Source: a virus. From it: a DNA stretch of 64,000 nt. This document shows positions 1 through 64,000 of the stretch, one piece after another. The notes under the pieces were generated by a model, which ran no database searches, was not told where the DNA came from, and saw only the letters and a list, made by a program, of their open reading frames with translations. Location of the stretch: positions 1-64,000 of IMG/VR virus record IMGVR_UViG_3300017527_000123; one strand, written 5' to 3'. A program made the translations under genes and the position numbers. Each line of letters opens with the position of its first letter. Position 1 is the stretch's first letter.

Positions 1-310
1 ATCTGCAACGATAGGGATATATTTCCAGGGCTGTCAGAAGTCCTGGCATGGGTTCATGGGTCACACCAAAATCAATTATCTCTTCATCACCTTTTTGCTG
101 TGCTTGCTTTTCATAGGCAATGGCATATGTTGGAAAGGCGGTTTCCTTTGTGATTTCTCCTGCATGTTCCATTGCATGAAGCTGAAGAACAACTTTGGGA
201 ATGTAGAAAGAAATGGTGATTTCTTCAAGCGGGTTTCTAATCTCTTCAACGATTGTTTGGCCGGAAGAAGGATCACCAAGTTTGGCACCTTTGACAGAAA
301 CTTTCTCCAT
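1..310 (-). CDS. hypothetical protein, cut by left edge
   Basis: The frame is open from an ATG at 308-310 to the window edge, giving 103 residues with no stop. An AAGGAG ribosome site lies seven bases upstream of the ATG. The protein begins MEKVSVKGAKLGDPSSGQ and shows no motif I recognise; it looks soluble and mixed alpha/beta. It is the last visible gene of the leftward transcript and follows a short hairpin-containing gap. Its C-terminus is outside the window, so length and function cannot be judged. Confidence 0.7.
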   Translation of the reverse strand, partial: MEKVSVKGAKLGDPSSGQTIVEEIRNPLEEITISFYIPKVVLQLHAMEHAGEITKETAFPTYAIAYEKQAQQKGDEEIIDFGVTHEPMPGLLTALEIYPYRCR

Positions 311-331
311 TGATCAACTCCTTGGAAGGAT

Positions 332-365
332 GCTTGCTCCCCCAGGAAAAAACAGGGGAGCAAGC
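332..365 (-). other. intergenic hairpin after a stop codon
   Basis: The arms GCTTGCTCCCC and GGGGAGCAAGC (11 bp, perfect) enclose a 12-base loop in the gap between two leftward genes. It lies eight bases past the upstream gene's stop codon and no T-run follows on the coding strand. It is therefore more likely an RNA stability or processing element, or a weak terminator, than a strong intrinsic terminator. Confidence 0.6.
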
Positions 366-372
366 CTTGCTT

Positions 373-582
373 CTACTGACTGATAATTTTGTTTCCCGCA
401 ATCAAGAACTTGCCGATCCCTTCCAAAACTTTCTGAAGGCCGGTCAGCTTTTTCATATGCTCTTGGTTCACCCAATAGGAATGAACAACACAGGGTGATT
501 GCATACACTTCATATAATTGCCTTTGTTGATGCAATGCTGGCAGGGATCTTGCGGAAGTTGAATTATGTTGTCCTTTGTCAT
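373..582 (-). CDS. small Cys-rich protein
   Basis: A 69-residue protein starting MTKDNIIQLPQD. I chose the ATG at 582 because an AGGGGA site precedes it and it avoids overlapping the upstream gene. Near the N-terminus four cysteines are spaced C-x2-C-x8-C-x3-C, which may bind zinc or iron-sulfur, followed by a basic helical half. No family recognised. Confidence 0.65.
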   Translation of the reverse strand: MTKDNIIQLPQDPCQHCINKGNYMKCMQSPCVVHSYWVNQEHMKKLTGLQKVLEGIGKFLIAGNKIISQ

Positions 583-592
583 CAACTTTCCC

Positions 593-1003
593 CTAATTGA
601 TTTGGAGATTTCCACAGGTTCCAGGTGGCGGCTCCGGCTTGGTGCTGGCAGTCACAATTGCTGTGACACACTGAACAGTTCCGGTGTCCCACCTTGAGCC
701 AACAACAACCTCATAGTCTGTGGAATATTCCAGGTCAGGAATTGTGATGGTGTTGGAAGTTGATTCGATTGTCTGCCACTCAGTTTCTCCAACCTTTCGA
801 TAGCTGAGAACATAGACAACTCTTGCCAAATCTTCAGGTGTCAATTCCCTCCCAAGTTCAGCACAATCACCAATGGCAGTTGTGTGAGTGGGAGCATCAA
901 AGGTTGCGGTCATTGTGGTTGCCGCCCATGCTGAAACTGTCATGGCATAGAACAGCACCAAGACCAATGTGATTTTCAGCCCTGCTTCCAGTTTCTTTTT
1001 CAT
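593..1003 (-). CDS. secreted FN3-like protein
   Basis: A 136-residue protein with a classical signal peptide: basic MKKKLEAGLK, a hydrophobic core to about residue 22, and cleavage probably after SAWAA. The mature part looks like one fibronectin-type-III-like beta sandwich, with the pattern YVLSYRKVGETEW followed by IPDLEYSTDYEVVV. Four cysteines in the exported part could form disulfides. The ribosome site is AAGGAGAAAGAAA. FN3 domains are common in phage surface proteins, but an exported version in the early arm suggests a host-envelope function such as superinfection exclusion (inference). Confidence 0.7.
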   Translation of the reverse strand: MKKKLEAGLKITLVLVLFYAMTVSAWAATTMTATFDAPTHTTAIGDCAELGRELTPEDLARVVYVLSYRKVGETEWQTIESTSNTITIPDLEYSTDYEVVVGSRWDTGTVQCVTAIVTASTKPEPPPGTCGNLQIN

Positions 1004-1087
1004 TTTCTTTCTCCTTCTCTTGGGGTTTATAAAAAATTTAATAGAATACTAACACAAACCACACCCTGAAAACAGAGCCTTTTTTAT

Positions 1088-1750
1088 TTATTCCAACTCA
1101 CTGACAATGGCTGAATATTTCCCGAATTGGCCGCTTGATGGACTTCCTGGCCGCCAATCCAAAAGGCCAATCAACACTCCCCCAATATCAACAATCTGCT
1201 GAAGGACTTTCTGATCAATGCCGGAAACTTCGGGATCAACTGAAAGCCCAATTGAGCATGTCCAATTCCTGAACAGTGGGCGGCATCTGATGTGTTTTGA
1301 TTTGCCTATGGCGGCACGTTTCAGGAAGAGTTCAAACCCCAGATCATTTGCAACTTCTTTGTGTTTTTTGAAATCCAATTCTCCAATCAGGGACTTGATA
1401 GGTTGCCAGGGAATTTTGTTTCCATCTATGATCAGAGGGAATCCAATGTCATCAAGAATGATTTGGGAGGTCAGTTTTTTGAAAGTCTCTTTTCCTTTTC
1501 CGGTTTTTATCTTCACACCAGCATCCCTGAAATGGGTCATCAAGCAATCAGCATCCAACACCAAATCCTCACCGTTCTGGTAGACATAGCCAACCCAAGT
1601 CCAGGGCGGTGAACGGTCATCTGCTGTCACACTGATTTGTTTGTTGGCCGGATCTTTCCGCCACTCCTTGATGCTTTCATCATATTCCAAATTGTCTTTG
1701 TGCATGATCAGAGGAGTTGTTCCTGTGAAATCAATTTTGAATCTCTTCAT
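1088..1750 (-). CDS. conserved phage hypothetical protein (GTTPLIMH type)
   Basis: A 220-residue protein from an ATG at 1750 behind an AGGAACAGAG site. It opens MKRFKIDFTGTTPLIMHKDN. I recall similar TGTTPLLMH-type openings in phage hypothetical proteins, but know no function. The predicted structure is mixed beta with a C-terminal glycine-rich stretch (RPGSPSSGQFGKYSA) that looks like a loop or ligand-binding turn. It is the last gene before the 5-bp-period tract in genome position, lying just downstream of that tract in transcription. Confidence 0.6.
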   Translation of the reverse strand: MKRFKIDFTGTTPLIMHKDNLEYDESIKEWRKDPANKQISVTADDRSPPWTWVGYVYQNGEDLVLDADCLMTHFRDAGVKIKTGKGKETFKKLTSQIILDDIGFPLIIDGNKIPWQPIKSLIGELDFKKHKEVANDLGFELFLKRAAIGKSKHIRCRPLFRNWTCSIGLSVDPEVSGIDQKVLQQIVDIGGVLIGLLDWRPGSPSSGQFGKYSAIVSELE

Positions 1751-1789
1751 TCTCTGTTCCTTTCTAATGATCTTCACTTGCTAATGATT

Positions 1790-2545
1790 GATTGATCTTG
1801 CCTTGATCCTTGCCCTGCCTTGCCTCTCCCGCCTTTCCATGATATGCCACACCCTGCCTTGCCATGATCCTTGCCTCACACCACCTTGCCAGTCCATTCC
1901 CCTCCTCACCGCACAGGGCCGTTCCCTGCCTCACCATTCCAAGGCCCACCATCCCAGGTTCCTTGCCTTTCCTAGCCATGCCGATCCTGGCCGCACCCGA
2001 CACAACCGAACCTTCCCGCCCATTCCGCACCGCACCGCACCTTTCCTTGATCCAAGCCACACCAAACCTCACCAGACCAGACAAGAACATTCCATGTCTC
2101 ACCACACCCTTCCTTGTTCCTTGCCGTTCCACTCCTCACCTCTCCTCCCCTCTCAATTCCTCACCGCACCTTCCCACACTTCACCAAGCCATGATCCCTG
2201 CCTTACACCACCTTGCCACTCCTTGCTTCTCCTCACCTTCCTTTCCATCCCAGACCTCATCCCACAAAGCCAAGATCCTTGCCATGCCATGCCGCACAAG
2301 ACCATGCTGTTCCAGGCAACACAATTCCTTGCCCTGCCTCACCATGCCGTTCCCCTCCTTGTTCCTTGCCGTTCCAATCCTCACCTCCCCTTCCCGTTCC
2401 TAACACCACCAAGAACCATCCCATTCCCAACCGTGCCTCACCATGCCGCACCATTCCAAAAAAGCCCTCACCTTGATCCTTGCCGTGCCTTGCCATGCCG
2501 AACCGTGCCGAACAACACCACTCCGGTGCTTGCCAAACACCACCA
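1790..2545. repeat. non-coding tract with 5-bp period (NNNCC on +, GGNNN on -)
   Basis: About 750 bases in which a CC dinucleotide recurs roughly every five bases on the + strand (for example TTGCC AGTCC ATTCC). The + strand is strongly depleted in G. Longer units are also duplicated: a roughly 34-base block beginning CATGATCCTTGCC near 1860 recurs near 2190, and a block beginning CTTGTTCCTTGCCGTTCC recurs near 2110 and 2357. Open frames exist on both strands but encode only repetitive H/P/S/L or G/R/M-rich strings without ribosome sites. The tract separates two leftward genes and looks like a recombination, replication or regulatory element rather than coding DNA. Confidence 0.85.
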
Positions 2546-2551
2546 AGATCC

Positions 2552-3028
2552 TCACCCGTTTTCTTTTTTATCCAGCAAAGGCAATGGTGCCTTGCTCCTC
2601 AGTCTTGCCGCTTCAATGAACCGCTTGCCAAGATTCTCAATGAAGTCCAGCTTCCTTGACTGTGTTGGTTCAATCTGATCCCTGTCCACACAGCCAGCAA
2701 CTTGCAAACTCCTTGTGGCATAGGCGGAAGCCGTTGAGAATTTCTTGGCAGAGATGTCAACCTTGAGATTGTCATCTGCAACAATGAAAGCCTCTCCGCT
2801 GACTGTGCCAACAACAATTCCTTTGGACAGCAATTCCTTTCTCCAAACATTTGTGACTGTTCGGAATCTCTTTGATCCATAGGGACTCCCAATCATTTCA
2901 CCAATTTCAACATATGGAATCTTTCTGTCACTGGTGAGTGATTCATCTGGGATCTTCTCCCTGATCTTTGCAATGTCTGGCGCAACTGGAATGAAGCCTC
3001 TGAAGATTCTTGCTTTCCTTTGTTCCAT
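2552..3028 (-). CDS. hypothetical protein
   Basis: A 158-residue basic protein with a GGAGGG ribosome site upstream of the ATG at 3028. The middle (residues about 40-75) reads YVEIGEMIGSPYGSKRFRTV, resembling a small helix-turn-helix-like segment followed by a beta hairpin. A DNA-binding role is possible but unproven. It ends only a few bases before the 5-bp-period tract and follows the Rad50 C-terminal gene. Confidence 0.6.
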   Translation of the reverse strand: MEQRKARIFRGFIPVAPDIAKIREKIPDESLTSDRKIPYVEIGEMIGSPYGSKRFRTVTNVWRKELLSKGIVVGTVSGEAFIVADDNLKVDISAKKFSTASAYATRSLQVAGCVDRDQIEPTQSRKLDFIENLGKRFIEAARLRSKAPLPLLDKKENG

Positions 3029-3040
3029 GAAATGCCCTCC

Positions 3041-3658
3041 CTATTTTAATTTTTCTACTATGGAATTTCTGTCTTTATAGTTGACCTGATAGCAGGAATC
3101 AAAAGCAGGAATGAGGTTGTCATCATGGGTGACTATTATGAACTGAATGTCCAACCTCTCTGAGAGTTCCTTCAACATCCTGCCAGCCCTTTCAGACAAT
3201 GCGCCCAACCATCTGAAAGGCTCATCAAGTATCATCACATTTCTGGAACGTGGGTTCTCCAAATACCAGAGAACAATTTTTATTCCAAGGGAAATGATGT
3301 CAAGGATTCCGCCGCCGCAGTCATCGGCAGGATTCAATTCCTCATCATTTTCAAAGACAGCAATTCGGCATTCCGTTCTGTTCCTCTTTTGTTCAAGGAT
3401 CAGCTTGCATTGGAAATCCCTTTCTTCATAAACTGATTGAACTGCTGAAGACACAAGGGATTCAATTCTGTCAGTGAAATTCTTTTGAGCCTGTTCACCA
3501 GCCAGGATGATGATGTCCCTGGCCTGTTCATGATCCCTCATTTGCTCATCCAAAAAATCAATGTCAGATCCGTGCTGTTTGATTTGTTCCCCATAGATTT
3601 TTTGTTTTGCTTTGACCTCTGCCAAGTCTTCCTTCAGATCATTGATCTTCCGTTCCAT
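3041..3658 (-). CDS. Rad50/SbcC-like ATPase, C-terminal lobe
   Basis: A 205-residue protein carrying only the second half of a Rad50/SbcC ABC ATPase. It has about 60 residues of coiled coil, then a signature-like CGGGILDIISLGI (about 114-126), Walker B VMILDEP (141-147) and H-loop IVTHDD (H178). The partner N-terminal half with Walker A is the gene at 4813-5790. Three starts are possible (TTG 3673, ATG 3667, ATG 3658); I prefer 3658, where GAGG is nine bases upstream. It overlaps the small coiled-coil gene before it. Known family role: with Mre11 it resects or trims DNA ends. No hook motif is present in this piece. Confidence 0.8.
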   Translation of the reverse strand: MERKINDLKEDLAEVKAKQKIYGEQIKQHGSDIDFLDEQMRDHEQARDIIILAGEQAQKNFTDRIESLVSSAVQSVYEERDFQCKLILEQKRNRTECRIAVFENDEELNPADDCGGGILDIISLGIKIVLWYLENPRSRNVMILDEPFRWLGALSERAGRMLKELSERLDIQFIIVTHDDNLIPAFDSCYQVNYKDRNSIVEKLK

Positions 3659-3887
3659 AGAGTTCATCCTCAATTGTTTTGATCAATCGTTTCATTGCAT
3701 CATCATTTTTCTGCAACTCTTCCTTGATTGCTTTGATTCTTTCTTGTGCCTGCTTCTCATCTTCGATGTTGAGAGAATCCTTCATGTCCTGCAAAAGTTC
3801 AAGTTCCCTTTGGCCCTCAATCTTCAGCAAGGCTTTTGTGTTGGCAATCTCTTCTTTGATTGCTTTCAGTTTGCTCTCAAAACTCAT
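3639..3887 (-). CDS. small coiled-coil protein, possible Rad50 arm piece
   Basis: An 82-residue protein that is almost all heptad-like helix rich in K, E and L (MSFESKLKAIKEEIANTK). It sits between the Mre11 gene, which it overlaps by the ATGA junction, and the Rad50 C-terminal gene. Its length plus the 60-residue coil of the C-terminal gene roughly matches the 155-residue outgoing coil of the N-terminal gene. It may therefore supply the missing part of the returning arm (inference). It could instead be an unrelated small coiled-coil subunit. Confidence 0.65.
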   Translation of the reverse strand: MSFESKLKAIKEEIANTKALLKIEGQRELELLQDMKDSLNIEDEKQAQERIKAIKEELQKNDDAMKRLIKTIEDELYGTEDQ

Positions 3888-4816
3888 TTCATTTTCTCCA
3901 TTAGCATTGATGATAAAATCTCTTTGACATTCTCACCACCATCGAATGCCTCAAGAAAGTTTTGCAAGATTGCCAGGAAGTCAGTTCCCTTTTCCTGAAC
4001 TTCCTTGATGGAAGAAATAAATTCATCCATCATGTCAATTGATGATGTGGCCCTTTCCGTTTCTCTGCCTGCCACTCTGATGCAGTTGTCATGATGTTCA
4101 AAGGGAAGAGTTGCCCATTGATGATTTATTTTTTTTCCATTTATATCAATGATCCAATATCCAGGTTCATGCAAAAACAGATCAGAGGTTTTCCTGATCA
4201 TTGGGCCGGAGTTGACAATCAACCGTTCCTTCTCCTTCTTGCTGAATGTCCTGTGTTGATCCCCACAAATTATGAGGTTGTATTTTGATTGATCCCTCAG
4301 AAAGATGTTGGCCTTTCTATATTCCTGATTGGGATTCAATTCAATGTCACTGATGTTGGCATGGATCACAAGGATGTTGAAAGCCTTTGGATCTTTTGGT
4401 TCTGGAATCTCCTGGCCGAAACTGCAACCATAATAATTGACAGAAGTTTTTTCACTTGTGGAAACCATTGGAGTTTCATTCAGGATCTTGACAAAGCCTG
4501 CCGCTTCTAAAACTCCCAAGGATGTGTTGGATCTTGTTCCTTCAGAATAAAGATAGGTGTCATGCTGACCGAAGACAGCCAGAACAGGTTGATCAAGATA
4601 GTCATCAAGAAGATTGATGATCTTGGGAAGCAGGAACCATGATCTTGGTTTGTCGAATAGATCACCAGCAACAACAAGTTCCACTTCCTCATCATTGTTC
4701 TTTATGAAGTCCAGCAGGCTTTCAAGTTTTTCAATCTGTGTCTCAACCACATTGTCAGCACGGCAACCAAAGTTTTTATCTGTCAAGTGTATATCAGCCA
4801 AAGCAATCAATCTCAT
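3884..4816 (-). CDS. Mre11/SbcD-like nuclease (T4 gp47 type)
   Basis: A 310-residue calcineurin-like metallophosphoesterase, the expected length for SbcD/gp47. The motifs appear in order: ADIHLTD (residues 7-13), GDLFD (about 51-55), GQHD, IHAN, and CGDQH. The usual GNHD motif is GQHD here, an Asn-to-Gln change at a metal-ligand position. Family role: Mn-dependent exo/endonuclease acting with Rad50/SbcC on DNA ends during recombination. It overlaps both neighbours by ATGA junctions, between the Rad50 N-terminal gene and the small coil gene, so the pieces are translationally coupled. Confidence 0.85.
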   Translation of the reverse strand: MRLIALADIHLTDKNFGCRADNVVETQIEKLESLLDFIKNNDEEVELVVAGDLFDKPRSWFLLPKIINLLDDYLDQPVLAVFGQHDTYLYSEGTRSNTSLGVLEAAGFVKILNETPMVSTSEKTSVNYYGCSFGQEIPEPKDPKAFNILVIHANISDIELNPNQEYRKANIFLRDQSKYNLIICGDQHRTFSKKEKERLIVNSGPMIRKTSDLFLHEPGYWIIDINGKKINHQWATLPFEHHDNCIRVAGRETERATSSIDMMDEFISSIKEVQEKGTDFLAILQNFLEAFDGGENVKEILSSMLMEKMK

Positions 4817-5790
4817 TGGAAAGACCTCTTGATCAATTGTTGAATGTTGAGTGGGGTTTCACAGGTTGGACAGATTTCTTGTTGACTGAGCAGTTCTTCC
4901 AATTCCTTTTTCAGCCGTTTCAGATTCTCTGTCTTCTTCCTGTTCCTGGCAACAAGGAAAATATATCCTTCAACCAGTTGTTGATCCTGAAGCAATGACT
5001 CTCTCTTCTCTGCCAACTTTTCATGCCTGACAATCTTCTTTTCAACACTGGAAATCCTGGCAGAAATTTCTTCAGCTTCTTTCAACTTCTCTCTGCATTC
5101 TTCCAGGTCATCAATGAATCCAAGCAGGCTGGTTTCTTCAGCATCCAGGGCTTTCTTCTTTCTGGAAAGAACATCCAATCTGTTTATGTATTTTTCAACC
5201 TTGGGAATGTCAGGAAGATTGGCAACACTGTCTTCAATCTTGTCTCTTTCAATTTCCTTGAATTTGATTTCCCTTGAGAAGCCGCCAATCTTTTTGCTCA
5301 GATCAGAAACAAATTCATCAACCTGTTCCAGGTGGGTGACTCTGTTGATTGTCTTTGCAATCTCTCCGCTTGAGGAAGTGACAAGGAAGGGAGGATCAAG
5401 TTGACTCTGGAAATTCAACTCACCCAGATTCAACACCTGAAGGATCTTGTCAGGAACAGTCTGACTTCCCTTCCACTTCTCACCGTTCAATTCATAGAAA
5501 GTTTCCTTCAGTGAAATCTTCCCATCCTTTGCTTCGGTCATTATTTTGGTGAGGATTATTTTCTCACCTGAGTTGAGAATCACTTCAACGGTGCAAGGCT
5601 CTTTGACATCGGCTTGGTTGTTGAAATACCTTGCACCCTGTGGGCGGTTGTTTGCTAATAGATTGAAGGCTCTGAGAATTGCAGTCTTCCCACTTTGAGA
5701 GATTCCCACAATGCCATTGATGCCTGGGGCAAACTCCAATTCAGTTGATTTGTGTGACTGAAAGTTTTTGATGCTGATTGATTTGATCAT
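4813..5790 (-). CDS. Rad50/SbcC-like ATPase, N-terminal lobe with zinc hook
   Basis: A 325-residue protein from ATG 5790, chosen because it forms an ATGA overlap with the previous stop and has a GGGAG site; an in-frame ATG at 5808 has no spacing from its ribosome site. It has a Rad50-type opening MIKSISIKNFQSH, Walker A GISQSGKT (29-36), ATPase lobe to about 150, coiled coil 150-305, and CPTC at 307-310 matching the CxxC zinc hook. It stops 15 residues after the hook, so the returning coil and second lobe lie in other genes. With the Mre11-like gene it forms the phage end-processing complex. Confidence 0.8.
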   Translation of the reverse strand: MIKSISIKNFQSHKSTELEFAPGINGIVGISQSGKTAILRAFNLLANNRPQGARYFNNQADVKEPCTVEVILNSGEKIILTKIMTEAKDGKISLKETFYELNGEKWKGSQTVPDKILQVLNLGELNFQSQLDPPFLVTSSSGEIAKTINRVTHLEQVDEFVSDLSKKIGGFSREIKFKEIERDKIEDSVANLPDIPKVEKYINRLDVLSRKKKALDAEETSLLGFIDDLEECREKLKEAEEISARISSVEKKIVRHEKLAEKRESLLQDQQLVEGYIFLVARNRKKTENLKRLKKELEELLSQQEICPTCETPLNIQQLIKRSFQ

Positions 5791-6122
5791 GATTTTCGCA
5801 TCTCCCACCTGTGATATATTTTTGCAAACAGAAGGATGGCAATGCCAAAAATGAAAATGGTCTTGCTTGTTCGGAATTGATCTTGAATGTCTTTCAACTG
5901 TGCATTGCAGGCTTCCAACTCTTTTTGTATTTGTTCAAGTTCAGGCTCCTCTTGTTCAAGTTCAGGCTCCTCTTGTTCAAGTTCAGGCTCCTCTTGTTCA
6001 AGCAACTCTTCCACAAGTTCAGGCTTCCCTTTGATTTCCAACTCTGGCATTTCTAAAATGAGAGAGGCAGAGGCAGGCACAGCAGTTGGAATGGCAAGAA
6101 GGATTATCAAAAGCAAAACCAT
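5787..6122 (-). CDS. membrane protein with acidic heptad repeats
   Basis: A 111-residue protein with an N-terminal hydrophobic segment resembling a signal peptide (MVLLLIILLAIPTAVPASA), an acidic stretch with three tandem copies of a 7-residue unit EEPELEQ, a helical region with one Cys, and a C-terminal membrane segment (IFIFGIAILLFAKIYH). The topology suggests an exported, C-terminally anchored helical rod. A strong AAGGAG site precedes it. No family recognised; it may act at the host envelope. Confidence 0.7.
   Translation of the reverse strand: MVLLLIILLAIPTAVPASASLILEMPELEIKGKPELVEELLEQEEPELEQEEPELEQEEPELEQIQKELEACNAQLKDIQDQFRTSKTIFIFGIAILLFAKIYHRWEMRKS
5931..6002. repeat. 21-bp tandem repeat inside a gene
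   Basis: About 3.4 perfect head-to-tail copies of a 21-bp unit beginning TTGTTCAAGTTCAGGCTCC. The unit length is a multiple of three, so each copy adds seven acidic residues to the membrane protein. Perfect identity suggests recent expansion by slippage. Confidence 0.95.
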
Positions 6123-6123
6123 T

Positions 6124-6480
6124 TCACTTCTCCTTCATAAACTTTTTCAAGATCCAATCGAGAACATTCAGAGAAGCATTCAAGACAATATCAAAATAAT
6201 AAACTCCATAATAATATTTGGCGGCATGTGCAAACACAAAATCATCTGGTGAAATAAACTCAATGGGAACACCTCTGTCATCTATGTTCCAAATTCGATC
6301 AACCAAAAAATAGTGCCACCATAATAATCCGTTGAGTTCTGGGTTGTTCATGTCAATGGTGAAGGGCTTGGGGATTGGATAGTCTCCCATGTAGACAACG
6401 GTTTCAAGGCCATCAACCATGTTATCCATCCAGACCATTTTTCCTTTCTTCATTTTTACAAGTCTTTTTCTTCTTTCCAT
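6124..6480 (-). CDS. hypothetical protein
   Basis: A 118-residue protein with an excellent AAGGAGGAG site before ATG 6480. The basic start (MERRKRLVKMKKGK) is followed by an aromatic-rich body (NGLLWWHYFLVDRIW, KYYYGVYYFDIVL) that may be membrane-associated. It overlaps the end of the preceding zinc-ribbon gene by 59 bases. No function recognised. Confidence 0.6.
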   Translation of the reverse strand: MERRKRLVKMKKGKMVWMDNMVDGLETVVYMGDYPIPKPFTIDMNNPELNGLLWWHYFLVDRIWNIDDRGVPIEFISPDDFVFAHAAKYYYGVYYFDIVLNASLNVLDWILKKFMKEK

Positions 6481-6763
6481 GAACTCCTCCTTTTCTCAAA
6501 ATCAAATATATGTTTGCAATGCTCAGATCAAACATGATGGTCAAGGCTTTTGCCGGAGTTCCTGATTTGAACTTGGCAACAATGTTTTCATTCCTGATTC
6601 TTTTCAGTTCCCTTGAGCCTGCGGCTCTGCTCTTTTTTGGGACAGCTTCAGAAACACTGACAGTTTCCCAATATTGATCACAGTGAGGGCAAATGAAAGT
6701 GGTTCTCCCTTGATTCAGATTCTCCATACACTTTGCACAAACCAATTCAATTTTCCGTTTCAT
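6422..6763 (-). CDS. zinc-ribbon / HTH regulator-like protein
   Basis: A 113-residue protein starting MKRKIELVCAKCMENL. Two CxxC pairs (CAKC and CPHC, 18 apart) form a zinc ribbon in the first 35 residues. A basic linker follows, then a helix-turn-helix-like segment (IVAKFKSGTPAKALTIMFDL) near residues 65-100. The architecture suggests a small DNA-binding regulator. Start 6763 has a TGGAAG site and overlaps the upstream gene end by 17 bases. It could equally be a structural DNA-binding accessory protein. Confidence 0.6.
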   Translation of the reverse strand: MKRKIELVCAKCMENLNQGRTTFICPHCDQYWETVSVSEAVPKKSRAAGSRELKRIRNENIVAKFKSGTPAKALTIMFDLSIANIYLILRKGGVHGKKKKTCKNEERKNGLDG

Positions 6764-6962
6764 CTTCCACAATATCAATCTTGGTGACGATTTGTTTTCC
6801 ATTGCTCTTGTTCACAATCAGCTTGACTTCCTTGTCACTCATGAGGATGTTGGCGGCATCATCATCAAGAGGGAAGTCAGAGGCTTCAACTAGGCTTCTT
6901 ATTATTGTTACTATTTCCGTTGGTTCGAAAAAGTTGTATTGAGTAGCAATGATCAGTTTCAT
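6747..6962 (-). CDS. small hypothetical protein
   Basis: A 71-residue protein starting MKLIIATQYNFFEPTEIV behind an AAGGAGACAGA site at ATG 6962. A longer upstream extension in frame is hydrophobic and lacks its own site, so I reject it. The protein is acidic toward the C-terminus and has no recognised domain. Confidence 0.6.
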   Translation of the reverse strand: MKLIIATQYNFFEPTEIVTIIRSLVEASDFPLDDDAANILMSDKEVKLIVNKSNGKQIVTKIDIVEDETEN

Positions 6963-7101
6963 TCTGTCTCCTTTTGAAATCTTCAACGGCTTTGTCAAAT
7001 TGCTTGTTTCTAATTTTAGCACAATGAAAAAACAACAACACCAAAAAACAGAGGATGAACCAAGCAACAAAACCAAGGACAATGCCAATGAAGAGTTTCA
7101 T
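6886..7101 (-). CDS. small single-pass membrane protein
   Basis: A 71-residue protein with an N-terminal membrane segment (FIGIVLGFVAWFILCFLVLLFF) and a short basic cytoplasmic tail. AGGAGG precedes ATG 7101. Its last 25 codons overlap the next gene in another frame, so the true end is credible but the tail may have little function. Confidence 0.55.
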   Translation of the reverse strand: MKLFIGIVLGFVAWFILCFLVLLFFHCAKIRNKQFDKAVEDFKRRQNETDHCYSIQLFRTNGNSNNNKKPS

Positions 7102-7119
7102 TCCTGCCTCCTCACAAAA

Positions 7120-7446
7120 CTATCTATTGTCACCAGAACCGGAGAGTGCATTTTTTATTTTTCGGTTCTGAAGTTTTTGGATGTTCACAGTGGCAACATC
7201 TTGAAGATCAATTCCCAAATCAGAGGCAAGGTTTGCAAGATACCAAAGGACATCACCCATCTCCTTCATTATCTCAAAAACCTTTGAAGCGGTCAGTTCA
7301 CCTTTGTCATCTCTGATGAACTTCTTCACCTTCTCTGCCACTTCACCTGACTCACCACAAAGCCCAAGGGCCGGATAAACTATCTTGTATTCACTTGGAT
7401 AGATGGCGGTTTGCCTTGCCAACTCTTGATATTTATTTATATTCAT
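7120..7446 (-). CDS. MazG-like nucleotide pyrophosphohydrolase
   Basis: A 108-residue all-alpha NTP pyrophosphohydrolase. Family motifs visible are GLCGESGEVAEKVKK (about 28-42, the first acidic metal-binding helix) and EMGDVLWYLANLA (about 65-77, the second). Such enzymes hydrolyse (d)NTPs to monophosphates and pyrophosphate; phage versions may adjust dNTP pools or alarmone signalling. The length fits a single-domain MazG-like protein. It follows the RuvC-like gene with a three-base gap. Confidence 0.8.
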   Translation of the reverse strand: MNINKYQELARQTAIYPSEYKIVYPALGLCGESGEVAEKVKKFIRDDKGELTASKVFEIMKEMGDVLWYLANLASDLGIDLQDVATVNIQKLQNRKIKNALSGSGDNR

Positions 7447-7449
7447 TAT

Positions 7450-8016
7450 TCACCCGAACATGAGAACAAGATTGTTTTTGATTTTCCTGGCTGTCTGCCA
7501 AACACCAATTGCATCTGCAAGATGTTCAAAAGTTCCTTCGGCAAACCAGACATTTCCACAATAGATTTCCCGCCTTTGTTTCTTTGCACCCTTCACCATT
7601 CTTGTTGGAAGATTGAAATCAGAAATTGCTTTGTTGATCATGTCATCTTTGGAAGCTGTCCTGTTTCCAAAGAATCCTTTCTTGACATCCCCAGGAGTGA
7701 AGAAGTTGATTGAGATGTCTTCACAGAAAGTGATCCCTGACAAGGCTCCGATTGACAGACCAAACATCTTGGCGGCTCTTGCGCTTTGACTCCCTGCGGG
7801 AAGTTCAGCAATGATTCCTTTCACCTTGTATTTGTCAAGAAGGGAAGTGATTGCAGAAACCATTTGAATGGTTCTGTCAAAGTCATCATTGGCAACTGAG
7901 ATGTTCCGCTTCTTTGATTTCTCAGTGATGACCACTTCAGCTTCTTGGATGATTCCCTTCTTGACAATTATGATTCCGGTTTTTGCACCGCCCAAGTCCA
8001 AACACATCAATGGCAT
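7450..8016 (-). CDS. RuvC-like Holliday junction resolvase
   Basis: A 188-residue RNase H-fold nuclease. Motifs: CLDLGGAKTG near the start (first Asp), IIAELPAGSQSARAAKM (Glu, about 69) and HLADAIGVW (last Asp, near 168). Spacing and order match phage RuvC-like resolvases. Likely role: resolving branched recombination intermediates before packaging, a job endonuclease VII does in T4. Its start overlaps the upstream HTH gene's stop by one base (TAATG). Confidence 0.75.
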   Translation of the reverse strand: MPLMCLDLGGAKTGIIIVKKGIIQEAEVVITEKSKKRNISVANDDFDRTIQMVSAITSLLDKYKVKGIIAELPAGSQSARAAKMFGLSIGALSGITFCEDISINFFTPGDVKKGFFGNRTASKDDMINKAISDFNLPTRMVKGAKKQRREIYCGNVWFAEGTFEHLADAIGVWQTARKIKNNLVLMFG

Positions 8017-8207
8017 TATGCTTCCCCTTTCTTCATTGCATCTTTATATTTCATCACTTCTCTCAAGGGGAATTTCCAAAACCGGCTTCCCTCATCCTTG
8101 AAGGCTCCCATCAAACCCTTCCTTCCCAATTCAATCACATCATCTGGCGAACAGTTGAGAATGTGAGCAACATCTTTGCTTCTCAGAATTTGTTTGATCT
8201 TAGCCAT
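8016..8207 (-). CDS. small MerR/excisionase-type HTH protein
   Basis: A 63-residue protein, MAKIKQILRSKDVAHILNCS onward, with the winged-helix pattern of excisionase/MerR-like DNA-binding proteins: a first helix SKDVAHILNCSPDDVIELGRKG followed by FWKFPLREVMKYKDA. AGGAGAATTTCC precedes ATG 8207; the longer upstream frame lacks a site. A similar protein is at 11298-11639. Likely a regulator. Confidence 0.65.
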   Translation of the reverse strand: MAKIKQILRSKDVAHILNCSPDDVIELGRKGLMGAFKDEGSRFWKFPLREVMKYKDAMKKGEA

Positions 8208-8227
8208 TGGAAATTCTCCTTTCAATT

Positions 8228-8425
8228 TTAGGGGCTGACCATTCGGCTGGCAATAAAGAGATTCAAGACAACCCCCATTGCCAGCAGAAAACCAACAATC
8301 AAGTTTCTCCAAAACTTTTCCATTTTCCTGACCTCTTTGAATATGATGAGGAACAGAAGACCACTGAGCAAAAGTCCAAGTGGTGTGTATAGAAAACCAA
8401 ACACAGTGGTCAACCATTCATCCAT
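8228..8425 (-). CDS. small two-pass membrane protein
   Basis: A 65-residue protein with two membrane segments (TPLGLLLSGLLFLIIF and LIVGFLLAMGVVLNLFI) joined by a basic loop. Start ATG 8425 overlaps the upstream stop; the ribosome site (GGAAAAAAAAG) is weak. Size and topology are holin-like, but it lies in the early arm away from lysis genes, so I do not assign a function. Confidence 0.6.
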   Translation of the reverse strand: MDEWLTTVFGFLYTPLGLLLSGLLFLIIFKEVRKMEKFWRNLIVGFLLAMGVVLNLFIASRMVSP

Positions 8426-8789
8426 CTTTTTTTTCCGTTGCAGAATAATAGATGGCGGGTTCAGCCAGGACAACAAACTTCCTGACCTCTCCGCCATCTG
8501 GGTTGTCTGTCATGAGAACTTCAACCTGACCATCACTTCCAGTTTGCATCAAGCAATATTCCCCATCCTCTTCATTGTATTTCTTTGCAAACTCTTCAGC
8601 GGCTTGTTCAATGTCAGTGCCTCTGATTTCTTTCCACTCATCACCATAGGATTCATGTTTGAAATAGAAGACAGGTGGGCATTTGTGTTTGCCTTCCCAA
8701 TCAAACCTTCCACAAATGCCACACCTCACAAAGTTTCCCAGAGTGGAAAGTTTCTTCACCGATTTTTCAAACTTGTCCAGATCACCCAA
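8418..8789 (-). CDS. hypothetical protein, probable TTG start
   Basis: A 123-residue protein. The frame has no ATG before its C-terminal third; the best start is TTG at 8789, nine bases after AAGGAGG. This start leaves room for the 26-residue gene just upstream. Cysteines CGIC and HKC near residue 25-40 may form a zinc site. The rest is acidic and mixed, with no family recognised. Confidence 0.6.
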   Translation of the reverse strand: MGDLDKFEKSVKKLSTLGNFVRCGICGRFDWEGKHKCPPVFYFKHESYGDEWKEIRGTDIEQAAEEFAKKYNEEDGEYCLMQTGSDGQVEVLMTDNPDGGEVRKFVVLAEPAIYYSATEKKDG

Positions 8790-8805
8790 TGTGTTTGGCC
8801 TCCTT

Positions 8806-8886
8806 TTAGAAAACTTCAAACTGAATTAGAATCGCCAAGACAACCAGAAACAAACCAATTGCCATTAACCATTCACCAAGCCTCAT
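8806..8886 (-). CDS. 26-residue membrane peptide
   Basis: ATG 8886 to TAA 8806 encodes MRLGEWLMAIGLFLVVLAIL followed by IQFEVF, a single membrane span. It has a strong AGGAGG site and an ATGA overlap with the upstream stop, and it ends just before the next gene's AAGGAGG site. These tight junctions support it as a real gene despite its length. Confidence 0.65.
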   Translation of the reverse strand: MRLGEWLMAIGLFLVVLAILIQFEVF

Positions 8887-9212
8887 GCTGGTTCCTCCTC
8901 CTCTCCCGTTGCTTCTTCTTCTGCATCCAACACCAATCCTTCTGCCTCTAATTTTTGAAGGTGTTCGATCCGTTCAGGGAGTTCAGAGATGGGAACATGA
9001 AGAACAATTATTTTGGTTGGAGAGTGACAGGTGACAACCTTTGACTTTGTTGATATGAGAAGGAAGTCATCCAACAACTCTTCTTCTCCTGGGAGAGGAA
9101 TCATTTCCCTGACAATATATTTCACCTTTCTAGTGGGAAGGGAAATGATGTCTCCATTTTTGCAAACAGCCAACGGCAAGTTCACTTCCAACACTTGATC
9201 TTTCACTGACAT
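8883..9212 (-). CDS. hypothetical protein
   Basis: A 109-residue protein, MSVKDQVLEVNLPLAVCKNG, ending in an acidic tail (AEEEATGEEEEPA). The body looks beta-rich. No family recognised. It is coupled to the downstream membrane peptide by ATGA. Confidence 0.6.
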   Translation of the reverse strand: MSVKDQVLEVNLPLAVCKNGDIISLPTRKVKYIVREMIPLPGEEELLDDFLLISTKSKVVTCHSPTKIIVLHVPISELPERIEHLQKLEAEGLVLDAEEEATGEEEEPA

Positions 9213-9240
9213 GATTCTCTCCTTCTTCTTCTGTTAGTTG

Positions 9241-9882
9241 TTAGGCTTCTGAAATTCCTCTCATCAATCTTGTCCAATTGAAATTCTCTGCCTTCAATGC
9301 CTGCCGGAAGGTGATTGGATCACCTTTCAATCTCACCAACCTATTGAGAAAGACAAGGGCATTGCTTTCAACTGAAATTTTCTCTTCAACAAAAAGCCTG
9401 CCTTTTTCTGACAGTCTCCAAAGCCCACTGGAAGTTGGTTTCTTTTTTTCTCCTGCTTCTTCTTCAGTCAACACTCTTGTCTCAACCAAGTCCCAATGCC
9501 TCACCATTGTCCAGTTGTTTACAGTTCCCTTGATGTCATATTCCTCTTTGTTATTCACCCAGGAAGAAACCTCAACAAATCTTTCAAAGCCATTCCGAAG
9601 ATGTTCAACATAAAGCAACCCCAAGATTTTTGTGTGGCCTGATCTGAGGTGGTAATCATAGACCATGATTCTTGTTCCATCTATGGGGCAACGCAGATCC
9701 GTTCTTCCTGCAAAGGCTTTTTGCCACATTATGTCCCTGATTTTTTCAGCGGCATCGGGACTGTTCAAAATCATTTCTTCACAACGATCCCAACCAGCCA
9801 GGAAACATTCTGAGGCGGTGAATTTTTCCTTGTCTCTATTCCTGCGGAACCATTGCCTCAATTCTCTTTGTGATTCTTCCAT
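9241..9882 (-). CDS. hypothetical protein
   Basis: A 213-residue protein from ATG 9882 with an AAGGAGGAGAAGG site; a longer frame upstream is an artefact of overlap. It begins MEESQRELRQWFRRNRDKEK and contains CEEMILNSPDAAEKI and a later SGLWRLSEKGRLFVEEK segment that resembles a winged-helix wing. No function assigned. Confidence 0.6.
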   Translation of the reverse strand: MEESQRELRQWFRRNRDKEKFTASECFLAGWDRCEEMILNSPDAAEKIRDIMWQKAFAGRTDLRCPIDGTRIMVYDYHLRSGHTKILGLLYVEHLRNGFERFVEVSSWVNNKEEYDIKGTVNNWTMVRHWDLVETRVLTEEEAGEKKKPTSSGLWRLSEKGRLFVEEKISVESNALVFLNRLVRLKGDPITFRQALKAENFNWTRLMRGISEA

Positions 9883-9893
9883 CCTTCTCCTCC

Positions 9894-10601
9894 TTAGTTG
9901 ACAGGCTGGCAAGCCGCCCTTGGGATTGGTTCTTCAGGTGTCCGTTGCCGGAGCCTGCTTTCATTGGCTTCACCAAGAACCCAATCTTCCATTGCTTCAA
10001 TTGCCAGCTTGACTGCAATCACATTGTCAGTGTCAGGGAATTTATATCGGTTGGAAAGGTGGAAGCAAAGTTCAGAAATATTTCTTTCATTGAACTTGAT
10101 GATTCCTCCGCCTCTCCTGATGATGTAGTTGTTCTTTGATCCCTTCACAAACAGATGACCGGTTTCTTCATACAGGGCAAGTTCATCTTTGCCGATCAGA
10201 TCCAAGAGAAGATCCTTGGCTTTGACTTCGGCTTTCTCTTTTTCATCGGCAAGGATCTGCGCCCTGATTTCTCTTTCAACTCTTTCAGCTTCCCGTTGTT
10301 CCCTCTGCCTCTGCATTTCTTCAAAGTCCTGCTCCTGATAAATTCTCACAGGCTGATAGGATGGTTCATGGGAAGTGGAATCGGTTGAGTCTGAAACCCA
10401 AGTGAACCAGATGGTTTCATTGCTTCCAGTTGAAGTGATTGGGGTTCCGTTGTTCCAAGAATCCCAAACCAAATTTGAACCTGTGGAACAGGTTGCAGTT
10501 GTGTTCGTTGTGGTGTCTGTCCAGGTTGTCCAGATTTCATCACTGGCGGTGATGATGCTTGCACAACTGCTGACACAGGTTCCTTCATAGTCAGTTGCCA
10601 T
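9894..10601 (-). CDS. two-part hypothetical protein
   Basis: A 235-residue protein from ATG 10601 (GAAAGGAGGAGAG upstream). Residues 1-80 are T/S/W-rich with repeated W-x2-W-like units (EIWTTWTD, LVWDSWNN, TIWFTWVS) that look like short surface beta repeats. Residues 90-130 are charged coiled coil. The C-terminal 90 residues (GHLFVKGSKNNYIIRRGGG onward) resemble a small conserved domain I recall at the ends of phage and proteobacterial hypothetical proteins. Possibly a virion- or envelope-associated protein despite its early-arm position. Confidence 0.6.
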   Translation of the reverse strand: MATDYEGTCVSSCASIITASDEIWTTWTDTTTNTTATCSTGSNLVWDSWNNGTPITSTGSNETIWFTWVSDSTDSTSHEPSYQPVRIYQEQDFEEMQRQREQREAERVEREIRAQILADEKEKAEVKAKDLLLDLIGKDELALYEETGHLFVKGSKNNYIIRRGGGIIKFNERNISELCFHLSNRYKFPDTDNVIAVKLAIEAMEDWVLGEANESRLRQRTPEEPIPRAACQPVN

Positions 10602-10896
10602 GTTCACTCTCCTCCTTTCTTTGGCTTGCTCTTTCAGATTCATCATCTGCAAAAAGGTTTGGCTCTGTCTGAGAGGCAATGATCATTTGCATGATTAGAA
10701 ACTTGTTGAGTGTTGTCAGCAATTGCCAGCCCTGGAAGGAAACACAAATGCCAACAACGATGAAGAAAGATTTCACAAAGGAATGCAGAACCAGAGAGAG
10801 AAACTGAATCTGCATTGCCTCAGTCAATGCCAGGGCAAAGGCAATCAGAACAATGGTCAATGTCAAAGGTGATGGTGAGAGAATTTTTGATTTCAT
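10591..10896 (-). CDS. small membrane protein
   Basis: A 101-residue protein with two membrane segments (LTLTIVLIAFALALTEAM and SFFIVVGICVSFQGW) and an acidic, Ser/Glu-rich tail. ATG 10896 follows GGGGGG with five-base spacing. Overlaps the next gene by 11 bases. Function unknown. Confidence 0.6.
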   Translation of the reverse strand: MKSKILSPSPLTLTIVLIAFALALTEAMQIQFLSLVLHSFVKSFFIVVGICVSFQGWQLLTTLNKFLIMQMIIASQTEPNLFADDESERASQRKEESEHGN

Positions 10897-10897
10897 C

Positions 10898-11122
10898 TCA
10901 CCCCCCTTCAAGTTGAGGGATCATGATGATCTTGCCAGCTTTGGGATTGAACTTCTTCATGATCTTTCCTTGGCTCCCATCCTTCTTGACAGAGTAGGCG
11001 GTGAAACCTTTTTCAATGAGGCTGTCAAACTGTGCCTCTGCCGCTTCAACCTCATCTTCATTCTCAGGGTCAAAGACAACTTTGGTGTCACCACTTCCAT
11101 CAAGGATTCTCATCTCACCCAT
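10898..11122 (-). CDS. small hypothetical protein
   Basis: A 74-residue protein, MGEMRILDGSGDTKVVFDPE, with a strong AAGGAG site. The pattern VFDPENEDEVEAAEAQFDSL followed by KGFTAYSV resembles small phage proteins with a beta-alpha-beta fold. I do not recognise a function. Confidence 0.65.
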   Translation of the reverse strand: MGEMRILDGSGDTKVVFDPENEDEVEAAEAQFDSLIEKGFTAYSVKKDGSQGKIMKKFNPKAGKIIMIPQLEGG

Positions 11123-11297
11123 TTGTTTTTCTCCTTTCTTCTGTTTGTTGATGGTTTGCGTTGCAAAACCCTGGCTTCAAAATTGAGGCGTTTTGGTCTA
11201 TGCCCAACCCTTGCCTTGATTGAGTTTGTCCATTCTCAGCAATCCTCAGAAGCCTGTTTTCATAGTTCTGGGAAAAACACCACCTTTTGTTCACAGC

Positions 11298-11639
11298 CTA
11301 ACTGCATTTTCCTTTTTTGAGTTCTTGGCAAATTCCCTCCTTGATTCCTTTGATTAGTTGATCCGCTTTTTTTCTATTCTCTGGTGACATTCTCCCAGAG
11401 GTCAATTTCATTATTTCTTTGTTGTCAAGGATTCGTTCATATTTCAATTCATTCACCAAATCATCATAGTCAAGTTCACCATATTTTTCCTTGAAGGCTT
11501 GAACGTCCTTGACTGCAAACTCCCACCGCCATCTTCCCTTCTTGCCTTTCTTTTCTCCGGCCAGCAATCCTTTCCTGGCAAAGTTGCTGACAGTCTCAGG
11601 CATACAGTCAAGGAAATAGGCCACATCTCTTGTTGACAT
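11298..11639 (-). CDS. MerR-like HTH protein
   Basis: A 113-residue protein with an N-terminal MerR/excisionase-type DNA-binding segment (STRDVAYFLDCMPETVSNFA then GLLAGEKKGKKGRWRWEF) and a helical C-terminus. It resembles the 63-residue HTH protein at 8016-8207. The start is unsure: GTG 11648 is ten bases past AAGGGA; ATG 11639 has a weak site. It lies after a copy of the 29-bp palindrome. Confidence 0.65.
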   Translation of the reverse strand: MSTRDVAYFLDCMPETVSNFARKGLLAGEKKGKKGRWRWEFAVKDVQAFKEKYGELDYDDLVNELKYERILDNKEIMKLTSGRMSPENRKKADQLIKGIKEGICQELKKGKCS

Positions 11640-11670
11640 TTTTTCCACAGTAGAAATCCCTTGTTGGATA

Positions 11671-11699
11671 TTTTCAAAATTTGCGGCAAATTTTGAAAA
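11671..11699 (-). repeat. 29-bp palindrome, copy 1
   Basis: Two perfect 14-base arms, TTTTCAAAATTTGC and its complement, flank one central base. It sits directly after the stop codon of the upstream leftward gene. Read along the coding strand, the central base is C, as in the other copies. Confidence 0.9.
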
Positions 11700-11700
11700 A

Positions 11701-11892
11701 CTATATCAGCCCTTTTTTCTTTGCCAGCCATCTTGGAATCAAGACTGATCCCTCTCCTTCATATTCACAAACACTTTTGGGAAACCAATCTTCAAGCCCT
11801 TCCACATCCAACAACCAAGCCTTGTCTGTTTCATGAATAAACTCATCCACTTCATAGGAATCAAATTCTTGGTCATCTTCATAGTCACTCAT
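11701..11892 (-). CDS. small acidic protein
   Basis: A 63-residue, very acidic protein (MSDYEDDQEFDSYEVDEFIH) with an aromatic segment AWLLDVEGLEDWFPKS typical of small phage SH3-like or interaction proteins. ATGA overlap with the upstream gene and a GGAG site support it. Charge resembles DNA-mimic proteins, but that is only a possibility. Confidence 0.65.
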   Translation of the reverse strand: MSDYEDDQEFDSYEVDEFIHETDKAWLLDVEGLEDWFPKSVCEYEGEGSVLIPRWLAKKKGLI

Positions 11893-12386
11893 TTCTTTTT
11901 CTCCAAATCCACAGCCCTGTTCCTTCTCATGGTTTTTATGTCAGGCTTTGGTTTCTCTTTCTCCGGCTTCATGTTGATTGTTTCTTGAATGACCTTCCTG
12001 GCTTCTTCAATGCCCATTGGTTTCTTTGGTTCTTCTTTCTCTGCCTCCATTTCCCAATCTCTGAGAAACTTTTGTGGGTCAGGCATCAACATTGCCATTT
12101 CCATCCTGGCTTTGAAATCCGCCTCAACCAATTCAACCATCTCACCTTCAACCAACTTGCCATCAACTTTCCTGACTGCTGATTTTGATTTGGTGACGAT
12201 TTCAACCAGAGTCTTTTTCTTGGTCTTGCTCAGAGGCGGAACAGGTTCAGGAGTTTCTTCCATGAACCTCAAACCGAACACATCAAGTTCCCCAGAGGTC
12301 AATGCTTTTTTATATCTTGCATCGGCTCTTTTTCTCTCCTTGTCTCTGTCATTGTCCCAACTCAAAATTGTCTTCCCATTCTTCAA
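11889..12386 (-). CDS. charged protein ending in an NRAVDL motif
   Basis: A 165-residue highly charged, helical protein with no recognised domain. Its C-terminus reads TMRRNRAVDLEKKK, matching the KNRAIDI peptide at the N-terminus of the polymerase and the C-terminus of the 302-residue protein at 31899. It overlaps the FEN gene by 38 bases, so production is probably coupled to it. May be an adaptor in the replication complex (inference). Confidence 0.6.
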   Translation of the reverse strand: MKNGKTILSWDNDRDKERKRADARYKKALTSGELDVFGLRFMEETPEPVPPLSKTKKKTLVEIVTKSKSAVRKVDGKLVEGEMVELVEADFKARMEMAMLMPDPQKFLRDWEMEAEKEEPKKPMGIEEARKVIQETINMKPEKEKPKPDIKTMRRNRAVDLEKKK

Positions 12387-13302
12387 ATTTTTTCAGGAAT
12401 GAAGCAAACTCCATTGACTGAAAAAGAATCCAAAACTTTTCTTTGGTCAACTCATCATCAATCAATTCCATATGATTCAATTTATATTCTTCAGTTTCCA
12501 GAGGCAGAGAAACCAACTGAAGATTTCTTTCAATGATCTTCTGGTTCTCTGGTTCGTTGAACTTCTTCAGCAAGTTCTCTGAAACCTCTGCCTTCATTGC
12601 CAGTTTTATTGCAGGCATCTTTTCTGATTTGCTCTTGGCCGGATCTGCAACTCCCCTGATCCCAGGCACCCCATCGGAGTTGCAACCGCCAATGGCTTTT
12701 GCAGTTGCCCACACCTCTGGTTCTGCGCCATATTTTTTGATGAAGTTCTTCTTGGTCACAAGTCTTTTATATGTCCATTGGGAAACAGAATCATTCAAAC
12801 ATTGATAGAGGTCAGCATCACTGGACACAATGACAAACTCTCTGTCATTCCAATATTGGACAAGATAGGCAATCAGGTCATCTGCTTCAAAACCTTTTTG
12901 GCAGAAGATGTTCTTGAAGCCTAACAGGGGAAGGAATTTTCTCCTGATGAAATTGAATTGATTGAAGGCAACCATCAACTTGGCTGTGTCATCTGGATCT
13001 TTCTTTTCTCTCCGCTTCTTCTTGTAGTCAGGAAAGATTTCCTTCCGGTGATTTTCTTTTGAGTCCCAACAAAAAATGAATTGATTTGTCTTGAACTCTT
13101 TTGACAGGGAAAGCATCTGCCTTGCAAATCCAAAGATAACAAAAACCGGAACCTCTTGGACAGAGAGTTCCGGCAATGTGAAAAATGACCGATAGCAGAG
13201 GGAGTTGCTGTCAACTATCAAGGTTGGTTTGTCTGGATTGAATTTCAAATTTGTTTTCCTTTTTTCAGTTGGCATTCCTTTTGACTGCTTCTTGTAATTC
13301 AT
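12349..13302 (-). CDS. 5'-3' exonuclease / flap endonuclease (FEN)
   Basis: A 317-residue protein of the PolA-exonuclease / T4 RNase H family. Motifs: LIVDSNSLCYRSFF (about 28-41, first Asp), FCWDSKENHRKEIFPDYK, GFEADDLIAYL, VIVSSDADLYQCL, and a helix-hairpin-helix-like GVPGIRGV. Likely role: removing RNA primers and flaps behind the polymerase, which has no 5'-3' exonuclease domain of its own. Start ATG 13302 has GGAAG; MPTEKRK at 13275 is an alternative with poorer spacing. Confidence 0.8.
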   Translation of the reverse strand: MNYKKQSKGMPTEKRKTNLKFNPDKPTLIVDSNSLCYRSFFTLPELSVQEVPVFVIFGFARQMLSLSKEFKTNQFIFCWDSKENHRKEIFPDYKKKRREKKDPDDTAKLMVAFNQFNFIRRKFLPLLGFKNIFCQKGFEADDLIAYLVQYWNDREFVIVSSDADLYQCLNDSVSQWTYKRLVTKKNFIKKYGAEPEVWATAKAIGGCNSDGVPGIRGVADPAKSKSEKMPAIKLAMKAEVSENLLKKFNEPENQKIIERNLQLVSLPLETEEYKLNHMELIDDELTKEKFWILFQSMEFASFLKKFEEWEDNFELGQ

Positions 13303-14041
13303 GACAGGACTTCCAAGCCTCTTCCATGTTGGGACTCCGAATCTTCAGGGCATCATAAAATATTTTTTTATAGTTCCAGGTGGATTCAAATCTCTTCCAC
13401 CAATTCAGGAACTCCGCCCATTTGTTATCATGCCAAGTGGGACACCAAGCACCTGACCGGCAGACAAAGACCATGTTGAAGTCAGGAAGTTTTTCAGGAA
13501 TTGAATAATAAATGTTGATGTCATATTCATAGAAATCAAATTCAACTTGATCGGCAATGATCTTGTGATCATCTCTTTTCCATTCAGGAAAAATGAGATT
13601 GTATTTGTCAAGCAATCGGTTTTCTATTGCCCTGAATGCCCAATTGGAACAATCAACCATGTTGTCAGGCAATCCTTCTCCATATCCCAAATCATGATGA
13701 GCATCGAAGTTCCAAAGCACAATATTTTCAGGAGGAGTGTCAGACAACAAAACTTCTATTGAGTTCAAACCTTCCAACAAAGTCCAAAGGCTTGAGTGGC
13801 TTTCAGAGATTGCCAGCAATCCAGGTTCCTTCTCCTTGTTGATGACAGAATCCCAAAAGGTTTCGAAGCCTGCGGGAGTGTAGGATTCCAGGGCCAATTC
13901 TTTTGTGAACAAGTTGATGTGGTTTGTCCTTGCAAACCAAATGTGGTTTATGAAGAAGCTGGCTTCCCTGTGTCCCCAATCATATCCAGAAGAATCAGGA
14001 AAGAAGAAATCCCAATCCACTGACAGAACATTATAATCCAT
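13265..14041 (-). CDS. UPF0489 arginase-fold protein
   Basis: A 258-residue protein with the UPF0489 opening MDYNVLSVDWDFFFPDSSGY and the arginase-type metal motif NFDAHHDLGYG near the middle; C-terminal CRSGAWCPTWHDNKW completes the likely site. The arginase/deacetylase fold suggests a metal-dependent C-N hydrolase, but no substrate is known to me. Embedded between RecA and FEN genes, with GGGAGG at its start, it is transcribed with the replication genes. Confidence 0.7.
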   Translation of the reverse strand: MDYNVLSVDWDFFFPDSSGYDWGHREASFFINHIWFARTNHINLFTKELALESYTPAGFETFWDSVINKEKEPGLLAISESHSSLWTLLEGLNSIEVLLSDTPPENIVLWNFDAHHDLGYGEGLPDNMVDCSNWAFRAIENRLLDKYNLIFPEWKRDDHKIIADQVEFDFYEYDINIYYSIPEKLPDFNMVFVCRSGAWCPTWHDNKWAEFLNWWKRFESTWNYKKIFYDALKIRSPNMEEAWKSCHELQEAVKRNAN

Positions 14042-14067
14042 GATGCCTCCCTGAAAAATACTGACAG

Positions 14068-15138
14068 CTAGAACCTCACTTTTTGTTTTCTCTCAATCCT
14101 GAATTTTTCTCTGATGTCTTCCCAAGTATCAATGACCATCTCTCTGAGTTCCACTTCCAAACCTTCTTTTTCAATGTGGTCAATGGCTGGCTGAATCGTT
14201 GCAAATGATTTCTTGAAAATATTATATTTATTATCACCAGTTGCTTCTTTGAAAAACTCAAGGTTTGCCATCACATCATCAATCCCATATCCAAACCGGA
14301 TTGGAACAGAGCAAGTTCTGTATGGTTCATCAATGCTTGATTTTTTCACCTCACAGATTGAACGAATGCCAACGATCTTTTCAAAGACCTTGCTTCCAAT
14401 CTTCTTGCTCTTTTTTATTTTGGAATTTCTATAGTCAGGAAAAACTCTGATTCTCAATGAAGCATAATATGGAATGCCTCTGCCGCCAGGAGTCACAAGT
14501 CCACTGTTCCCTTCCCTCTCTTGATTGGTGCAAGCAAGGATCAACCTCTTGTTGGCAATCACCCTGCAAGACTTCCGCAAGTTCTGGGAAAAATCCTTTG
14601 CCCTTTTCATTCCCATCTTGTCAGCATCTTCCATTTCCATTTCAGTTGAAAGGGCGGCAAGAGAATCAGCGGCAACAAGATTCACTGTGTCAGGGTTGGC
14701 GGGTTTCCAATTCCATATGTGACCAAACATTTCATTCACGGTGTCAGGGCGGTGATAGAGTTCTTCAGGCATTGACACTCCATAGATCCCACAATATTCT
14801 TTGTCCAGCCTTGCTTCAGGATCAAGGAATTTCACTTCCCCTTTTTTATCTTGAATGCTCCTTGATAGTTCAACAAGGATGCTTGTTTTTCCTGCGGAAG
14901 ATGGGCCGAAGATTTCAATGATGATGCCGGAAGGAATCCCACCACCTCTGACTCTGCTTCCAGAGCAGGCAAGATCCAGCAGAGTTGATCCGGTTGAGAA
15001 AACTTCTTTGAAGGAAACTTCTTCCTTCTCCACTGGCTTTCTGATTGACTCTTTTATTTCTCCGGTTGTTGGCATCTTTCTTTTCGGCTTGGGTTTGCCG
15101 GTGGTTGTTTCACTTGTTTTCTTTTGGGTTCGTTTCAT
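14068..15138 (-). CDS. recA: RecA-like recombinase (UvsX role)
   Basis: A 356-residue RecA family protein. Walker A is GPSSAGKT at 78-85, Walker B VNLVAADSLAALSTEMEME, followed by L1/L2-type loops including TNQEREGNSGLVTPGGRGI and the family-typical YYASLRIRV. The basic N-terminal 35 residues are an extension. Role: strand invasion for recombination-dependent replication and repair, with the gp32-like and UvsY-like proteins beside it. GGAGAAGATAT precedes ATG 15138. Confidence 0.9.
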   Translation of the reverse strand: MKRTQKKTSETTTGKPKPKRKMPTTGEIKESIRKPVEKEEVSFKEVFSTGSTLLDLACSGSRVRGGGIPSGIIIEIFGPSSAGKTSILVELSRSIQDKKGEVKFLDPEARLDKEYCGIYGVSMPEELYHRPDTVNEMFGHIWNWKPANPDTVNLVAADSLAALSTEMEMEDADKMGMKRAKDFSQNLRKSCRVIANKRLILACTNQEREGNSGLVTPGGRGIPYYASLRIRVFPDYRNSKIKKSKKIGSKVFEKIVGIRSICEVKKSSIDEPYRTCSVPIRFGYGIDDVMANLEFFKEATGDNKYNIFKKSFATIQPAIDHIEKEGLEVELREMVIDTWEDIREKFRIERKQKVRF

Positions 15139-15156
15139 ATATCTTCTCCGTGAAGC

Positions 15157-15183
15157 TGTGGGGAGGAATGGTCACTCCCCACA
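15157..15183 (-). other. intergenic hairpin after the gp32-like gene
   Basis: Arms TGTGGGGAG and CTCCCCACA (9 bp) flank a nine-base loop 12 bases past the stop of the ssDNA-binding protein gene. There is no following T-run. It may protect the upstream mRNA 3' end, allowing more gp32-like protein than RecA. Confidence 0.55.
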
Positions 15184-15195
15184 AGAACAAGACAT

Positions 15196-16371
15196 CTATC
15201 TTTTCCGCCTTGGTTTTGCTTCAGCCTCATTGAGGATTCTTTGTTGCTCTGCGGCGCATTTCTCCCAGATGCCCTGATCACATTGTTCACAGTCATCCAG
15301 TTGATCACAGTCTTCACCCCAGACACCGTTCACAGGGCAATAGTCAACAATGTCTTCCTCACTTGCCTTGGCCTGCCGCTTTCTCTTGGGCTTCTCTTCA
15401 GGCTCATCCTCCTGGGGTTCTTCTTCTTCATAGACTTCATCCTCTGGAACATCCTCATCAACTTCTTCCGGCTCATCCTTGCCCTCATAAGGTGCGCCAT
15501 AATAGATTTCAGAAATCTCTTCATAGGAAAGAACCTTGACATATTCATCAAGCGGGAGAAGGTCTTCAATATATTCTTCCATGTCATAATCCCGATCAAC
15601 AAAACGATAGCCAGCATATGTTGGAAATTCCTTGGAAACATTCTTGATGGTGAATGCAACTGTCTTGCCTTCCCAATAATGACCATAGGCAATGTATGCT
15701 GTTTCTTTGCCATCCCTTGAAGGCAATTTGGAAATCTCTTGCAGATGGTCAACTGAATAAAAGAAGGGACTGTTCCAAAGCTGGACACCCTTGTCAATTT
15801 CCTTCTGGGTGTCTTGAACAACAACATGCCAGATGGCACGGTCTTTGGGGTTCAGATGTTTATAGTCATCAAATTCAACTCCATCACTTTTCATTTCAGC
15901 AACGTGTTCACAGATGGGACACTTCTTTCCATATGGGCCAGGGCAAACAACATCAATGTCCTGGGTTGGGCCAATGCGCCTGTGAACTTTCAACCAAAGA
16001 AAATATCTGAGTTTGTCTTCAACAAAGTTGACAGCCCAATCATTTGTGCCTGACTTGTAGGGCATGACATCCATGAGGTGATCCCCTGTCTTTGGATACC
16101 ACCAACTGATTTTGGTGTCACCCATATCCAGAAGAACACTTTGCTTGCCGGAAGTCTTCTTCTCATCCTCTCTCTGTGTCTCCATGAGTTCCTTGGCAAT
16201 CTTCTCTCTTTCCTCTTTGCTCATCCTCTTCCTTCCAGCGGGAGGAGCCGCCCTTCTTGTTGGCCGCTTTGCTCCGCCTGTGGGCGGTGGTGCTTTCCTT
16301 GTGGGTCTTGCCGCATTGCCTGCCGGTTGTCTGGTTCTGTTCGGCTTGCTGTCTACTGGCCTTCTTTTCAT
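15196..16371 (-). CDS. gp32-like single-stranded DNA-binding protein
   Basis: A 391-residue protein with a Pro/Lys/Arg-rich N-terminus (1-50), an OB-like core (about 80-280), an acidic segment (about 300-345), and a Cys-rich tail. The core has H130, C143, C151 and C154, spacing H-x12-C-x7-C-x2-C, very close to the zinc ligands of T4 gp32 (H-x12-C-x9-C-x2-C). Role: coating ssDNA in replication and recombination, with the acidic region recruiting partners. Oddly, seven more cysteines occur after the acidic region (CPVNGVWGEDC, CEQC), a possible second metal site. AGGAGG precedes the ATG. Confidence 0.8.
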   Translation of the reverse strand: MKRRPVDSKPNRTRQPAGNAARPTRKAPPPTGGAKRPTRRAAPPAGRKRMSKEEREKIAKELMETQREDEKKTSGKQSVLLDMGDTKISWWYPKTGDHLMDVMPYKSGTNDWAVNFVEDKLRYFLWLKVHRRIGPTQDIDVVCPGPYGKKCPICEHVAEMKSDGVEFDDYKHLNPKDRAIWHVVVQDTQKEIDKGVQLWNSPFFYSVDHLQEISKLPSRDGKETAYIAYGHYWEGKTVAFTIKNVSKEFPTYAGYRFVDRDYDMEEYIEDLLPLDEYVKVLSYEEISEIYYGAPYEGKDEPEEVDEDVPEDEVYEEEEPQEDEPEEKPKRKRQAKASEEDIVDYCPVNGVWGEDCDQLDDCEQCDQGIWEKCAAEQQRILNEAEAKPRRKR

Positions 16372-16871
16372 TTTTTGTTCCTCCTGAGTCTCATGGATTG
16401 TTCAGTTGCTTCACTTATCCCTTGATCAGTTTTTTTGACAGATGATTCCTTTGCCTCTTTGTTCACGTTGGGCTTTGAATAGAACCCTGCAATCCAAAGA
16501 TCACTGAGTTTTTCCAAAGCCTTTTTCTTATGCTCCAATGCCCTGAGAACACCGCCATACACATTGCATTCTTCACAGGCATTCAAATATTCATCAAAGG
16601 CTTTTTCATATTTCACGGAAGCAATAATGGCGGATTTTATTCCTGATTCAGTGGGCTTGTCTTTCAGGCCAAACTCTGTGGGGTTCTTTCGGATTTCAAT
16701 GTCCAACTCCGCTTGCACCAATTCCATCTGCTGTTTGATCTTGTCTCTGTTCTTGATGGCCTTGACAGAAAGTTCCGAATAACTCAAATAAAGGTTGTAT
16801 TGTTTTTCAAGATCCTCATCCAGGTTGAAGCGGTCAACCTCTGTGTCAATGTCATAAAGATTTTCCGGCAT
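16368..16871 (-). CDS. UvsY-like recombination mediator candidate
   Basis: A 167-residue helical protein, ATGA-coupled to the gp32-like gene. Its layout (N-terminal helix QYNLYLSYSELSVKAIKNRD, a central KDKPTESGIKSAI turn, then a long helix ending LEKLSDLWIAGFYSKP) resembles UvsY-type mediators that load RecA/UvsX onto gp32-coated DNA. The similarity is by pattern and context, not by a decisive motif. It ends in a basic MRLRRNKK. Confidence 0.5.
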   Translation of the reverse strand: MPENLYDIDTEVDRFNLDEDLEKQYNLYLSYSELSVKAIKNRDKIKQQMELVQAELDIEIRKNPTEFGLKDKPTESGIKSAIIASVKYEKAFDEYLNACEECNVYGGVLRALEHKKKALEKLSDLWIAGFYSKPNVNKEAKESSVKKTDQGISEATEQSMRLRRNKK

Positions 16872-16885
16872 GTTCTTTCCCTCCC

Positions 16886-19720
16886 CTATTTTTTCCTGAG
16901 ATACTTCTTGAAATCCATGTCTTCAATTTCACTCCAAGGTTCATTTATCCTTCCAATCTTCACATCAATATCAAGAGGCACAATCAACCAATCAAATTTC
17001 CTGGCAGGCTTGACCACCATTGATTCATTGATGATCCGACAAATTTTCCCAACCTCTTTTGGATTCACACTGATTCCAATGGAGTCATGGATTTCCCACA
17101 TTGTTTTTGATTGCAATCCCTGCCTTGCAATTGTGTTGTTGACATCCATCATGGCATAAAGCAAAAGGTGGAAGGCGGTGCCTTGGATCTTGCCATTGAC
17201 AATCTGGTTGAAGGAGAGATGGCCGGATCTGCGGAAGCCAAATCTCATTTCAACATATCCCAACTTTTTATATCGTTCCACACTCTTCAACTGCCACTCT
17301 TTGACAACGGGAAACTTTCCCCAGAAGTCTTGTTCACAATCTTTGATGTGTTCTTCAAAGTCATCATATCTTCTGATTCCTTCATTCCTCAGATGCTTCT
17401 TGACTGTGACTTCCTCTCCGGTCTTCAAGCCCATGCAATTTTGCCAGAGGTTTGCGGCACAGGCTTTGAAATAGCTTCCATAAAATTCAGGGAAGACAAA
17501 ACCATTCTTGGCAAAGAACCTCAACTCTCCTGTGAGTTGCTGTTCATTGAGTTTGAAAATGTTCATGGCCTGATCACGGTGCATATCAGTGGTGGGGTTC
17601 AGGATATAGTTCACCAATGTTGGATCTTGTGATTCACAAGCAATGATCCTGACCTCAAGGGAACCATAGTCAACCTCTGCAAGCCGATCACCCCAATGAG
17701 GAAAGACACCATCCCTGACATATTTCTTTGTCACTTTGTCCCTGATGGGTTGGTTCTGAATGTTGGGCTTTGAACTGCTGGATCTATAGGAAGCCGCTGT
17801 GTGCAAATCAATGAAAGGGTGAACAGTGTCATCCTTTGATTTCTCTTTTCTGAACTGGCTGAGATAGGTGTCCCTGATCTTGATCAGCTTCCTTCTCTCA
17901 AGCAACTTCCTGGCAACCGGATTTTTCAGGGACTCCAAAACTTCCCTGTCCACAGAATCAAAATCCTTTGCAGTCTTCTTGATGGATGTCAGGCCAAGAA
18001 CATCAAAGAACAGTTCCCTCATGTCTTTGGTGCTGTAGTCTTTGGCCTTTCTCTTGAAGGGTCTTTCCTTCATCTCTTCAAACAGCTTTGCCTCTTTGCT
18101 GTTCTCAATTTGGGTTTCTGACTTTGCAATGTTGATAGACAGCTTTTTTTCAACCTCTTCAAAATATACTGGATCAATGCAAAGTCCATTGTGCTGAGTT
18201 TCCGCCAATGTCTTCAGCCCTTCAAGGAAGAACACCCTGGCTTCTTCAAGCAATGATCCTGGCCGGATCTTCTTCCCTTGCACCTCTGCCAGGGCAAAGG
18301 TGATCCATGCGTCAAGTCCACCATAGGTCAGCAGATCAGAGAGGGGAGCCTTGTCAAGGTTGTTCCTGCTCCCTTCACCTGACTTCATGAATGGTCTGAT
18401 TGATTCATCATAGGGAGGGATTCCAAAATTGACATATCCCTGAAACTTCAGGCCGGAGAAATTTATTCTGGAATCAAGAATGTGGGCGGTGTTCATTGTG
18501 CAAGTCAGCCAGCCAACAACCGTTCTGACACCGAAGACAACCCTTGACCAGATTTCTTCAAACTTCAGATTGTGGGCAATCTTGGAAACATTTGGGTTGT
18601 TCAGGATTTCAATCCAAAGAGATTTGATTTCATAATAGTCATCATTGGTGAAGCCAGCTTCAGGATGGTCAAAGGGAAAAGCAATTGTGAATCTTGAGGT
18701 TGACACATTGATTGACCAAACCTTTGGGTCAGGGTCATTGTAGGGAGAAATGGAACTGGTTTCATAATCAAAAGCAATTTCTAGTTTTTTGTTGAGGATC
18801 TTTTTCAAATAATTCCTGATTGATTCAAAGTCAATCAACAATTTGATTTCATCTTCTGCCAATTCCCAAAAGGAATAATCACCGTTGAGTGGTCTGCTCT
18901 TTTTCCTGGTGACTGAGGCGGCACGTTTGATGTCTCTCTGCCATGTCAACTTCAGGTGGATGTCATCCTCATTCCTCAAGATGTATGAAGGATGGTAGAT
19001 TGGCAAGATCCATGAATTGAATCTGGTCTGCTCCGGCACACAAAGACCTCTCCATCTGGTGATTGTCAGATTGGAAAACATGCGGTTCCAGAAACTTTCA
19101 ACGGCTGTTCCGCCAACAAGGATGATAAATTTTGGATTCAACTGGCGGATTTCTTTTTCAAGAAAAGTTTCATAGCAACACTTTTGTTGCTTGCGGGTTG
19201 GCTTCTTGTTTCCTGGCGGTCTGCAACGGACAGCATTGGTGATCCAGCAATCCCTTTGAAGATCAATGCCAACCTTTCTCAATTCAAACCTGAGAAGTTT
19301 TCCAGCTTCACCAATGAAGGGTTGACCGGCTCTGTCTTCCTCTGCTCCTGGGGCTTCCCCAATTATCAGAATTTGTTTCAGCCCTGTCCCAGAGTATTTC
19401 ATTTCAGGGCTTTTGGCATTCTGAAACAAGCCGCAAACCTCACAGTCATAGACAGTCTTTGACTTGGCCTTGACCTTTGGCTTTGGCTTCTCAAAATCTG
19501 TGTCAGGGATTTCTTCCCAGGTGTCAGGAACCACTTCCTTGGGAATCAATTCTTCATACAAGGGCAGAGGAACTGAGGCGGCTGGTGTTCGGAACTGTGT
19601 GGCGGTTGTTGCTCCTCCGCTGTTCTTCTTTGCCTTGAGTTTTGGTTTGGCTTTTGGGCGTTTCTTCCCCTGATCTTTGGGCAACCGGATGTCAATTGCC
19701 CTGTTCTTTCGGCTGATCAT
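16886..19720 (-). CDS. uracil-DNA glycosylase / DNA polymerase A fusion
   Basis: A 944-residue fusion. Residues 1-90 are a basic, proline-rich leader starting with RKNRAIDI. Residues 90-260 form a family-4-type uracil-DNA glycosylase: C93, C96, C166 and C181/182 fit the 4Fe-4S ligands, with GEAPG (121-125) and HPSY (243-246). A 3'-5' exonuclease follows (FDYET, D317 and E319), then a family A polymerase with motif A EVDYGSLEVRI, motif B R-x3-K-x3-F-x3-YG and motif C HDS (878-880) in place of the usual HDE. SPO1-like phages are also reported to have a UDG-like domain on their polymerase. It should be the replicative polymerase. Confidence 0.9.
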   Translation of the reverse strand: MISRKNRAIDIRLPKDQGKKRPKAKPKLKAKKNSGGATTATQFRTPAASVPLPLYEELIPKEVVPDTWEEIPDTDFEKPKPKVKAKSKTVYDCEVCGLFQNAKSPEMKYSGTGLKQILIIGEAPGAEEDRAGQPFIGEAGKLLRFELRKVGIDLQRDCWITNAVRCRPPGNKKPTRKQQKCCYETFLEKEIRQLNPKFIILVGGTAVESFWNRMFSNLTITRWRGLCVPEQTRFNSWILPIYHPSYILRNEDDIHLKLTWQRDIKRAASVTRKKSRPLNGDYSFWELAEDEIKLLIDFESIRNYLKKILNKKLEIAFDYETSSISPYNDPDPKVWSINVSTSRFTIAFPFDHPEAGFTNDDYYEIKSLWIEILNNPNVSKIAHNLKFEEIWSRVVFGVRTVVGWLTCTMNTAHILDSRINFSGLKFQGYVNFGIPPYDESIRPFMKSGEGSRNNLDKAPLSDLLTYGGLDAWITFALAEVQGKKIRPGSLLEEARVFFLEGLKTLAETQHNGLCIDPVYFEEVEKKLSINIAKSETQIENSKEAKLFEEMKERPFKRKAKDYSTKDMRELFFDVLGLTSIKKTAKDFDSVDREVLESLKNPVARKLLERRKLIKIRDTYLSQFRKEKSKDDTVHPFIDLHTAASYRSSSSKPNIQNQPIRDKVTKKYVRDGVFPHWGDRLAEVDYGSLEVRIIACESQDPTLVNYILNPTTDMHRDQAMNIFKLNEQQLTGELRFFAKNGFVFPEFYGSYFKACAANLWQNCMGLKTGEEVTVKKHLRNEGIRRYDDFEEHIKDCEQDFWGKFPVVKEWQLKSVERYKKLGYVEMRFGFRRSGHLSFNQIVNGKIQGTAFHLLLYAMMDVNNTIARQGLQSKTMWEIHDSIGISVNPKEVGKICRIINESMVVKPARKFDWLIVPLDIDVKIGRINEPWSEIEDMDFKKYLRKK

Positions 19721-19746
19721 AATGTTTGTTTTCTTTGTTCTAATGT

Positions 19747-20640
19747 CTATGAATAATAATAGTCAATGTCAGACAGCATCTCTTCGATTTCTGCGATTTG
19801 ATCACCATCAAAAAAGACTTCCAATGACCTCAACCAATCCTTTGCATGGCTTGCATGTTTATCAGTATCAACCAAGACAGGCATGTTGGTTTGATTCTCT
19901 GATCCATCTTCATGGATTGAATAGACAAAGGCATCTTTGATTTCCAGGGCAACGATGGGAGAAGGAATCTCTTCTTCCTCATCCTCATCGAAGTTGGGAG
20001 CATTGACCAACTCTTTTGATTTTCTTTTGGCTGGTTTCTTCTGGGGTTTTTCTTCCTGCTGTTCTTCCTGCTGTTCATCATCATCAAAATAAACGGTTTC
20101 ATCTTCTTCCGGTGGTGCATCCTCTTCCGGCTCATCAATGTCACCATATTCAGGATTGTCCACAACCTTGCTGGCTGTCTCAATCTCTTCTTCAATGGGA
20201 TCTTTTTCCGGCTCAACCAGATCCACTTCTTCATCCTTGGCTTCGGCGGGATCTGCGGGAGGTGCTTGCTCTGATGATTCTTCTTCCACAGTGGAATCAG
20301 CATCAACAAGTTCATCTTCTTCAGTGGTGGGCGGCTCATCATCTTCGGTTGAAGGCGGCTCCTCAGTCTCAACTTCATTCTGGCCTTCGGCTTCAGGATC
20401 ATAGAAGTTTTCCTCATAGAACTGTTCCATCTCCTTTGTGATGGTGCCTTTGGGAACTTGTCCTTCATCCTGTCCATCATCAATGAACTCCAAAGCATCC
20501 TTGACCTTCAGGGCCAGGGAAAGAAGGTTGCTGGCTTTGAAGTCTTTCAGGTTGATCTTTTTTCCCTCTGGAACAAATGCAATTTGATTCAATTGTCTTG
20601 CAATCTTTTTGAACTCGACAAATGAGGATTTTATGTTCAT
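19747..20640 (-). CDS. acidic low-complexity protein
   Basis: A 297-residue protein immediately upstream of the polymerase gene. A structured helical N-terminus (1-65) is followed by about 150 residues dominated by E, D, P and T, a short basic patch (KPQKKPAKRKSKEL), and a folded C-terminal 75 residues ending IEEMLSDIDYYYS. It could be a DNA-mimic or a tether that organises replication proteins; nothing in the sequence proves either. Confidence 0.65.
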   Translation of the reverse strand: MNIKSSFVEFKKIARQLNQIAFVPEGKKINLKDFKASNLLSLALKVKDALEFIDDGQDEGQVPKGTITKEMEQFYEENFYDPEAEGQNEVETEEPPSTEDDEPPTTEEDELVDADSTVEEESSEQAPPADPAEAKDEEVDLVEPEKDPIEEEIETASKVVDNPEYGDIDEPEEDAPPEEDETVYFDDDEQQEEQQEEKPQKKPAKRKSKELVNAPNFDEDEEEEIPSPIVALEIKDAFVYSIHEDGSENQTNMPVLVDTDKHASHAKDWLRSLEVFFDGDQIAEIEEMLSDIDYYYS

Positions 20641-20679
20641 CTTTCAATTTCCTTTCAGGTTGAAGATTGGAGAACGGAA

Positions 20680-21861
20680 CTATTCAGGAAATTCTTTTGA
20701 AGAGACTTGAACCGATGGGAGCATATAAACAAAGACACCTTTGTCATTTGCTTCAGCATACATTCTGAAGACATCCTCCCAGGAAAGACCTTCAGCGGCT
20801 CCCAAGATCAACCATCTGATTCCGGTCTTGGCAGAATAGAGTTTCTTCAGGTCAAGATATTTGTCCAGGCTTGAGGCAATCACAAAGTTGGTTCCGCCAT
20901 TCAGCTTTTTGTTGACAAGGACTTTGCTGGATGTGGTCACTTGGGCGGGAGTGCTGACCTTGACTCCCAGGAAGATGTTGTCTCCGGTCTGGTTCCAATC
21001 AAACTCCTTCAGCCTTGCGGCTTGGGTTGTGCAAACCATGAAGAAGATGTCAGGGGTTTCATTCATGGCATTGATGACACTTTGAACAAAGGGCTTCTTG
21101 TTTGCCTTCTGCATCAAGTCACCTGTCAGAACAACAATTCTTTCTTCCATTGGTGAATCTGGTTTGGCAACTGCTTTCTTGAGAAGGGTCAGGGCGGCTT
21201 CATCTTCGGGAAGGATTGACCAGATCCAGTTGGCAAAATCAACACCCTTGCCAGCCTTCAGGAATTTGGATTTGGTCTTTGGGGTTTGCTTCTCTTTTTT
21301 CTTTATGTCCTTGTAGGATTGATCAACGGTCTTCTTCTTGGACTTGACTTCCTCTGCCTTGCCTTCTTTGACAACCTTCCTTGCACGGTTCACCTTTGAG
21401 ACTGAGGTTCCCAAAGCCTTTGCGGTTTGTTTTGCTGAAGCCTCTTTCTTCTGACCAGCCTTCCGCTTGCCGCCAACGGAATCCACCTTCTCATTCTTTT
21501 CGATGTATTCAACAATTTCTTGTTCCGTGATGTTCCTTCGGTTCCGCTGATTGGCTATGGCATAGGCCAGGGCTTCTTCCTCTGTCTCAAATGTTTTGAA
21601 GACACAAGGAACTGATTTCCTTTTGCCAACGGCTTCTGCCGCCATGAGCCTTGTGTGTCCATCAAGGCAGACATGCTTTTTCCTGTCTTTGTTTTTCCGC
21701 CAAAGGGCAACCGGAAAGGCTTTGTCAAAGCCGTTCTTCTCCATGTCTTCTTGGATGGTGAAGAGGGTTTCATCTTCAATGTTGAACAGACCATCAAAAG
21801 GTTTCCTTCTCTCAATCTCATTGATTTCAACAAGACTGCTCCCGCCTGCTTTTGTTGCCAT
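20680..21861 (-). CDS. ParB-like domain fused to Gp37/Gp68-like domain
   Basis: A 393-residue protein. Residues about 5-115 are a ParB N-terminal/sulfiredoxin-type domain (CLDGHTRLMAAEAVG, then AYAIANQRNRRNITEQEI), with an HTH-like segment at about 138-170 (SAKQTAKALGTSVSKVNRAR). Residues about 205-385 match the late part of phage Gp37/Gp68 (DUF5131) proteins: VLTGDLMQKA, IFFMVCTTQAARLKEF and NIFLGVKVSTPAQ. The Cys cluster that opens DUF5131 proteins is absent. AAGGAGTCAAG precedes the ATG, and a promoter with an inverted repeat lies just upstream. Confidence 0.7.
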   Translation of the reverse strand: MATKAGGSSLVEINEIERRKPFDGLFNIEDETLFTIQEDMEKNGFDKAFPVALWRKNKDRKKHVCLDGHTRLMAAEAVGKRKSVPCVFKTFETEEEALAYAIANQRNRRNITEQEIVEYIEKNEKVDSVGGKRKAGQKKEASAKQTAKALGTSVSKVNRARKVVKEGKAEEVKSKKKTVDQSYKDIKKKEKQTPKTKSKFLKAGKGVDFANWIWSILPEDEAALTLLKKAVAKPDSPMEERIVVLTGDLMQKANKKPFVQSVINAMNETPDIFFMVCTTQAARLKEFDWNQTGDNIFLGVKVSTPAQVTTSSKVLVNKKLNGGTNFVIASSLDKYLDLKKLYSAKTGIRWLILGAAEGLSWEDVFRMYAEANDKGVFVYMLPSVQVSSKEFPE

Positions 21862-21911
21862 CTTGACTCCTTTCTTGTTTACTGCTTGGGGTTTTCAAAA
21901 AATGAAAAAAC

Positions 21912-21965
21912 GTGCTGATTTTTATTGAGAAAAAAAGAATAGGCCATTATATTGATAATCAGCAC
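21912..21965. promoter_or_regulatory. inverted-repeat operator candidate
   Basis: GTGCTGATT at 21912-21920 and AATCAGCAC at 21957-21965 are perfect 9-bp inverted copies 36 bases apart. One lies within the promoter spacer and the other just downstream of the predicted start site, as expected for a repressor that loops or binds both. Confidence 0.5.
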
Positions 21966-21974
21966 AAAACACAA
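21946..21974 (-). promoter_or_regulatory. sigma70-like promoter for the ParB-fusion/polymerase operon
   Basis: On the minus strand TTGTGT (21974-21969), a 17-base spacer and a perfect TATAAT (21951-21946). It lies about 85 bases before the ParB-fusion start codon in an AT-rich gap of about 200 bases. Confidence 0.6.
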
Positions 21975-22037
21975 TCAATTTTTTTAATAATTTTAATAAT
22001 ATTAAAATGATTTTTTCTCGTTCAATGTGGCAAAGGG

Positions 22038-22065
22038 TTTTCAAAATTTGCGGCAAATTTTGAAA
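22038..22065 (-). repeat. 29-bp palindrome, copy 2
   Basis: The same palindrome as at 11671, missing the last base of one arm. It directly follows the stop codon of the helicase gene. The coding-strand central base is C. Confidence 0.9.
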
Positions 22066-22066
22066 G

Positions 22067-23680
22067 TCAACTGGTCAGCCATTCAGCATCCAAGATTGGT
22101 TGGGATACATACAAATTTTGACAACAAACCAGAAATCTTTTTTCATTGAATCGTTGATGCCGGTGAAGCAGGCAATTCAATCTGATCAATCCATATTCCC
22201 TTTCAATGTCTGAACACTGAATGCCAATCAAGCTGTCAACGGTTCCAGCCTTCCGAATATCTTCAGCAAGGTTCACGGTTCCAAAGGTGTCCTTCTCCAT
22301 TCCCTGTCTGTTTGTCTGGGTTGCTGTGGTCACATTTATATTCTTTGTCTGGGCAAGACTCTTCAAAGATTGCCAGATGTCATTCAACTGATTTCTCAGG
22401 GAGTCTTGTCTTGTTGAAGAACTGAGCAGATCAGCATAGTCAATCACCACAAGATCAGGAATGAAATTATACATGAGCCGGATTCTGTTCACCTCTTCAA
22501 TGATGTCATTGACTGATGTGGTGTAGCACGGATGGCAGACATAAAAAAAATTGGAACTGTAGATCCCTGAGAATGCTTCCGCCTGTTTCATGAGCAGATC
22601 ATTTGACCATTCATCCAAATCAAAATTCTCCCGATGAAAAGCCAATTGAAAATTCCCTCTGAGCCTTTCCCTTGTTCGGCAATAATCACAGCGTTGATAA
22701 TCAGGATCAACATATTTGCTTTGCATGTTGGAGAGAGCAACCTTCAGCTTGTTGACTGCGTTGCCTTTGGTGATCGGTGAGTCAAGGGTTCCACTGTCAA
22801 GGGTGATGTCATTTTCCCTGTAGGGCAATTCACAAGAACCATTTTGATTCTTCATGCAATCAAAGAGGGTCTGATTGATGTTTGTCTTTTTTCTCAGCCT
22901 GCCTGACAGCCTTGTCATGATCCTTGATTCAATGTCAACCTTGCTCATCTCAAGAGATATGAACAGAACCTTCATGCCACTTTCAACCGCCTGGAATGCA
23001 GACTCCATCAAGAGGAAACTTTTGCCGGATTTCATTGGCCCCATGAAGCTGACAAGATGCCCTCTCTTGAATGGCCCCATGAGTGCTTCAATCTTGTTTC
23101 CATAACTGCTGAAACGTGGTGCCATAGAAAACAGGATGTCTGATCCATCGGAGTTCTTCAGCATTGACAGAACACCTTCAATGGAAACTTGGTTCAAAGG
23201 AACTCTCAACTCTGTGATCATTCTTTCAGAGATTCCATCAATGAGTTCCTTGGCATCTTCAACTTTGTTTTTCTCCAATAGAAAAAGAACATCCTTCGAA
23301 GTGATTTCCAAAGTTCTCTTCTGAAAATATTCTCTGGACAAATCCAAATAATATTCAGCATTGAAAGAGGGATCTTCTGAAAGATCAGAATACATTTCAT
23401 TGAGGGTGAGAAAGAAATCCTCAATGGATTTTATGAACTCAGGATCATTGATCTTCTTTTTCTTCTGATCGAATAGAGTTCTGATTGCCCTGCCAGGAGC
23501 CTTGGAATATTTGTCATAATATTCAATGCAGGCTTCCACAAGAAAATCCAGATAGGGTGATTTCATATAGCCTTTTCGATAGATGGGCCGAATCTCTTCA
23601 ATATATTTATTTGAGATGATCATCCCAATGGCAATGTTCATCTCTTCACGGACATCAAAGTTTTGAATTTCCAGATCCAT
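22067..23680 (-). CDS. DnaB-like replicative helicase
   Basis: A 537-residue RecA-fold helicase. The N-terminal about 160 residues are helical like the DnaB N-domain. Walker A GPMKSGKS is at 214-221, LEMSK at 243-247, and Walker B PDLVVIDYADLL at 408-419. Between them (270-390) lies an unusual insert with cysteines at 275, 283, 331, 334, 382 and 385, including RCDYC and VCHPC, probably a zinc module absent from typical DnaB. Role: unwinding at the replication fork together with the primase at 25561. Confidence 0.8.
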   Translation of the reverse strand: MDLEIQNFDVREEMNIAIGMIISNKYIEEIRPIYRKGYMKSPYLDFLVEACIEYYDKYSKAPGRAIRTLFDQKKKKINDPEFIKSIEDFFLTLNEMYSDLSEDPSFNAEYYLDLSREYFQKRTLEITSKDVLFLLEKNKVEDAKELIDGISERMITELRVPLNQVSIEGVLSMLKNSDGSDILFSMAPRFSSYGNKIEALMGPFKRGHLVSFMGPMKSGKSFLLMESAFQAVESGMKVLFISLEMSKVDIESRIMTRLSGRLRKKTNINQTLFDCMKNQNGSCELPYRENDITLDSGTLDSPITKGNAVNKLKVALSNMQSKYVDPDYQRCDYCRTRERLRGNFQLAFHRENFDLDEWSNDLLMKQAEAFSGIYSSNFFYVCHPCYTTSVNDIIEEVNRIRLMYNFIPDLVVIDYADLLSSSTRQDSLRNQLNDIWQSLKSLAQTKNINVTTATQTNRQGMEKDTFGTVNLAEDIRKAGTVDSLIGIQCSDIEREYGLIRLNCLLHRHQRFNEKRFLVCCQNLYVSQPILDAEWLTS

Positions 23681-23692
23681 AGACAGCTTCCT

Positions 23693-25078
23693 TTATAACT
23701 TTTCAAGTGATCCCTTCCTGACAAAATATTTTTCCATCTGATAATAGAAATTTTCACTGGCAAGATAATGAAATTGCAGATCATCTTCTTCCACTCTTTC
23801 AAGCAAATAAAGGGCGGCATATTCAGAGAAAAATTCCTGGGCATTTGAAAAACAATTCAGGAGCAGGGTTCCAAATCCGTTGGTGTAAAATTTATATTTT
23901 GACTCATAGAGATTTTCCAGAATGGAAACCATCTTTGGCATCAATAGAAGTTTTTCATTGGGCGGATCTTCCTGGGCATACTTCTTCCAGACATTAAGGA
24001 TCAGGGATTCTTTTTCATTGAGGGGTTTTGCCGTTGGGCCGGATGCAAGAATGGCCTTGGCTTGCACAAATCCTTTCAGACAGATTGAGAATAGGCTTTT
24101 ATTTTCAAGAAGGATTTTTGCTTCAGGGAGGGGATTGTTGGAAAGCACCTTTTTGGCATAGGGGCTGGTGACAAAGAAACCATCAATGCCAATATTGACT
24201 GCGGAGTTCAATTGAATGGATGTTTGAGGATAGGTGAAAACGGTGAAGGGTTCTTTCAACAAGTCATCATAGACAGCCATTGATTCTTTTATTCTCTCCG
24301 GTGGAAATTCTTTCAAGGCTTTGTTCAGTTGGATCATGGCGGTTTCAGTTGACTTCATTTTCCATCTGGTCTTCCTGACATTCGGCAGGGTCAACCAATA
24401 TCGGAACAGGCGGCAAGGGATCGGCCAGTTGTCCAGGCAATAGCGTTCAGTCAGATAATGATATTTTGGTTTGTTGGCTTCCATCTCAAAGACTCTTTTG
24501 TTTCGGATGGACTCCTTCAATCTCTGGGTTCTCTTCTCTTTGGATGGCAAGGAACTTTCATCTCTTCTGTCAAGGGACATGGCTTCACCTTCTTTCAAGG
24601 AATCTTCGGTGAACCCGCAAGGGTTCGAATTATGAAATAATTCCTCCTTGGACTCTTGTTTGATTAACTCTAATTTTGTGCATAGATTTTCTCTGCTCTT
24701 GTCCATAGATTTTCTATGCACCAGTGCATAGATTTCAGCCTCATGAATCCGATAGAAATTCTTGGCAGGCAGACCTTTCTTGACAACCGTGATGATCCCC
24801 AGATCCTTGAGGGTCTTGATGATTCTGAAGTGGGTGTTGTTTGAAATGGTCATGAGGGTTTGGAACTGAGGCAGGGTGAAGAAGATTTCAGAGTCCTTGT
24901 CAAAGCCTTCCTTTGTTTTGATCAGAGTGGCTTGCTTCTTCAGCAGAATGCAGAGCCATTCAGCCGCCTTGTTTCCCAAGGATCTGCTCAAGCTGTGGAT
25001 GTTCAGATAAAAGCCGGAATCAAGAGTCTTGATTCTGTCAAGAGGGGTTTGAACAATAGGGGCAGGATTTCCGTTCAC
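23693..25078 (-). CDS. replication initiator / helicase-loader-like protein
   Basis: A 461-residue protein with GTG start at 25078 behind a strong AAGGAGG. Residues about 60-120 form a winged helix (FTLPQFQTLMTISNNTHFRI then KTLKDLGIITVVKKG), as in many phage replication initiators. The rest is helical and not assigned. It lies directly upstream of the DnaB-like gene, the usual place for an initiator or loader. Confidence 0.55.
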   Translation of the reverse strand: MNGNPAPIVQTPLDRIKTLDSGFYLNIHSLSRSLGNKAAEWLCILLKKQATLIKTKEGFDKDSEIFFTLPQFQTLMTISNNTHFRIIKTLKDLGIITVVKKGLPAKNFYRIHEAEIYALVHRKSMDKSRENLCTKLELIKQESKEELFHNSNPCGFTEDSLKEGEAMSLDRRDESSLPSKEKRTQRLKESIRNKRVFEMEANKPKYHYLTERYCLDNWPIPCRLFRYWLTLPNVRKTRWKMKSTETAMIQLNKALKEFPPERIKESMAVYDDLLKEPFTVFTYPQTSIQLNSAVNIGIDGFFVTSPYAKKVLSNNPLPEAKILLENKSLFSICLKGFVQAKAILASGPTAKPLNEKESLILNVWKKYAQEDPPNEKLLLMPKMVSILENLYESKYKFYTNGFGTLLLNCFSNAQEFFSEYAALYLLERVEEDDLQFHYLASENFYYQMEKYFVRKGSLEKL

Positions 25079-25142
25079 GGCAAGACCTCCTTTGAAACTT
25101 TTATAATGTTTAGAATTTCAACTGAGATGCGGAGCAGAAAGG

Positions 25143-25160
25143 GCCACTTCAGAAAGTGGC
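25143..25160. other. short hairpin in non-coding gap
   Basis: GCCACTT, loop CAGA, AAGTGGC. It shares the GCCACT core with the terminator stem 110 bases away. It lies in the 25079-25275 gap upstream of the initiator gene. Confidence 0.55.
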
Positions 25161-25170
25161 TAAAAGAGGA

Positions 25171-25199
25171 TTGACTTTTTTTTGGGAATATCGGAGAAT
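25171..25199 (+). promoter_or_regulatory. weak rightward promoter candidate
   Basis: TTGACT, 17-base spacer, GAGAAT, opposite to all neighbouring genes. It would drive a short RNA of about 100 bases ending at the terminator at 25267. Only the -35 is strong. Confidence 0.3.
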
Positions 25200-25266
25200 G
25201 TGGGCATCTTTAGGTTTTCCGGCGAAAGAATACCTGGATGAAGAAGGCCCACACAGGCCGATAAAG

Positions 25267-25307
25267 AAAGCCACTCTACTTCTGAAGAGTGGCTTTTCTT
25301 TTTTTAT
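25267..25307 (+). terminator. intrinsic terminator, rightward (weaker leftward)
   Basis: An 11-bp perfect stem AAAGCCACTCT / AGAGTGGCTTT with an 8-base loop, followed on the + strand by a long T-rich tract. Leftward it is followed by the shorter TTTCTTT. It overlaps the end of the small gene at 25276. Confidence 0.8.
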
Positions 25308-25482
25308 TCTCAAAAAATAATTTCACTTGTTTGGCAATCAGGTCATCTGGTGCGGCTGTGATCCTTTTGATGTGAATGTGCATTGCAGTTTCCAAAAAAT
25401 CTTTCTTGTGGATGTCCTTGATCCCTTCTGCCAAACAGTCAAGCAATTCTTTTATCTGCTCAATCTTCTCAATTGTTCCCAC
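25276..25482 (-). CDS. small helical protein
   Basis: A helical protein of about 68 residues (VGTIEKIEQIKELLDCLAEG). No ATG; GTG 25482 lies seven bases after GGAG, with TTG at 25488 as an alternative. The last codons lie inside the terminator stem. A promoter with perfect TATAAT lies 35 bases upstream. Possibly a small early regulator; no family recognised. Confidence 0.5.
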   Translation of the reverse strand: MGTIEKIEQIKELLDCLAEGIKDIHKKDFLETAMHIHIKRITAAPDDLIAKQVKLFFENKKRKATLQK

Positions 25483-25506
25483 CAACAATCTCCGGTGAAA
25501 AAAACT

Positions 25507-25525
25507 ATCTATACAAATTATAGAT
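25507..25525. promoter_or_regulatory. operator-like palindrome over a -10 box
   Basis: ATCTATA, five bases, TATAGAT: a perfect 7-bp inverted repeat that covers most of the -10 box of the adjacent leftward promoter. A bound repressor would block it. Confidence 0.45.
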
Positions 25526-25544
25526 TGATCCGATGATCATACAA
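25517..25544 (-). promoter_or_regulatory. sigma70-like leftward promoter
   Basis: Minus strand TTGTAT (25544-25539), 16-base spacer, perfect TATAAT (25522-25517), in the gap between primase and the small gene at 25276. Confidence 0.55.
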
Positions 25545-25560
25545 ATAAACAAGACAAAGA

Positions 25561-26469
25561 TCAAGAGTCTTTTAGAAAATCTATATACCTTAGTTCCTCA
25601 CCGTTCAAATTATCGGCATCACCTTTTTTCAACAACACCGCAACTGGAATTATTCCGTGGGAACTCAGGCGGTTTCCCAAATCTTCTGTTTCCTTTCTGG
25701 CATCTGAATCAAGAATGATGATCACCTTCCTGGGATCTTTTTCCAAGATCATGTTGAACTGAGCATTGGTGATCTTCTTGCCCATCAACCCAACTGCATT
25801 TTCTCCAAGCCGCCACACATCAAGGATGCCTTCAGTGATCAACATTGAATCACCCTGCTTCACTGAGTCAATGTTGTAGAGAGTTTGCTTTGTGGTGATG
25901 ATTGAATTTTTCTCAGGGCAATTCACATATTTTGGTTTGCCCTCTTCTCTGATGAGTCTGATTGCAACATAAGTGACAAGCACACTGTTCAAATAAAAAG
26001 GAACAATAATAGACCAAGGAATTTGGGCGGAACTGTGGCTTGGTTTCAGGTCATATTTTTTTATGGTGGAATCAGGGTTGTGTTTTCTGGATTTCAGAAA
26101 TTGGATGTGAAGATCAGGCCAGTTGTCAGCCAGGAGGGGAAGTTTGACAAGATGTGTTTTTGGTGCGGGAGTTTTCCTTTCTCTGTGCAAGAAAGGAACT
26201 TGAAATTTTTCTATGATTTCATAAATGACTTGGCGGCTTGGGTTCCCTTCAATTTCTTTTATCAGAGAATAGAGGGAACCCGAAGCACCACACCGCCAGC
26301 AGTTGAAGAACTTCCCTTCAAGATTGATCCCAAAATGGTTTGAAGGGTCATTGCAGAAAAGACATTTTGTTCCGATCCAACCCGCTGAAATGTTCTTCCC
26401 TTCGGCTTCAAAAGGGATGTCAGAGTCAGTCAAATAGTCTTCAATTGAGAAATTGAGGGTTCTGTCCAT
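25561..26469 (-). CDS. DnaG-like primase
   Basis: A 302-residue primase, shorter than bacterial DnaG. The N-terminal zinc module has CLFC and CWRC with an intervening His (about 35-65). A Toprim domain follows: LLITEGILDVWRLGENAVG supplies the acidic Glu and IIILDSDARKETEDLG the DxD. It lacks a clear C-terminal helicase-binding domain. Role: RNA primers for the lagging strand. AAGGAATCCT precedes the ATG. Confidence 0.85.
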   Translation of the reverse strand: MDRTLNFSIEDYLTDSDIPFEAEGKNISAGWIGTKCLFCNDPSNHFGINLEGKFFNCWRCGASGSLYSLIKEIEGNPSRQVIYEIIEKFQVPFLHRERKTPAPKTHLVKLPLLADNWPDLHIQFLKSRKHNPDSTIKKYDLKPSHSSAQIPWSIIVPFYLNSVLVTYVAIRLIREEGKPKYVNCPEKNSIITTKQTLYNIDSVKQGDSMLITEGILDVWRLGENAVGLMGKKITNAQFNMILEKDPRKVIIILDSDARKETEDLGNRLSSHGIIPVAVLLKKGDADNLNGEELRYIDFLKDS

Positions 26470-26570
26470 AGGATTCCTTCAAAATGTCCTGGGAAACAGC
26501 GGAAACGGGTGATCCTGGCGCATATCCTGGCAAGACTATATCAGATGACCTGGGGAAAGCCAAGCCCTTC

Positions 26571-26615
26571 AGAACGGCTCCTGCTTGCTCACAGGGGAGA
26601 GGCAAAAGCCGTTCT
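26571..26615 (-). other. intergenic inverted repeat
   Basis: AGAACGGCT and AGCCGTTCT, perfect 9-base arms 27 bases apart, around the stop codon of the gene at 26589 and ahead of the primase. No T-run. Confidence 0.4.
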
Positions 26616-27053
26616 ATATAGCATCCAATCCAGGGGCTTCCCATTCAGGATGGTGGGAGTTCTGCCGATCAGGAAAGGGCCAAGGCTGTCAGCGGTTGTG
26701 AGTCCATTTTCAATGACTCCTGGCAGGCTCAAATCAAGGATGTTGTTTCCATCCAGTTGAAGCCAGCAATGAAATTCCAAAGGCGGATTGAAGTGGAATC
26801 CATATTCAGATTCCAGGTCAGAACTTTGGATCATGAGGCTTCCAAAACAAATGAAGGCAGAGTTGGGAAGGAAGCCTGCGGCAATCTTTGCTTTCCTGTC
26901 ACAGTCAAAGAAACGGTTCAACCCAACCAGCTTGGAAAAGATTCCTCTGATGATTTCTTCCTTCAGGAAGTCACCCTGGATTTCATAATCTTCATTGCCG
27001 GTCAAAACTGGATCATGTTTTTCCCTTGTGGAAAAAGCTGTGGTCACTTTCAT
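26589..27053 (-). CDS. hypothetical protein
   Basis: A 154-residue protein between helicase and primase genes. A central EFHCWLQLDGNNILDLSLPG recalls the His/Asp region of transglutaminase-like folds, and CDRKAKIAAGFLP has an upstream Cys. A papain-like fold is a guess only. It is co-transcribed with the replication genes. Confidence 0.55.
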   Translation of the reverse strand: MKVTTAFSTREKHDPVLTGNEDYEIQGDFLKEEIIRGIFSKLVGLNRFFDCDRKAKIAAGFLPNSAFICFGSLMIQSSDLESEYGFHFNPPLEFHCWLQLDGNNILDLSLPGVIENGLTTADSLGPFLIGRTPTILNGKPLDWMLYRTAFASPL

Positions 27054-27071
27054 TTTGTTGCCCTCTCTTTT

Positions 27072-28427
27072 TCACAGCCATCCTTGGTCTTGATAAATTT
27101 GAAGCCGATGGATGCAATGGCTGGCAAGATAGTGATAGGGATCAAGGAAGTCCACAATGATTGCTTCCTCTTTGCCTTCGGCCAAACGGAAGGCTCTGCC
27201 GATTCCTTGCAACGTGCTGATTTCTGATTTCAACCCTGCGGCATAGACGATGACATCAAGGGTTGGAATGTCAATGCCTTCCTTCCAGGTTGCCGTTGCA
27301 ATGACTGTTTTGATTTTCTTCTTGATGAACAGTTGCCGGATCTGCTCCTTGTCTTCGGTTGCATACTGAACAAACACCGCTTGCTGTCCTGCGTTCTCAA
27401 ATAGCTTCAGCAGTTGGTTCCCATGTTCAATCTCTTTGACGATGACAAGACAGGTCTTTCCCTGCTCGTTGTATCTGGTAATATTTTTCAGGATGATTCT
27501 GTTCCTTGTCAGATTCTTCACAACTCCGTTGACATAGATGTCAGAATATTTTCTATAGTTTGCAATGGCTGTGTTGTATGGAACTTTTTCAAGTCTCACT
27601 TTTGGTTTCACAAGCACCTTCCTTCTCACTCCTTCCTTGATTGAAAATTTGTTGAGAACAGGGCCAAGCAAGCCTTCAGAAAAAAGAACCTTCTCCTTCT
27701 CCTTGTGAAGTGTTGCGGTGAATCCGAACCGTGCGGGTGCTGTGTTGACCTTCAGGAATTTTCCATAGGATGATTTGTCAGAGAAACAGTGATGGGCTTC
27801 ATCAACAATGATCATGTCAAAATAGGTTGAATAGTTCTTGGCAATCCTTGACATGGTTTGAATGGTTGCACAGACAACTTGACCAGACAAGTCTTTTTCT
27901 TTCCCTGTGAACCTTGAGGTCTTGATCCCAAGTTTTTCCATCTCAACTGAAACCTGATTGATGATTGCCACACTGTGACAGAGGAACAAAACTTTTTTGG
28001 TTGAGCCATATGAATTGATGATGCCCATTGCAATGATTGTTTTGCCTGCTCCTGTGGCGGCTTGAATTATTCCTCTGCCTTTGGTGATGGCATTCCTGAT
28101 GATTGTCTTCTGATAATCTCTCAAGGTGATTTCACCGATGGAATCAACCTTTGGATTCAGGATGGTCAACTGCTCTGATTCATTCTCAACCGTGATGCCA
28201 AAGTTTCGATTGGCAAGGGACTTCTCAACCCTTGGAAGCAGGCCGGTCAAGAACTGGCCTGTCTTCCGGTTGATGGCATAGGCGGGAACGATCCTCTTCC
28301 GCTTGCCCTTGGGACTTGGAAGGATGATTGTTTTTTTGAACTCAAGGAACTTGGCAATGTGTGGGATCAGGTCTTTGCTTGCTTGGCAATAGACAGGATT
28401 CATGACAGTGATTGTTTTTGTGTTCAT
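27072..28427 (-). CDS. UvsW-like SF2 DNA helicase
   Basis: A 451-residue DEAH-type superfamily 2 helicase. Motifs: LRDYQKTIIRNAI (Q-like), Walker A AATGAGKT, VDEAHH, GFTATLHKEK, and VI GIGRAFR. T4 UvsW and similar phage helicases reverse forks and process recombination intermediates. Start ATG 28427 has AAGGAAAACAAA; the in-frame ATG 15 bases upstream does not. Confidence 0.85.
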   Translation of the reverse strand: MNTKTITVMNPVYCQASKDLIPHIAKFLEFKKTIILPSPKGKRKRIVPAYAINRKTGQFLTGLLPRVEKSLANRNFGITVENESEQLTILNPKVDSIGEITLRDYQKTIIRNAITKGRGIIQAATGAGKTIIAMGIINSYGSTKKVLFLCHSVAIINQVSVEMEKLGIKTSRFTGKEKDLSGQVVCATIQTMSRIAKNYSTYFDMIIVDEAHHCFSDKSSYGKFLKVNTAPARFGFTATLHKEKEKVLFSEGLLGPVLNKFSIKEGVRRKVLVKPKVRLEKVPYNTAIANYRKYSDIYVNGVVKNLTRNRIILKNITRYNEQGKTCLVIVKEIEHGNQLLKLFENAGQQAVFVQYATEDKEQIRQLFIKKKIKTVIATATWKEGIDIPTLDVIVYAAGLKSEISTLQGIGRAFRLAEGKEEAIIVDFLDPYHYLASHCIHRLQIYQDQGWL

Positions 28428-28438
28428 TTTGTTTTCCT

Positions 28439-28759
28439 TCATTGGGCGGCGGCTTTCAGATCAGTCTCAGGGGCTTTCCATTTTTTGATTGGTTCATTGT
28501 CTCGAATGGAGTTCTCCTTTGACCATTGCCAGATCCTTCCATAAATTACTTTCGGAGTGATGTGTCCATCCTTCTTGTAATATTTTTCCTTGAGGATTTC
28601 CGCCTGCCTGAAACTTCTGGAATATTTGTCTTGAAATTCTCTGAGCCATCTGCGTTTCATCAACTCAGGATTATATTTCTTTTTCTCCTTCTCCTCTTTT
28701 ATTTTGAGAACAGTTTGCTTGGCTTCCGCTTTCAGTTTGTTCAGGTGTTTCATGTCCAT
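28439..28759 (-). CDS. small basic protein
   Basis: A 106-residue Lys/Arg-rich helical protein starting MDMKHLNKLKAEAKQ. ATG 28759 follows GGGAGAGTATCA; the longer in-frame version overlaps another gene and is rejected. It contains KVIYGRIWQWSKENSIRD near the C-terminus. It may bind nucleic acid; no family. Confidence 0.55.
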   Translation of the reverse strand: MDMKHLNKLKAEAKQTVLKIKEEKEKKKYNPELMKRRWLREFQDKYSRSFRQAEILKEKYYKKDGHITPKVIYGRIWQWSKENSIRDNEPIKKWKAPETDLKAAAQ

Positions 28760-28796
28760 TGATACTCTCCCAGGTTTGGTGTTGCCGGTTGTCTCC

Positions 28797-28943
28797 TTAA
28801 TTTTCAAGGATGGTTGGAGTTTCCTTCTCTTCATTGATGAACAGGTTGCCAATTGCTTCATCTTGGCAACCCTTGCAAGCCACATCTGAGCCTTCTGTTC
28901 TTCTTGGGCAGGAATCACATTCCGGCCAATCATTTCTTGTCAT
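28797..28943 (-). CDS. 48-residue zinc-finger protein
   Basis: ATG 28943 to TAA 28797 encodes MTRNDWPECDSCPRRTEGSD onward, with two CxxC pairs (CDSC, CKGC) 14 residues apart in a classic small zinc-ribbon arrangement. AAGGAACCAGCC precedes it. It is in a different frame from the longer open frame there, and its motif and ribosome site favour it. Confidence 0.6.
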   Translation of the reverse strand: MTRNDWPECDSCPRRTEGSDVACKGCQDEAIGNLFINEEKETPTILEN

Positions 28944-28966
28944 GGCTGGTTCCTTTCTGAGATTGA

Positions 28967-29257
28967 TCAGTCAACCTTCCATCCATCATTGATGATTGCT
29001 TCAATGGTAGAATAGACAGTTGAGGGAAGGCTTTCAAACTCCTTCATGGTTTTCGGCAACATCAAGATGTTGGCTTTGTGAACAGTGGTTGGATTGTTTG
29101 CATGGATGACACCTTCTTCCATGTCAGGGAATGGCCCTCTCTTCAATGGCAGGAACGGGAAGCAAGGCCAGAGTTGCGGATTTTTTATCATGCCTACATC
29201 ATCACGATAGATCATTATTTCTCTTTCTTCTGCTGTCAAATCTTCAGGTTGTTTCAT
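28967..29257 (-). CDS. hypothetical protein
   Basis: A 96-residue protein with a strong AAGGAG site at ATG 29257. It starts MKQPEDLTAEEREIMIYRDD and has a Pro/Phe-rich middle (LWPCFPFLPLKRGPFPD). No family known. Confidence 0.6.
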   Translation of the reverse strand: MKQPEDLTAEEREIMIYRDDVGMIKNPQLWPCFPFLPLKRGPFPDMEEGVIHANNPTTVHKANILMLPKTMKEFESLPSTVYSTIEAIINDGWKVD

Positions 29258-29268
29258 TGTGGTTCTCC

Positions 29269-29457
29269 TTATTCGTTGAGATAACAAACATAAAAAACAT
29301 CCGAATTGTTTTGAGAGGAATTGCGCCTTGCATATTCCGCTGTTTTTTCCTTTGCTTCTTCTGCGGAGCCTGTGAAGTGTTCTGTGATTCTGGATTTCTC
29401 AAGTGTTGCTTTTCCGGCAATCAGAGTGACTTCAACCACAGTGAGGTTTGCCTTCAT
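29269..29457 (-). CDS. small hypothetical protein
   Basis: A 62-residue protein (MKANLTVVEVTLIAGKATLE) with AAGGAG upstream and an ATGA overlap with the preceding gene. Beta strand then charged helix; function unknown. Confidence 0.6.
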   Translation of the reverse strand: MKANLTVVEVTLIAGKATLEKSRITEHFTGSAEEAKEKTAEYARRNSSQNNSDVFYVCYLNE

Positions 29458-29990
29458 GATTCGTTCTCCTTGTCCAACTCTCTTTGCTTTGCGCCAACTG
29501 CTTCAGCTTCTTCCTTCCCTGACACATTCCGCCCATCGTTGAAGCCGAAGGGAAACCTCACCCCAGGCTTCTTGATGCACCACAAATGATATTGATTGGA
29601 AGTGTCAAGCAATCGGGATTCAGCAGGATAGAGTTCAACCGCTTCACACTCCTCACCCACCAACTCATTCTTGATTCTTTGAAGGTGTCTCCAATCATGA
29701 ACAGGATGCTTGTCCAGCCGCTTGATTGAAAGATAGATCAGTTCAGGCCAGCCTTCAGGTTTCTCCGGCTCCCTCTGAACAATGACCTGATAGATGTTGT
29801 TGATATAAATTTCATTGTACCTTCTTTGATCTTCGATGATGGAAACAATCCTTGCCCTTGCTCTCATCTCACTGATGTCATAATGTTTCATGACCTCTTG
29901 AACAAGGGCTTCAAGTTCTTGCGGTGTTTTGTTGGTCATCTCTGCTGGCTGGAACGGCAACCACTTTTTCACCTTCTTCACTTTCTTCAT
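29454..29990 (-). CDS. conserved phage protein (HDWRxLQRIKNELVG type)
   Basis: A 178-residue protein whose middle, HDWRHLQRIKNELVGEEC, then VELYPAESRLLDTSNQYHLW and FPFGFN, is a signature I recall in many phage hypothetical proteins. No function is known to me. AGGAGCCATCC precedes the ATG, and the gene overlaps both neighbours by four bases. Confidence 0.7.
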   Translation of the reverse strand: MKKVKKVKKWLPFQPAEMTNKTPQELEALVQEVMKHYDISEMRARARIVSIIEDQRRYNEIYINNIYQVIVQREPEKPEGWPELIYLSIKRLDKHPVHDWRHLQRIKNELVGEECEAVELYPAESRLLDTSNQYHLWCIKKPGVRFPFGFNDGRNVSGKEEAEAVGAKQRELDKENES

Positions 29991-30265
29991 GGATGGCTCC
30001 TTTCTTCAGCCGCAGGATTGCTTTCAGGTTCTCCCCACAACTCCCGAAGGAATCTTGAAGTTGGATGTGTCTCTTCAAAGGTCAGGGTTCCCTCTCTCCA
30101 TCGTTTGTGCCAATAGTCAATTTCCACCTTTGCTCTTTTCAGGGAAGGCACCCAAGACATTTTGGGATAAAACAGATTCCATCCTTGCTGTGTCTTGCAA
30201 GTTTGTCCTGTGCCACTCTTGCTCAAGAAACATCTCTCAATTTTTATTCCCAGATATTCTTTCAT
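29987..30265 (-). CDS. hypothetical protein
   Basis: A 92-residue protein from ATG 30265 (AAGGAAGG upstream), MKEYLGIKIERCFLSKSGTG. It contains QGWNLFYPKMSWVPSLKRAK. The upstream open frame is rejected for lack of a site. Overlaps the zincin gene by 29 bases. Confidence 0.55.
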   Translation of the reverse strand: MKEYLGIKIERCFLSKSGTGQTCKTQQGWNLFYPKMSWVPSLKRAKVEIDYWHKRWREGTLTFEETHPTSRFLRELWGEPESNPAAEERSHP

Positions 30266-30785
30266 GGTTGTTGTTTCCTTCCTTTGTTGAAGTGATCTTT
30301 CTGAACCGCTTGCCTGAACTGTCAGGATGTTTTTTGTGATATTGCTTTTTGTTATAGTGATCTTTTTCTCCATCAATTAGCTTGTAGGCAATCTTGCTGT
30401 GTGCAATATAGGCGGCACGTTGAAAGGTTCCATCAACAAGAAGGTTGGCAATCTTGATCACATCCTTTTTCAATTTGGCGGTCAATGTGGATGTGATCTT
30501 TTCCGATCCTTCTTCAATCTTGATATAGATGTGAAGCATTTCATGCAAGATGATTGTGACGGTCTGAGAGAATGTCCGATCCTTTGCAATTTCAATTTCC
30601 ATTCCCCTGTGCCAAGCCGTTCCGCCAACACCTTCCGGCATCTTTTTGAATTTCACACTGATTGCTCTGTTTGGAAACTTCGGTTCCAAGTTGTGATATG
30701 ACAGAACAGAATCACAGGCATGAAGAATGGCCCTTGCTTCTGGAAGGGAAACCCTTGTTGGCTTCCCTTTGATTTTGAATCTCAT
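30237..30785 (-). CDS. zincin metalloprotease-like protein
   Basis: A 182-residue protein with the zincin motif HEMLH in TIILHEMLHIYIK (about residue 85). The layout of one helix with HExxH after a beta region recalls SprT-type DNA-protein-crosslink proteases, but a zinc-ribbon like SprT's is absent. The C-terminus is very basic. ATG 30785 has AAGGAATCC; a longer in-frame upstream stretch overlaps another gene and is ignored. Confidence 0.6.
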   Translation of the reverse strand: MRFKIKGKPTRVSLPEARAILHACDSVLSYHNLEPKFPNRAISVKFKKMPEGVGGTAWHRGMEIEIAKDRTFSQTVTIILHEMLHIYIKIEEGSEKITSTLTAKLKKDVIKIANLLVDGTFQRAAYIAHSKIAYKLIDGEKDHYNKKQYHKKHPDSSGKRFRKITSTKEGNNNHERISGNKN

Positions 30786-30798
30786 AGTTGGATTCCTT

Positions 30799-31320
30799 TC
30801 ACCAAGGAAGTTCTGTGATGGGTCTGGAAAGATAGGCGGAGACATAACCTGGATAGACCAGCCGCTTGAACAATGTCCTTGCGCTTCCTGCTTCCTTCCT
30901 GGCTTCCTTCTGGTCTTCATCGTTATAGGTTCCGGCGTTGCTGTGGTGAATGTGTGCAATGTCTTCACAGGCCAGCAGAACCCTTTCACGGAGTGAACCA
31001 TAATTGGAAGAAGGGTCTTCACTCTCTGTGTCCCTGTAGACTTCAAGCCAATGATCAATTTCACTGGAACAGCCTGAACATTTCTTGACATGCTTCATGA
31101 CAATTTCCTCTGTCATCAACTCAACCCGCTTCTCACCCGTTGCTTTCTCTTCAGCCTGGACACACTTCTTGCAGACTGTGTTGTCATAGGGTTGAAGGGC
31201 TTCACTGGTTTGCACCAAGCACCGATCAGACACAACGCCACAGTATGATTCTGTTCTTGTGTAGGTGATCATTCCCTTCATCTCTTTTTCTGTTCCTGGC
31301 TTTTGGATGTGTGTTTTCAT
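30799..31320 (-). CDS. Cys-rich protein
   Basis: A 173-residue protein with three cysteine groups: YCGVVSDRC, VCKKC and KCSGC in the first 85 residues, a probable zinc-binding region. The C-terminal half is helical. AAAGGAAAGC precedes the ATG. No family. Confidence 0.6.
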   Translation of the reverse strand: MKTHIQKPGTEKEMKGMITYTRTESYCGVVSDRCLVQTSEALQPYDNTVCKKCVQAEEKATGEKRVELMTEEIVMKHVKKCSGCSSEIDHWLEVYRDTESEDPSSNYGSLRERVLLACEDIAHIHHSNAGTYNDEDQKEARKEAGSARTLFKRLVYPGYVSAYLSRPITELPW

Positions 31321-31341
31321 TGTTGCTTTCCTTTCATTTGT

Positions 31342-31623
31342 TTATCCGTTCACTCCGGTCACAGCATACATCATCAAGGCGTTGTTCAGTTTGGAAACAG
31401 CTTCATGGAAGGTGTTGCCAATCCTTTTGATTCCAGAAGAACGGGTTGCCATGAAGTTTCCATCCTGAATCTCAGACACAAAGCAGAACAGTTTTCCTGT
31501 TTCCTTCATGGTGACTTTCCAAACACCAATGTGATCCTGTTCATAATTGAAAGAGGTTTCCACTTCTATCCGGTTGAACTCTGCAATCATTGCTTTGATT
31601 TCTTCTTCTGTTCTTTTGGACAT
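31342..31623 (-). CDS. small hypothetical protein
   Basis: A 93-residue protein (MSKRTEEEIKAMIAEFNRIE) with AAAGGAGGAG upstream. Helix, beta strands, helix; ends ALMMYAVTGVNG. Not recognised. Confidence 0.6.
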   Translation of the reverse strand: MSKRTEEEIKAMIAEFNRIEVETSFNYEQDHIGVWKVTMKETGKLFCFVSEIQDGNFMATRSSGIKRIGNTFHEAVSKLNNALMMYAVTGVNG

Positions 31624-31641
31624 ATCAAAACTCCTCTTTGA

Positions 31642-31836
31642 TTAGAAGTTGCCTTGATACATTTTCAGAAAACCTTGATAGTCAGCTTCATTCATGTGGT
31701 TTTCCAGATAATAGACAATGCCCTCTGTCTTGGTCATCTTCTTCAGCCGCTTGATTGCATCTTCCTTTGTTGGAATTTCTTCCACAGGGCCGATGGCATC
31801 AAATGCCGGAATGAACTCATTGCTGAACCAACTCAT
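31642..31836 (-). CDS. small hypothetical protein
   Basis: A 64-residue protein from ATG 31836 (GAGGAGAGACAAC upstream), MSWFSNEFIPAFDAIGPVEE, followed by a predicted three-helix bundle. Not recognised. Confidence 0.6.
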   Translation of the reverse strand: MSWFSNEFIPAFDAIGPVEEIPTKEDAIKRLKKMTKTEGIVYYLENHMNEADYQGFLKMYQGNF

Positions 31837-31850
31837 GTTGTCTCTCCTCT

Positions 31851-31875
31851 GAGGCAGGGTTGCTGGCCCTGCCTC
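31851..31875 (-). other. intergenic hairpin
   Basis: GAGGCAGGG, seven-base loop, CCCTGCCTC, 23 bases past the stop of the 302-residue gene. No T-run; the same placement as other hairpins of this arm. Confidence 0.55.
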
Positions 31876-31898
31876 TGTCATCAAGTGGTTGTGGGTTT

Positions 31899-32807
31899 CT
31901 ACACAATGTCAATGGCTCTGTTCTTTCGGGTGTTGGAAAGCTGAAGGTCAGGCATGGCTTCGATCTGGTTGACTGCTTCACTCAATCCCTTTTGCAAGTC
32001 AACCTTCAACCGGTCATTGGCCCTGATGTCATCGGCATTGACACCATCCAGATATTTCCGAATGTCAGAGAGAACAACATCCAATTGCTTCTGGGTATAG
32101 AAGCCGCTGAAGAGAGTGTCAACCTTGTCCAGAAAGTTGTTGATGCTCTTGATGGTTCCATTGTTCACTTTGTCATCTGTGAACTGTGTGGTCAGAGTCT
32201 CAACCCGTTTCAGGATTTCATCGGCAATCAAGTTCTTGGTGTCAATCTTGATCTGTTCAACCTCTTGCTTGAACTTGTCCATCTCTGCTTTCTGGATTCC
32301 TGTGGGCAAGCCTCTTGGCGGTGCGTTCAGTCTGATTGTCCACTCAAAACAGAACTTGCTTCTCATGGTGTATTCACTTGGATAGTTGGCGGTGATTGCC
32401 AACTCAGGGTTGTCACTCTGGAACCTGTTCTTCAGTTGGTTGAAGTTGTTCAGGAACTCTTCAACCAAGGCATAATATTCAGCCTTGCATTCATCAAGGA
32501 AGGTGTTGGTTTCTTCAACCTTGAACTCAGGGACAAGATAGGTTGCTTCCGCTGGATGCGGGATTCTCACACCGTTCAAGAAGTTCCTGGCCTTGTCCCT
32601 CACCGCTGTCATGTTCTTCAGAAGGGTCTTGTCAGAAATCAGGTCTTGGGTTCCCCAGACATGGTTCTTGTTGTAGTCATCCTTGATGACCACTGATTCA
32701 CTCTTGCCAACCGCTGACCACTTCCGAACATTCAGGTTCACAAAGTAGGCAAACTTTTCAGCGTTGTCAGCGTTGAACTCTTTGTCATTGGCTTTTTGAT
32801 TCGTCAT
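31899..32807 (-). CDS. 302-residue helical partner of the AAA+ gene
   Basis: A long helical protein, MTNQKANDKEFNADNAEKFA, with a mid-region of RSKFCFEWTIRLNAPPRGLP and a C-terminal coil ending LSNTRKNRAIDIV. It directly follows the AAA+ gene. Its overall look resembles DUF3150-type proteins that occur beside AAA+ ATPases, but I cannot confirm that. The KNRAIDI ending is shared with the polymerase N-terminus. Confidence 0.55.
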   Translation of the reverse strand: MTNQKANDKEFNADNAEKFAYFVNLNVRKWSAVGKSESVVIKDDYNKNHVWGTQDLISDKTLLKNMTAVRDKARNFLNGVRIPHPAEATYLVPEFKVEETNTFLDECKAEYYALVEEFLNNFNQLKNRFQSDNPELAITANYPSEYTMRSKFCFEWTIRLNAPPRGLPTGIQKAEMDKFKQEVEQIKIDTKNLIADEILKRVETLTTQFTDDKVNNGTIKSINNFLDKVDTLFSGFYTQKQLDVVLSDIRKYLDGVNADDIRANDRLKVDLQKGLSEAVNQIEAMPDLQLSNTRKNRAIDIV

Positions 32808-32851
32808 GATTTATTTCTCCTTGAAGATTTGAATTTGGTTTGTTGTGTTCC

Positions 32852-34282
32852 CTAGTTCAGGTTGATGCTCCTCTTGCTCTTGGGCTTGGGCTTTGCCAGG
32901 GTCAACTTGCTGGCAGAGATGGTTCTCTTCTTGGCCCAAGTTCTCAGCTTGTCAATCTCTTCTGACATGGTGTCACTGACCGGAACGATGAAGTCAGAAA
33001 CTTCACTGATGTCTTCTTCCATCATTGCGGCAATTCGACACATTGCCCGAATCTCTGCGCCTGACCAACCTTCCATGTCAGGAGCCTTGCCCTTTACATC
33101 ATACACTTTGAGATAGTGCTTCAGGATTTCTTCTCTCTCTTCAGCGTTGGGAAGATCAATGAAGAAAGGTGCTGTGTCCCATCTCTCCGCCCGAACCCAT
33201 TCAGGCGGCAGGCTGGTGATGTCATTGCATGTTGCAATCACATAGATTCCTTCTGGCCTGTCATCGGAAAGGAACTTGAGGAACTGCGCCATGCTTCTCT
33301 TTGTTGTTCCGCCATCGTTTGCACCCTGACCACCAACACCAGCCAGAGCCTTTTCAATCTCATCAACAAACAAGATGCAAGGGGCATTGGCTCTGATGAA
33401 GTCCAAGGCGGTCTTCATCAACTTTTCAGATTCACCAACCAAGCCGCCAAACAGTTCAGCAACTTCCATGACTATCATCTTCTTGCCAGCCTCATTTGAA
33501 AGGGCTTTGGCAAACATGCTTTTGCCTGTCCCAGGAGGGCCAAGCAGGATCAAGCCTTTGGCAAATGGGGAGTTGATTGTTCGAAGGGTGAAACTTTTCA
33601 GCTTTTCATATCCCTTGAGGGAATCAAAGTCTTCTTCATACTGTCCCAACTTCAGGCCAGCAGTTCTTTCAATCTCAACCGCTTTGATTTCCGCCAGGGT
33701 CTTCAGGTTGAACTCACCGCTGTGCTTTATGACACAATAGGCAAGGGCATTTGTGATTTCCCTTTGAGTCAAACCCTTCATCTCTTGAACGATCTGGTTC
33801 CTTGTTTTTTCATCGGGTGAAACATCTGTGGCTTCACAGATGTCATTCACAATTGATTCGATCACTTCAGCAGTTGGAAGATCAAAGTTCACTTCAGTGA
33901 AGTCCTTCTGAAGGGCTTCAGGAATTGCATCTTCAAACCGTTCGGTGCCAACGATGATCAGAGCCTTCCGTGATTCCCTGGAAGAGAACTCAATGGCGTT
34001 GGCTTGCAGGAAAGCCACATATTCTTTGTTCAGGTCTTTGGCAAAGTCTTGCAGGAACCAGTTGAAGTTCCTGGCAACCATCACCGAATAAGCGGGAAGG
34101 CTTTTCAGGGCTTCAATGACCTGATCAGGATCAGGGCTTGTTGAGAAGTCCCAGAAGTTTGGTTTGTATTGACCATTGATGTTTTGGAGTTCTTCAACAA
34201 CTTCCAAAATCTCTGTGGTCTGAACATAAAAATAAACATATCCGGCTCTGAGTTTCATTTCGATTTCTTTGAGTCCGTTCAT
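32852..34282 (-). CDS. Ycf46-like AAA+ ATPase
   Basis: A 476-residue protein. The N-terminal 200 residues resemble the Ycf46 N-domain (VYFYVQTTEILEVVEELQNI, NFWDFS, then VGTERFEDAIPEAL). The AAA+ module has Walker A GPPGTGKS at 248-255, Walker B ILFVDEIE at 303-310, and sensor/arginine-finger region VIATCNDITSLPPEW. Its neighbours upstream resemble DUF2997 and DUF1257, the gene pair that accompanies Ycf46-type ATPases in cyanobacteria. Function of that trio is not known to me; remodelling of a protein complex is implied. AAGGAGAATCACA precedes the ATG. Confidence 0.7.
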   Translation of the reverse strand: MNGLKEIEMKLRAGYVYFYVQTTEILEVVEELQNINGQYKPNFWDFSTSPDPDQVIEALKSLPAYSVMVARNFNWFLQDFAKDLNKEYVAFLQANAIEFSSRESRKALIIVGTERFEDAIPEALQKDFTEVNFDLPTAEVIESIVNDICEATDVSPDEKTRNQIVQEMKGLTQREITNALAYCVIKHSGEFNLKTLAEIKAVEIERTAGLKLGQYEEDFDSLKGYEKLKSFTLRTINSPFAKGLILLGPPGTGKSMFAKALSNEAGKKMIVMEVAELFGGLVGESEKLMKTALDFIRANAPCILFVDEIEKALAGVGGQGANDGGTTKRSMAQFLKFLSDDRPEGIYVIATCNDITSLPPEWVRAERWDTAPFFIDLPNAEEREEILKHYLKVYDVKGKAPDMEGWSGAEIRAMCRIAAMMEEDISEVSDFIVPVSDTMSEEIDKLRTWAKKRTISASKLTLAKPKPKSKRSINLN

Positions 34283-34346
34283 TGTGATTCTCCTTGTTGC
34301 TTTCTGAAAGATTGATTGATTGAATGACTGATTGTTTTGATTTCAT

Positions 34347-34556
34347 CTAATGGCTGTGACCATGACCGGTGTGCTGTTTCCTGTGAACATGGACATTCTT
34401 GTTCTTCAACTTGGTGGTCTTCCTCTCACCGCCAAGCAACTCTTCAACCTCACTCAAGAACTGTTCGGCTGAAAGGTGGTTGACACCGCTGATGGAATCG
34501 GTCTTGATGCTGATTGTTCCATCTTCCAAAATTTCAAATTCAATTTGATCTGCCAT
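34347..34556 (-). CDS. DUF2997-like protein with His-rich tail
   Basis: A 69-residue protein. The core (IEFEILEDGTISIKTDSISG then LSAEQFLSEVEELLGG) follows the DUF2997 pattern of an acidic Gly turn and a helix. The tail HVHRKQHTGHGHSH is His-rich and may bind metal. AGGAG precedes it. It lies between the DUF1257-like and AAA+ genes. Confidence 0.65.
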   Translation of the reverse strand: MADQIEFEILEDGTISIKTDSISGVNHLSAEQFLSEVEELLGGERKTTKLKNKNVHVHRKQHTGHGHSH

Positions 34557-34576
34557 TGCTTGTTCTCCTCAGATGA

Positions 34577-34882
34577 TTAGAATTTTTTGGCAACGATTTT
34601 GTTTCCCACTCTCTTCAGCAACCACTTCTTTTTCTCAGCAACTTTCTGGATTGCTTTCATTGAATAGGCTTTCTTGATTTCATTTCCGATCTGTTCCCTT
34701 CTCTCTTCAATGTTCAGCTTGCCTTTCTTCAGGTCAATCTCTCCAAACCTGAAGTTGATGGTTTGCCTTCGTTCGTTCAGTCTTGCTTCATCAAACCCAA
34801 GTGACTTGATTGCTTCCACCAGAAGAAGCGGGTCTGAGACTGAAAGGTCAATGCTGATCAAGTTGACTTCATAGCATGGCAT
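34577..34882 (-). CDS. DUF1257-like (Ycf35-like) protein
   Basis: A 101-residue protein. The N-terminal strand-helix (NLISIDLSVSDPLLLVEAIK) and a C-terminus IKKAYSMKAIQKVAEKKKW are consistent with Ycf35/DUF1257. First of the DUF1257, DUF2997, AAA+ trio in transcription order. GAGGAGAAAAG precedes the ATG. Confidence 0.6.
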   Translation of the reverse strand: MPCYEVNLISIDLSVSDPLLLVEAIKSLGFDEARLNERRQTINFRFGEIDLKKGKLNIEERREQIGNEIKKAYSMKAIQKVAEKKKWLLKRVGNKIVAKKF

Positions 34883-34912
34883 GGTTCTTTTCTCCTCTCT
34901 GTTTTGTTTTTG

Positions 34913-35221
34913 TTAGTTGTCCAAAGTTCTGAAACCGCAACCGCAAACAATGTGGAACTCACCAGTGTTCTCTTCCCAGATCACATCACCGCAGGAAGTT
35001 GAACGTGCTTCTTTGTGCCAAGACACACTCTGATTTTCCCACCACTCCCAATCAATGTGGTTGGTGTCATGGAAGACAGAGTTCAGGCCAGAATCAGGAG
35101 AGTCAGGAAAAATCAATGTGGCAACATGCTGATAGTCTTCAGGGTTGAAGCCTTTGATTTCTTCATAATCTCCAAACATCATCCTGCCATCCGTTGCATG
35201 GTACACTTTGAACTGTTTCAT
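34913..35221 (-). CDS. small protein with C-terminal Cys group
   Basis: A 102-residue protein from ATG 35221 (GAAGGAGAACAACA upstream), MKQFKVYHATDGRMMFGDYE, ending FHIVCGCGFRTLDN. An aromatic acidic middle (HIDWEWWENQSVSW) is notable. The longer frame upstream is translated repeat and is rejected. Confidence 0.6.
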   Translation of the reverse strand: MKQFKVYHATDGRMMFGDYEEIKGFNPEDYQHVATLIFPDSPDSGLNSVFHDTNHIDWEWWENQSVSWHKEARSTSCGDVIWEENTGEFHIVCGCGFRTLDN

Positions 35222-35264
35222 TGTTGTTCTCCTTCTTGTTGGTTGTTTAGAAATCCAATTGACA

Positions 35265-35322
35265 TTCACCATCAACTGAGTTGCCCAAGCTGGTTGGGCA
35301 ACCGGATTGTTGGTGCTGATCA
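35265..35322 (-). repeat. intergenic hairpin repeat, copy A
   Basis: One of three related about 58-bp elements. It has a perfect 9-bp stem (GTTGCCCAA / TTGGGCAAC, five-base loop) flanked by conserved CACCATCAACTGA and CCGGATTGTTGG. It starts at the stop codon of the upstream gene. Confidence 0.85.
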
Positions 35323-35652
35323 AACATCCATCTCACCACACCTTCGGCAGAAGGAAAGGGCATCATCATTTCCATGACTGTCAATGAACTCTCCCTCATC
35401 AACATCATGCCCTTCATCTTCACAGATCCTTTCAAGGGCTTTCATGGTGAAGCCATCACGGAGCATCCTGCAACCGTTGACCATGACATGAGTGAAGCGG
35501 TTGAACTTCTCTTCCTCTGCTTCCAGGGAAGGAATGTCATCTTCCAGATCCCTCAGAGAAGGCGGGTTGTTCATGTCAAAACACACATCACAGTTGGGAA
35601 CACCGTTGATCTTCCGGTCAGCTTCTCTGAGTCCACAGATTTGGCATTTCAT
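35320..35652 (-). CDS. zinc-binding small protein
   Basis: A 110-residue protein with CQIC near the start and CDVC, then a C-terminal CRRC: two potential CxxC zinc sites split by an acidic helix. GAAGGAGAG precedes ATG 35652. Its stop codon lies at the edge of repeat copy A. Confidence 0.65.
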   Translation of the reverse strand: MKCQICGLREADRKINGVPNCDVCFDMNNPPSLRDLEDDIPSLEAEEEKFNRFTHVMVNGCRMLRDGFTMKALERICEDEGHDVDEGEFIDSHGNDDALSFCRRCGEMDV

Positions 35653-35693
35653 TTTTTCTCTCCTTCTTGGTTTGGTTTGGTTTGTTGTTTCAG

Positions 35694-35752
35694 TTCACCA
35701 TCAACTGAGTTGCCCAACCGGAGTTGGACAACCGGATTGTTGGTTCTGATCA
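35694..35752 (-). repeat. intergenic hairpin repeat, copy B
   Basis: As copy A, with a 10-bp stem GTTGTCCAAC / GTTGGGCAAC (coding strand) that keeps pairing through a G-U pair. Begins at the stop codon of the upstream gene. Confidence 0.85.
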
Positions 35753-35977
35753 ACCAAAATATTCATCCACATAGTCTTGGCCCCAAGCCTGCCTTGCCTG
35801 CTCCTTCTCCCTGGCAAGTTCATATTCAAAATCACACTTCATGTCATACATCTGAACCAACTTCTCTCTGTCCTTGATGTTGAACTTCTCAATGGTTTGG
35901 AACTCTGCTTCAGGAAACTCAACTCCGTTGCTGATCAGGCTGTCCAGGTGGTTGACTGCTTTTGAATACTTGCTCAT
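35750..35977 (-). CDS. small helical protein
   Basis: A 75-residue protein from ATG 35977 (GAAGGAGAGACATC), MSKYSKAVNHLDSLISNGVE, ending QDYVDEYFG. Helical and acidic. The longer frame upstream overlaps the next gene and is rejected. Confidence 0.6.
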   Translation of the reverse strand: MSKYSKAVNHLDSLISNGVEFPEAEFQTIEKFNIKDREKLVQMYDMKCDFEYELAREKEQARQAWGQDYVDEYFG

Positions 35978-35990
35978 GATGTCTCTCCTT

Positions 35991-36392
35991 CTAGTTAGTG
36001 GCCCAATGGTCATTGTTGCTGGCATCCAGGTTGAACTTCTTGAGTCCTGCGTTCTGGTAGATTGAAGCAACTTCTCTTTGGTCTTCAGGAAGGTCATCAA
36101 AGGCATCCTTTGCATCTTCCCGATATTCCCAACCGGAGTGAATCCTGTTCTTGTTGATGACCAGATAAAACCTATAGTCTTTCTGATTGATCGGCTCCGT
36201 GCTGATGGTCTTCTCTGCTGTCTTCACCTTGGCGTTGTTCTCCATGATCTGCTTGCCAAGTTCAGCAACCTGGATGGCATGTTTCTTTGTTTTGCAAGTC
36301 CAGATTCCTTTGGGCATTTGAACCTTCCAGATGTTCTTGCTTCCATACTTCTCTTTCCAGATTTCATGCAGTTCTCTTTTGATTGTTTCCAT
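35991..36392 (-). CDS. hypothetical protein
   Basis: A 133-residue protein (METIKRELHEIWKEKYGSKN) with GAAGGAGACAGCAA upstream. Two half-repeats can be seen: KTKKHAIQVAELGKQI and YREDAKDAFDDLPEDQRE. It might be two copies of a small domain; function unknown. Confidence 0.6.
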   Translation of the reverse strand: METIKRELHEIWKEKYGSKNIWKVQMPKGIWTCKTKKHAIQVAELGKQIMENNAKVKTAEKTISTEPINQKDYRFYLVINKNRIHSGWEYREDAKDAFDDLPEDQREVASIYQNAGLKKFNLDASNNDHWATN

Positions 36393-36442
36393 TTGCTGTC
36401 TCCTTCTTGTTGGGTTTGGTTTGTGTTGCTGTGCTGTTCATG

Positions 36443-36500
36443 GTTCTGACCATCAATTGAGTTGCCCAACCTTTCAGTCAGGCAACCGGATTGTTGGTCA
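36443..36500 (-). repeat. intergenic hairpin repeat, copy C
   Basis: The most divergent copy: only the outer 6 bp (GTTGCC / GGCAAC) of the stem pairs and the loop is longer. The flanks (CCATCAATTGAGTTGCCCAAC and CCGGATTGTTGG) are kept. It starts at the stop codon of the upstream gene. Confidence 0.8.
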
Positions 36501-36761
36501 GCCACTCTGGGTGACTGCCTTGCTGTGAATGTTGAACCAACCGTGATTCCTTTCGGATTCACCTGAAGGCTTGGTGTAGATAAAATCAAAATAGCGTTCA
36601 TCCTCTGGGGAAGAATCCCCTGAGTGCCAATTGTAAAGATCCACAAACTTGGCAACCTGATGAAGCAGGATGTCTTCAGAGAAGATGGCTCCGCAGGCTT
36701 GGCAAGTTTCGATCAGGGAGCCGTGATTGATGTTGTTGCTGGAACAAGCTGGACAGTTCAT
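36498..36761 (-). CDS. zinc-ribbon protein
   Basis: An 87-residue protein from ATG 36761, MNCPACSSNNINHGSLIETC, with CPAC and CQAC as a zinc ribbon in the first 25 residues. AAGGAGAACAAC precedes it. The C-terminal half is beta-rich. Not recognised. Confidence 0.65.
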   Translation of the reverse strand: MNCPACSSNNINHGSLIETCQACGAIFSEDILLHQVAKFVDLYNWHSGDSSPEDERYFDFIYTKPSGESERNHGWFNIHSKAVTQSG

Positions 36762-36784
36762 GTTGTTCTCCTTGTTGCCGATGT

Positions 36785-36810
36785 GGAGCAGATGATCAGC
36801 CATCTGCTCC
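36785..36810 (-). other. intergenic hairpin
   Basis: GGAGCAGATG, six-base loop, CATCTGCTCC; 10 bp, perfect, 15 bases past an upstream stop codon. No T-run. Confidence 0.6.
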
Positions 36811-36825
36811 GGTGGATTTTGATGA

Positions 36826-37197
36826 CTACCTATTATTGTTTCTCTTCTCATTCATCTTCTCTCTGTGTGCCTCTGCCTTCTGGAAGGCTTTGCTCACTTC
36901 ACTGTGGAAGATGTTGTCAGGTGTGATTCTCACTCTGTCCTTCTCAAAGTAGTCAGTCATTGAATCTGTGTCATTGTGAATGGTCAGGCCAGGAACCTTT
37001 GGAAGTCTCTCATAATCTTTTGCATACATTGTGAAGGTGCCTTCAGGATAGTTGCAGAGTGTTCCGTTGGAATAATAGATCCGGTGAAGTTTGCCGCCAT
37101 TCACTTTGATTCCGTTCCAGAAGAATTGAATGTGAAAGTTGTTGCCTTCCTTGGTGATGAAGATGTCATTGTTGATTTTGGTTTTTCTGTTCGCCAT
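36826..37197 (-). CDS. first gene of the main leftward cassette
   Basis: A 123-residue protein (MANRKTKINNDIFITKEGNN), beta-rich N-terminus and basic helical C-terminus. AAGGAGAACAATC precedes the ATG. It is the first gene downstream of the non-coding control tract at 37198-37989 and so probably the first of a long operon. No family recognised. Confidence 0.6.
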   Translation of the reverse strand: MANRKTKINNDIFITKEGNNFHIQFFWNGIKVNGGKLHRIYYSNGTLCNYPEGTFTMYAKDYERLPKVPGLTIHNDTDSMTDYFEKDRVRITPDNIFHSEVSKAFQKAEAHREKMNEKRNNNR

Positions 37198-37821
37198 GAT
37201 TGTTCTCCTTGTTGATGATTGATTGAATGATTGATTTTGTTTTTCCTGTTATTGGGACAGCCAACTTGATGTTGATGTTGGCTGTCTGGATAATGAGAAA
37301 AACTTTTGAGAGGATTCTTTGTGGGCAATGTTAGTTGTTCTCGCTTTGAACAACTTTGACATTCCCTGGAAGGTGTCTGAACTTCTGGTTGTTAAAATCT
37401 GCGGTTCCCGATCTGAAAGCACCGTTGTGATTTCAGCGTCCCTGCCTACCCAACCACCCTTGCTTTATTTCCGCCCCACCCGATCTGTTTGGCTGTCCTG
37501 CCTCTCTTGCTCCGTTGGTCGCTGACAGCCGCCCAACCCCCCACTCCCCATCTGATTGTCAAAGAACTTTTTGCTGTGTTGCCTGCCGTGCCTTCTAATG
37601 TTTACTTCTATATATGTTATCGGATTTCTTGATGAAAATCTTTAGGATTCTGAGAAAAAAATCTAAAATATTCTAGTGAATATGGTTTTTTCTAGCCTAA
37701 CCTGCTGAAATATAAGGGGAAAAAATATTTTAATTTTTTTAGAATTTTTTCACTTTTTTCGGGAAAACACCCGCTGTTCATCGGGTGAGATTGGGATTCA
37801 GGGGAGGTTGCCAGGAAGCCG

Positions 37822-37849
37822 TTTTCAAAATTTGCGGCAAATTTTGAAA
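37822..37849 (-). repeat. 29-bp palindrome, copy 3
   Basis: Same element as at 11671, lacking the last base of one arm. Central base orientation agrees with leftward transcription. Confidence 0.9.
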
Positions 37850-37876
37850 GGTGTTGAAGACCATGCAACAAAATCA

Positions 37877-37905
37877 TTTTCAAAATTTGCGGCAAATTTT
37901 GAAAA
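37877..37905 (-). repeat. 29-bp palindrome, copy 4
   Basis: Full-length copy 27 bases after copy 3. The pair makes a double site between the terminator and the AT-rich segment. Confidence 0.9.
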
Positions 37906-37927
37906 ATAAATTGGAGAGGAGAAAAGA

Positions 37928-37968
37928 AAAATCCCCTGACCATCAATGACAGTCAAGGGATTTTTTTT
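37928..37968 (-). terminator. bidirectional intrinsic terminator
   Basis: A 13-bp stem with one mismatch and an 11-base loop. Eight Ts follow on the + strand and TTTTTCTTTTC on the minus strand. It lies just past the stop of the HTH gene, so it should end that short transcript. Confidence 0.8.
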
Positions 37969-37989
37969 GTTGGGTGCGTTGAATGAAAA

Positions 37990-38259
37990 TCAGACTCTAA
38001 TGATTTCCTGACAGTTCACTTTGCTTTCAACTTCATCAAGGTTGGCAAGCATTGCACCTTTCGGAAATTTGATTGCTTTGATTTGTTCGGAGAGGAAAGC
38101 AAGATAGATGGTTTGCTTTGAAACTCCTGTGAGGAATCCAATCGTTTCGAATGACAACCAAGTCCCTTCAGGAATGTCTTCTCTCTTCTTGCAAAGGAGA
38201 GGCTTGACCTCTCTCTTCTTCTCTTTATAGTCTACATTGTGAAGGCCAGGGAACAACAT
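37990..38259 (-). CDS. HTH regulator at the divergent switch
   Basis: An 89-residue protein with a central helix-turn-helix (SFETIGFLTGVSKQTIYLAF, about 38-57) and a likely wing (KAIKFPKGAMLANLDEVESK). It has its own promoter and terminator, with GGAGGAAAAAT before the ATG. The position at the divergent promoters suggests it controls early transcription, perhaps by binding the palindromes (inference). Confidence 0.65.
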   Translation of the reverse strand: MLFPGLHNVDYKEKKREVKPLLCKKREDIPEGTWLSFETIGFLTGVSKQTIYLAFLSEQIKAIKFPKGAMLANLDEVESKVNCQEIIRV

Positions 38260-38284
38260 ATTTTTCCTCCATGTTTATTTTTTC

Positions 38285-38313
38285 TTGACCTGGAAAAAGT
38301 ATGCCGTTATTAT
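38285..38313 (+). promoter_or_regulatory. rightward sigma70-like promoter
   Basis: TTGACC (38285-38290), 17-base spacer, TATTAT (38308-38313): five of six matches in each box. It would start transcription near 38320, toward the ParB-like and terminase genes. Confidence 0.75.
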
Positions 38314-38337
38314 ACAGAAATCAAAATGCTAATTCAA
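38309..38337 (-). promoter_or_regulatory. leftward sigma70-like promoter
   Basis: Minus strand TTGAAT (38337-38332), 17-base spacer, perfect TATAAT (38314-38309). Its -10 overlaps that of the rightward promoter by five bases, so the two cannot be occupied together. Confidence 0.7.
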
Positions 38338-38497
38338 TTTAATTTTATATGGAAAGTGATTATGGAAATTTGCCAATCCTTCTTTCAAGAAGAAACCATC
38401 TTCAACCAACTCCTTCCGTTCTTCATTTCAAAAACCACTCCTGAACAACATTGCTTTTCTTCTGATCACATTCACAGATCAATGAGGTTTTCTATTC

Positions 38498-39049
38498 ATG
38501 GAAAATAAAATCATCAAAAGCCAGAAGGTCAATTGGAAGGAACTGAAACTCTTCCAACCGGCAGAGATGAAAAGGATGAGCAAAGCACAATTGAAAAAGC
38601 TGAAGCTGTCTCTTTCAAGGAATGGATTCCGTTCTCCTTTCTATGTCTGGGAAGATGAGAACGGTGAACTCTATTGCCTGGATGGTCATCACCGAATCCC
38701 CACATTGTTTTTGCTTGAGAAGGATGGTGAACCCATCCCTGAAAAACTCCCTGCCAACTTTGTCAGGTGCAAAGACATTCAGGAAGCCAAGAAGACAGTT
38801 CTCATTTTCAATTCCCATTATGCAAAAATTCAAAAGGAATCCCTCCTTGATTGGGTTGAGGATCTTGATTTTGATGAGATGATGGAAGAGATTGATTTGC
38901 CCAACATCAACTTTGATCTGTCACCAACCAAAGAGGAAACAATTCAACCAAACTTTCAGATCATTATAGACTTTCAGAACCAGCAGGATCTTGAACAAGC
39001 CTATGGCAAACTGATTGAAGAGAAATATCAATGCAGGATCATTGTCTGA
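38498..39049 (+). CDS. ParB/sulfiredoxin-like protein
   Basis: A 183-residue protein with the ParB-type core YCLDGHHRIPTLFLL (about 50-64) and preceding NGFRSPFYVWED. Such domains in phages are often nuclease or NTPase-like, or partner terminase. The C-terminal part (LDWVEDLDFDEMMEEIDLPN) is acidic. It is the first gene of the rightward arm, about 180 bases after its promoter. A short in-frame peptide at 38362 in the leader is possible but unsupported. Confidence 0.7.
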   Translation: MENKIIKSQKVNWKELKLFQPAEMKRMSKAQLKKLKLSLSRNGFRSPFYVWEDENGELYCLDGHHRIPTLFLLEKDGEPIPEKLPANFVRCKDIQEAKKTVLIFNSHYAKIQKESLLDWVEDLDFDEMMEEIDLPNINFDLSPTKEETIQPNFQIIIDFQNQQDLEQAYGKLIEEKYQCRIIV

Positions 39050-39381
39050 ATGGGTGATGCCCTGCTTTGATTCCCTCTTGAACTTCTTTGTGGCTCTGTC
39101 ATCTATCCTGAACAGATCAATCCATCAAGCATTCTGATCAAGCAACCAGATCAAACCAAGCACATCACCGTTTGATTCCTTGGTGAGGCTTTTCCTGACA
39201 GAAAGGTTCTCACCTGTGGAAAACACATTGAAAGGTTTGTTGGCTGTTTGCATGAAGGGGATCACAGAGAATTTCACAGGTGTCAGCAGAGGATCAGGCT
39301 CATGGATTGTGAGGAGATTTTATTTCAGACATAACCAGATGAGCCAGATTCCGGCACCATATAAAAAAGGGCTGGTGAAGG
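39050..39381 (+). other. gap between ParB-like and terminase genes
   Basis: About 330 bases. An open frame at 39180-39479 overlaps the small terminase gene in another frame and has no ribosome site or recognisable protein. I see nothing else definite; an undetected short gene or a packaging (cos/pac) site is possible here. Confidence 0.4.
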
Positions 39382-39798
39382 ATGTCATCAAAAGGATTCA
39401 AGAAGATTCCAATTCAAGCTGTGCTGGTTGCCATAGATGGAACAATGGGAAGGCTGACCAACATTGCAACAAGGCTTGATTGTTCCGTTTGGCTGGTCAA
39501 AGAATACATCAACAAGGTTCCTGAAATCAGAGAGGCATATGAATTTGAATGCACAAGGGTTGGTGATTATGTAGAAGGCGCATTGATGGGCTTGATCAAG
39601 AAGGGCAACTGTGCGGCCACAATCTTCTATTGCAAAACCAAACTCAGGGAACGTGGCTATATTGAGAAGCATCAAGAGAAACCCACTGATGAAGATCAAG
39701 CAAGGAAGGCGGCTGAACTGCGGCGTTGGTATCGGGCCATTGAAGATTCCGTTCCCAAGCCGCCTGAAGAAGAGAATGGAAATGGGGAGGGAAGTTGA
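39382..39798 (+). CDS. terminase small subunit candidate
   Basis: A 138-residue protein with an N-terminal HTH-like segment (TNIATRLDCSVWLVKEYINK) and a helical middle (ALMGLIKKGNCAATIFYCKT) as in phage small terminases, which bind the packaging site and activate the large subunit. It lies directly before the large terminase gene, with a three-base gap. The start is uncertain because ribosome site GGTGAAGG touches the ATG. Confidence 0.65.
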   Translation: MSSKGFKKIPIQAVLVAIDGTMGRLTNIATRLDCSVWLVKEYINKVPEIREAYEFECTRVGDYVEGALMGLIKKGNCAATIFYCKTKLRERGYIEKHQEKPTDEDQARKAAELRRWYRAIEDSVPKPPEEENGNGEGS

Positions 39799-39800
39799 GG

Positions 39801-41132
39801 ATGCCCAAGTCAGACAGGGAGAGGAGATTCACCCTTCCCAAGTTGCGCCCACACAAGATTCAATATCGGTTGTTCACTGAAGACTTCCGCTTCAAGGTGA
39901 CTCCTGCCGGAAGGCGGTCAGGCAAGACAGAGATTTCCAAGAGGAAGATCCTGAAGGAAGCCATCCGTGGGACAAGGCACAGTGTCAGCCGCTTCTTCTG
40001 TGCGGCTCCCACAAGGGATCAGGCCAAGAGAATCTTTTGGGCGGATCTGAAAAGGAAACTGAGGAAGCCGTTTGTCAAAGATGTCTCTGATGGGAATCTG
40101 GTGATCACCCTGGACAACAACAATGAGATTCATGTCCTGGGGATGGACAAGCCTGAACGGATCGAAGGTCTTCCTTGGGATGGAGGTGTGTTGGACGAAT
40201 ACGGAAATATGAAACAGGATGTGTGGCCGGAGCATGTCAGGCCAGCCCTGTCAGATCGAATGGGTTGGTGTTGGATGATTGGAGTTCCTGAAGGGCGCAA
40301 TCATTATTATGATCTATTCAGAGAAGCGGGAAAGAATGAACTGAGGGATTGGTCAACGTACACTTGGCCCTCTGCTGACATCCTGCCGCCTGAAGAGATT
40401 GAAGCCGCCCAACGTGATCTTGATCCCTTGACCTTTGATCAGGAATACAATGCTTCCTTTGTTACATTTGAAGGGCGGTGTTATTACTGTTTCACTGATC
40501 GGAACAAGAGGCGGAGTGATTATGATCCTGAAGCTGATCTATATATTTGCTTGGACTTCAATGTCAGCCCTGGCGTTGCCGCAATCATTCAAGAAGAAGC
40601 GGTGATGTCAATGGGTGTTCCGGTCATTGGAGAATCAAAGACTCAGGTGATTGATGAAGTCTACATCAAAAGGAACTCCAACACCATGAAAGTCTGCCAG
40701 GAAATCATTGAGAAGTATGGCAGACACCAAGGGGATGTTCTGGTCTATGGGGATGCAACCGGTGGGGCAAAGGGAACCAGCAAGATTGTTGGATCTGATT
40801 GGGATCTGGTTGAAGAAATCCTCAGACCTGTTTTCGGCAGGAGAATATCTTTCGATGTCCCAAGGGCAAACCCAAGGGAGAGGAGCAGAGTCAATGCCGT
40901 GAACAGCAGGCTTTGCAATGTGAAGGGACAGCGGCGGTTGTTCGTTGATCCGGTCAAGGCTCCCAATGTTGTGCAAGACTTTGAAGGTGTCAGGTCAATG
41001 CCTGATGGTTCCATTGACAAGAGGAAAGATCCAATGCTGACTCACATCTCTGATGGCATTGGATATTATATTGCAAGAGAGTTTCCGGTCATTGATGTTC
41101 AGGAAGGAATGATCAAGGTTGTTGGCCTATAG
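39801..41132 (+). CDS. terminase large subunit
   Basis: A 443-residue packaging motor from ATG 39801 (GGGAGGG upstream). Walker A TPAGRRSGKT is at 34-43 and Walker B GGVLDEYGNM near 130. The RNase H-like nuclease has LYICLDFNVSPG (first Asp) and VLVYGDATGG (second) and a third acidic DGIGYYIAREFP. It cuts concatemers and drives DNA into the prohead portal. Confidence 0.9.
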   Translation: MPKSDRERRFTLPKLRPHKIQYRLFTEDFRFKVTPAGRRSGKTEISKRKILKEAIRGTRHSVSRFFCAAPTRDQAKRIFWADLKRKLRKPFVKDVSDGNLVITLDNNNEIHVLGMDKPERIEGLPWDGGVLDEYGNMKQDVWPEHVRPALSDRMGWCWMIGVPEGRNHYYDLFREAGKNELRDWSTYTWPSADILPPEEIEAAQRDLDPLTFDQEYNASFVTFEGRCYYCFTDRNKRRSDYDPEADLYICLDFNVSPGVAAIIQEEAVMSMGVPVIGESKTQVIDEVYIKRNSNTMKVCQEIIEKYGRHQGDVLVYGDATGGAKGTSKIVGSDWDLVEEILRPVFGRRISFDVPRANPRERSRVNAVNSRLCNVKGQRRLFVDPVKAPNVVQDFEGVRSMPDGSIDKRKDPMLTHISDGIGYYIAREFPVIDVQEGMIKVVGL

Positions 41133-41148
41133 ATAAAAGGAGAGAGTC

Positions 41149-41568
41149 ATGTTGGCAAAACTTTTGGAACTATTGACAACAAAGACCAGCAAGAGTGTTG
41201 GCATTGGGATCATCTGTCTGGTTGCTGGCGTTGCTGTCTTCTACTATTCCAATCAATACTTTGTTTCCAGGTCAGCCCACAGCCAGGAGGTCAAGGCCAT
41301 CAAGGTCAACTGTTCAACCAACAAGAAGGAACTGAAGAAGGAAATCAAAGTGGGTGATGCCAGCCAGCAGATCAACACCTTGTATCTTCAGAAGGGCATG
41401 GCAGAGAAACAGGTGTGGGATATTGATGCAAGGATTGAAGACCTTGAGAAGAACGGTGCTGGCCCAGAGCAGAAGGCCAAGTGGAAGAGAAGGCTTGAAC
41501 GAACAGAGGAAGAAGTCAAAGAGATAGATGGAAAGATTGAGACAGAGAAAAAGAAACTCACCGAATGA
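41149..41568 (+). CDS. membrane-anchored coiled-coil protein (i-spanin-like)
   Basis: A 139-residue protein with one N-terminal membrane segment (VGIGIICLVAGVAVFYYS, about 17-34) and a long charged coil outside it. Size and layout fit an inner-membrane spanin subunit. No lipoprotein partner is evident. It is followed by a holin-like gene, which supports a lysis role. Confidence 0.5.
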   Translation: MLAKLLELLTTKTSKSVGIGIICLVAGVAVFYYSNQYFVSRSAHSQEVKAIKVNCSTNKKELKKEIKVGDASQQINTLYLQKGMAEKQVWDIDARIEDLEKNGAGPEQKAKWKRRLERTEEEVKEIDGKIETEKKKLTE

Positions 41569-41581
41569 AAGGAGACAGATC

Positions 41582-41872
41582 ATGTTGAAGGAAATGTTTG
41601 GAGAGGGAGGTCAAGTCAGCATGATGAGGGCAATGATGTTTGCTGTGACTGCCAACATCATGGCGGTGTGGACTGCCATCTCAATTCAGGATGGTGCCTT
41701 TGCAGACATGCCGCCTGAGATGATTGCAATCATGGCAACCTTTGTGACAGGCAAGGTTGTTCAGAAGTTTCCTGAAGCCAAAGGCAACGGCAACATCATC
41801 ATTGAGAGGGTTGAGAAGCCAACTCCAACTGGAACCGGACAGCCGCCCATTGTTCCGCTGTCTGATATGTAG
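41582..41872 (+). CDS. holin-like membrane protein
   Basis: A 96-residue protein from ATG 41582 (AAAGGAGACAGATC upstream). One clear hydrophobic stretch (MRAMMFAVTANIMAVWTAI) and a second weaker one (MIAIMATFVTGKVVQKF) look like a small holin. The soluble Pro/Thr-rich tail is unremarkable. It could also be a small structural membrane protein. Confidence 0.5.
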   Translation: MLKEMFGEGGQVSMMRAMMFAVTANIMAVWTAISIQDGAFADMPPEMIAIMATFVTGKVVQKFPEAKGNGNIIIERVEKPTPTGTGQPPIVPLSDM

Positions 41873-41886
41873 AGAGGAGAAGCCCA

Positions 41887-42003
41887 ATGGCAAAGGCAGT
41901 CAAGGGAGTTCCCAAAAGGGATGGCTCCGGCAAGGGCAAGAGAATGAACAGAGGCAGAGGCGGTTGCAAGAAGACACAACCCAGAGGCAAAGGCAGGAAA
42001 TGA
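41887..42003 (+). CDS. 38-residue basic peptide
   Basis: ATG 41887 to TGA 42003 encodes MAKAVKGVPKRDGSGKGKRM onward, Gly/Lys/Arg-rich with one Cys. AGAGGAG precedes it. Such short Gly/Arg-rich peptides recur in phage genomes; role unknown. Confidence 0.6.
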   Translation: MAKAVKGVPKRDGSGKGKRMNRGRGGCKKTQPRGKGRK

Positions 42004-42004
42004 A

Positions 42005-42079
42005 ATGTGGACAACCACACTTGTCTTGCTTGGCCTGATTGCTCTGGTTCTAATCTATCAAATCTATAAAGGGAACTGA
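42005..42079 (+). CDS. 24-residue membrane peptide
   Basis: ATG 42005 encodes MWTTTLVLLGLIALVLIYQI ending YKGN, a single span. It starts one base after the previous stop and ends two bases before the thymidylate-synthase start, a tight cluster. It may assist the holin-like protein. Confidence 0.55.
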   Translation: MWTTTLVLLGLIALVLIYQIYKGN

Positions 42080-42081
42080 CC

Positions 42082-42915
42082 ATGCTGGATCAAACAATCA
42101 TCAAAGGCAGATCAATCAATGACACTTGGTTCAAAGCAATGAAGGCAACAATGGAGTTGGGTGTTGATTACCGAATAGACAAGGGAGAATATGAAGGCCA
42201 GTTCAGAAGGGAACTTGACCTTGCGGTCATCACCCTTTCAGATCCAGGCCAAAGACCTCTTGCCTGCCAGATGCAAAACATCCTGCCAACCACTGATGCC
42301 AAGATCCACAAATATTTTCAGAATTATATTCTTGATCCTGACTTCACTGGTGATGGTGATCAAGCCTTCCTTGAATATTCACTCAATGAATATAAATATT
42401 CAACATGGATTGGCCCAAGCTGGCAACATTGCTGTGACCTTCTGCTTCAAGGTGAAGGCGGGTGCAACCAAGCAACCATCTCAATCGGATCGGCAATGAA
42501 GCCTGATCAGAGCCGGAACTTTTATGATGTGACAAGGGTGACTGACCTGAACACCATGAACACAAGGAGAGGGCCGGTTGTCTTCACTGGTGAGGTGATG
42601 CAGTTTGAGAAGCCGCCCTGCTTGCGGTTGGTTGACATGCGGATCAGGGAGGGAACCCTTCACTTCATAATCTATTTCCGTTCATGGGATTTGGTTGGTG
42701 GATTCCCTGAGAACATTGGCGGTCTTCAACTGCTGAAAGAGTTCTGCCTTGAGTATATGAATCTGAAGGGAAGAGAATATGAAGATGGATCAATCATTGC
42801 AGTCAGCAAAGGCTTGCACATCTATGATCACTATTGGGACACCATCAACAACTATGTTGGGAATGAAGAGGTTGCCAAGGTTGAAATGAATGACTTCGGA
42901 ATCTGGACAGTCTGA
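42082..42915 (+). CDS. thymidylate synthase-family enzyme (dUMP type)
   Basis: A 277-residue protein with the whole catalytic pattern of the thymidylate synthase/deoxynucleotide hydroxymethylase family: PPC with C180, R200-S201-x-D203, N211, and H246-x-Y248. These match E. coli TS C146, R166, S167, D169, N177, H207 and Y209 in order and nearly in spacing. N211 favours dUMP over dCMP, so it makes dTMP or possibly hydroxymethyl-dUMP. It lies unusually between lysis-type and head genes, next to a dNTP pyrophosphohydrolase. Confidence 0.8.
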   Translation: MLDQTIIKGRSINDTWFKAMKATMELGVDYRIDKGEYEGQFRRELDLAVITLSDPGQRPLACQMQNILPTTDAKIHKYFQNYILDPDFTGDGDQAFLEYSLNEYKYSTWIGPSWQHCCDLLLQGEGGCNQATISIGSAMKPDQSRNFYDVTRVTDLNTMNTRRGPVVFTGEVMQFEKPPCLRLVDMRIREGTLHFIIYFRSWDLVGGFPENIGGLQLLKEFCLEYMNLKGREYEDGSIIAVSKGLHIYDHYWDTINNYVGNEEVAKVEMNDFGIWTV

Positions 42916-43126
42916 CAATGGGAAGCCCAGGATCTTCATGCAGGGTCAATGGCGGTTTGGCTTCACCCTTTATATTTCTGAACGTCATTCTCTTGAACGG
43001 TTCATGAGTGGTGAGGTTGCGTTGCCTGCTGACATGAAGGTTCCTGATCAACCGGAATCATTAGATGCTTTATGGGAAGAACAATCATGGAAGATCAAAA
43101 CTGTGAGAAGTGCAAAAGACTTTTGA
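42890..43126 (+). CDS. small hypothetical protein
   Basis: A 78-residue protein beginning MTSESGQSDNGKPRIFMQGQ. It overlaps the end of the previous gene by 26 bases and has only a weak AAGG. An internal ATG at 42938 is a possible alternative start. Function unknown. Confidence 0.45.
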   Translation: MTSESGQSDNGKPRIFMQGQWRFGFTLYISERHSLERFMSGEVALPADMKVPDQPESLDALWEEQSWKIKTVRSAKDF

Positions 43127-43287
43127 AGATCATTGAGAACTTGGTTGGTGGTGGGCCGATGGACAAAGTTGAATTGGAGAAGATGGAAATCCTTCTCAGG
43201 TCATCTGAAGCACCATTGAGAGACAGAACCCATGCCATTGATGCTGTGCATGTTTTGCTTGAGGAGCAAGGACAATATGAGCAATGA
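43087..43287 (+). CDS. small helical protein
   Basis: A 66-residue protein from ATG 43087 (GGGAAG upstream), MEDQNCEKCKRLLKIIENLV, with one CxxC at the N-terminus followed by helices. It overlaps both neighbours by about 10-40 bases. Not recognised. Confidence 0.5.
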   Translation: MEDQNCEKCKRLLKIIENLVGGGPMDKVELEKMEILLRSSEAPLRDRTHAIDAVHVLLEEQGQYEQ

Positions 43288-43888
43288 GAGAGAGGGTGAC
43301 AAGAAGGATCAAGGCAAGTTGAGGTTCAACCTTTTTCCTGTCAGGGCATTGAGAGAACTGGTGAAGAATTACACACAAGGAGCAGAGGTCAACGGTGATC
43401 GGAATTGGGAGAAGGGCTTTGAGTTCACCCGTTGCTTTGATGCCATTCAACGCCATGCCTGGGATTGGCTTGATGGTGAAGACTATGACATCACAGGGCC
43501 AAACCCTTCCGGCATTCACCACATGGCCTGTGTTGCTTTCTGGTCATTGGCTCTGGTTGAGTTCCACTTCACCCATCCTGAGTTGGATGACAGGGCAAAG
43601 GTGACAGTTGAAGATATGTTTGCCGGAATGGATCGGGTGATTGAACACCAGAAGACAATGGAGAAGCTGAACAGGCTGAAGAAGATTGTGCCTGATGTTG
43701 AAGATGACTATCCAACTGTGGTTGATGAGCCTGAAGAAGATTGCTGTTCATTGAACCTGGAAGACTTTGAGGAAGAAACCAAAGATGTCCTTCCGATCAG
43801 TGAAGAGTGTTCCACCTGTTCACCCGTTGAAGTCATTGAGGAAGAATCCAATGTTGGAGTCAGAGAAAGTGAAACTGCTGATGCCTAG
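43277..43888 (+). CDS. DUF5664-like dATP/dGTP pyrophosphohydrolase
   Basis: A 203-residue protein. Residues about 13-100 carry the DUF5664 pattern: RFNLFPVRALRELVKNYTQG, DRNWEKGFEFTR, HAWDWLDGEDYD and GIHHMACVAFWSLALVEF. This domain is described as a dATP/dGTP diphosphohydrolase N-terminal region, related to MazG-type all-alpha enzymes. The second half is acidic with cysteines. GAGGAG precedes ATG 43277. With the thymidylate synthase-like enzyme it would adjust nucleotide pools. Confidence 0.7.
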   Translation: MSNEREGDKKDQGKLRFNLFPVRALRELVKNYTQGAEVNGDRNWEKGFEFTRCFDAIQRHAWDWLDGEDYDITGPNPSGIHHMACVAFWSLALVEFHFTHPELDDRAKVTVEDMFAGMDRVIEHQKTMEKLNRLKKIVPDVEDDYPTVVDEPEEDCCSLNLEDFEEETKDVLPISEECSTCSPVEVIEEESNVGVRESETADA

Positions 43889-43933
43889 CAGAAAGAAATA
43901 TTTCACATTTTATTTTGATAAGGAGTCAGGCAA

Positions 43934-45658
43934 ATGGCAACCGTAAAAAGCACGGACAGTTTGTTGGAAGGTGTTGACAGCACCCACACAGAATATTCCC
44001 TCTATGAAAATGATTGGCAATTGATTTCTGACATCAAGGAAGGGGAGAGGCAAGTCAAGAGTCAAGGCACACTATACTTGCCGAAACTCCAAGGCCAGGA
44101 TGACAAAGAATATAAAGCCTATCTTCAGAGGGGTGTCTTCTACAACGCCACAGCCAGAACAGTCAGTGGCTTGACCGGTGCCATCATGCGGAAGCCTGCT
44201 GTCATTGAAGCACCGAACAAGATTGAAGGCTTCTTTGATTCCATCACTCCCGATGGTTACAACATACAGGAGACAATCAAGTCCACAGCGGAAAGCCTTC
44301 TGACCTATGGGCGGCATGGGATCTTGGTTGACTTCAATGATCTTCAAGAAGTCTATTACACTGAATACACAGCCCAAGAAATTCTCAACTGGCGAACAGA
44401 GTTGATTGATGGCAAGAAGGTGTTGACCTTCCTGACACTCTCTGAGATTGATGAACGGCAAGATCCTGATGATGAGTTCAACACAAACTATTATGAACAG
44501 ATTCGGGTTCTGAAGCTGGACTCTGAAACTGGATACTTGGTTGTGAATCTTTTTGAACGGCAAGTGGCTGACACCACAGCGGCAGACAACAACAAGAAAG
44601 TTTCTGAAGGCGGCTGGACTCAAGTGGCTGTGTCAGGAGAAAACAAAGATCATTATCCAACCAAGATGGGCGGAGAGAAGTTGGACTATATTCCTTTTGT
44701 TTTCTTCGGTGCGGTCAGGAACACCGCTGACATCAACAAGGCTCCTCTGCTTGATCTGTCATATGTGAACATTGGTCATTGGAAAGTGACCTGTGATTAT
44801 TATCATGGCCTTCACTTCTGCGCCTTGCCCACTCCCTATGCTTTAGGGATTCGAAGCAAAGAGAACTTCAACATTGGCCCTTCCGTTGCCATTGTCAGTG
44901 AGAACGAACAGGCAAAGGTTGGGATGCTTGAGTTCACTGGTCAAGGGCTGTCTGCTGTTCGGGATGCCCTGAAGGATCTTGAAAGCAAGATGGCTGTCCT
45001 GGGTGCAAGGCTTTTGGAAGAACAGAAAAGGGCGGCAGAGGCGGCAGAGACATTGGTGATCCGATCTGCCGGAGACTCCGCCACACTCTCTTCCATCTCA
45101 GGCAATCTTGACAGAGGTTTTGAAGAGGCCATCCTCTACACAATGTTGTGGTTCAATCTTCCTGAGACAGAGGCATCAAACATTTCTGTGAAGTGCAACA
45201 AAGATTTTGTTGCCGCCCAACTTGCTTCTTCTGAAATCACCGCCCTGCTGAAAGCCCTGCAAACAGGGAACATCTCTCAGAGAACTTTCCTCTACCAGAT
45301 GAAGCAAGGTGAAATCCTTCCTGACAACTGGACAATTGATGATGAGATGGAAGAGATTGAGGTGGAAAGCTACACTCCTTTTCTCACCTCCCGAACAGGA
45401 GAGGAAGACCTTGATGATGATTCCACTGTGGAAGATGTTGTGATCATTAAGGACAAAGAGAAGGAAGAGGAAGAAGAGGATCTGACTCTGAAGAAGAAGG
45501 ATGAAGATGATGATGAAATAAAGCCTGATGATGATGAAGAGATGAAGAAGAAAAAGAAGGCACGGCAGGATCAGAAGGAAAAAGAAGAGAAGGAAAAGAA
45601 AACCAAGAAGCCCAAGAAAGATAGGGGCAAGGGAACTCCTCCGAAGGGAAGGAAATAA
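43934..45658 (+). CDS. portal protein (DUF4055 type)
   Basis: A 574-residue protein. The opening YENDWQLISDIKEGERQV then AYLQRGVFYNATARTVSGLT and GAIMRKPAVIE is typical of the DUF4055 portal family. The C-terminal about 100 residues are almost only D, E and K, an unusually long charged tail with no portal equivalent I know. The portal forms the dodecameric DNA channel at the head vertex. GATAAGGAG precedes the ATG. Confidence 0.85.
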   Translation: MATVKSTDSLLEGVDSTHTEYSLYENDWQLISDIKEGERQVKSQGTLYLPKLQGQDDKEYKAYLQRGVFYNATARTVSGLTGAIMRKPAVIEAPNKIEGFFDSITPDGYNIQETIKSTAESLLTYGRHGILVDFNDLQEVYYTEYTAQEILNWRTELIDGKKVLTFLTLSEIDERQDPDDEFNTNYYEQIRVLKLDSETGYLVVNLFERQVADTTAADNNKKVSEGGWTQVAVSGENKDHYPTKMGGEKLDYIPFVFFGAVRNTADINKAPLLDLSYVNIGHWKVTCDYYHGLHFCALPTPYALGIRSKENFNIGPSVAIVSENEQAKVGMLEFTGQGLSAVRDALKDLESKMAVLGARLLEEQKRAAEAAETLVIRSAGDSATLSSISGNLDRGFEEAILYTMLWFNLPETEASNISVKCNKDFVAAQLASSEITALLKALQTGNISQRTFLYQMKQGEILPDNWTIDDEMEEIEVESYTPFLTSRTGEEDLDDDSTVEDVVIIKDKEKEEEEEDLTLKKKDEDDDEIKPDDDEEMKKKKKARQDQKEKEEKEKKTKKPKKDRGKGTPPKGRK

Positions 45659-45673
45659 AAGGAGGAGAGTCAA

Positions 45674-46807
45674 ATGGCTAATGACAAAATAAAAGATGAT
45701 CTGCTGACTGCCAGCATCCAGTTGGAAAAGTTTGCCGCAGGCATTGACAAGAAGGCGGAGACAGTTCTGAAGGGAACCCAGGATCACATCATCAATGAAC
45801 TGGTGAAGATGGACTTTGAAGATCCCAACTCTTCCGCCTTCAAGAAGAACAGATTGGGCGGTCTATATTCCCGCATTGACAAGATCCTGAACAAGGAATA
45901 TGAAAAGATGGGTGAGGTTCTTGAAGCGGAGTTGAGTCAGATCCCTGGCCTTTCTCAAGACATGGTTGCCAACATCATGAATGATGCAATGGGTGTTGAT
46001 GTCATGACCATCGGCTTGAGTGAGGAGCAACTGAAATCCATTGTGAAGAATGGAACCGTTGATGGCGGTGTCCTGGGTGATTGGATGGCAACCCAGGCTG
46101 ACAATCTTTCCAAGGCAATCAGGGCGCAGATTGCAGATGTTGTGGCGGAAGCCAGCATTGGGATTCTGGCAGGAGAAACAACCGCAGAGATGGTGAAGAG
46201 AATCAGAGGCACCACAACCATTCCTGGCCTGATGAACAAATCCAAGAAGGATCTTTATTCATTTGTTAGAACCTACACAGCCCAGGTTGCCCATGATGCA
46301 AGAATGGCAATGTATGAAAAGTATGACTACCTTTTGAACGGATATGAAATTGTGGCTGTGCTTGATCAAAGAACCACTCCGCTTTGCAGGGGATATGATG
46401 GTTTGCAATATACGTTGAAATACAAACCCATTCCGCCCAACCGGAAGAAATATCCCAGAGCCGGTGGCCCACCATTCCACTTCAATTGCAGAACGGTGCT
46501 TGTTCCTATCACAAAAACCTTTGAAGAACTATCGGAAGGAGGAAACCTGACAAAGCAACAACGGAAAGACTTTGACAAACTCACCAATGCGGAGAGGGCC
46601 GCATTAGGTGGGCCGATTGAGCAAACCAAGAATTATGATCAGTGGCTCCGCAAGCAATCGAAGGCAAGACAGATCCAAGTTCTTGGGCCAAAGAGATGGG
46701 AAATCTGGAAGAAGAGAGGCTTGACGATGGCGCAAATGTTGGATCAAAGAGGGAACACTTTGACCATTGAACAACTCAAGAGAAAGTATCCAAGAAAAGT
46801 GAAGTAG
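45674..46807 (+). CDS. MuF/SPP1 gp7-like head morphogenesis protein
   Basis: A 377-residue protein. The MuF domain lies at about 185-275: TYTAQVAHDARMAMYEKYDY, VLDQRTTPLCRGYDGLQYTL, then PPFHFNCRTVLVPI, where the His and Cys pairs are typical. These proteins bind the portal inside the prohead. AAGGAGGAG precedes the ATG. Confidence 0.8.
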   Translation: MANDKIKDDLLTASIQLEKFAAGIDKKAETVLKGTQDHIINELVKMDFEDPNSSAFKKNRLGGLYSRIDKILNKEYEKMGEVLEAELSQIPGLSQDMVANIMNDAMGVDVMTIGLSEEQLKSIVKNGTVDGGVLGDWMATQADNLSKAIRAQIADVVAEASIGILAGETTAEMVKRIRGTTTIPGLMNKSKKDLYSFVRTYTAQVAHDARMAMYEKYDYLLNGYEIVAVLDQRTTPLCRGYDGLQYTLKYKPIPPNRKKYPRAGGPPFHFNCRTVLVPITKTFEELSEGGNLTKQQRKDFDKLTNAERAALGGPIEQTKNYDQWLRKQSKARQIQVLGPKRWEIWKKRGLTMAQMLDQRGNTLTIEQLKRKYPRKVK

Positions 46808-46900
46808 CAGAATTTTGTCTTTATCTACATTTTATTTTTTTTTGTCTTTACACACATTTCAAATCTTGGTAAATTAGGTTTCTAAAAAGGAGGTTTTAGA

Positions 46901-47686
46901 ATGGCATTAAAATTCAAAATTCAATCATTAGAAGAAGTTGCCGCAGAACAGCAAGGTCTTTATGAACCCGCCAAAGATGGAGAAGGCTTCACACTCATGA
47001 TTGATGGCCTTCCAACGGACACAATCCCCAAAGAAAAACTTGATGAGTTCCGAACCAACAACATAAAACTGTTCCGTGAAAAAGAAGCCCTGGAAAAGAA
47101 GCTGGAAGCCTTCAGGGATGTTGATCCTGAAGAATATGCCAAGCTGAAAGATATGGCTGATAAAATCGACACCTCCAAATTGCTTGATGAAGGAAAGGTT
47201 GATGAGGTTGTTTCTCAGAAGACAGAACGGATGAGAACAGACTTCATGAACCAGATCAAAGCCCTGTCCGAAAAGATCAAAGAAGCTGAACAGAATGAAG
47301 TGAAACTGAAGAGTGATCTTGGAATCACCAAGATCAACAACGCCATCCAAACCGAAGTGACAAAGGCTTGGAAAATCAAGCCCAACGCCATGAAGCTGAT
47401 CATCCAAGAAGGAAAGCAAATCTTCCAACTGGATGACAACAATGAGCCGGTGGCTGTTGACAAAAGTGGCGGAACGATGGTTGGCAAGGATGGCATGACT
47501 CCCCTGTCAATTCAGGAATGGGTTGAGAATCTCCCTAATGATTTTCCGTTTCTGTTTGAAGAAGGGGAAGGGATCGGATCGAAGAAGGGCGGTCGAAAAG
47601 GAGGAAGCACAGAACTCCAACGGATCAAGCAAGTGAAAGATCCACAGGAGAGGTTGAGGCTTGCACGGAAAGCGGGTCTTGCCTAA
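46901..47686 (+). CDS. head scaffold-like protein
   Basis: A 261-residue charged, mostly helical protein (coils about 45-125) placed directly before the major capsid gene, as scaffolds are. The C-terminus (ELQRIKQVKDPQERLRLARK) is a short basic helix of the kind that binds capsid protein. No motif separates scaffold from other helical virion proteins. AAAGGAGGTTT precedes the ATG. Confidence 0.65.
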   Translation: MALKFKIQSLEEVAAEQQGLYEPAKDGEGFTLMIDGLPTDTIPKEKLDEFRTNNIKLFREKEALEKKLEAFRDVDPEEYAKLKDMADKIDTSKLLDEGKVDEVVSQKTERMRTDFMNQIKALSEKIKEAEQNEVKLKSDLGITKINNAIQTEVTKAWKIKPNAMKLIIQEGKQIFQLDDNNEPVAVDKSGGTMVGKDGMTPLSIQEWVENLPNDFPFLFEEGEGIGSKKGGRKGGSTELQRIKQVKDPQERLRLARKAGLA

Positions 47687-47813
47687 GAAGTAAGAAAATC
47701 GAATCCAAAAAAATCCTCTTTACTGCGGAGTGGTGAGAGGTAGGCACGGAGTGCTTCGGTTCACAAGTATTCACTGTTTACTCTAAACCAAATCCGATAA
47801 GGAGGATTTTAAT
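47687..47813 (+). other. structured leader of the capsid gene
   Basis: 127 bases before the major capsid gene. CCTCT at about 47716 and AGAGG at about 47737 can pair around an ACT/AGT inner stem, and GCAC/GTGC form a second small stem. The GATAAGGAGG site is at the end. The structure may set mRNA stability or translation of the capsid gene. No clear promoter. Confidence 0.35.
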
Positions 47814-48749
47814 ATGGCTCTCACACTTTTAGAATCTGCCAAGATTGCATTGGGGCGGGATGAGATTGCAAAAGCAACGATCATGGAGCTTTATGCAAAA
47901 TCCAGCCAGATCCTTGATGCAACCCGTTGGGACAACATCTCTGGAAATGCCCTCAAGTTCAATCGTGAAAAATCACTTCCCAATGCTGGCTTCCGTGGTG
48001 TCAATGAAGGCTACACCGAAGGAACCGGTCAGGTTGATCCCATCATTGAATCACTGTGCATTGCAGGCGGTGATCTTGATGTGGACAAGTTCCTTGTTGA
48101 TACTGCTGGCAATGATCAGCGAACAATCCAAGAAGGTCTGAAGGTCAAAGCCCTGGCTGGTGCTATGACCAAACAGATTGTCAAAGGCTCTGTGCTGACC
48201 GATCCCAAAGGCTTTGATGGCCTTCAGGTTCGTTCGGTTGGTGATCAGTTGATTGCCGCTGGATCAACTGCCAGTGGTGATGCCCTGTCCCTCACCAGCC
48301 TGGATGAACTGATTGATCAGGTTGATGATGCAACTCATCTGATCATGAACAAGACCATGCGCCGGAGATTGATTGCGGCGGCAAGGAATCCTGCCATTGG
48401 CGGTGACATCCAGTTTGAGTTGAACAATTGGGGTGCAAGGATCACCTCCTTCAATGGCCTTCCCATCATCGTTGTTGAGAAGGATGAAACCTACACAGAG
48501 ATAATGCCCTTCACTGAGGCATGTCCTGGCGGCGGTTCCAACCTGGGAACCTCTGTCTACTGTGTGTCAATCACTGACGATGGTTTCACTGGCCTTCAGA
48601 ACGGTGAGATGGATGTTCGGGATCTTGGTGAACTGGAAGACAAGCCTGTTTACCGGACAAGGGTTGAATGGTATGTCACCATTGCCGCCATGAGGGAAAG
48701 ATCAATCAGCAGACTTTGGGGAATCAAGGATGCGGCTGTGACTGCCTAA
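47814..48749 (+). CDS. major capsid protein (HK97 fold)
   Basis: A 311-residue protein with the order of an HK97-type capsid: N-terminal arm (MALTLLESAKIALGRDEIAK), a middle with LMNKTMRR-like helix (HLIMNKTMRRRLIAAARN), a P-domain-like segment, and a C-terminal stretch ITSFNGLPIIVVEKDE then RVEWYVTIAAMRERSISRLW. It assembles the icosahedral shell. Strong GGAGG site. Confidence 0.8.
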   Translation: MALTLLESAKIALGRDEIAKATIMELYAKSSQILDATRWDNISGNALKFNREKSLPNAGFRGVNEGYTEGTGQVDPIIESLCIAGGDLDVDKFLVDTAGNDQRTIQEGLKVKALAGAMTKQIVKGSVLTDPKGFDGLQVRSVGDQLIAAGSTASGDALSLTSLDELIDQVDDATHLIMNKTMRRRLIAAARNPAIGGDIQFELNNWGARITSFNGLPIIVVEKDETYTEIMPFTEACPGGGSNLGTSVYCVSITDDGFTGLQNGEMDVRDLGELEDKPVYRTRVEWYVTIAAMRERSISRLWGIKDAAVTA

Positions 48750-48817
48750 TCTTTTTTCACCAAGTGAATGCAGTTGATTGATGACTCAAACCAAAGAGAC
48801 TTTCGGAGGGATTGAAT

Positions 48818-49270
48818 ATGTCTACCACAAAAGTTGAAAACAGAGGCAAGATTTTTGATGCTCTGTGTGAACTGAAAGATGCGGGTGCAATCACGGCATC
48901 TGCGGCAGGAACCGTTGGCGGATCTGCGGCTGTCTATGATGCGGATTCGGCTGAACTGCCTGACAATGCTTGTGCGGTGATTGATGTCTCCGCCTGTGAA
49001 GTTGATGACACCGATGAACTCTATCACATTGCTATTGAAGGTTCAGATGTTGAGGATTTTTCTGCAACTCTGACTGAACTGGCTGTGCTGGAAGTCGGTG
49101 CTGTCGCAACCTATCCAGGTGACATTGAGAACACCGTTGGCAGATACATTCTGCCTTTCAGCAACAACAAGGGCGGCGAGTGTTACAAATATCTGAGGGT
49201 GAATTGCACCATTGCTGGAACGGTGACTCCCGATGGTATCAACTACACTTGTTTCCTGTCCAAGATGTGA
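48818..49270 (+). CDS. head decoration-like protein
   Basis: A 150-residue protein from ATG 48818 (CGGAGGG upstream). It begins MSTTKVENRGKIFDALCELK and reads as an alternating beta-strand protein, directly after the capsid gene. This is where decoration/cement proteins usually occur; the function is by position only. Confidence 0.55.
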   Translation: MSTTKVENRGKIFDALCELKDAGAITASAAGTVGGSAAVYDADSAELPDNACAVIDVSACEVDDTDELYHIAIEGSDVEDFSATLTELAVLEVGAVATYPGDIENTVGRYILPFSNNKGGECYKYLRVNCTIAGTVTPDGINYTCFLSKM

Positions 49271-49282
49271 TGATTGTTCTTG

Positions 49283-49349
49283 GGAGAAAGGCAGACATTG
49301 GATGAAGAAAGGCTGGTGTCTGCCTCTCTCCTTCACCTAATCTTTTTTT
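49283..49349 (+). terminator. terminator after the capsid/decoration genes
   Basis: A 15-bp stem (one mismatch) between 49283-49297 and 49317-49331, then TTTTTTT at 49343-49349. It may limit transcription into the appendage genes, so that capsid is made in excess. Confidence 0.65.
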
Positions 49350-49369
49350 AATTGCAAGGAGAGAAAATC

Positions 49370-49747
49370 ATGGCTGTCACTCCCAAAAGAAATCCATTAG
49401 TGTCCATCATTGAGCCTGACGGAACAGAAATTCAAGTCCATCCAATTGATGCCATCGAGATAACCAGAAATGGCCTTGGCAAATACAAGAACATTGCCCA
49501 GGCTCCCGCAAAAGTTCAGGAAGAACTCCAACGAATTGAAAGGCAAGTTGCTTCCGCTGTCACTCCGGCAACTGCTTCCACTGATACACCTTCGGCTCCT
49601 CCCCAAGTGGCTCCTCCTGTAGAGGCTGACACTCAAGGAGAAGATTCACCTGATGGAAAAGGTGATGACTCCGAAGGTGAAGAAACTGCTCCTGCTCCAA
49701 AACTCAAACGAAAAGGGCAGGCAACGGCAGGAACCAAGGAAGGATAA
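49370..49747 (+). CDS. small hypothetical protein with P/T/A-rich tail
   Basis: A 125-residue protein from ATG 49370 (CAAGGAGAG upstream). The first 60 residues (KRNPLVSIIEPDGTEIQVHP) form a small fold; the rest is low-complexity Ala/Pro/Glu/Asp with a basic end. Unknown. Confidence 0.55.
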   Translation: MAVTPKRNPLVSIIEPDGTEIQVHPIDAIEITRNGLGKYKNIAQAPAKVQEELQRIERQVASAVTPATASTDTPSAPPQVAPPVEADTQGEDSPDGKGDDSEGEETAPAPKLKRKGQATAGTKEG

Positions 49748-49753
49748 TTTTTC

Positions 49754-50032
49754 ATGACTAATAAAGTGACTGCAATAATAGATGGGGCGGATCAATGGTC
49801 TGACACAATATCAATTCCAGCAGGCAACTTCAGCATGTCAGTGGCAGGCACATTCGTTGGAACTATAACTGTGCAAAGAACCTTTGACAGCGGTGTCACT
49901 TGGGGAGATGCAGGAACTTTCACAACCCCAGAAGAGAACACTGGCTTTGAAGGTGCTGGCGCAGATTATAGGATTGGAGCAAAGGCAGGAGAGTTCACTT
50001 CAGGTGAGGCAAAAGTTCTGCTCCTGATTTGA
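49754..50032 (+). CDS. small beta-sandwich protein
   Basis: A 92-residue beta-rich protein (VTAIIDGADQWSDTISIPAG, RTFDSGVTWGDAGTF, YRIGAKAGEFTSG) with the look of a small virion surface domain. Similar short units occur in fibre and BNR-type proteins. Function by context only. Confidence 0.55.
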   Translation: MTNKVTAIIDGADQWSDTISIPAGNFSMSVAGTFVGTITVQRTFDSGVTWGDAGTFTTPEENTGFEGAGADYRIGAKAGEFTSGEAKVLLLI

Positions 50033-50088
50033 TTTCAATTCTCTTCCTTCTGCTTTTAATTTAATTTTAACCAACGGAGGTGTTCCCG

Positions 50089-51585
50089 ATGGCAGGAAAT
50101 ATTTTCAATCCAGGCGGAGGAGTTTTTGGCGGCGGCGGTGGTGTGTCAACCTTCCTGGCTTTGTCAGATGTTGTTCCAACCGCATACACAGGACAGGCAG
50201 GCAATGCCGTTGTTGTCAATGGCGGTGAGTCTGGGTTGATCTTTGGATCTGGCCCAACCGCACCAAAGTTGGGAACCTGGGATGTCTCCGAAACCTATTC
50301 AGCCTTGGACATGGTGAACTATCAAGGTGTGATCTATAAGTGCATTCTTGGTTCCACTGGTGACATTCCTTCTTCCTCTCCAACCTATTGGGAAAGTTTT
50401 GGTGGAACTCCTGCGGGTGCTGATTCAAATATTCAATACAACAATGGTGGTGTGTTCGGTGGGGATGCTTTGCTCATCTGGGATGATGTAGCAAAGAAGA
50501 TGGGCATTGGAATATCTCCCACCGCAACTTTTCATGTTGCTGGCGCACAGGATGAAAATGCACAGATTGCCATCAAAGCCTTCACAGGGGATGTTGGTGA
50601 AAGCGGTGTTGTCAATATCATTCGGAGCCGTGGAACGGTTGCCTCTCCCGTTGCCCTCACTTCAGGAGACAGGATTGGTTTGCTTGCTTGGAGAGGTCAG
50701 GCGCAGGCTGGTGATGAACAGATGGCGGCATCCATTGAAGCCTTCACCTCTGAGGCTTGGGATGCTGACAACAATGGAACCTATCTTCTATATAAGATTT
50801 GCAAGGAAGGGGAAAATGCTCCTTCTCTTTATATGAAGGTTGATGAAAATTCCCAGATTGCCGTTGGTGATAGTTCAGCCATTGATCCTTCTTCTGCTTT
50901 TGATATTGCTGGCGTTGGTGGGTTGGCGGCTGTTCTCACATTGAAGAGGATGGATGCAACCACTTCCACAAATGAACCTCTTGGCACAATCCGATTCACA
51001 AGCACCGATGGCGGAGCAACATCCAATCCGCAAGTGGGTGCAACGATCACTTCCGAAGCCACAAGTGCTTGGTCATCTGGTGTCTGTCCTGCTCGAATTG
51101 AGTTCTCAACTGTTCCCGCTGGATCAGATGTCTTGTCAGTCAGAATGACAATCAAAGAAGATGGTGATGTCAATTTCACTGGCGGAATAAAATTGGGAAC
51201 CAGAGCCTCTTTGGTTGCCGGAAGTATGCAATGGACAGGTTCCAACTTCCAAGGATATGACGGAGCCTCATGGATTGATTTGGATCAATCAGGTGGTTCT
51301 TCATTCACTCCGATGATCAAGACAACAACCTACACAGCTTCAGCCGGTGATGAAGTCTATGCTTCAACTGCCGGAGGCATCTGGACACTCACTCTTCCAC
51401 TCACACCTTCCTTGGGTGACACTGTGAGAATTGTGAATTTGGACAACTCCTTTGAAACTTACAATCTAACCATCAACCGCAATGGAAGCAACATCATGGG
51501 AGTTGGGGAGAACATGACGGTCAACATCAATGCTTCCTTTTCACTGAAATATTCTGATGCAACCAACGGTTGGGTGATTTTTTAA
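50089..51585 (+). CDS. fibre-like protein
   Basis: A 498-residue protein from ATG 50089 (CGGAGG upstream), a GTG at 50080 being ignored. It opens with a Gly-rich NPGGGVFGGGGG segment and has a short carbohydrate-binding-like unit (GTWDVSETYSALDMVNYQGV then YWESF), mid-region domains with EASTSEAWDADNNGTYL-like turns, and a C-terminal beta unit ending in KYSDATNGWVIF as in tail-fibre tips. Probably receptor-binding, either tail or head fibre. Confidence 0.6.
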   Translation: MAGNIFNPGGGVFGGGGGVSTFLALSDVVPTAYTGQAGNAVVVNGGESGLIFGSGPTAPKLGTWDVSETYSALDMVNYQGVIYKCILGSTGDIPSSSPTYWESFGGTPAGADSNIQYNNGGVFGGDALLIWDDVAKKMGIGISPTATFHVAGAQDENAQIAIKAFTGDVGESGVVNIIRSRGTVASPVALTSGDRIGLLAWRGQAQAGDEQMAASIEAFTSEAWDADNNGTYLLYKICKEGENAPSLYMKVDENSQIAVGDSSAIDPSSAFDIAGVGGLAAVLTLKRMDATTSTNEPLGTIRFTSTDGGATSNPQVGATITSEATSAWSSGVCPARIEFSTVPAGSDVLSVRMTIKEDGDVNFTGGIKLGTRASLVAGSMQWTGSNFQGYDGASWIDLDQSGGSSFTPMIKTTTYTASAGDEVYASTAGGIWTLTLPLTPSLGDTVRIVNLDNSFETYNLTINRNGSNIMGVGENMTVNINASFSLKYSDATNGWVIF

Positions 51586-51594
51586 GGAGAAAAT

Positions 51595-53088
51595 ATGAGT
51601 ACACTACAACAACATATTGGGGCGGTTCCTGATGTTAGAACTTTGCACACAGCCATAGGTTCTGGTTCCAAAGGTGATTGGCTGTTCCTTGATTCCAACA
51701 CTGACAAGGTTGTTGGTGTCAGTGAGTTTGAATCACCCAATTGGTTCAGTGAATATCAGGACACACCCATGTATTCGGCTTGTTGCAAGTTGGATTCTAA
51801 CAGGGTGATGGTATTTTTTTATGTGACCAACATTGCTGATTATTTTCTCTTTGCCCGTGTTCTCAATATCAGTGGTGATAAAGTCAGTGCTGGTCAAGCC
51901 TATGTGATAGAGTTGACCAGGGCTTTGAGTTTGGATTGTTGTTTGATTGATACTAACAAAGTGGCCTTTGTTTATAGGGATCAAGGTGATTCGGATATTG
52001 GCAAGGCTATAATTTTGACTGCTTCCGGTGATATTATTTCTCATGGCGATCCGGTGGCATTCACAGCCAAAACAACCGCCCGATATGGTCATGATATAGA
52101 TGTTTGCAAACTCGACACCAATAAATTTTTGGTGTCATATTCAGACAGGACAACACCCTATCATGGATTTGTTGTGGCTGGCACGGTGTCTGGAACTGTT
52201 CCCACCTTTGGTTCTGAGGTGGATGTCAATTCTGGTGCGGCGGCTGAAGTCCTTCGGTGTTGTCCATTGGGAACGGACAAGGCTCTGACTGTTTTTCGTG
52301 ATCCAGGCACAAGCGGTTATCCAAGTGCGGTTGCTTTGACTGTCAGTGGAACCACAATCACACTTGGCACAAAGCAAACATGGGATTCTGTTTATGGAAC
52401 TTATTTTGGGCCGGTTCAAATATCAACTGATAAATTCTTCATAGCTTGGGGCAAAAATTATGCCGCCAATGGTTATGGCATTGTTGGAACTGCTTCTGGG
52501 ACTGTTCTTTCATTTGGAACTGAGCAACAATGGTATAGCGGAGCCATTGGCAATGAGCAACTGACTTCTTTTCTAATCGACACTGACAAAGTTGCTATTG
52601 TTGGGGAAGGCCCAACCAATGATCACAACATCACGGTTGGCACCATCTCTGGCACCGTGATGACTTTTGGTTCCGGTGCTTCCTTCCTGTATGAATCTGA
52701 CACAACGGTGACTCATGTTTGGGGATGTCCTTGTGGTGCTTCGAATAAAGTTTTGACGGTGTGGACAGAAGGCTCCGGCAACACTGGCAGAGGCACCACC
52801 CGCATAGGAAGTGTTTCTGGAACAACGGTGTCATTGGCTGATTATAGATACACAGGAATTGCCGCACAAGATTATACGGATGCCGGAACGGTTGAAGTCA
52901 TGCACAGTGGGGTTTTGTCTGGGATAAGCAAACCAGGAATGGACAGGTATTATTTGCCAAGCACAACAATGGATCTTGTTGTCCCTAGAATTTTACAACG
53001 GCTGGATCTAAATGCCATTTATCTTGGATATGATTCAATGCCAGGAACAAGGGTGTTGTTTTCAAGAGGCAGAATTTCAGAGGAGTGA
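51595..53088 (+). CDS. seven-repeat beta-propeller-like protein A
   Basis: A 497-residue protein made of seven repeats, each with a core like LDTNKVxxxYRD, then a variable loop and VSGTxxxxG: at SNRVMVFF, TNKVAFVY, TNKFLVSY, TDKALTVF, TDKFFIAW, TDKVAIVG and SNKVLTVW. Many blades start CC or VC. Seven such units suggest a seven-bladed propeller. N-terminus contains GSGSKGD as in its neighbour. Likely a virion adhesion or enzyme module. Confidence 0.65.
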   Translation: MSTLQQHIGAVPDVRTLHTAIGSGSKGDWLFLDSNTDKVVGVSEFESPNWFSEYQDTPMYSACCKLDSNRVMVFFYVTNIADYFLFARVLNISGDKVSAGQAYVIELTRALSLDCCLIDTNKVAFVYRDQGDSDIGKAIILTASGDIISHGDPVAFTAKTTARYGHDIDVCKLDTNKFLVSYSDRTTPYHGFVVAGTVSGTVPTFGSEVDVNSGAAAEVLRCCPLGTDKALTVFRDPGTSGYPSAVALTVSGTTITLGTKQTWDSVYGTYFGPVQISTDKFFIAWGKNYAANGYGIVGTASGTVLSFGTEQQWYSGAIGNEQLTSFLIDTDKVAIVGEGPTNDHNITVGTISGTVMTFGSGASFLYESDTTVTHVWGCPCGASNKVLTVWTEGSGNTGRGTTRIGSVSGTTVSLADYRYTGIAAQDYTDAGTVEVMHSGVLSGISKPGMDRYYLPSTTMDLVVPRILQRLDLNAIYLGYDSMPGTRVLFSRGRISEE

Positions 53089-53091
53089 ATT

Positions 53092-54546
53092 ATGCTTTTA
53101 TCCGATCAAATCAGAAGCGGTTCAAGGATTGCCAATTCAACGGCTGTGGGTTCCGGCTCCAAGGGTGATTTTGTTGCCATGAATCTTGGTGATGGCAAGG
53201 CAACCAAAATAATTATTGATGAGTTCATGAACACCTTCAATGATGCCAGCACCGATTTTATTGCCTGCTGTAAGATGGACACCAACAAATTTCTGGTGGT
53301 CTATAAAAACAATGGTGATACTTTTGGCTATGGCAGAATTGGGGTTGTGTCTGGTGCAACAATTCGTTGGGGAACAGCGGTTGCTTTTCATTCTGCCGCA
53401 GGCGGCGCACAATACTTGGCTTGCTGTTATGTCAGTGCTGACAAGGCTCTCATAGCCTTCAGCAAAGCATATACATATCCAGGGAATGTGATTGTTGCCT
53501 CTGCAAGTGGAGACACAGTTTCCTATGGCACAGCCGTTGAGTACAATTCCACAAACACAACTGAGGTTGATTGCTGTTTGATAGGAACTGACAAGGTTGC
53601 CGTTGCTTTCCGTGACACAACTGCTCACGGTGAGGTTTGTGTTTGTACTATATCAGGCACAACCATCACGGCTGGAACTCCGGTGACTATTGATTCCGGC
53701 AATGATGCTTTTGATTTGGGCATCTGTCCACTTGGCACGGACAAGCTGATGATTGTTTACCAAGAAAATGCAAGCACCGATGATGGCAAAACGGTTGTGG
53801 CAACGGTGTCAGGCACAGTTCCAACGGTTGGAACTCCGGTGACATTTCATTCTGACAAGTGCTTCACACCTCATGTTTGCCAACTTACAACGGACAAGGC
53901 TTTGGTCTTTGCTGATATTAAAACGAACAGCAAACAACGGTGTTCGGCTTGGGTTGTCAATGTCAGTGGGACGGTTCCCACATTTGCGAAGGAGCATGTT
54001 GTTCGCATTGCCAACAATCAGTACACAAAAGTTTTGGCATTATCCAGCACAAAAGTAATATTTGTTTACAGGGACAGCGGCCAGAATTTTTTTGGCATTG
54101 CTATTGGAGCAACTGTCAGTGGGAATGATATTGTCTTTGGAAAGCCCACCGTTTTCAATCACTATACCACAATGAATATTTGGCCTTGTGCAATTGATAC
54201 GGACAAAGCGGTTGTTTGTTGGGAAGATGATGGTGGTGATGATCATGGACAGTCTGGTGTGTTGAGCATTTCAGGCAATGACTTGACTTTGGGTGTCTTC
54301 CGGTTTGGTGGTTTGGCCGCTGATGATTTTACTGACACCAATCCGGTCAGTGTTGTTCTCAGTGGCATTGTTAAAAATATCAGCAGTATGACCTTCAACC
54401 ATGTCTACCTTCTTGAAGAGGGAGGCAACCGAATATCAGCACGGCAATCCCATGTCAGCTATACATTTGATGGATATGCAATTGGGAGTGATGTGGACAG
54501 TGATGCAAGAATGGTCACTGATAGTTTGCTGGCAACTGCTGATTAA
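53092..54546 (+). CDS. seven-repeat beta-propeller-like protein B
   Basis: A 484-residue paralogue of the preceding protein, four bases downstream. It also has seven DKxxVxY-type units (TNKFLVVY, ADKALIAF, TDKVAVAF, TDKLMIVY, TDKALVFA, STKVIFVY and TDKAVVCW) and the shared GSGSKGD near the N-terminus. The pair arose by duplication of a whole gene; the blade faces differ, which suggests different ligands. Confidence 0.65.
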   Translation: MLLSDQIRSGSRIANSTAVGSGSKGDFVAMNLGDGKATKIIIDEFMNTFNDASTDFIACCKMDTNKFLVVYKNNGDTFGYGRIGVVSGATIRWGTAVAFHSAAGGAQYLACCYVSADKALIAFSKAYTYPGNVIVASASGDTVSYGTAVEYNSTNTTEVDCCLIGTDKVAVAFRDTTAHGEVCVCTISGTTITAGTPVTIDSGNDAFDLGICPLGTDKLMIVYQENASTDDGKTVVATVSGTVPTVGTPVTFHSDKCFTPHVCQLTTDKALVFADIKTNSKQRCSAWVVNVSGTVPTFAKEHVVRIANNQYTKVLALSSTKVIFVYRDSGQNFFGIAIGATVSGNDIVFGKPTVFNHYTTMNIWPCAIDTDKAVVCWEDDGGDDHGQSGVLSISGNDLTLGVFRFGGLAADDFTDTNPVSVVLSGIVKNISSMTFNHVYLLEEGGNRISARQSHVSYTFDGYAIGSDVDSDARMVTDSLLATAD

Positions 54547-54575
54547 ATTTCCCAAGGAAGAAAGGGTGAAAAATT

Positions 54576-54938
54576 ATGGCGGGTTTATTTTCATACCCAG
54601 GATTTCTGGGAGATATAGTCAGGGGTGACACAAGGGATTTCATGATTGCCATCACACAGGATGGATCTGAGGTTGACATCACTGGTGGAAAATTTTATGT
54701 CACCATTGCCGCTGATCTTGATCCTGACACAACTCCTGAGTTGGAAATCCTGATTGATCCTCCCACAGATCCCACTCATGGAAAAACCAGTGGGACAATC
54801 TCTGACACTGAAACCTATGCCTTGGAAGCAAGTGTCTATTTCTATTCTGTTCGGTTCATCAATGCCGCAGGAGCCGCCTATGTTTTGGACATAGGGCAAA
54901 TCAATATCTATGACGGTGTTTCGAGCAGAATTTCATAG
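54576..54938 (+). CDS. baseplate-adaptor-like protein
   Basis: A 120-residue beta-rich protein (GDTRDFMIAITQDGSEVDIT, GGKFYVTIAADLD, then SVYFYSVRFINAAGAAYVLD). The order of strands resembles the N-terminal domain of phage baseplate upper proteins that attach receptor-binding proteins. No certain family. Confidence 0.5.
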   Translation: MAGLFSYPGFLGDIVRGDTRDFMIAITQDGSEVDITGGKFYVTIAADLDPDTTPELEILIDPPTDPTHGKTSGTISDTETYALEASVYFYSVRFINAAGAAYVLDIGQINIYDGVSSRIS

Positions 54939-54950
54939 GGGGTTTTTATT

Positions 54951-55445
54951 ATGGGCTGTGGATTAGAAGGTGACATTGATGTCAGGAATCTAAACATTGG
55001 AATCATTGACACCAATGTTTCAGGCGGTGTTGATGTTGATTCTTTGGAAATTGATTTCTCCGGTGATGCCTATGGCGGAACGATGACTGAAGCCGCCTTG
55101 GAATCTCAGATTGTCATTGATGCTTTGGAGATTCAGCTTGTTCAGGCGGTGGATTTCCAGCCAACTGTTTTGCCTTCTATCAGAACAACTCTCTTGACCA
55201 TCACCCAGGCAATTCCAACTGGTCAAGATTTTTATACAAACAGTGGGGGAACCTACTATGTCAAGGAAAGGGATGATGGTGACTTGAGAGATACTTCAAC
55301 AAAATTCTTGGAAGATGAATCAGTTCAGTTCTATCTTAACGGATCAAATCTTGTAAAGGGCGAGCATGTTATTTGGACAAGCCAATGGTCTTTTGTCTTC
55401 GGCTTTGCAGTTGATGTTGGTGACTTTCTAAAAATATTAACCTAA
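54951..55445 (+). CDS. fibre-associated protein with shared C-terminal module
   Basis: A 164-residue protein. Its C-terminal about 45 residues (VQFYLNGSNLVKGEHVIWTS then FGFAVDVGDFLKI) match the end of the gene at 55462 (VYLNGARALKGTEVTW, FSVKLDVGG). The N-terminal part is beta-rich. Probably part of one multi-protein appendage. Confidence 0.5.
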   Translation: MGCGLEGDIDVRNLNIGIIDTNVSGGVDVDSLEIDFSGDAYGGTMTEAALESQIVIDALEIQLVQAVDFQPTVLPSIRTTLLTITQAIPTGQDFYTNSGGTYYVKERDDGDLRDTSTKFLEDESVQFYLNGSNLVKGEHVIWTSQWSFVFGFAVDVGDFLKILT

Positions 55446-55461
55446 AAAAGGAGAATGAAAA

Positions 55462-56373
55462 ATGGCGTTGATCAATGAAAGGCATGTTATTGCTGACAGA
55501 GCCGGAGATGAAAAAGGCTTCGGGAACTTTGCAACCCTGATGGACTTCCTGAACAGGCGCAGAGTTCAAATTCAGAATTTTGTGGACACTGACATTGTGG
55601 TTTCTGCGGCTCAGTTCGTTTTGATCAATAGTGCCTTGGTGTCAGGCAACCTTGCGGTTGGAACTGCCACTGAGGAAACTGATGGTGGAACGATGGCGGC
55701 AGAACTGGTTGGTGCGGTTGGGACTGCGGCAACCACAAGCATTGCGGATTCCATTGGCAATGTTCTCAACCTTTGTGACATCCGTGATGCCACAACCCAT
55801 GATCCGATTTTGGATGGATCAAACCGGAAGGTCTTTGCTCTTTTCCAATCAGCCAATGGCGTTGCTGATGGAACGGCAATTGGTGCGGCGGCTTCAGAGA
55901 ACTGCCAGATTTCCTTTGTCATCGTTGATGCCACAGGTGCCTTTGCTCTGACCTCTGTGAACGGAACCATTGAACTGGCTTCTCCGAAGGTCTATGCAGA
56001 ACGGCATCTGCCAACGATCTACAAGGAAGGCATGTGGGTTGAGTCAGAAGTTCTTGATCCTTCAGCCATTGCTCCTCTGATCCGTTCCTATATTGTCACG
56101 GCGAAGTATGCCAAGGATGAGGTCATCACCGTTTCCACTGGTGCTGGTGGGGTTTCGGGAACGTCAACTCCTTCTGGAGACACAATCGCTTCCCTTGGTG
56201 CAAGTGCCGCCATCTTCAATGCCTCAACCACAACCCATGTCTATCTGAATGGGGCAAGGGCGTTGAAGGGAACTGAAGTCACTTGGTTGTCCACCACAAC
56301 TTTCAGCTTCAGCGTGAAGCTGGATGTTGGTGGGACTTCACCCGATTGGTTCCAGGTTGAGGTTGCGGCATAA
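55462..56373 (+). CDS. appendage protein sharing the LNGxxxLKGxxVTW module
   Basis: A 303-residue protein. Residues 1-200 form an Ala/Thr-rich domain (LINERHVIADRAGDEKGFGN then AELVGAVGTAATTSIADSIG); residues about 255-303 are the module shared with the preceding gene. The AAAAGGAG site is good. Virion surface component by context; no family recognised. Confidence 0.55.
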   Translation: MALINERHVIADRAGDEKGFGNFATLMDFLNRRRVQIQNFVDTDIVVSAAQFVLINSALVSGNLAVGTATEETDGGTMAAELVGAVGTAATTSIADSIGNVLNLCDIRDATTHDPILDGSNRKVFALFQSANGVADGTAIGAAASENCQISFVIVDATGAFALTSVNGTIELASPKVYAERHLPTIYKEGMWVESEVLDPSAIAPLIRSYIVTAKYAKDEVITVSTGAGGVSGTSTPSGDTIASLGASAAIFNASTTTHVYLNGARALKGTEVTWLSTTTFSFSVKLDVGGTSPDWFQVEVAA

Positions 56374-56733
56374 ATGATTTCACAACGCCAAGTCAATGAT
56401 CTGGTTGTGCCGGAAGTTTCTCTTGCTCAAGGGACAGGGAGAGAGGATGAAGTTCTCTTTGTCCTTGAGCGAGAAACAACCTACCGGTTCAGGACTTCCT
56501 TGGCTCTTGCTGTCAACGGCTATTCCATTCTTTCCACAGGAGTGAATGGTTTCAGCCGTTGGCAAGCAATCAGTGGCCGCTATGCCAAGTCATATAGAAA
56601 GCACAGGATTCCAACGGATGAATATGCAGAGGTGTTTTCTTCTGACAGGCTTTCGGTAAGAAATCAACCATTAAAAATTGAAGCAGGAGGTCGCCTTGTT
56701 CTGAGGGAAGATTCCTGTTTTTATGGCGGGTGA
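56374..56733 (+). CDS. hypothetical virion protein
   Basis: A 119-residue protein (MISQRQVNDLVVPEVSLAQG) starting one base after the previous stop. Ends in QPLKIEAGGRLVLREDSCFY. Beta-rich. No family. Confidence 0.5.
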   Translation: MISQRQVNDLVVPEVSLAQGTGREDEVLFVLERETTYRFRTSLALAVNGYSILSTGVNGFSRWQAISGRYAKSYRKHRIPTDEYAEVFSSDRLSVRNQPLKIEAGGRLVLREDSCFYGG

Positions 56734-56738
56734 TTTTT

Positions 56739-57371
56739 ATGACAATTCCAGCATCTATCTATATGAGGGTTGGAGATGAAACTCCGGCAAGTCCAGAAAC
56801 CAATCAACTTTTAGTTTTCTTTGATGATGCCGGAAAGATGTATATTTCTTTTGATGGTTCAACTGCTGAAGTCTATACCACAGAAGATCCTCCTTCTGGC
56901 GGTGGTTGGGCTGTCGGTGCAACTCCTCCTGTTTCACCTTCTGATGGTGATGGTTGGTACAACACAGGTGACAACATTCTTTATGTCTATGATGGATCAA
57001 GATCAAAGTGGCTTTCTTCAAGTGATGTTGTGGTCACACTGGCAAGGAATGGCCTGATCAATAATGGAACCTATGCCTATAGTGGATTGGTGAAAAATTC
57101 TAGTTGTGCGGGAGCAACTTTTCCAAGGGATGCCACTCTTTGCGGAATGTATATAAAGACAAGAAATGCAACGGCAACTTTTGCTTTTTCCTATGAAATA
57201 AATTTATCAAATGAATGGAGTGACACAATCAGTTCCGCAGGTGAATATTCTGATGATACATTGGACACTGATTTGGATGAAGGTGATCGGGCAAACATTT
57301 ATTTTTCGGGGTCTGACACACAGCGGGATGCAGTCTGTCATTTGGTTTTTCGTTGGAGGTACACACCATGA
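56739..57371 (+). CDS. virion beta-rich protein
   Basis: A 210-residue protein from ATG 56739. It has two parts: ASIYMRVGDETPASPETNQL with FDGSTAEVYTTEDPPSGGGW (short collagen-free linker) and a C-terminal beta domain (YSGLVKNSSCAGATFPRDAT). The DGDGWYNTGDNILYVYDGS segment is a common phage-fibre repeat unit. Likely fibre-associated. Confidence 0.5.
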   Translation: MTIPASIYMRVGDETPASPETNQLLVFFDDAGKMYISFDGSTAEVYTTEDPPSGGGWAVGATPPVSPSDGDGWYNTGDNILYVYDGSRSKWLSSSDVVVTLARNGLINNGTYAYSGLVKNSSCAGATFPRDATLCGMYIKTRNATATFAFSYEINLSNEWSDTISSAGEYSDDTLDTDLDEGDRANIYFSGSDTQRDAVCHLVFRWRYTP

Positions 57372-58837
57372 TTCGAGAGTTGAAAAATGTCAGTGGTTCG
57401 GAGGTCACTATAAATGACCTTGGGATCAAGCTGGCAAACAATCAAGAGAAAGAGATTGAACAAGATCAGTTGGGATCATATTTGGCAAGCACCGATTTGG
57501 AAACACTCATTGATGATGGTGACATTCAGGTTGGTGATGGAACAACCTTCTACACCAACGCCAATGAAGGCCAGTGTTATTTTCGGACAATGTTTGGTGA
57601 TGAGTTCTATCTCATTGATGGAAGTTCCCTTGACCAGTTTGCTCCTGTGATTGTCACCGATTCATTGACAAGCAAAAAAGCAAGTAGCATGGCAATGAAC
57701 ATGCTCACCATCATGCGGGAATTATACAATGATCCAGGTGATCCACTTTATGATTCAGGCTTCACTCCCATTCTTGGATCAACTGGTTGGGGTGAGGCTC
57801 AAGCTGACAGGATTTTGAATCTGGAAACAATTCACGGTGATCTTGGCTGGCACACTCAAATGATTGTTCAGGCAACCTACAAGAAGCCTAGTGACATTCT
57901 CTTCTATTATGGTTGGATGAACTCTTTCAATTCGGCTGTGAACAGTTGGAACAATGAATTGGTTGCTCATGACATGGCAAAATTCCAGCTTGTTGTTTTG
58001 GGTGATGGCATTCAGGAATCAAGTCATGGTGATTATGCCAACACACAGATCATCATTCCAAGAATCCAAGCCCTGAACCCCAACACAAAAATTTTCGGAT
58101 ATGTCACAGTGAATCAAAGTCTTGCAAACTTTGAAGACAAGTGTGATGAATGGGAAACTCTTGGTGTTGATGGAATCTTCTTGGATGAGGCTGGCTATGA
58201 TTACGGAACAACCACAACAAATGGAAGGGCGGCATTCAATACAAAGGTTGATTATGTTCATGCCTTGACGAATGCCAACCTCTGCTTTGCTAATTGCTGG
58301 AACATGGATCACATCATTGGAACGGAGAATGATGTTTCCTATCCAAACACCACCTGGAACCCAAGCCTTGTGGCTTCCAACCTCACATTCAATGATTGGT
58401 ATTTGCTTGAAAGCCTTGCTGTGAACACCACAGCCTATTCTTCTGCTGGTGGATATGCAACCAAAGGGGAATGGGCGGCAAGGGGTTTGAAGGCCACAGG
58501 CCACAGAGGAACCTATGGAATCAATGTTGCTTCCGTTGGGATCATTGCCAACACTGATTCCGATGCCCAAGACCTTTTTGATTTCTGTTTTGCTTCTGCC
58601 TGCATGTGGTCTTTGGAAGCCAACGGAAGTTCTGACACAGCCTATGGAGCAAGTTCAGCAAAGGTTGATTTTCACACAAGGCCGGATGTTTCCCAGATGG
58701 GCCGGATATATAGTTGTTGCCCAACTGTTCAAGTTGATGTTGGTGACAATGATGTCTATTGGAGATATGTGGATTTTGGAAGATTCAGTTTGGATTTTTC
58801 TGCGGCGGCTCAAGACAGTGACATTGAAAAATGGTAG
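57368..58837 (+). CDS. TIM-barrel glycosidase-like virion protein
   Basis: A 489-residue protein from ATG 57368 (TTGGAGGTAC upstream). The N-terminal 150 residues are a virion-attachment-type module (YFRTMFGDEFYLIDGSSLDQ). A TIM-barrel-like domain (about 165-420) follows, with LFYYGWMNSFNSAVN, IQALNPNTKIFGYVTVN, TLGVDGIFLDEAGYDYG, and later NANLCFANCWNMDHI. The GIFLDE motif and barrel order resemble GH114 / spherulin-4-type polygalactosaminidases. It may cleave a surface polysaccharide during infection. Confidence 0.6.
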   Translation: MIRELKNVSGSEVTINDLGIKLANNQEKEIEQDQLGSYLASTDLETLIDDGDIQVGDGTTFYTNANEGQCYFRTMFGDEFYLIDGSSLDQFAPVIVTDSLTSKKASSMAMNMLTIMRELYNDPGDPLYDSGFTPILGSTGWGEAQADRILNLETIHGDLGWHTQMIVQATYKKPSDILFYYGWMNSFNSAVNSWNNELVAHDMAKFQLVVLGDGIQESSHGDYANTQIIIPRIQALNPNTKIFGYVTVNQSLANFEDKCDEWETLGVDGIFLDEAGYDYGTTTTNGRAAFNTKVDYVHALTNANLCFANCWNMDHIIGTENDVSYPNTTWNPSLVASNLTFNDWYLLESLAVNTTAYSSAGGYATKGEWAARGLKATGHRGTYGINVASVGIIANTDSDAQDLFDFCFASACMWSLEANGSSDTAYGASSAKVDFHTRPDVSQMGRIYSCCPTVQVDVGDNDVYWRYVDFGRFSLDFSAAAQDSDIEKW

Positions 58838-58918
58838 AGGTCAAAAAATAAAAGATCATTAGCAAGAAGCAAGATCGGCAATGGTGCCAAAACATGATCA
58901 GTCAAAAGGAGAAGATCA

Positions 58919-59446
58919 ATGAGCAATGACAGGAGTGAGAAAGACAGGATGGTTCCCAGGAAAGATCCAGCAGAGAAGGAAGGTGAGATGGTGCAAGAGG
59001 AATTGTTTCCCACTGATGAAAATACATTTCCCACTGATGAAGAAGTTCAGACTGATGGGAAGATCACTCTTGGTGCTTTGAACATCATCACACCAACACT
59101 GACAAAGGTGTTCAATGCTTCCCTGCCGGTCAAGGATGCCTACAAGATTTCCAAGGCCATTGACCGGCTGAATGTGGAATTGAAAAAGGTTGAAGAACAT
59201 CGGGTCAACCTTGTGAAGAAACATGGCAAAAAAGATGAGAACAAAAACATGACTGTGGTTCCTGAAAATATGGAAGCCTTCTCAAAGGAATTTCAAGAAC
59301 TGATGAATATTGAGGTTGAAGATTTTCAGCCGGTTCCAATGTCCTTTGCAACTTTGGAGGATTCCAAGATTGAACTGACTCCAATTGAAGTGAACAATCT
59401 GATTGGCCTTGGCTTCCTTGAGGAGCCAATTTTTGAAGATGGATAG
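58919..59446 (+). CDS. conserved phage protein, unknown
   Basis: A 175-residue protein with an acidic N-terminal tail (ELFPTDENTFPTDEEVQTDG) and a helical core (LTKVFNASLPVKDAYKISKA then DRLNVELKKVEEHRVNLVKK). A similar layout recurs in phages near tail assembly genes. AAAAGGAGAAG precedes the ATG. It ends directly at copy 5 of the palindrome. Confidence 0.55.
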   Translation: MSNDRSEKDRMVPRKDPAEKEGEMVQEELFPTDENTFPTDEEVQTDGKITLGALNIITPTLTKVFNASLPVKDAYKISKAIDRLNVELKKVEEHRVNLVKKHGKKDENKNMTVVPENMEAFSKEFQELMNIEVEDFQPVPMSFATLEDSKIELTPIEVNNLIGLGFLEEPIFEDG

Positions 59447-59475
59447 TTTTCAAAATTTGCCGCAAATTTTGAAAA
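59447..59475 (+). repeat. 29-bp palindrome, copy 5
   Basis: Full copy beginning at the first base after the TAG stop of the preceding rightward gene. It is in the opposite orientation to copies 1-4, so that the coding-strand centre is again C. Confidence 0.9.
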
Positions 59476-59509
59476 GCCCTGGCTGAAGATTGAAGAAGGG
59501 AAACAGACC

Positions 59510-59668
59510 ATGCCGAAAGTTCTTGATGACTGTGTGAAGAAGTTGAAAGCCAAGGGCCACAGCCAATCTTCCGCCTTTGCCATCTGCTCAAAGCAGACCG
59601 GATTTGTCAAGGCCAAGGGCGGCAAATGGGTCAGGAAGGGCGGATCAGGAAGGAAGAAGGCAAAGTGA
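59510..59668 (+). CDS. 52-residue basic protein
   Basis: ATG 59510 (GAAGAAGGG upstream) encodes MPKVLDDCVKKLKAKGHSQS onward, helical then Gly/Lys-rich. I recall this LDDCVKKLKAKG-type small protein in many phage genomes; role unknown. Confidence 0.65.
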   Translation: MPKVLDDCVKKLKAKGHSQSSAFAICSKQTGFVKAKGGKWVRKGGSGRKKAK

Positions 59669-59796
59669 ACCAGAAAACACCTCTGATTTTCCTGGCAGGC
59701 TTCAGAATCCTTGATCTGACAGGGGTTCGGGGTCTTCCAGGTGTCAGAGGATAGGTTTCCAGGGGAACGGCTCAGAAACGATTTCAGGAGGTCAAA

Positions 59797-60006
59797 ATGG
59801 CAAAGAGTAAAACAACCAAGACAAAATCTATAACACCAACCGTTGATCAACGATGGATGGCGGAGTCAGATGCTCACACCCTGGCTGAAGCGGAGTCAAT
59901 CAAGATGGACAAGGGGAGGTTGGGAAGGGCCAAGAAAGCGGCAGGGAAATTGGCAAAGGAAGCAGAGAAGAGAACAAAGGCAATGAAAAAGATTATCAAG
60001 AAATGA
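59797..60006 (+). CDS. small basic helical protein
   Basis: A 69-residue Lys/Ala-rich protein (MAKSKTTKTKSITPTVDQRW) with a long helix (DAHTLAEAESIKMDKGRLGR). CAGGAGG precedes it. A typical small phage protein of unknown role. Confidence 0.6.
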   Translation: MAKSKTTKTKSITPTVDQRWMAESDAHTLAEAESIKMDKGRLGRAKKAAGKLAKEAEKRTKAMKKIIKK

Positions 60007-60215
60007 TCTATTGGGTGAGGTTGGGGCGGCGATCACCAAGAAGCCTCTTGCCGGATTTGAATGTTCTGGTGATGACTGAGGAAATGTTGCTTGCCATTCT
60101 CCCCTGCCTTGAATTGGAAAACTCAAACTATATCGTTCAAGAAGTTGCAGAAGTATCAGAGGAGCAGACAATCAAGGATCTATTATTGAGGAGCAATCAA
60201 AATGGGCAACCCTAA
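60003..60215 (+). CDS. small protein
   Basis: A 70-residue protein coupled to the previous gene by ATGA. It reads MIYWVRLGRRSPRSLLPDLN and then a helical part. Overlaps the next gene by 14 bases. Unknown. Confidence 0.45.
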   Translation: MIYWVRLGRRSPRSLLPDLNVLVMTEEMLLAILPCLELENSNYIVQEVAEVSEEQTIKDLLLRSNQNGQP

Positions 60216-60447
60216 CAACACAAGCAATGTTCCGGCGTTGCGGAAGACCACTGACATTTGGTTCATGGCATACCTTCAATCAAGAGGATATGATCTTTTG
60301 GATTTTGAAGTTTTGAATCCTGGCAAGTCAATCTTTCAGGTGAAAATATCGGAAGAGGATTGGAAGAAATACAAAATGGAATTTCATCAACATGAGGTGA
60401 ACACCATTCGAAGGTTTGTAGAAGGGCTGAAGGATTTGAGCTTTTGA
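60202..60447 (+). CDS. small phage protein (DUF5659-like)
   Basis: An 81-residue protein: TDIWFMAYLQSRGYDLLDFE, then IFQVKISEEDWKKYKMEFHQ. It resembles the DUF5659 layout of a beta-alpha small protein. GAGGAGCAATCAAA precedes the ATG. Function unknown. Confidence 0.5.
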   Translation: MGNPNNTSNVPALRKTTDIWFMAYLQSRGYDLLDFEVLNPGKSIFQVKISEEDWKKYKMEFHQHEVNTIRRFVEGLKDLSF

Positions 60448-60477
60448 TTGGAGCAGAAATGAAAGGGCATCAAATAA

Positions 60478-60915
60478 ATGGATCAAACCACCCTTGGGAT
60501 TTGGCTTGGGCCAATAATTACTCTGATAATCTTTGCCGTGGGTGTTTTGATTGGTTACGGAAAGTTGAGGGCAATTGTTGTGACCAAAGACGAATGCCGT
60601 GACAATCAAATGGGCTGTTCAGACAGAACCTTGTCTGAGATAAAGGATGACATTCAGGAAGTGAAGGATCTGGTGGTTGATCTACATGACAAGCAATCTA
60701 TTCGGATCGAAGAGTTGGACAAGAAGAGGCATGACCTCAACAACAAATATCAGGAATTATTTTTGGGTGTTCAGATGCAGTTCACGGAAACACAAAAAGA
60801 GATTTCAGAATTGATTCAGAAAAACCAAATCAGTTTCACCAAGTTGCAAAAACAGGTCAGTGAAATCAGTGGCTATGTGAAAGCAGTTGGAAAGAACGGA
60901 GGGAACTCTATTTGA
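60478..60915 (+). CDS. membrane-anchored coiled-coil protein
   Basis: A 145-residue protein with an N-terminal membrane segment (PIITLIIFAVGVLIGYG, about 11-27) and a long helical coil to the end. It lies immediately before the M15 peptidase, so a holin or lysis-accessory role is possible. Two cysteines follow the membrane span. Confidence 0.55.
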   Translation: MDQTTLGIWLGPIITLIIFAVGVLIGYGKLRAIVVTKDECRDNQMGCSDRTLSEIKDDIQEVKDLVVDLHDKQSIRIEELDKKRHDLNNKYQELFLGVQMQFTETQKEISELIQKNQISFTKLQKQVSEISGYVKAVGKNGGNSI

Positions 60916-61364
60916 AATCCTCAGACTTTGTTGGCTTTCAACCATACTTTTCAGCCCAAGAAGATTGGGGTGATTTGGAAAGAGTCAATTGGTTGATTCC
61001 TTGGGCATGTTACCAGATCAGAACAGGTCTGATTGACATTGGGTTCAATTGGCCCATGCACATTCATTGTGCCTTTGAACTTGGTGGTCATAGTGCAAAT
61101 TCATATCACTATAAAGGGTTGGCGGTTGATTTCCATTTCAGCAAAACCTATTCCACATTGGTCAATGAATATGTTGCTTTGGAAGCTGTTCTGAAAGAAA
61201 TGAAGCTGGACAAGTTTGTTGGCCTGGGAGTCTATCCCTATTGGAACAGCAAAGGCTTTCATCTTGACTTGAGGGGTGTTGGCATTCGTTGGGTCAAGGT
61301 GCGGGAAAAATATGAATATGGAAATGAAATCAAAATCAAAAGATTGCTTTTCGAAAATAGTTAG
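60912..61364 (+). CDS. M15-type peptidase, endolysin candidate
   Basis: A 150-residue protein with the M15 zinc-ligand pattern: S64-Y65-H66 then GLAVDF (D73) and GFHLDL (H117). TTG at 60912 follows GGAGGG and overlaps the previous stop. The family cleaves peptidoglycan stem peptides; this version has no signal or binding domain. Endolysin is the main reading; a virion-bound peptidase is an alternative. Confidence 0.75.
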   Translation: MKSSDFVGFQPYFSAQEDWGDLERVNWLIPWACYQIRTGLIDIGFNWPMHIHCAFELGGHSANSYHYKGLAVDFHFSKTYSTLVNEYVALEAVLKEMKLDKFVGLGVYPYWNSKGFHLDLRGVGIRWVKVREKYEYGNEIKIKRLLFENS

Positions 61365-61376
61365 GAGGTTTTTAAT

Positions 61377-61877
61377 ATGGCTACATTGATTGTGGAAGAT
61401 GGTTCTGGTGTGGCAGATGCCAACACATATATTGATGTGGCCTTTGCAAATACCTATTGCCAAGATTTGAATTATACTTCTTGGACAATGCTGGCAGGAT
61501 CGGCAAAGATTCAAGCCATCCTTCGGGGCATGAGTTATATTGAAGCCTTGAATTGGAAAGGTCAGAAGGCAGAGGAGGATCACAGCCTTGAATGGCCCAG
61601 GAAACAGGTGACAGATCGGAACGGCTATGTTCTTGACACTGACTACATTCCACCGAACCTGAAGAAGGCTTTGGCTGAAGCGGCATACAGGGAATCAAGT
61701 GAAGCTGGATCAACTCAACCGGATCTTGCTGGCCCAAGCAACATTCAAAGCATGAAGGCGGGTTCCTTGGCCCTGAGTTATTTTGACAGCAAGTCAGAGT
61801 CAGGAGCAATCTATTCAATCATTGAAGGTCTTCTGAAAGGTCTTCTGCTTGATGGTGCCAAATGCAGGAGAACATAA
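61377..61877 (+). CDS. head-tail connector (DnaT-like / gp6-like)
   Basis: A 166-residue helical protein. ANTYIDVAFANTYCQDLNYT, then QAILRGMSYIEALNWKGQKA and LEWPRKQV follow the phage DnaT-like connector pattern that I recall as head-tail adaptor. It joins the portal to the neck. TTAGGAGG precedes the ATG. Confidence 0.75.
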   Translation: MATLIVEDGSGVADANTYIDVAFANTYCQDLNYTSWTMLAGSAKIQAILRGMSYIEALNWKGQKAEEDHSLEWPRKQVTDRNGYVLDTDYIPPNLKKALAEAAYRESSEAGSTQPDLAGPSNIQSMKAGSLALSYFDSKSESGAIYSIIEGLLKGLLLDGAKCRRT

Positions 61878-61878
61878 A

Positions 61879-62268
61879 ATGAGCCTGAGAGCCAAGTTTG
61901 CCAAAGCCGCTGAAACCATCTTTGATGCCTTTGGGGATGTTGTTGAATCTGTCACATATACCAGCCTTGGTGTTCAAGAATACAATGCAACCAGTGGTGA
62001 CATTGAAAGGGAAGACACCAACATCACCTGTGACATGGTGCGGGAAAAATTAGACTCTGAAAAACTCCGTGCCTATGCCACTATGGACAGCGAAAGAAAA
62101 AAGGTGATGATGTATGAGTGGGTTCAAGGAATTTTCAGAGCAGAGCAACTTGGTGTGTCTCCGAAAAATGGAGACTATATCACCAGAGCAGATGGGGCGG
62201 TTTGGATGGTCATTGATTTCTTCACAGATCCAGCGGGAGCAACCTGGACAATTGTTTTTAGGAAATAG
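61879..62268 (+). CDS. head closure-like protein
   Basis: A 129-residue beta-rich protein from ATG 61879. MSLRAKFAKAAETIFDAFGD, then SVTYTSLGVQEYNATSGDIE and WVQGIFRAEQLG suggest a head-closure or neck protein. Position after the connector supports this. An in-frame upstream ATG at 61849 lacks a site. Confidence 0.6.
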   Translation: MSLRAKFAKAAETIFDAFGDVVESVTYTSLGVQEYNATSGDIEREDTNITCDMVREKLDSEKLRAYATMDSERKKVMMYEWVQGIFRAEQLGVSPKNGDYITRADGAVWMVIDFFTDPAGATWTIVFRK

Positions 62269-62271
62269 ATT

Positions 62272-62697
62272 ATGCCTGTGAATGTCAGAGGGATGGACAA
62301 CACCATTGTGTTTCTCGAAAATTTCGAAAGCAGGATGGGTTCCTCTGTCTTCAATATAGTCACAAAGTTTGGAATGGATCTATATGGTTCAATTGTGAAG
62401 ATGTCACCAGTGGGAGAAGTTCACGGTGGAAGGTTCAGAGGTGATTGGCAGTTTGACGTTTCTTCCTCCCCAAGGTCTTTGGTCATCTTCACCATCTTCA
62501 ACCGGATGCCCTATGCAGGGCCGGTTTCATATGGTTCGGTTGTGGGAAAAGCACCCTGGCCTTCAGCAGGGCCAAGGACTGTGGAAAATGCTGGAAGGGT
62601 TTATTCAAGCCAAGCACCCTTTGGAGTTGTTGAGCCTGCTTTCAACTCTCTCCCAATTGACAAATTGAGGAATGAGATTTTGAGAGCATTGACCTGA
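62272..62697 (+). CDS. HK97 gp10-like tail completion protein
   Basis: A 141-residue protein. The pattern SIVKMSPVGEVHGGRFRGDW, YAGPVSYGSVVGKAPWPSAG and PFGVVEPAFN is typical of HK97 gp10-type neck proteins. Confidence 0.65.
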   Translation: MPVNVRGMDNTIVFLENFESRMGSSVFNIVTKFGMDLYGSIVKMSPVGEVHGGRFRGDWQFDVSSSPRSLVIFTIFNRMPYAGPVSYGSVVGKAPWPSAGPRTVENAGRVYSSQAPFGVVEPAFNSLPIDKLRNEILRALT

Positions 62698-62721
62698 TAG
62701 ATTTTAATGGAGAGGAAATAA

Positions 62722-63153
62722 ATGGAAAAGAGAACCGAAGGATTGACTGAAATATATGACAGACTCAAACCTCTATTTGTTTCCTATCCACTAACATTTC
62801 TTGACATCTCTCCTGACTTCAAGGTGGAAGCCATAAGTATTCCGGCTGTGATAATCATTGAGGGAACGGATGAGATTCAGAAGAGAACCCAAAGAACATA
62901 TTTGGGCTATCCTGCCAAGAGGCAGTTGGAGGTCATCATTGAGTGTTGGGACAACACTCTTGATGCAGTTCGATCCCTTTACCAAGAGGCACGGAGTGCC
63001 GTTCTCGCCAACTCAGGAATCTTGATTCCTGATGAGGTAATCATTAGGGAAGATAAGGTCATTGGCCCTTTCAATTTGGACATTCCGAACATCAAGGGGA
63101 TGAGGATCATTTTCTTGATGACCTATGAGGATGCAGGGGTCAACACAAGTTAA
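62722..63153 (+). CDS. tail terminator-like protein
   Basis: A 143-residue alpha/beta protein (GLTEIYDRLKPLFVSYPLTF, then KRQLEVIIECWD). The order after gp10-like and before the tail tube gene is the usual one for tail terminators. Confidence 0.6.
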   Translation: MEKRTEGLTEIYDRLKPLFVSYPLTFLDISPDFKVEAISIPAVIIIEGTDEIQKRTQRTYLGYPAKRQLEVIIECWDNTLDAVRSLYQEARSAVLANSGILIPDEVIIREDKVIGPFNLDIPNIKGMRIIFLMTYEDAGVNTS

Positions 63154-63184
63154 AAGTCACTGATTCATTATAAGGAGAATCAAT

Positions 63185-64000
63185 ATGCCTATTGCCGCAA
63201 ACCCCGAAAACTATACCCTTGGAAGAGGTGTAGTTTATTTTGACAAAGAGGTCAGCGGAGCCTATGAAGGGGAACGGGACATGGGGAATGCTCCCGCCTT
63301 TGCAGTTTCCCTTGCTGTGGAAAAGCTAGACCACTATTCTTCCAGATCAGGCTTGAGGGCAAAGGACAAGATTGTTGTCACTGAGGTGACACCAACGATG
63401 ACCTTCACCCTTGATGAAATCAACGTGGATAATGTGGCGTTGATGTTCATGGCAGAAACCACCGCTGTCACCCAAGTTGCCGCTGATGATCTTTCCGTTG
63501 TTCTTGCAACTGCCGTCACTGGCAATCGCTTTTTCAGCCTGGGAGATTATAAGGATGTTGGAATCTGGACTCTGGCCTATGACAGCGGAGTTGGCGGTGC
63601 GCCCACCATTGCTGAAGTTGTTTCAGGAGCAACCGGAGTTGGCACAGTGATTGGCTTCAATGGTGATGCTGTTTCAGGTGTTCTCTTCATTGAAGTGACC
63701 ACACCTGGCTTCATTGATGCTGAGAACATCACAGGAGATGGAACCTTTGATGCTGATGCCGTTGGAACTGAAACCTTCGACACCACTCAACTGTCTGTTC
63801 ATGACACCGCAACACCCACAACAATGTATGCTGTGGATACTGACTACACTGTGGACTCTGCCACTGGCAGGATCTTCATTGTGGCTGGTGGTGGGATCGA
63901 AACGGCAGGGCTGTCAATCACCGTTTATTTCGGTGTGGCGGCGGCAAGCTATACCACAATCAATGCGTTCGAAGAGACTTCCATTGAAGGTCGGGTTCGG
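63185..64000 (+). CDS. tail tube protein, cut by right edge
   Basis: Open from ATG 63185 (AAGGAGAATCAAT) for 272 codons to the window end, with no stop. MPIAANPENYTLGRGVVYFD, then DMGNAPAFAVSL and KLDHYSSRSGLRAKDK are typical of a phage tail tube family. The middle, from about residue 120, holds inserted beta domains (DAENITGDGTFDADAVGTET), a possible surface Ig-like insertion. The missing end lies beyond 64000. Confidence 0.75.
   Translation, partial: MPIAANPENYTLGRGVVYFDKEVSGAYEGERDMGNAPAFAVSLAVEKLDHYSSRSGLRAKDKIVVTEVTPTMTFTLDEINVDNVALMFMAETTAVTQVAADDLSVVLATAVTGNRFFSLGDYKDVGIWTLAYDSGVGGAPTIAEVVSGATGVGTVIGFNGDAVSGVLFIEVTTPGFIDAENITGDGTFDADAVGTETFDTTQLSVHDTATPTTMYAVDTDYTVDSATGRIFIVAGGGIETAGLSITVYFGVAAASYTTINAFEETSIEGRVR

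Follow-up and report, generated by a model that had tools for sequence, protein, structure and literature searches.

As a rule, a Rad50 or SMC protein consists of one chain, in which the two strands of the arm are necessarily of equal length. How, then, is a Rad50 arm built when its two ATPase lobes are encoded by separate genes? This question is raised by a locus in a window of 64,000 nucleotides, positions 1 to 64,000 of the 80.6-kb virus record IMGVR_UViG_3300017527_000123. A first-pass annotation of the window had proposed a Rad50 split around an Mre11 gene, and all four genes concerned are present at the place that it gave. They overlap and run on the minus strand from 5790 to 3041 in the order N, M, S and C. 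Their features are as follows:

4813..5790, minus strand: N, the Rad50 N-half, 325 aa, with the N-lobe, a long arm and a terminal zinc-hook motif
5683..5706, minus strand: Walker A motif GISQSGKT of N, from the translation; its GK is invariant in 65 relatives
5218..5331, minus strand: proximal segment of the N arm, residues 160-197, from the AF2 helix 160-196 with the break after it and from N-C covariation
4873..5217, minus strand: distal segment of the N arm, residues 198-312, two modules of about 47 residues up to the hook (151-residue class)
4861..4872, minus strand: CPTC zinc-hook motif, 15 residues from the C-terminus of N
3884..4816, minus strand: M, an Mre11/SbcD-like nuclease, 310 aa, from Metallophos and Mre11 structure profiles
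3639..3887, minus strand: S, an 82-aa two-helix protein, conserved nearly everywhere, from AF2 helices and covariation with N-arm modules
3834-3836, minus strand: codon of Lys18 of S, the covarying charge in alignment column 34 (S34)
3041..3658, minus strand: C, the Rad50 C-half, 205 aa from the ATG at 3658, with a short arm and the C-lobe
3524..3658, minus strand: C arm, about 45 residues to the lobe base (HEQAR), from the alignment and covariation with the proximal N arm
3308..3316, minus strand: altered signature motif GGG of C, from profile alignment to P. furiosus Rad50
3221..3226, minus strand: Walker B Asp-Glu (ILDEP) of C, invariant in the family alignment

Four overlapping genes encode the parts of a probable Mre11-Rad50 complex

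The start of N at the ATG at 5790 (MIKSI...) agrees with that of its relatives, while the mechanically called open reading frame begins at a GTG at 5808. The N/M and M/S junctions are ATGA overlaps. For C, the ATG at 3658 is the most probable start; it gives a protein of the family length and a 20-nt overlap with S. In the window, a C-rich low-complexity region with imperfect repeats of about 27 bp (1764-2680) opens several long overlapping frames on both strands. Close upstream of N, a reading frame of 111 aa contains a perfect 21-bp tandem repeat (5931-6002, 3.4 copies, coding for ELEQEEP).

The N protein matched AAA_23 in Pfam (8.7e-12) and phrog_16465 in PHROGs (1.4e-31). In an AF2 model based on N and 65 relatives (pLDDT 87), the lobe was followed by two helices (160-196 and 201-308) with a break between them, and then by the hook and another, short helix; the best matches of the model in the PDB were N-lobe chains of Rad50, e.g., 9a9j_A and 1f2u. 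N has a Walker A-containing lobe of Rad50-like fold and a CxxC hook at the tip of its arm, and it ends shortly after the hook, as the first-pass annotation had noted. Of 140 N proteins, 139 have the CxxC motif, at most 22 residues from the end in all but one; the exceptions to a hook at the arm tip are the proteins of locus L031 and of Microbacterium phage Magritte. The L031 protein (L031:3331-4398), which ends ...NVCPFYNVICPLKTKKL, is the sole surveyed N-half that has lost the motif.

The C protein matched phrog_15167 (1.1e-20), and its family profile matched the C-half of solved Rad50 chains (1.7e-12). It carries a C-lobe with Walker B and an H-loop, the histidine of which is replaced by aspartate in 4 of 145 C proteins. 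The ABC signature motif of Rad50 is usually LSGGE/Q. This motif is absent from C: the signature serine aligns with a glycine in the profile alignment to P. furiosus Rad50, and 134 of the 145 proteins have GGG, GVG or GYG. The coil of C, estimated earlier at about 60 residues, is nearer 45 up to the lobe base. The M protein has metallophosphoesterase motifs typical of Mre11/SbcD; it matched Metallophos (1.6e-10), and its family profile matched solved Mre11/SbcD structures (3.5e-11). Its motifs occur in variant forms, GQHD in 68 and GDxH in 107 of 142 proteins. Given these variants and the Gly-for-Ser exchange in the signature of C, the activity of the complex should not be presumed.

The S protein is a conserved small helical subunit. 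AF2 predicted helices 3-39 and 44-77 with moderate confidence (pLDDT 76). A structure search against the PDB gave no fold match, comparison with Pfam and PHROGs gave no convincing one, and covariation within S did not tell a hairpin from an extended helix. The S and C genes touch or overlap in about half of the loci. The gap between them is at most 20 nt in 57 of 99 loci, and in 29 of 99 they are separated by whole genes or by more than 200 nt. S and C are often translationally coupled, and the loci gave no hint of an excess of S.

The split is shared by phages and plasmids

BLAST-level searches with the window proteins returned nothing, or distant matches in cultured phages, so profiles were needed. 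Separate profile searches revealed relatives of the N-half in 437 viral contigs and of the C-half in 321. The best contigs of both searches, together with a third set, provided 155 distinct loci, 124 of which contain all four genes; the incomplete ones mostly lacked some of the parts, and many of them lie close to a contig end. A second genome scan matched only four MAG contigs. In none of the 155 loci were any of N, S and C fused to each other. Clearly, the two ATPase head halves are supplied by separate genes, with the outgoing arm located entirely on N, together with the hook, rather than by one chain with an intramolecular antiparallel coiled coil as in Rad50/SbcC. The gene order of the window was recovered as well: 100 of 104 complete loci have N-M-S-C on one strand.

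The same set of genes occurs in Bacillus phage vB_BboS-125, in Microbacterium phage Magritte and in plasmids of Firmicutes (Paenibacillus polymyxa, Geobacillus, Aneurinibacillus, Alkaliphilus and Bacillus velezensis). In the P. polymyxa, Geobacillus and Aneurinibacillus plasmids, Mre11 is fused to N, and C and the small protein are still separate. The order N-S-C in the Firmicutes plasmids is collinear with a normal Rad50. When compared with the phage S profile, the small plasmid proteins gave an E value of 5e-5 for B. velezensis and weak or no similarity for the others, so that it is in part by their position and size that they are taken as S; a profile-profile comparison gave 7e-6. In vB_BboS-125, the annotation omits an Mre11-like gene located between gp36 and gp37 (NC_048735.1 22423-23403; L007:7247-8227). 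In Magritte (OR553905.1), the four parts lie dispersed along the genome, and unlinked parts also persist in the contig of locus L092. The Magritte N-half, which has no hook, is gp155, and the C-half is gp2; the S-like protein, gp245, adjoins gp244, a protein annotated as a nuclease that is not Mre11, and the Mre11-like match lies at 119660-120673.

The first-pass annotation had taken the overlapping junctions as an argument against a sequencing error, and we reached the same view on wider grounds. That an ordinary rad50 was broken by sequencing error, frameshift or decay might be suspected from the adjacent and overlapping reading frames of the window. The identical split, however, recurs in 155 distinct loci as well as in cultured phages and plasmids, the parts are frequently separated by entire genes, and the catalytic motifs are conserved throughout. 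Error or frameshift is thereby ruled out as its cause, and this explanation as a whole can practically be dismissed.

As for how the split arose or might be repaired, an Rfam search of the window found no intron or other RNA. Protein trans-splicing is unlikely, as nearly all N proteins end within about 2-22 residues of the hook. Several loci contain HNH domains: the hook of N is directly followed by a fused NUMOD4-HNH domain in L220 (L220:1426-3018), an AP2-HNH gene lies between N and S in vB_BboS-125 (L007:5407-5979), and a NUMOD4-HNH-AP2 gene lies within the cluster of L229 (L229:5365-5898). Homing endonuclease insertions at or near the split could have caused it originally.

The arm of N varies in steps of 47 residues

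We measured the arm of N as the stretch between the point where the lobe ends and the hook. Arm lengths ranged from 151 to more than 300 residues and clustered at 151, 198 and 245. In 121 of 139 proteins the length was within 4 aa of a 151/198/245/292 grid, a zone that makes up 22.6% of the range. The step between classes, 47 residues, equals the length of an internal repeat. In a self-comparison averaged over 67 arms, a lag of 47 ranked first and one of 94 second, and 47 also ranked top among the covariation offsets within the arm. The repeat is present in the Aneurinibacillus and B. velezensis proteins too. About 25 changes of arm class are required on the head-domain tree, which is itself poorly resolved. 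Thus, past its first 40 residues or so, the N arm is an array of 47-residue modules, the number of which varies among genomes. In the 198-residue class, the hydrophobic period was 3.38 in the distal and 3.52 in the proximal part of the arm, as compared with 3.5 in an ordinary coiled coil. An antiparallel folding of the N arm on itself found no support.

The sizes of S (about 80 aa) and C (about 204 aa) are constant across the arm classes, and N-arm length correlates neither with S length (Spearman -0.03) nor with C length. It had been noted that the 82 residues of S and the 60 assigned to the C coil add up to nearly the 155 residues of the outgoing arm. This coincidence does not extend to the relatives: since S and C stay constant while the N arm varies by 47s, one S and a C arm do not make a length-matched return arm in general.

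Covariation of C and S with the arm of N

Covariation between the N and C arms was computed over the 124 paired loci. The top four pairs fell on one antiparallel diagonal, which begins at the arm base and reaches the break around residues 197-200; this suggests that the C arm pairs in antiparallel orientation with only the first 40 or so residues of the N arm.

For S, its charges were compared with the module-averaged charges of the N arm, in 2420 tests. The three strongest complementary pairs lay on one antiparallel diagonal, and none of 1000 permutations was as strong. After the removal of 10-20 phylogenetic axes, S34 and S44 remained strongest, with S48 and S53 joining their diagonal, while another strong pair, S20 with phase 11, was lost. 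An orientation test of S helix 1 favoured the antiparallel (p 0.008) over the parallel arrangement (p 0.23). Strong signals of C faded upon the same correction, and C, M and the N-head did not show the pattern seen with S, even though M retained a moderate unexplained signal (z about 3.3). These tests rest on about 100 loci with a poorly resolved tree, and a tree-based independent-pair test of S-arm covariation had too few supported pairs to count either way.

The most pronounced case was S34 with arm position 92: 60 loci combine Lys/Arg in S with Asp/Glu in the arm, 4 have the charges reversed and 1 has like charges, i.e., 64 opposite-charge loci versus a single like-charge one (p 7e-6). S34 also covaried with N139 (p 0.0017) and with the hook-proximal equivalent (p 0.006), and its partial correlations with the first two modules were -0.44 each. 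The charge-swap covariation of S34 thus spans at least two repeats, and probably three. As the module positions are 47 residues, or about 70 Angstrom along the helix, apart, one S cannot touch them all, which indicates several copies of S per arm. In the window protein, position 92 counted from the base is Ile and not acidic; this arm is 2 residues off register, and the position registered from the hook is Glu.

Possible architectures of the arm

The reading towards which we lean, at somewhat better than even chances, is an Mre11-Rad50 (SbcCD-type) DNA-end-processing complex in which Rad50 is assembled in trans and S hairpins tile the distal N arm. N and C would join non-covalently into a single ATPase head, as do Rad50 N- and C-lobe halves such as those of 1F2T, and the C arm would lie antiparallel on the proximal N arm. 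Beyond the break, S hairpins would pack on the distal arm with helix 1 antiparallel to it, one per 47-residue module, i.e., two in the window phage and, elsewhere, three or four. As far as the zinc hook, the row of S would stand in for the absent return strand; N alone would set the length of the arm, and the row of S would extend to match. This tiling is inferred from covariation. Weighing against it are the limited number of loci with their poorly resolved tree, the loss of the S20 pair and the leftover signal of M after correction, the moderate confidence of the S model and its lack of a PDB fold match, the Ile at base-counted position 92 of the window protein, and the frequent coupling of S and C with no hint of an excess of S. 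We regard it as an even call whether the return strand of this SMC-type arm is indeed a row of identical S hairpins, the length of which shifts stepwise via the modules of N.

Two other architectures were weighed against tiling by S. The arm might be assembled from three chains, as suggested in the first-pass annotation, with one S and the C arm lying end to end, so that the two make up the full return strand in the coil of one Rad50. The conserved split and the apparent, antiparallel position of S on the N arm bear out part of this proposal, the collinear N-S-C order of the Firmicutes plasmids agrees with it, and the lengths in the window come close to fitting. What fails is the matching return arm: N arms of the typical 198, 245 or more residues outrun S (about 80) plus the C arm (about 41) by at least 70-120 residues, the length of S is independent of that of the arm, and S34 covaries with several positions spaced 47 residues apart. 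We therefore consider this architecture decidedly unlikely. Alternatively, the distal N arms of two protomers could form a parallel homodimer up to a shared hook, with S as an accessory protein near the joint, on C or Mre11. The arms would then always be equal in length, because a single gene supplies both, and the frequent adjacency of S and C (57/99 loci) would be in keeping with such a position of S. Against this stand the directional, antiparallel covariation of S charges with the modules, from which C, M and the N-head differ after correction, and the distal hydrophobic period of 3.38, which is unusual for a plain two-stranded coil, so that a homodimer, too, appears unlikely.

Relation to known complexes and implications

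The MR complex (Rad50/SbcC with Mre11/SbcD, of the T4 gp46/gp47 type) shares with the window family the Walker A N-lobe, the Walker B/H-loop C-lobe, the CxxC hook at the arm tip and an Mre11-type nuclease partner. The window family differs from it in that the head halves are on separate chains, the C arm has only about 45 residues, there is a dedicated S protein, the N arm has 47-residue modules, and GGG replaces LSGGE. Chains A and B of P. furiosus Rad50 (1F2T), which were among the best sequence matches, are likewise separate N- and C-lobe polypeptides, but they were made in the laboratory from a protein that is a single chain in nature. The N-half profile is also similar to an Archaea-specific SMC-related protein (NF045487; 5e-17 for locus L047), the model of which, with 593 positions, is longer than the N-half alone.

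Yoshida et al. (2011, PMC3175470) noted that, in Mre11/Rad50 fusions of Bacillus phage 0305phi8-36 and of Anaerostipes, a P-loop NTPase segment 'was not observed', in line with the present family, and the Paenibacillus, Geobacillus and Aneurinibacillus plasmid proteins have the same build as those fusions; a separate C-half or a small S is not mentioned in the passages of that paper drawn on here. A search of the openly accessible published papers found no description of a split Rad50, of an S subunit or of the 47-residue modules. In PHROGs, the N, C and S proteins of vB_BboS-125 belong to phrog_16465 (exonuclease), phrog_15167 (ATPase) and phrog_18563 (unknown), respectively, listed as three unconnected families with no link into one complex.

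The neighbouring genes encode a UvsX-like recombinase, a DNA polymerase, a DnaB-like helicase, a primase and an exonuclease, as well as RuvC-like (resolvase) and MazG-like proteins. Because of these recombination and replication genes, the complex most likely serves in the processing and tethering of DNA ends in recombination-linked replication.

Taken together, these results join three PHROG families that had stood apart into one set, and indicate that in hundreds of viral contigs the Rad50 arm has been taken apart, with repeated small subunits suggested for one of its strands. A small protein lining the arm in several copies appears to be an undescribed way of building Rad50. If this is true, these phages and plasmids would offer a natural series of arms of different, countable lengths, and the roles of arm length and of the hook in Mre11-Rad50 would become testable through the number of 47-residue modules.
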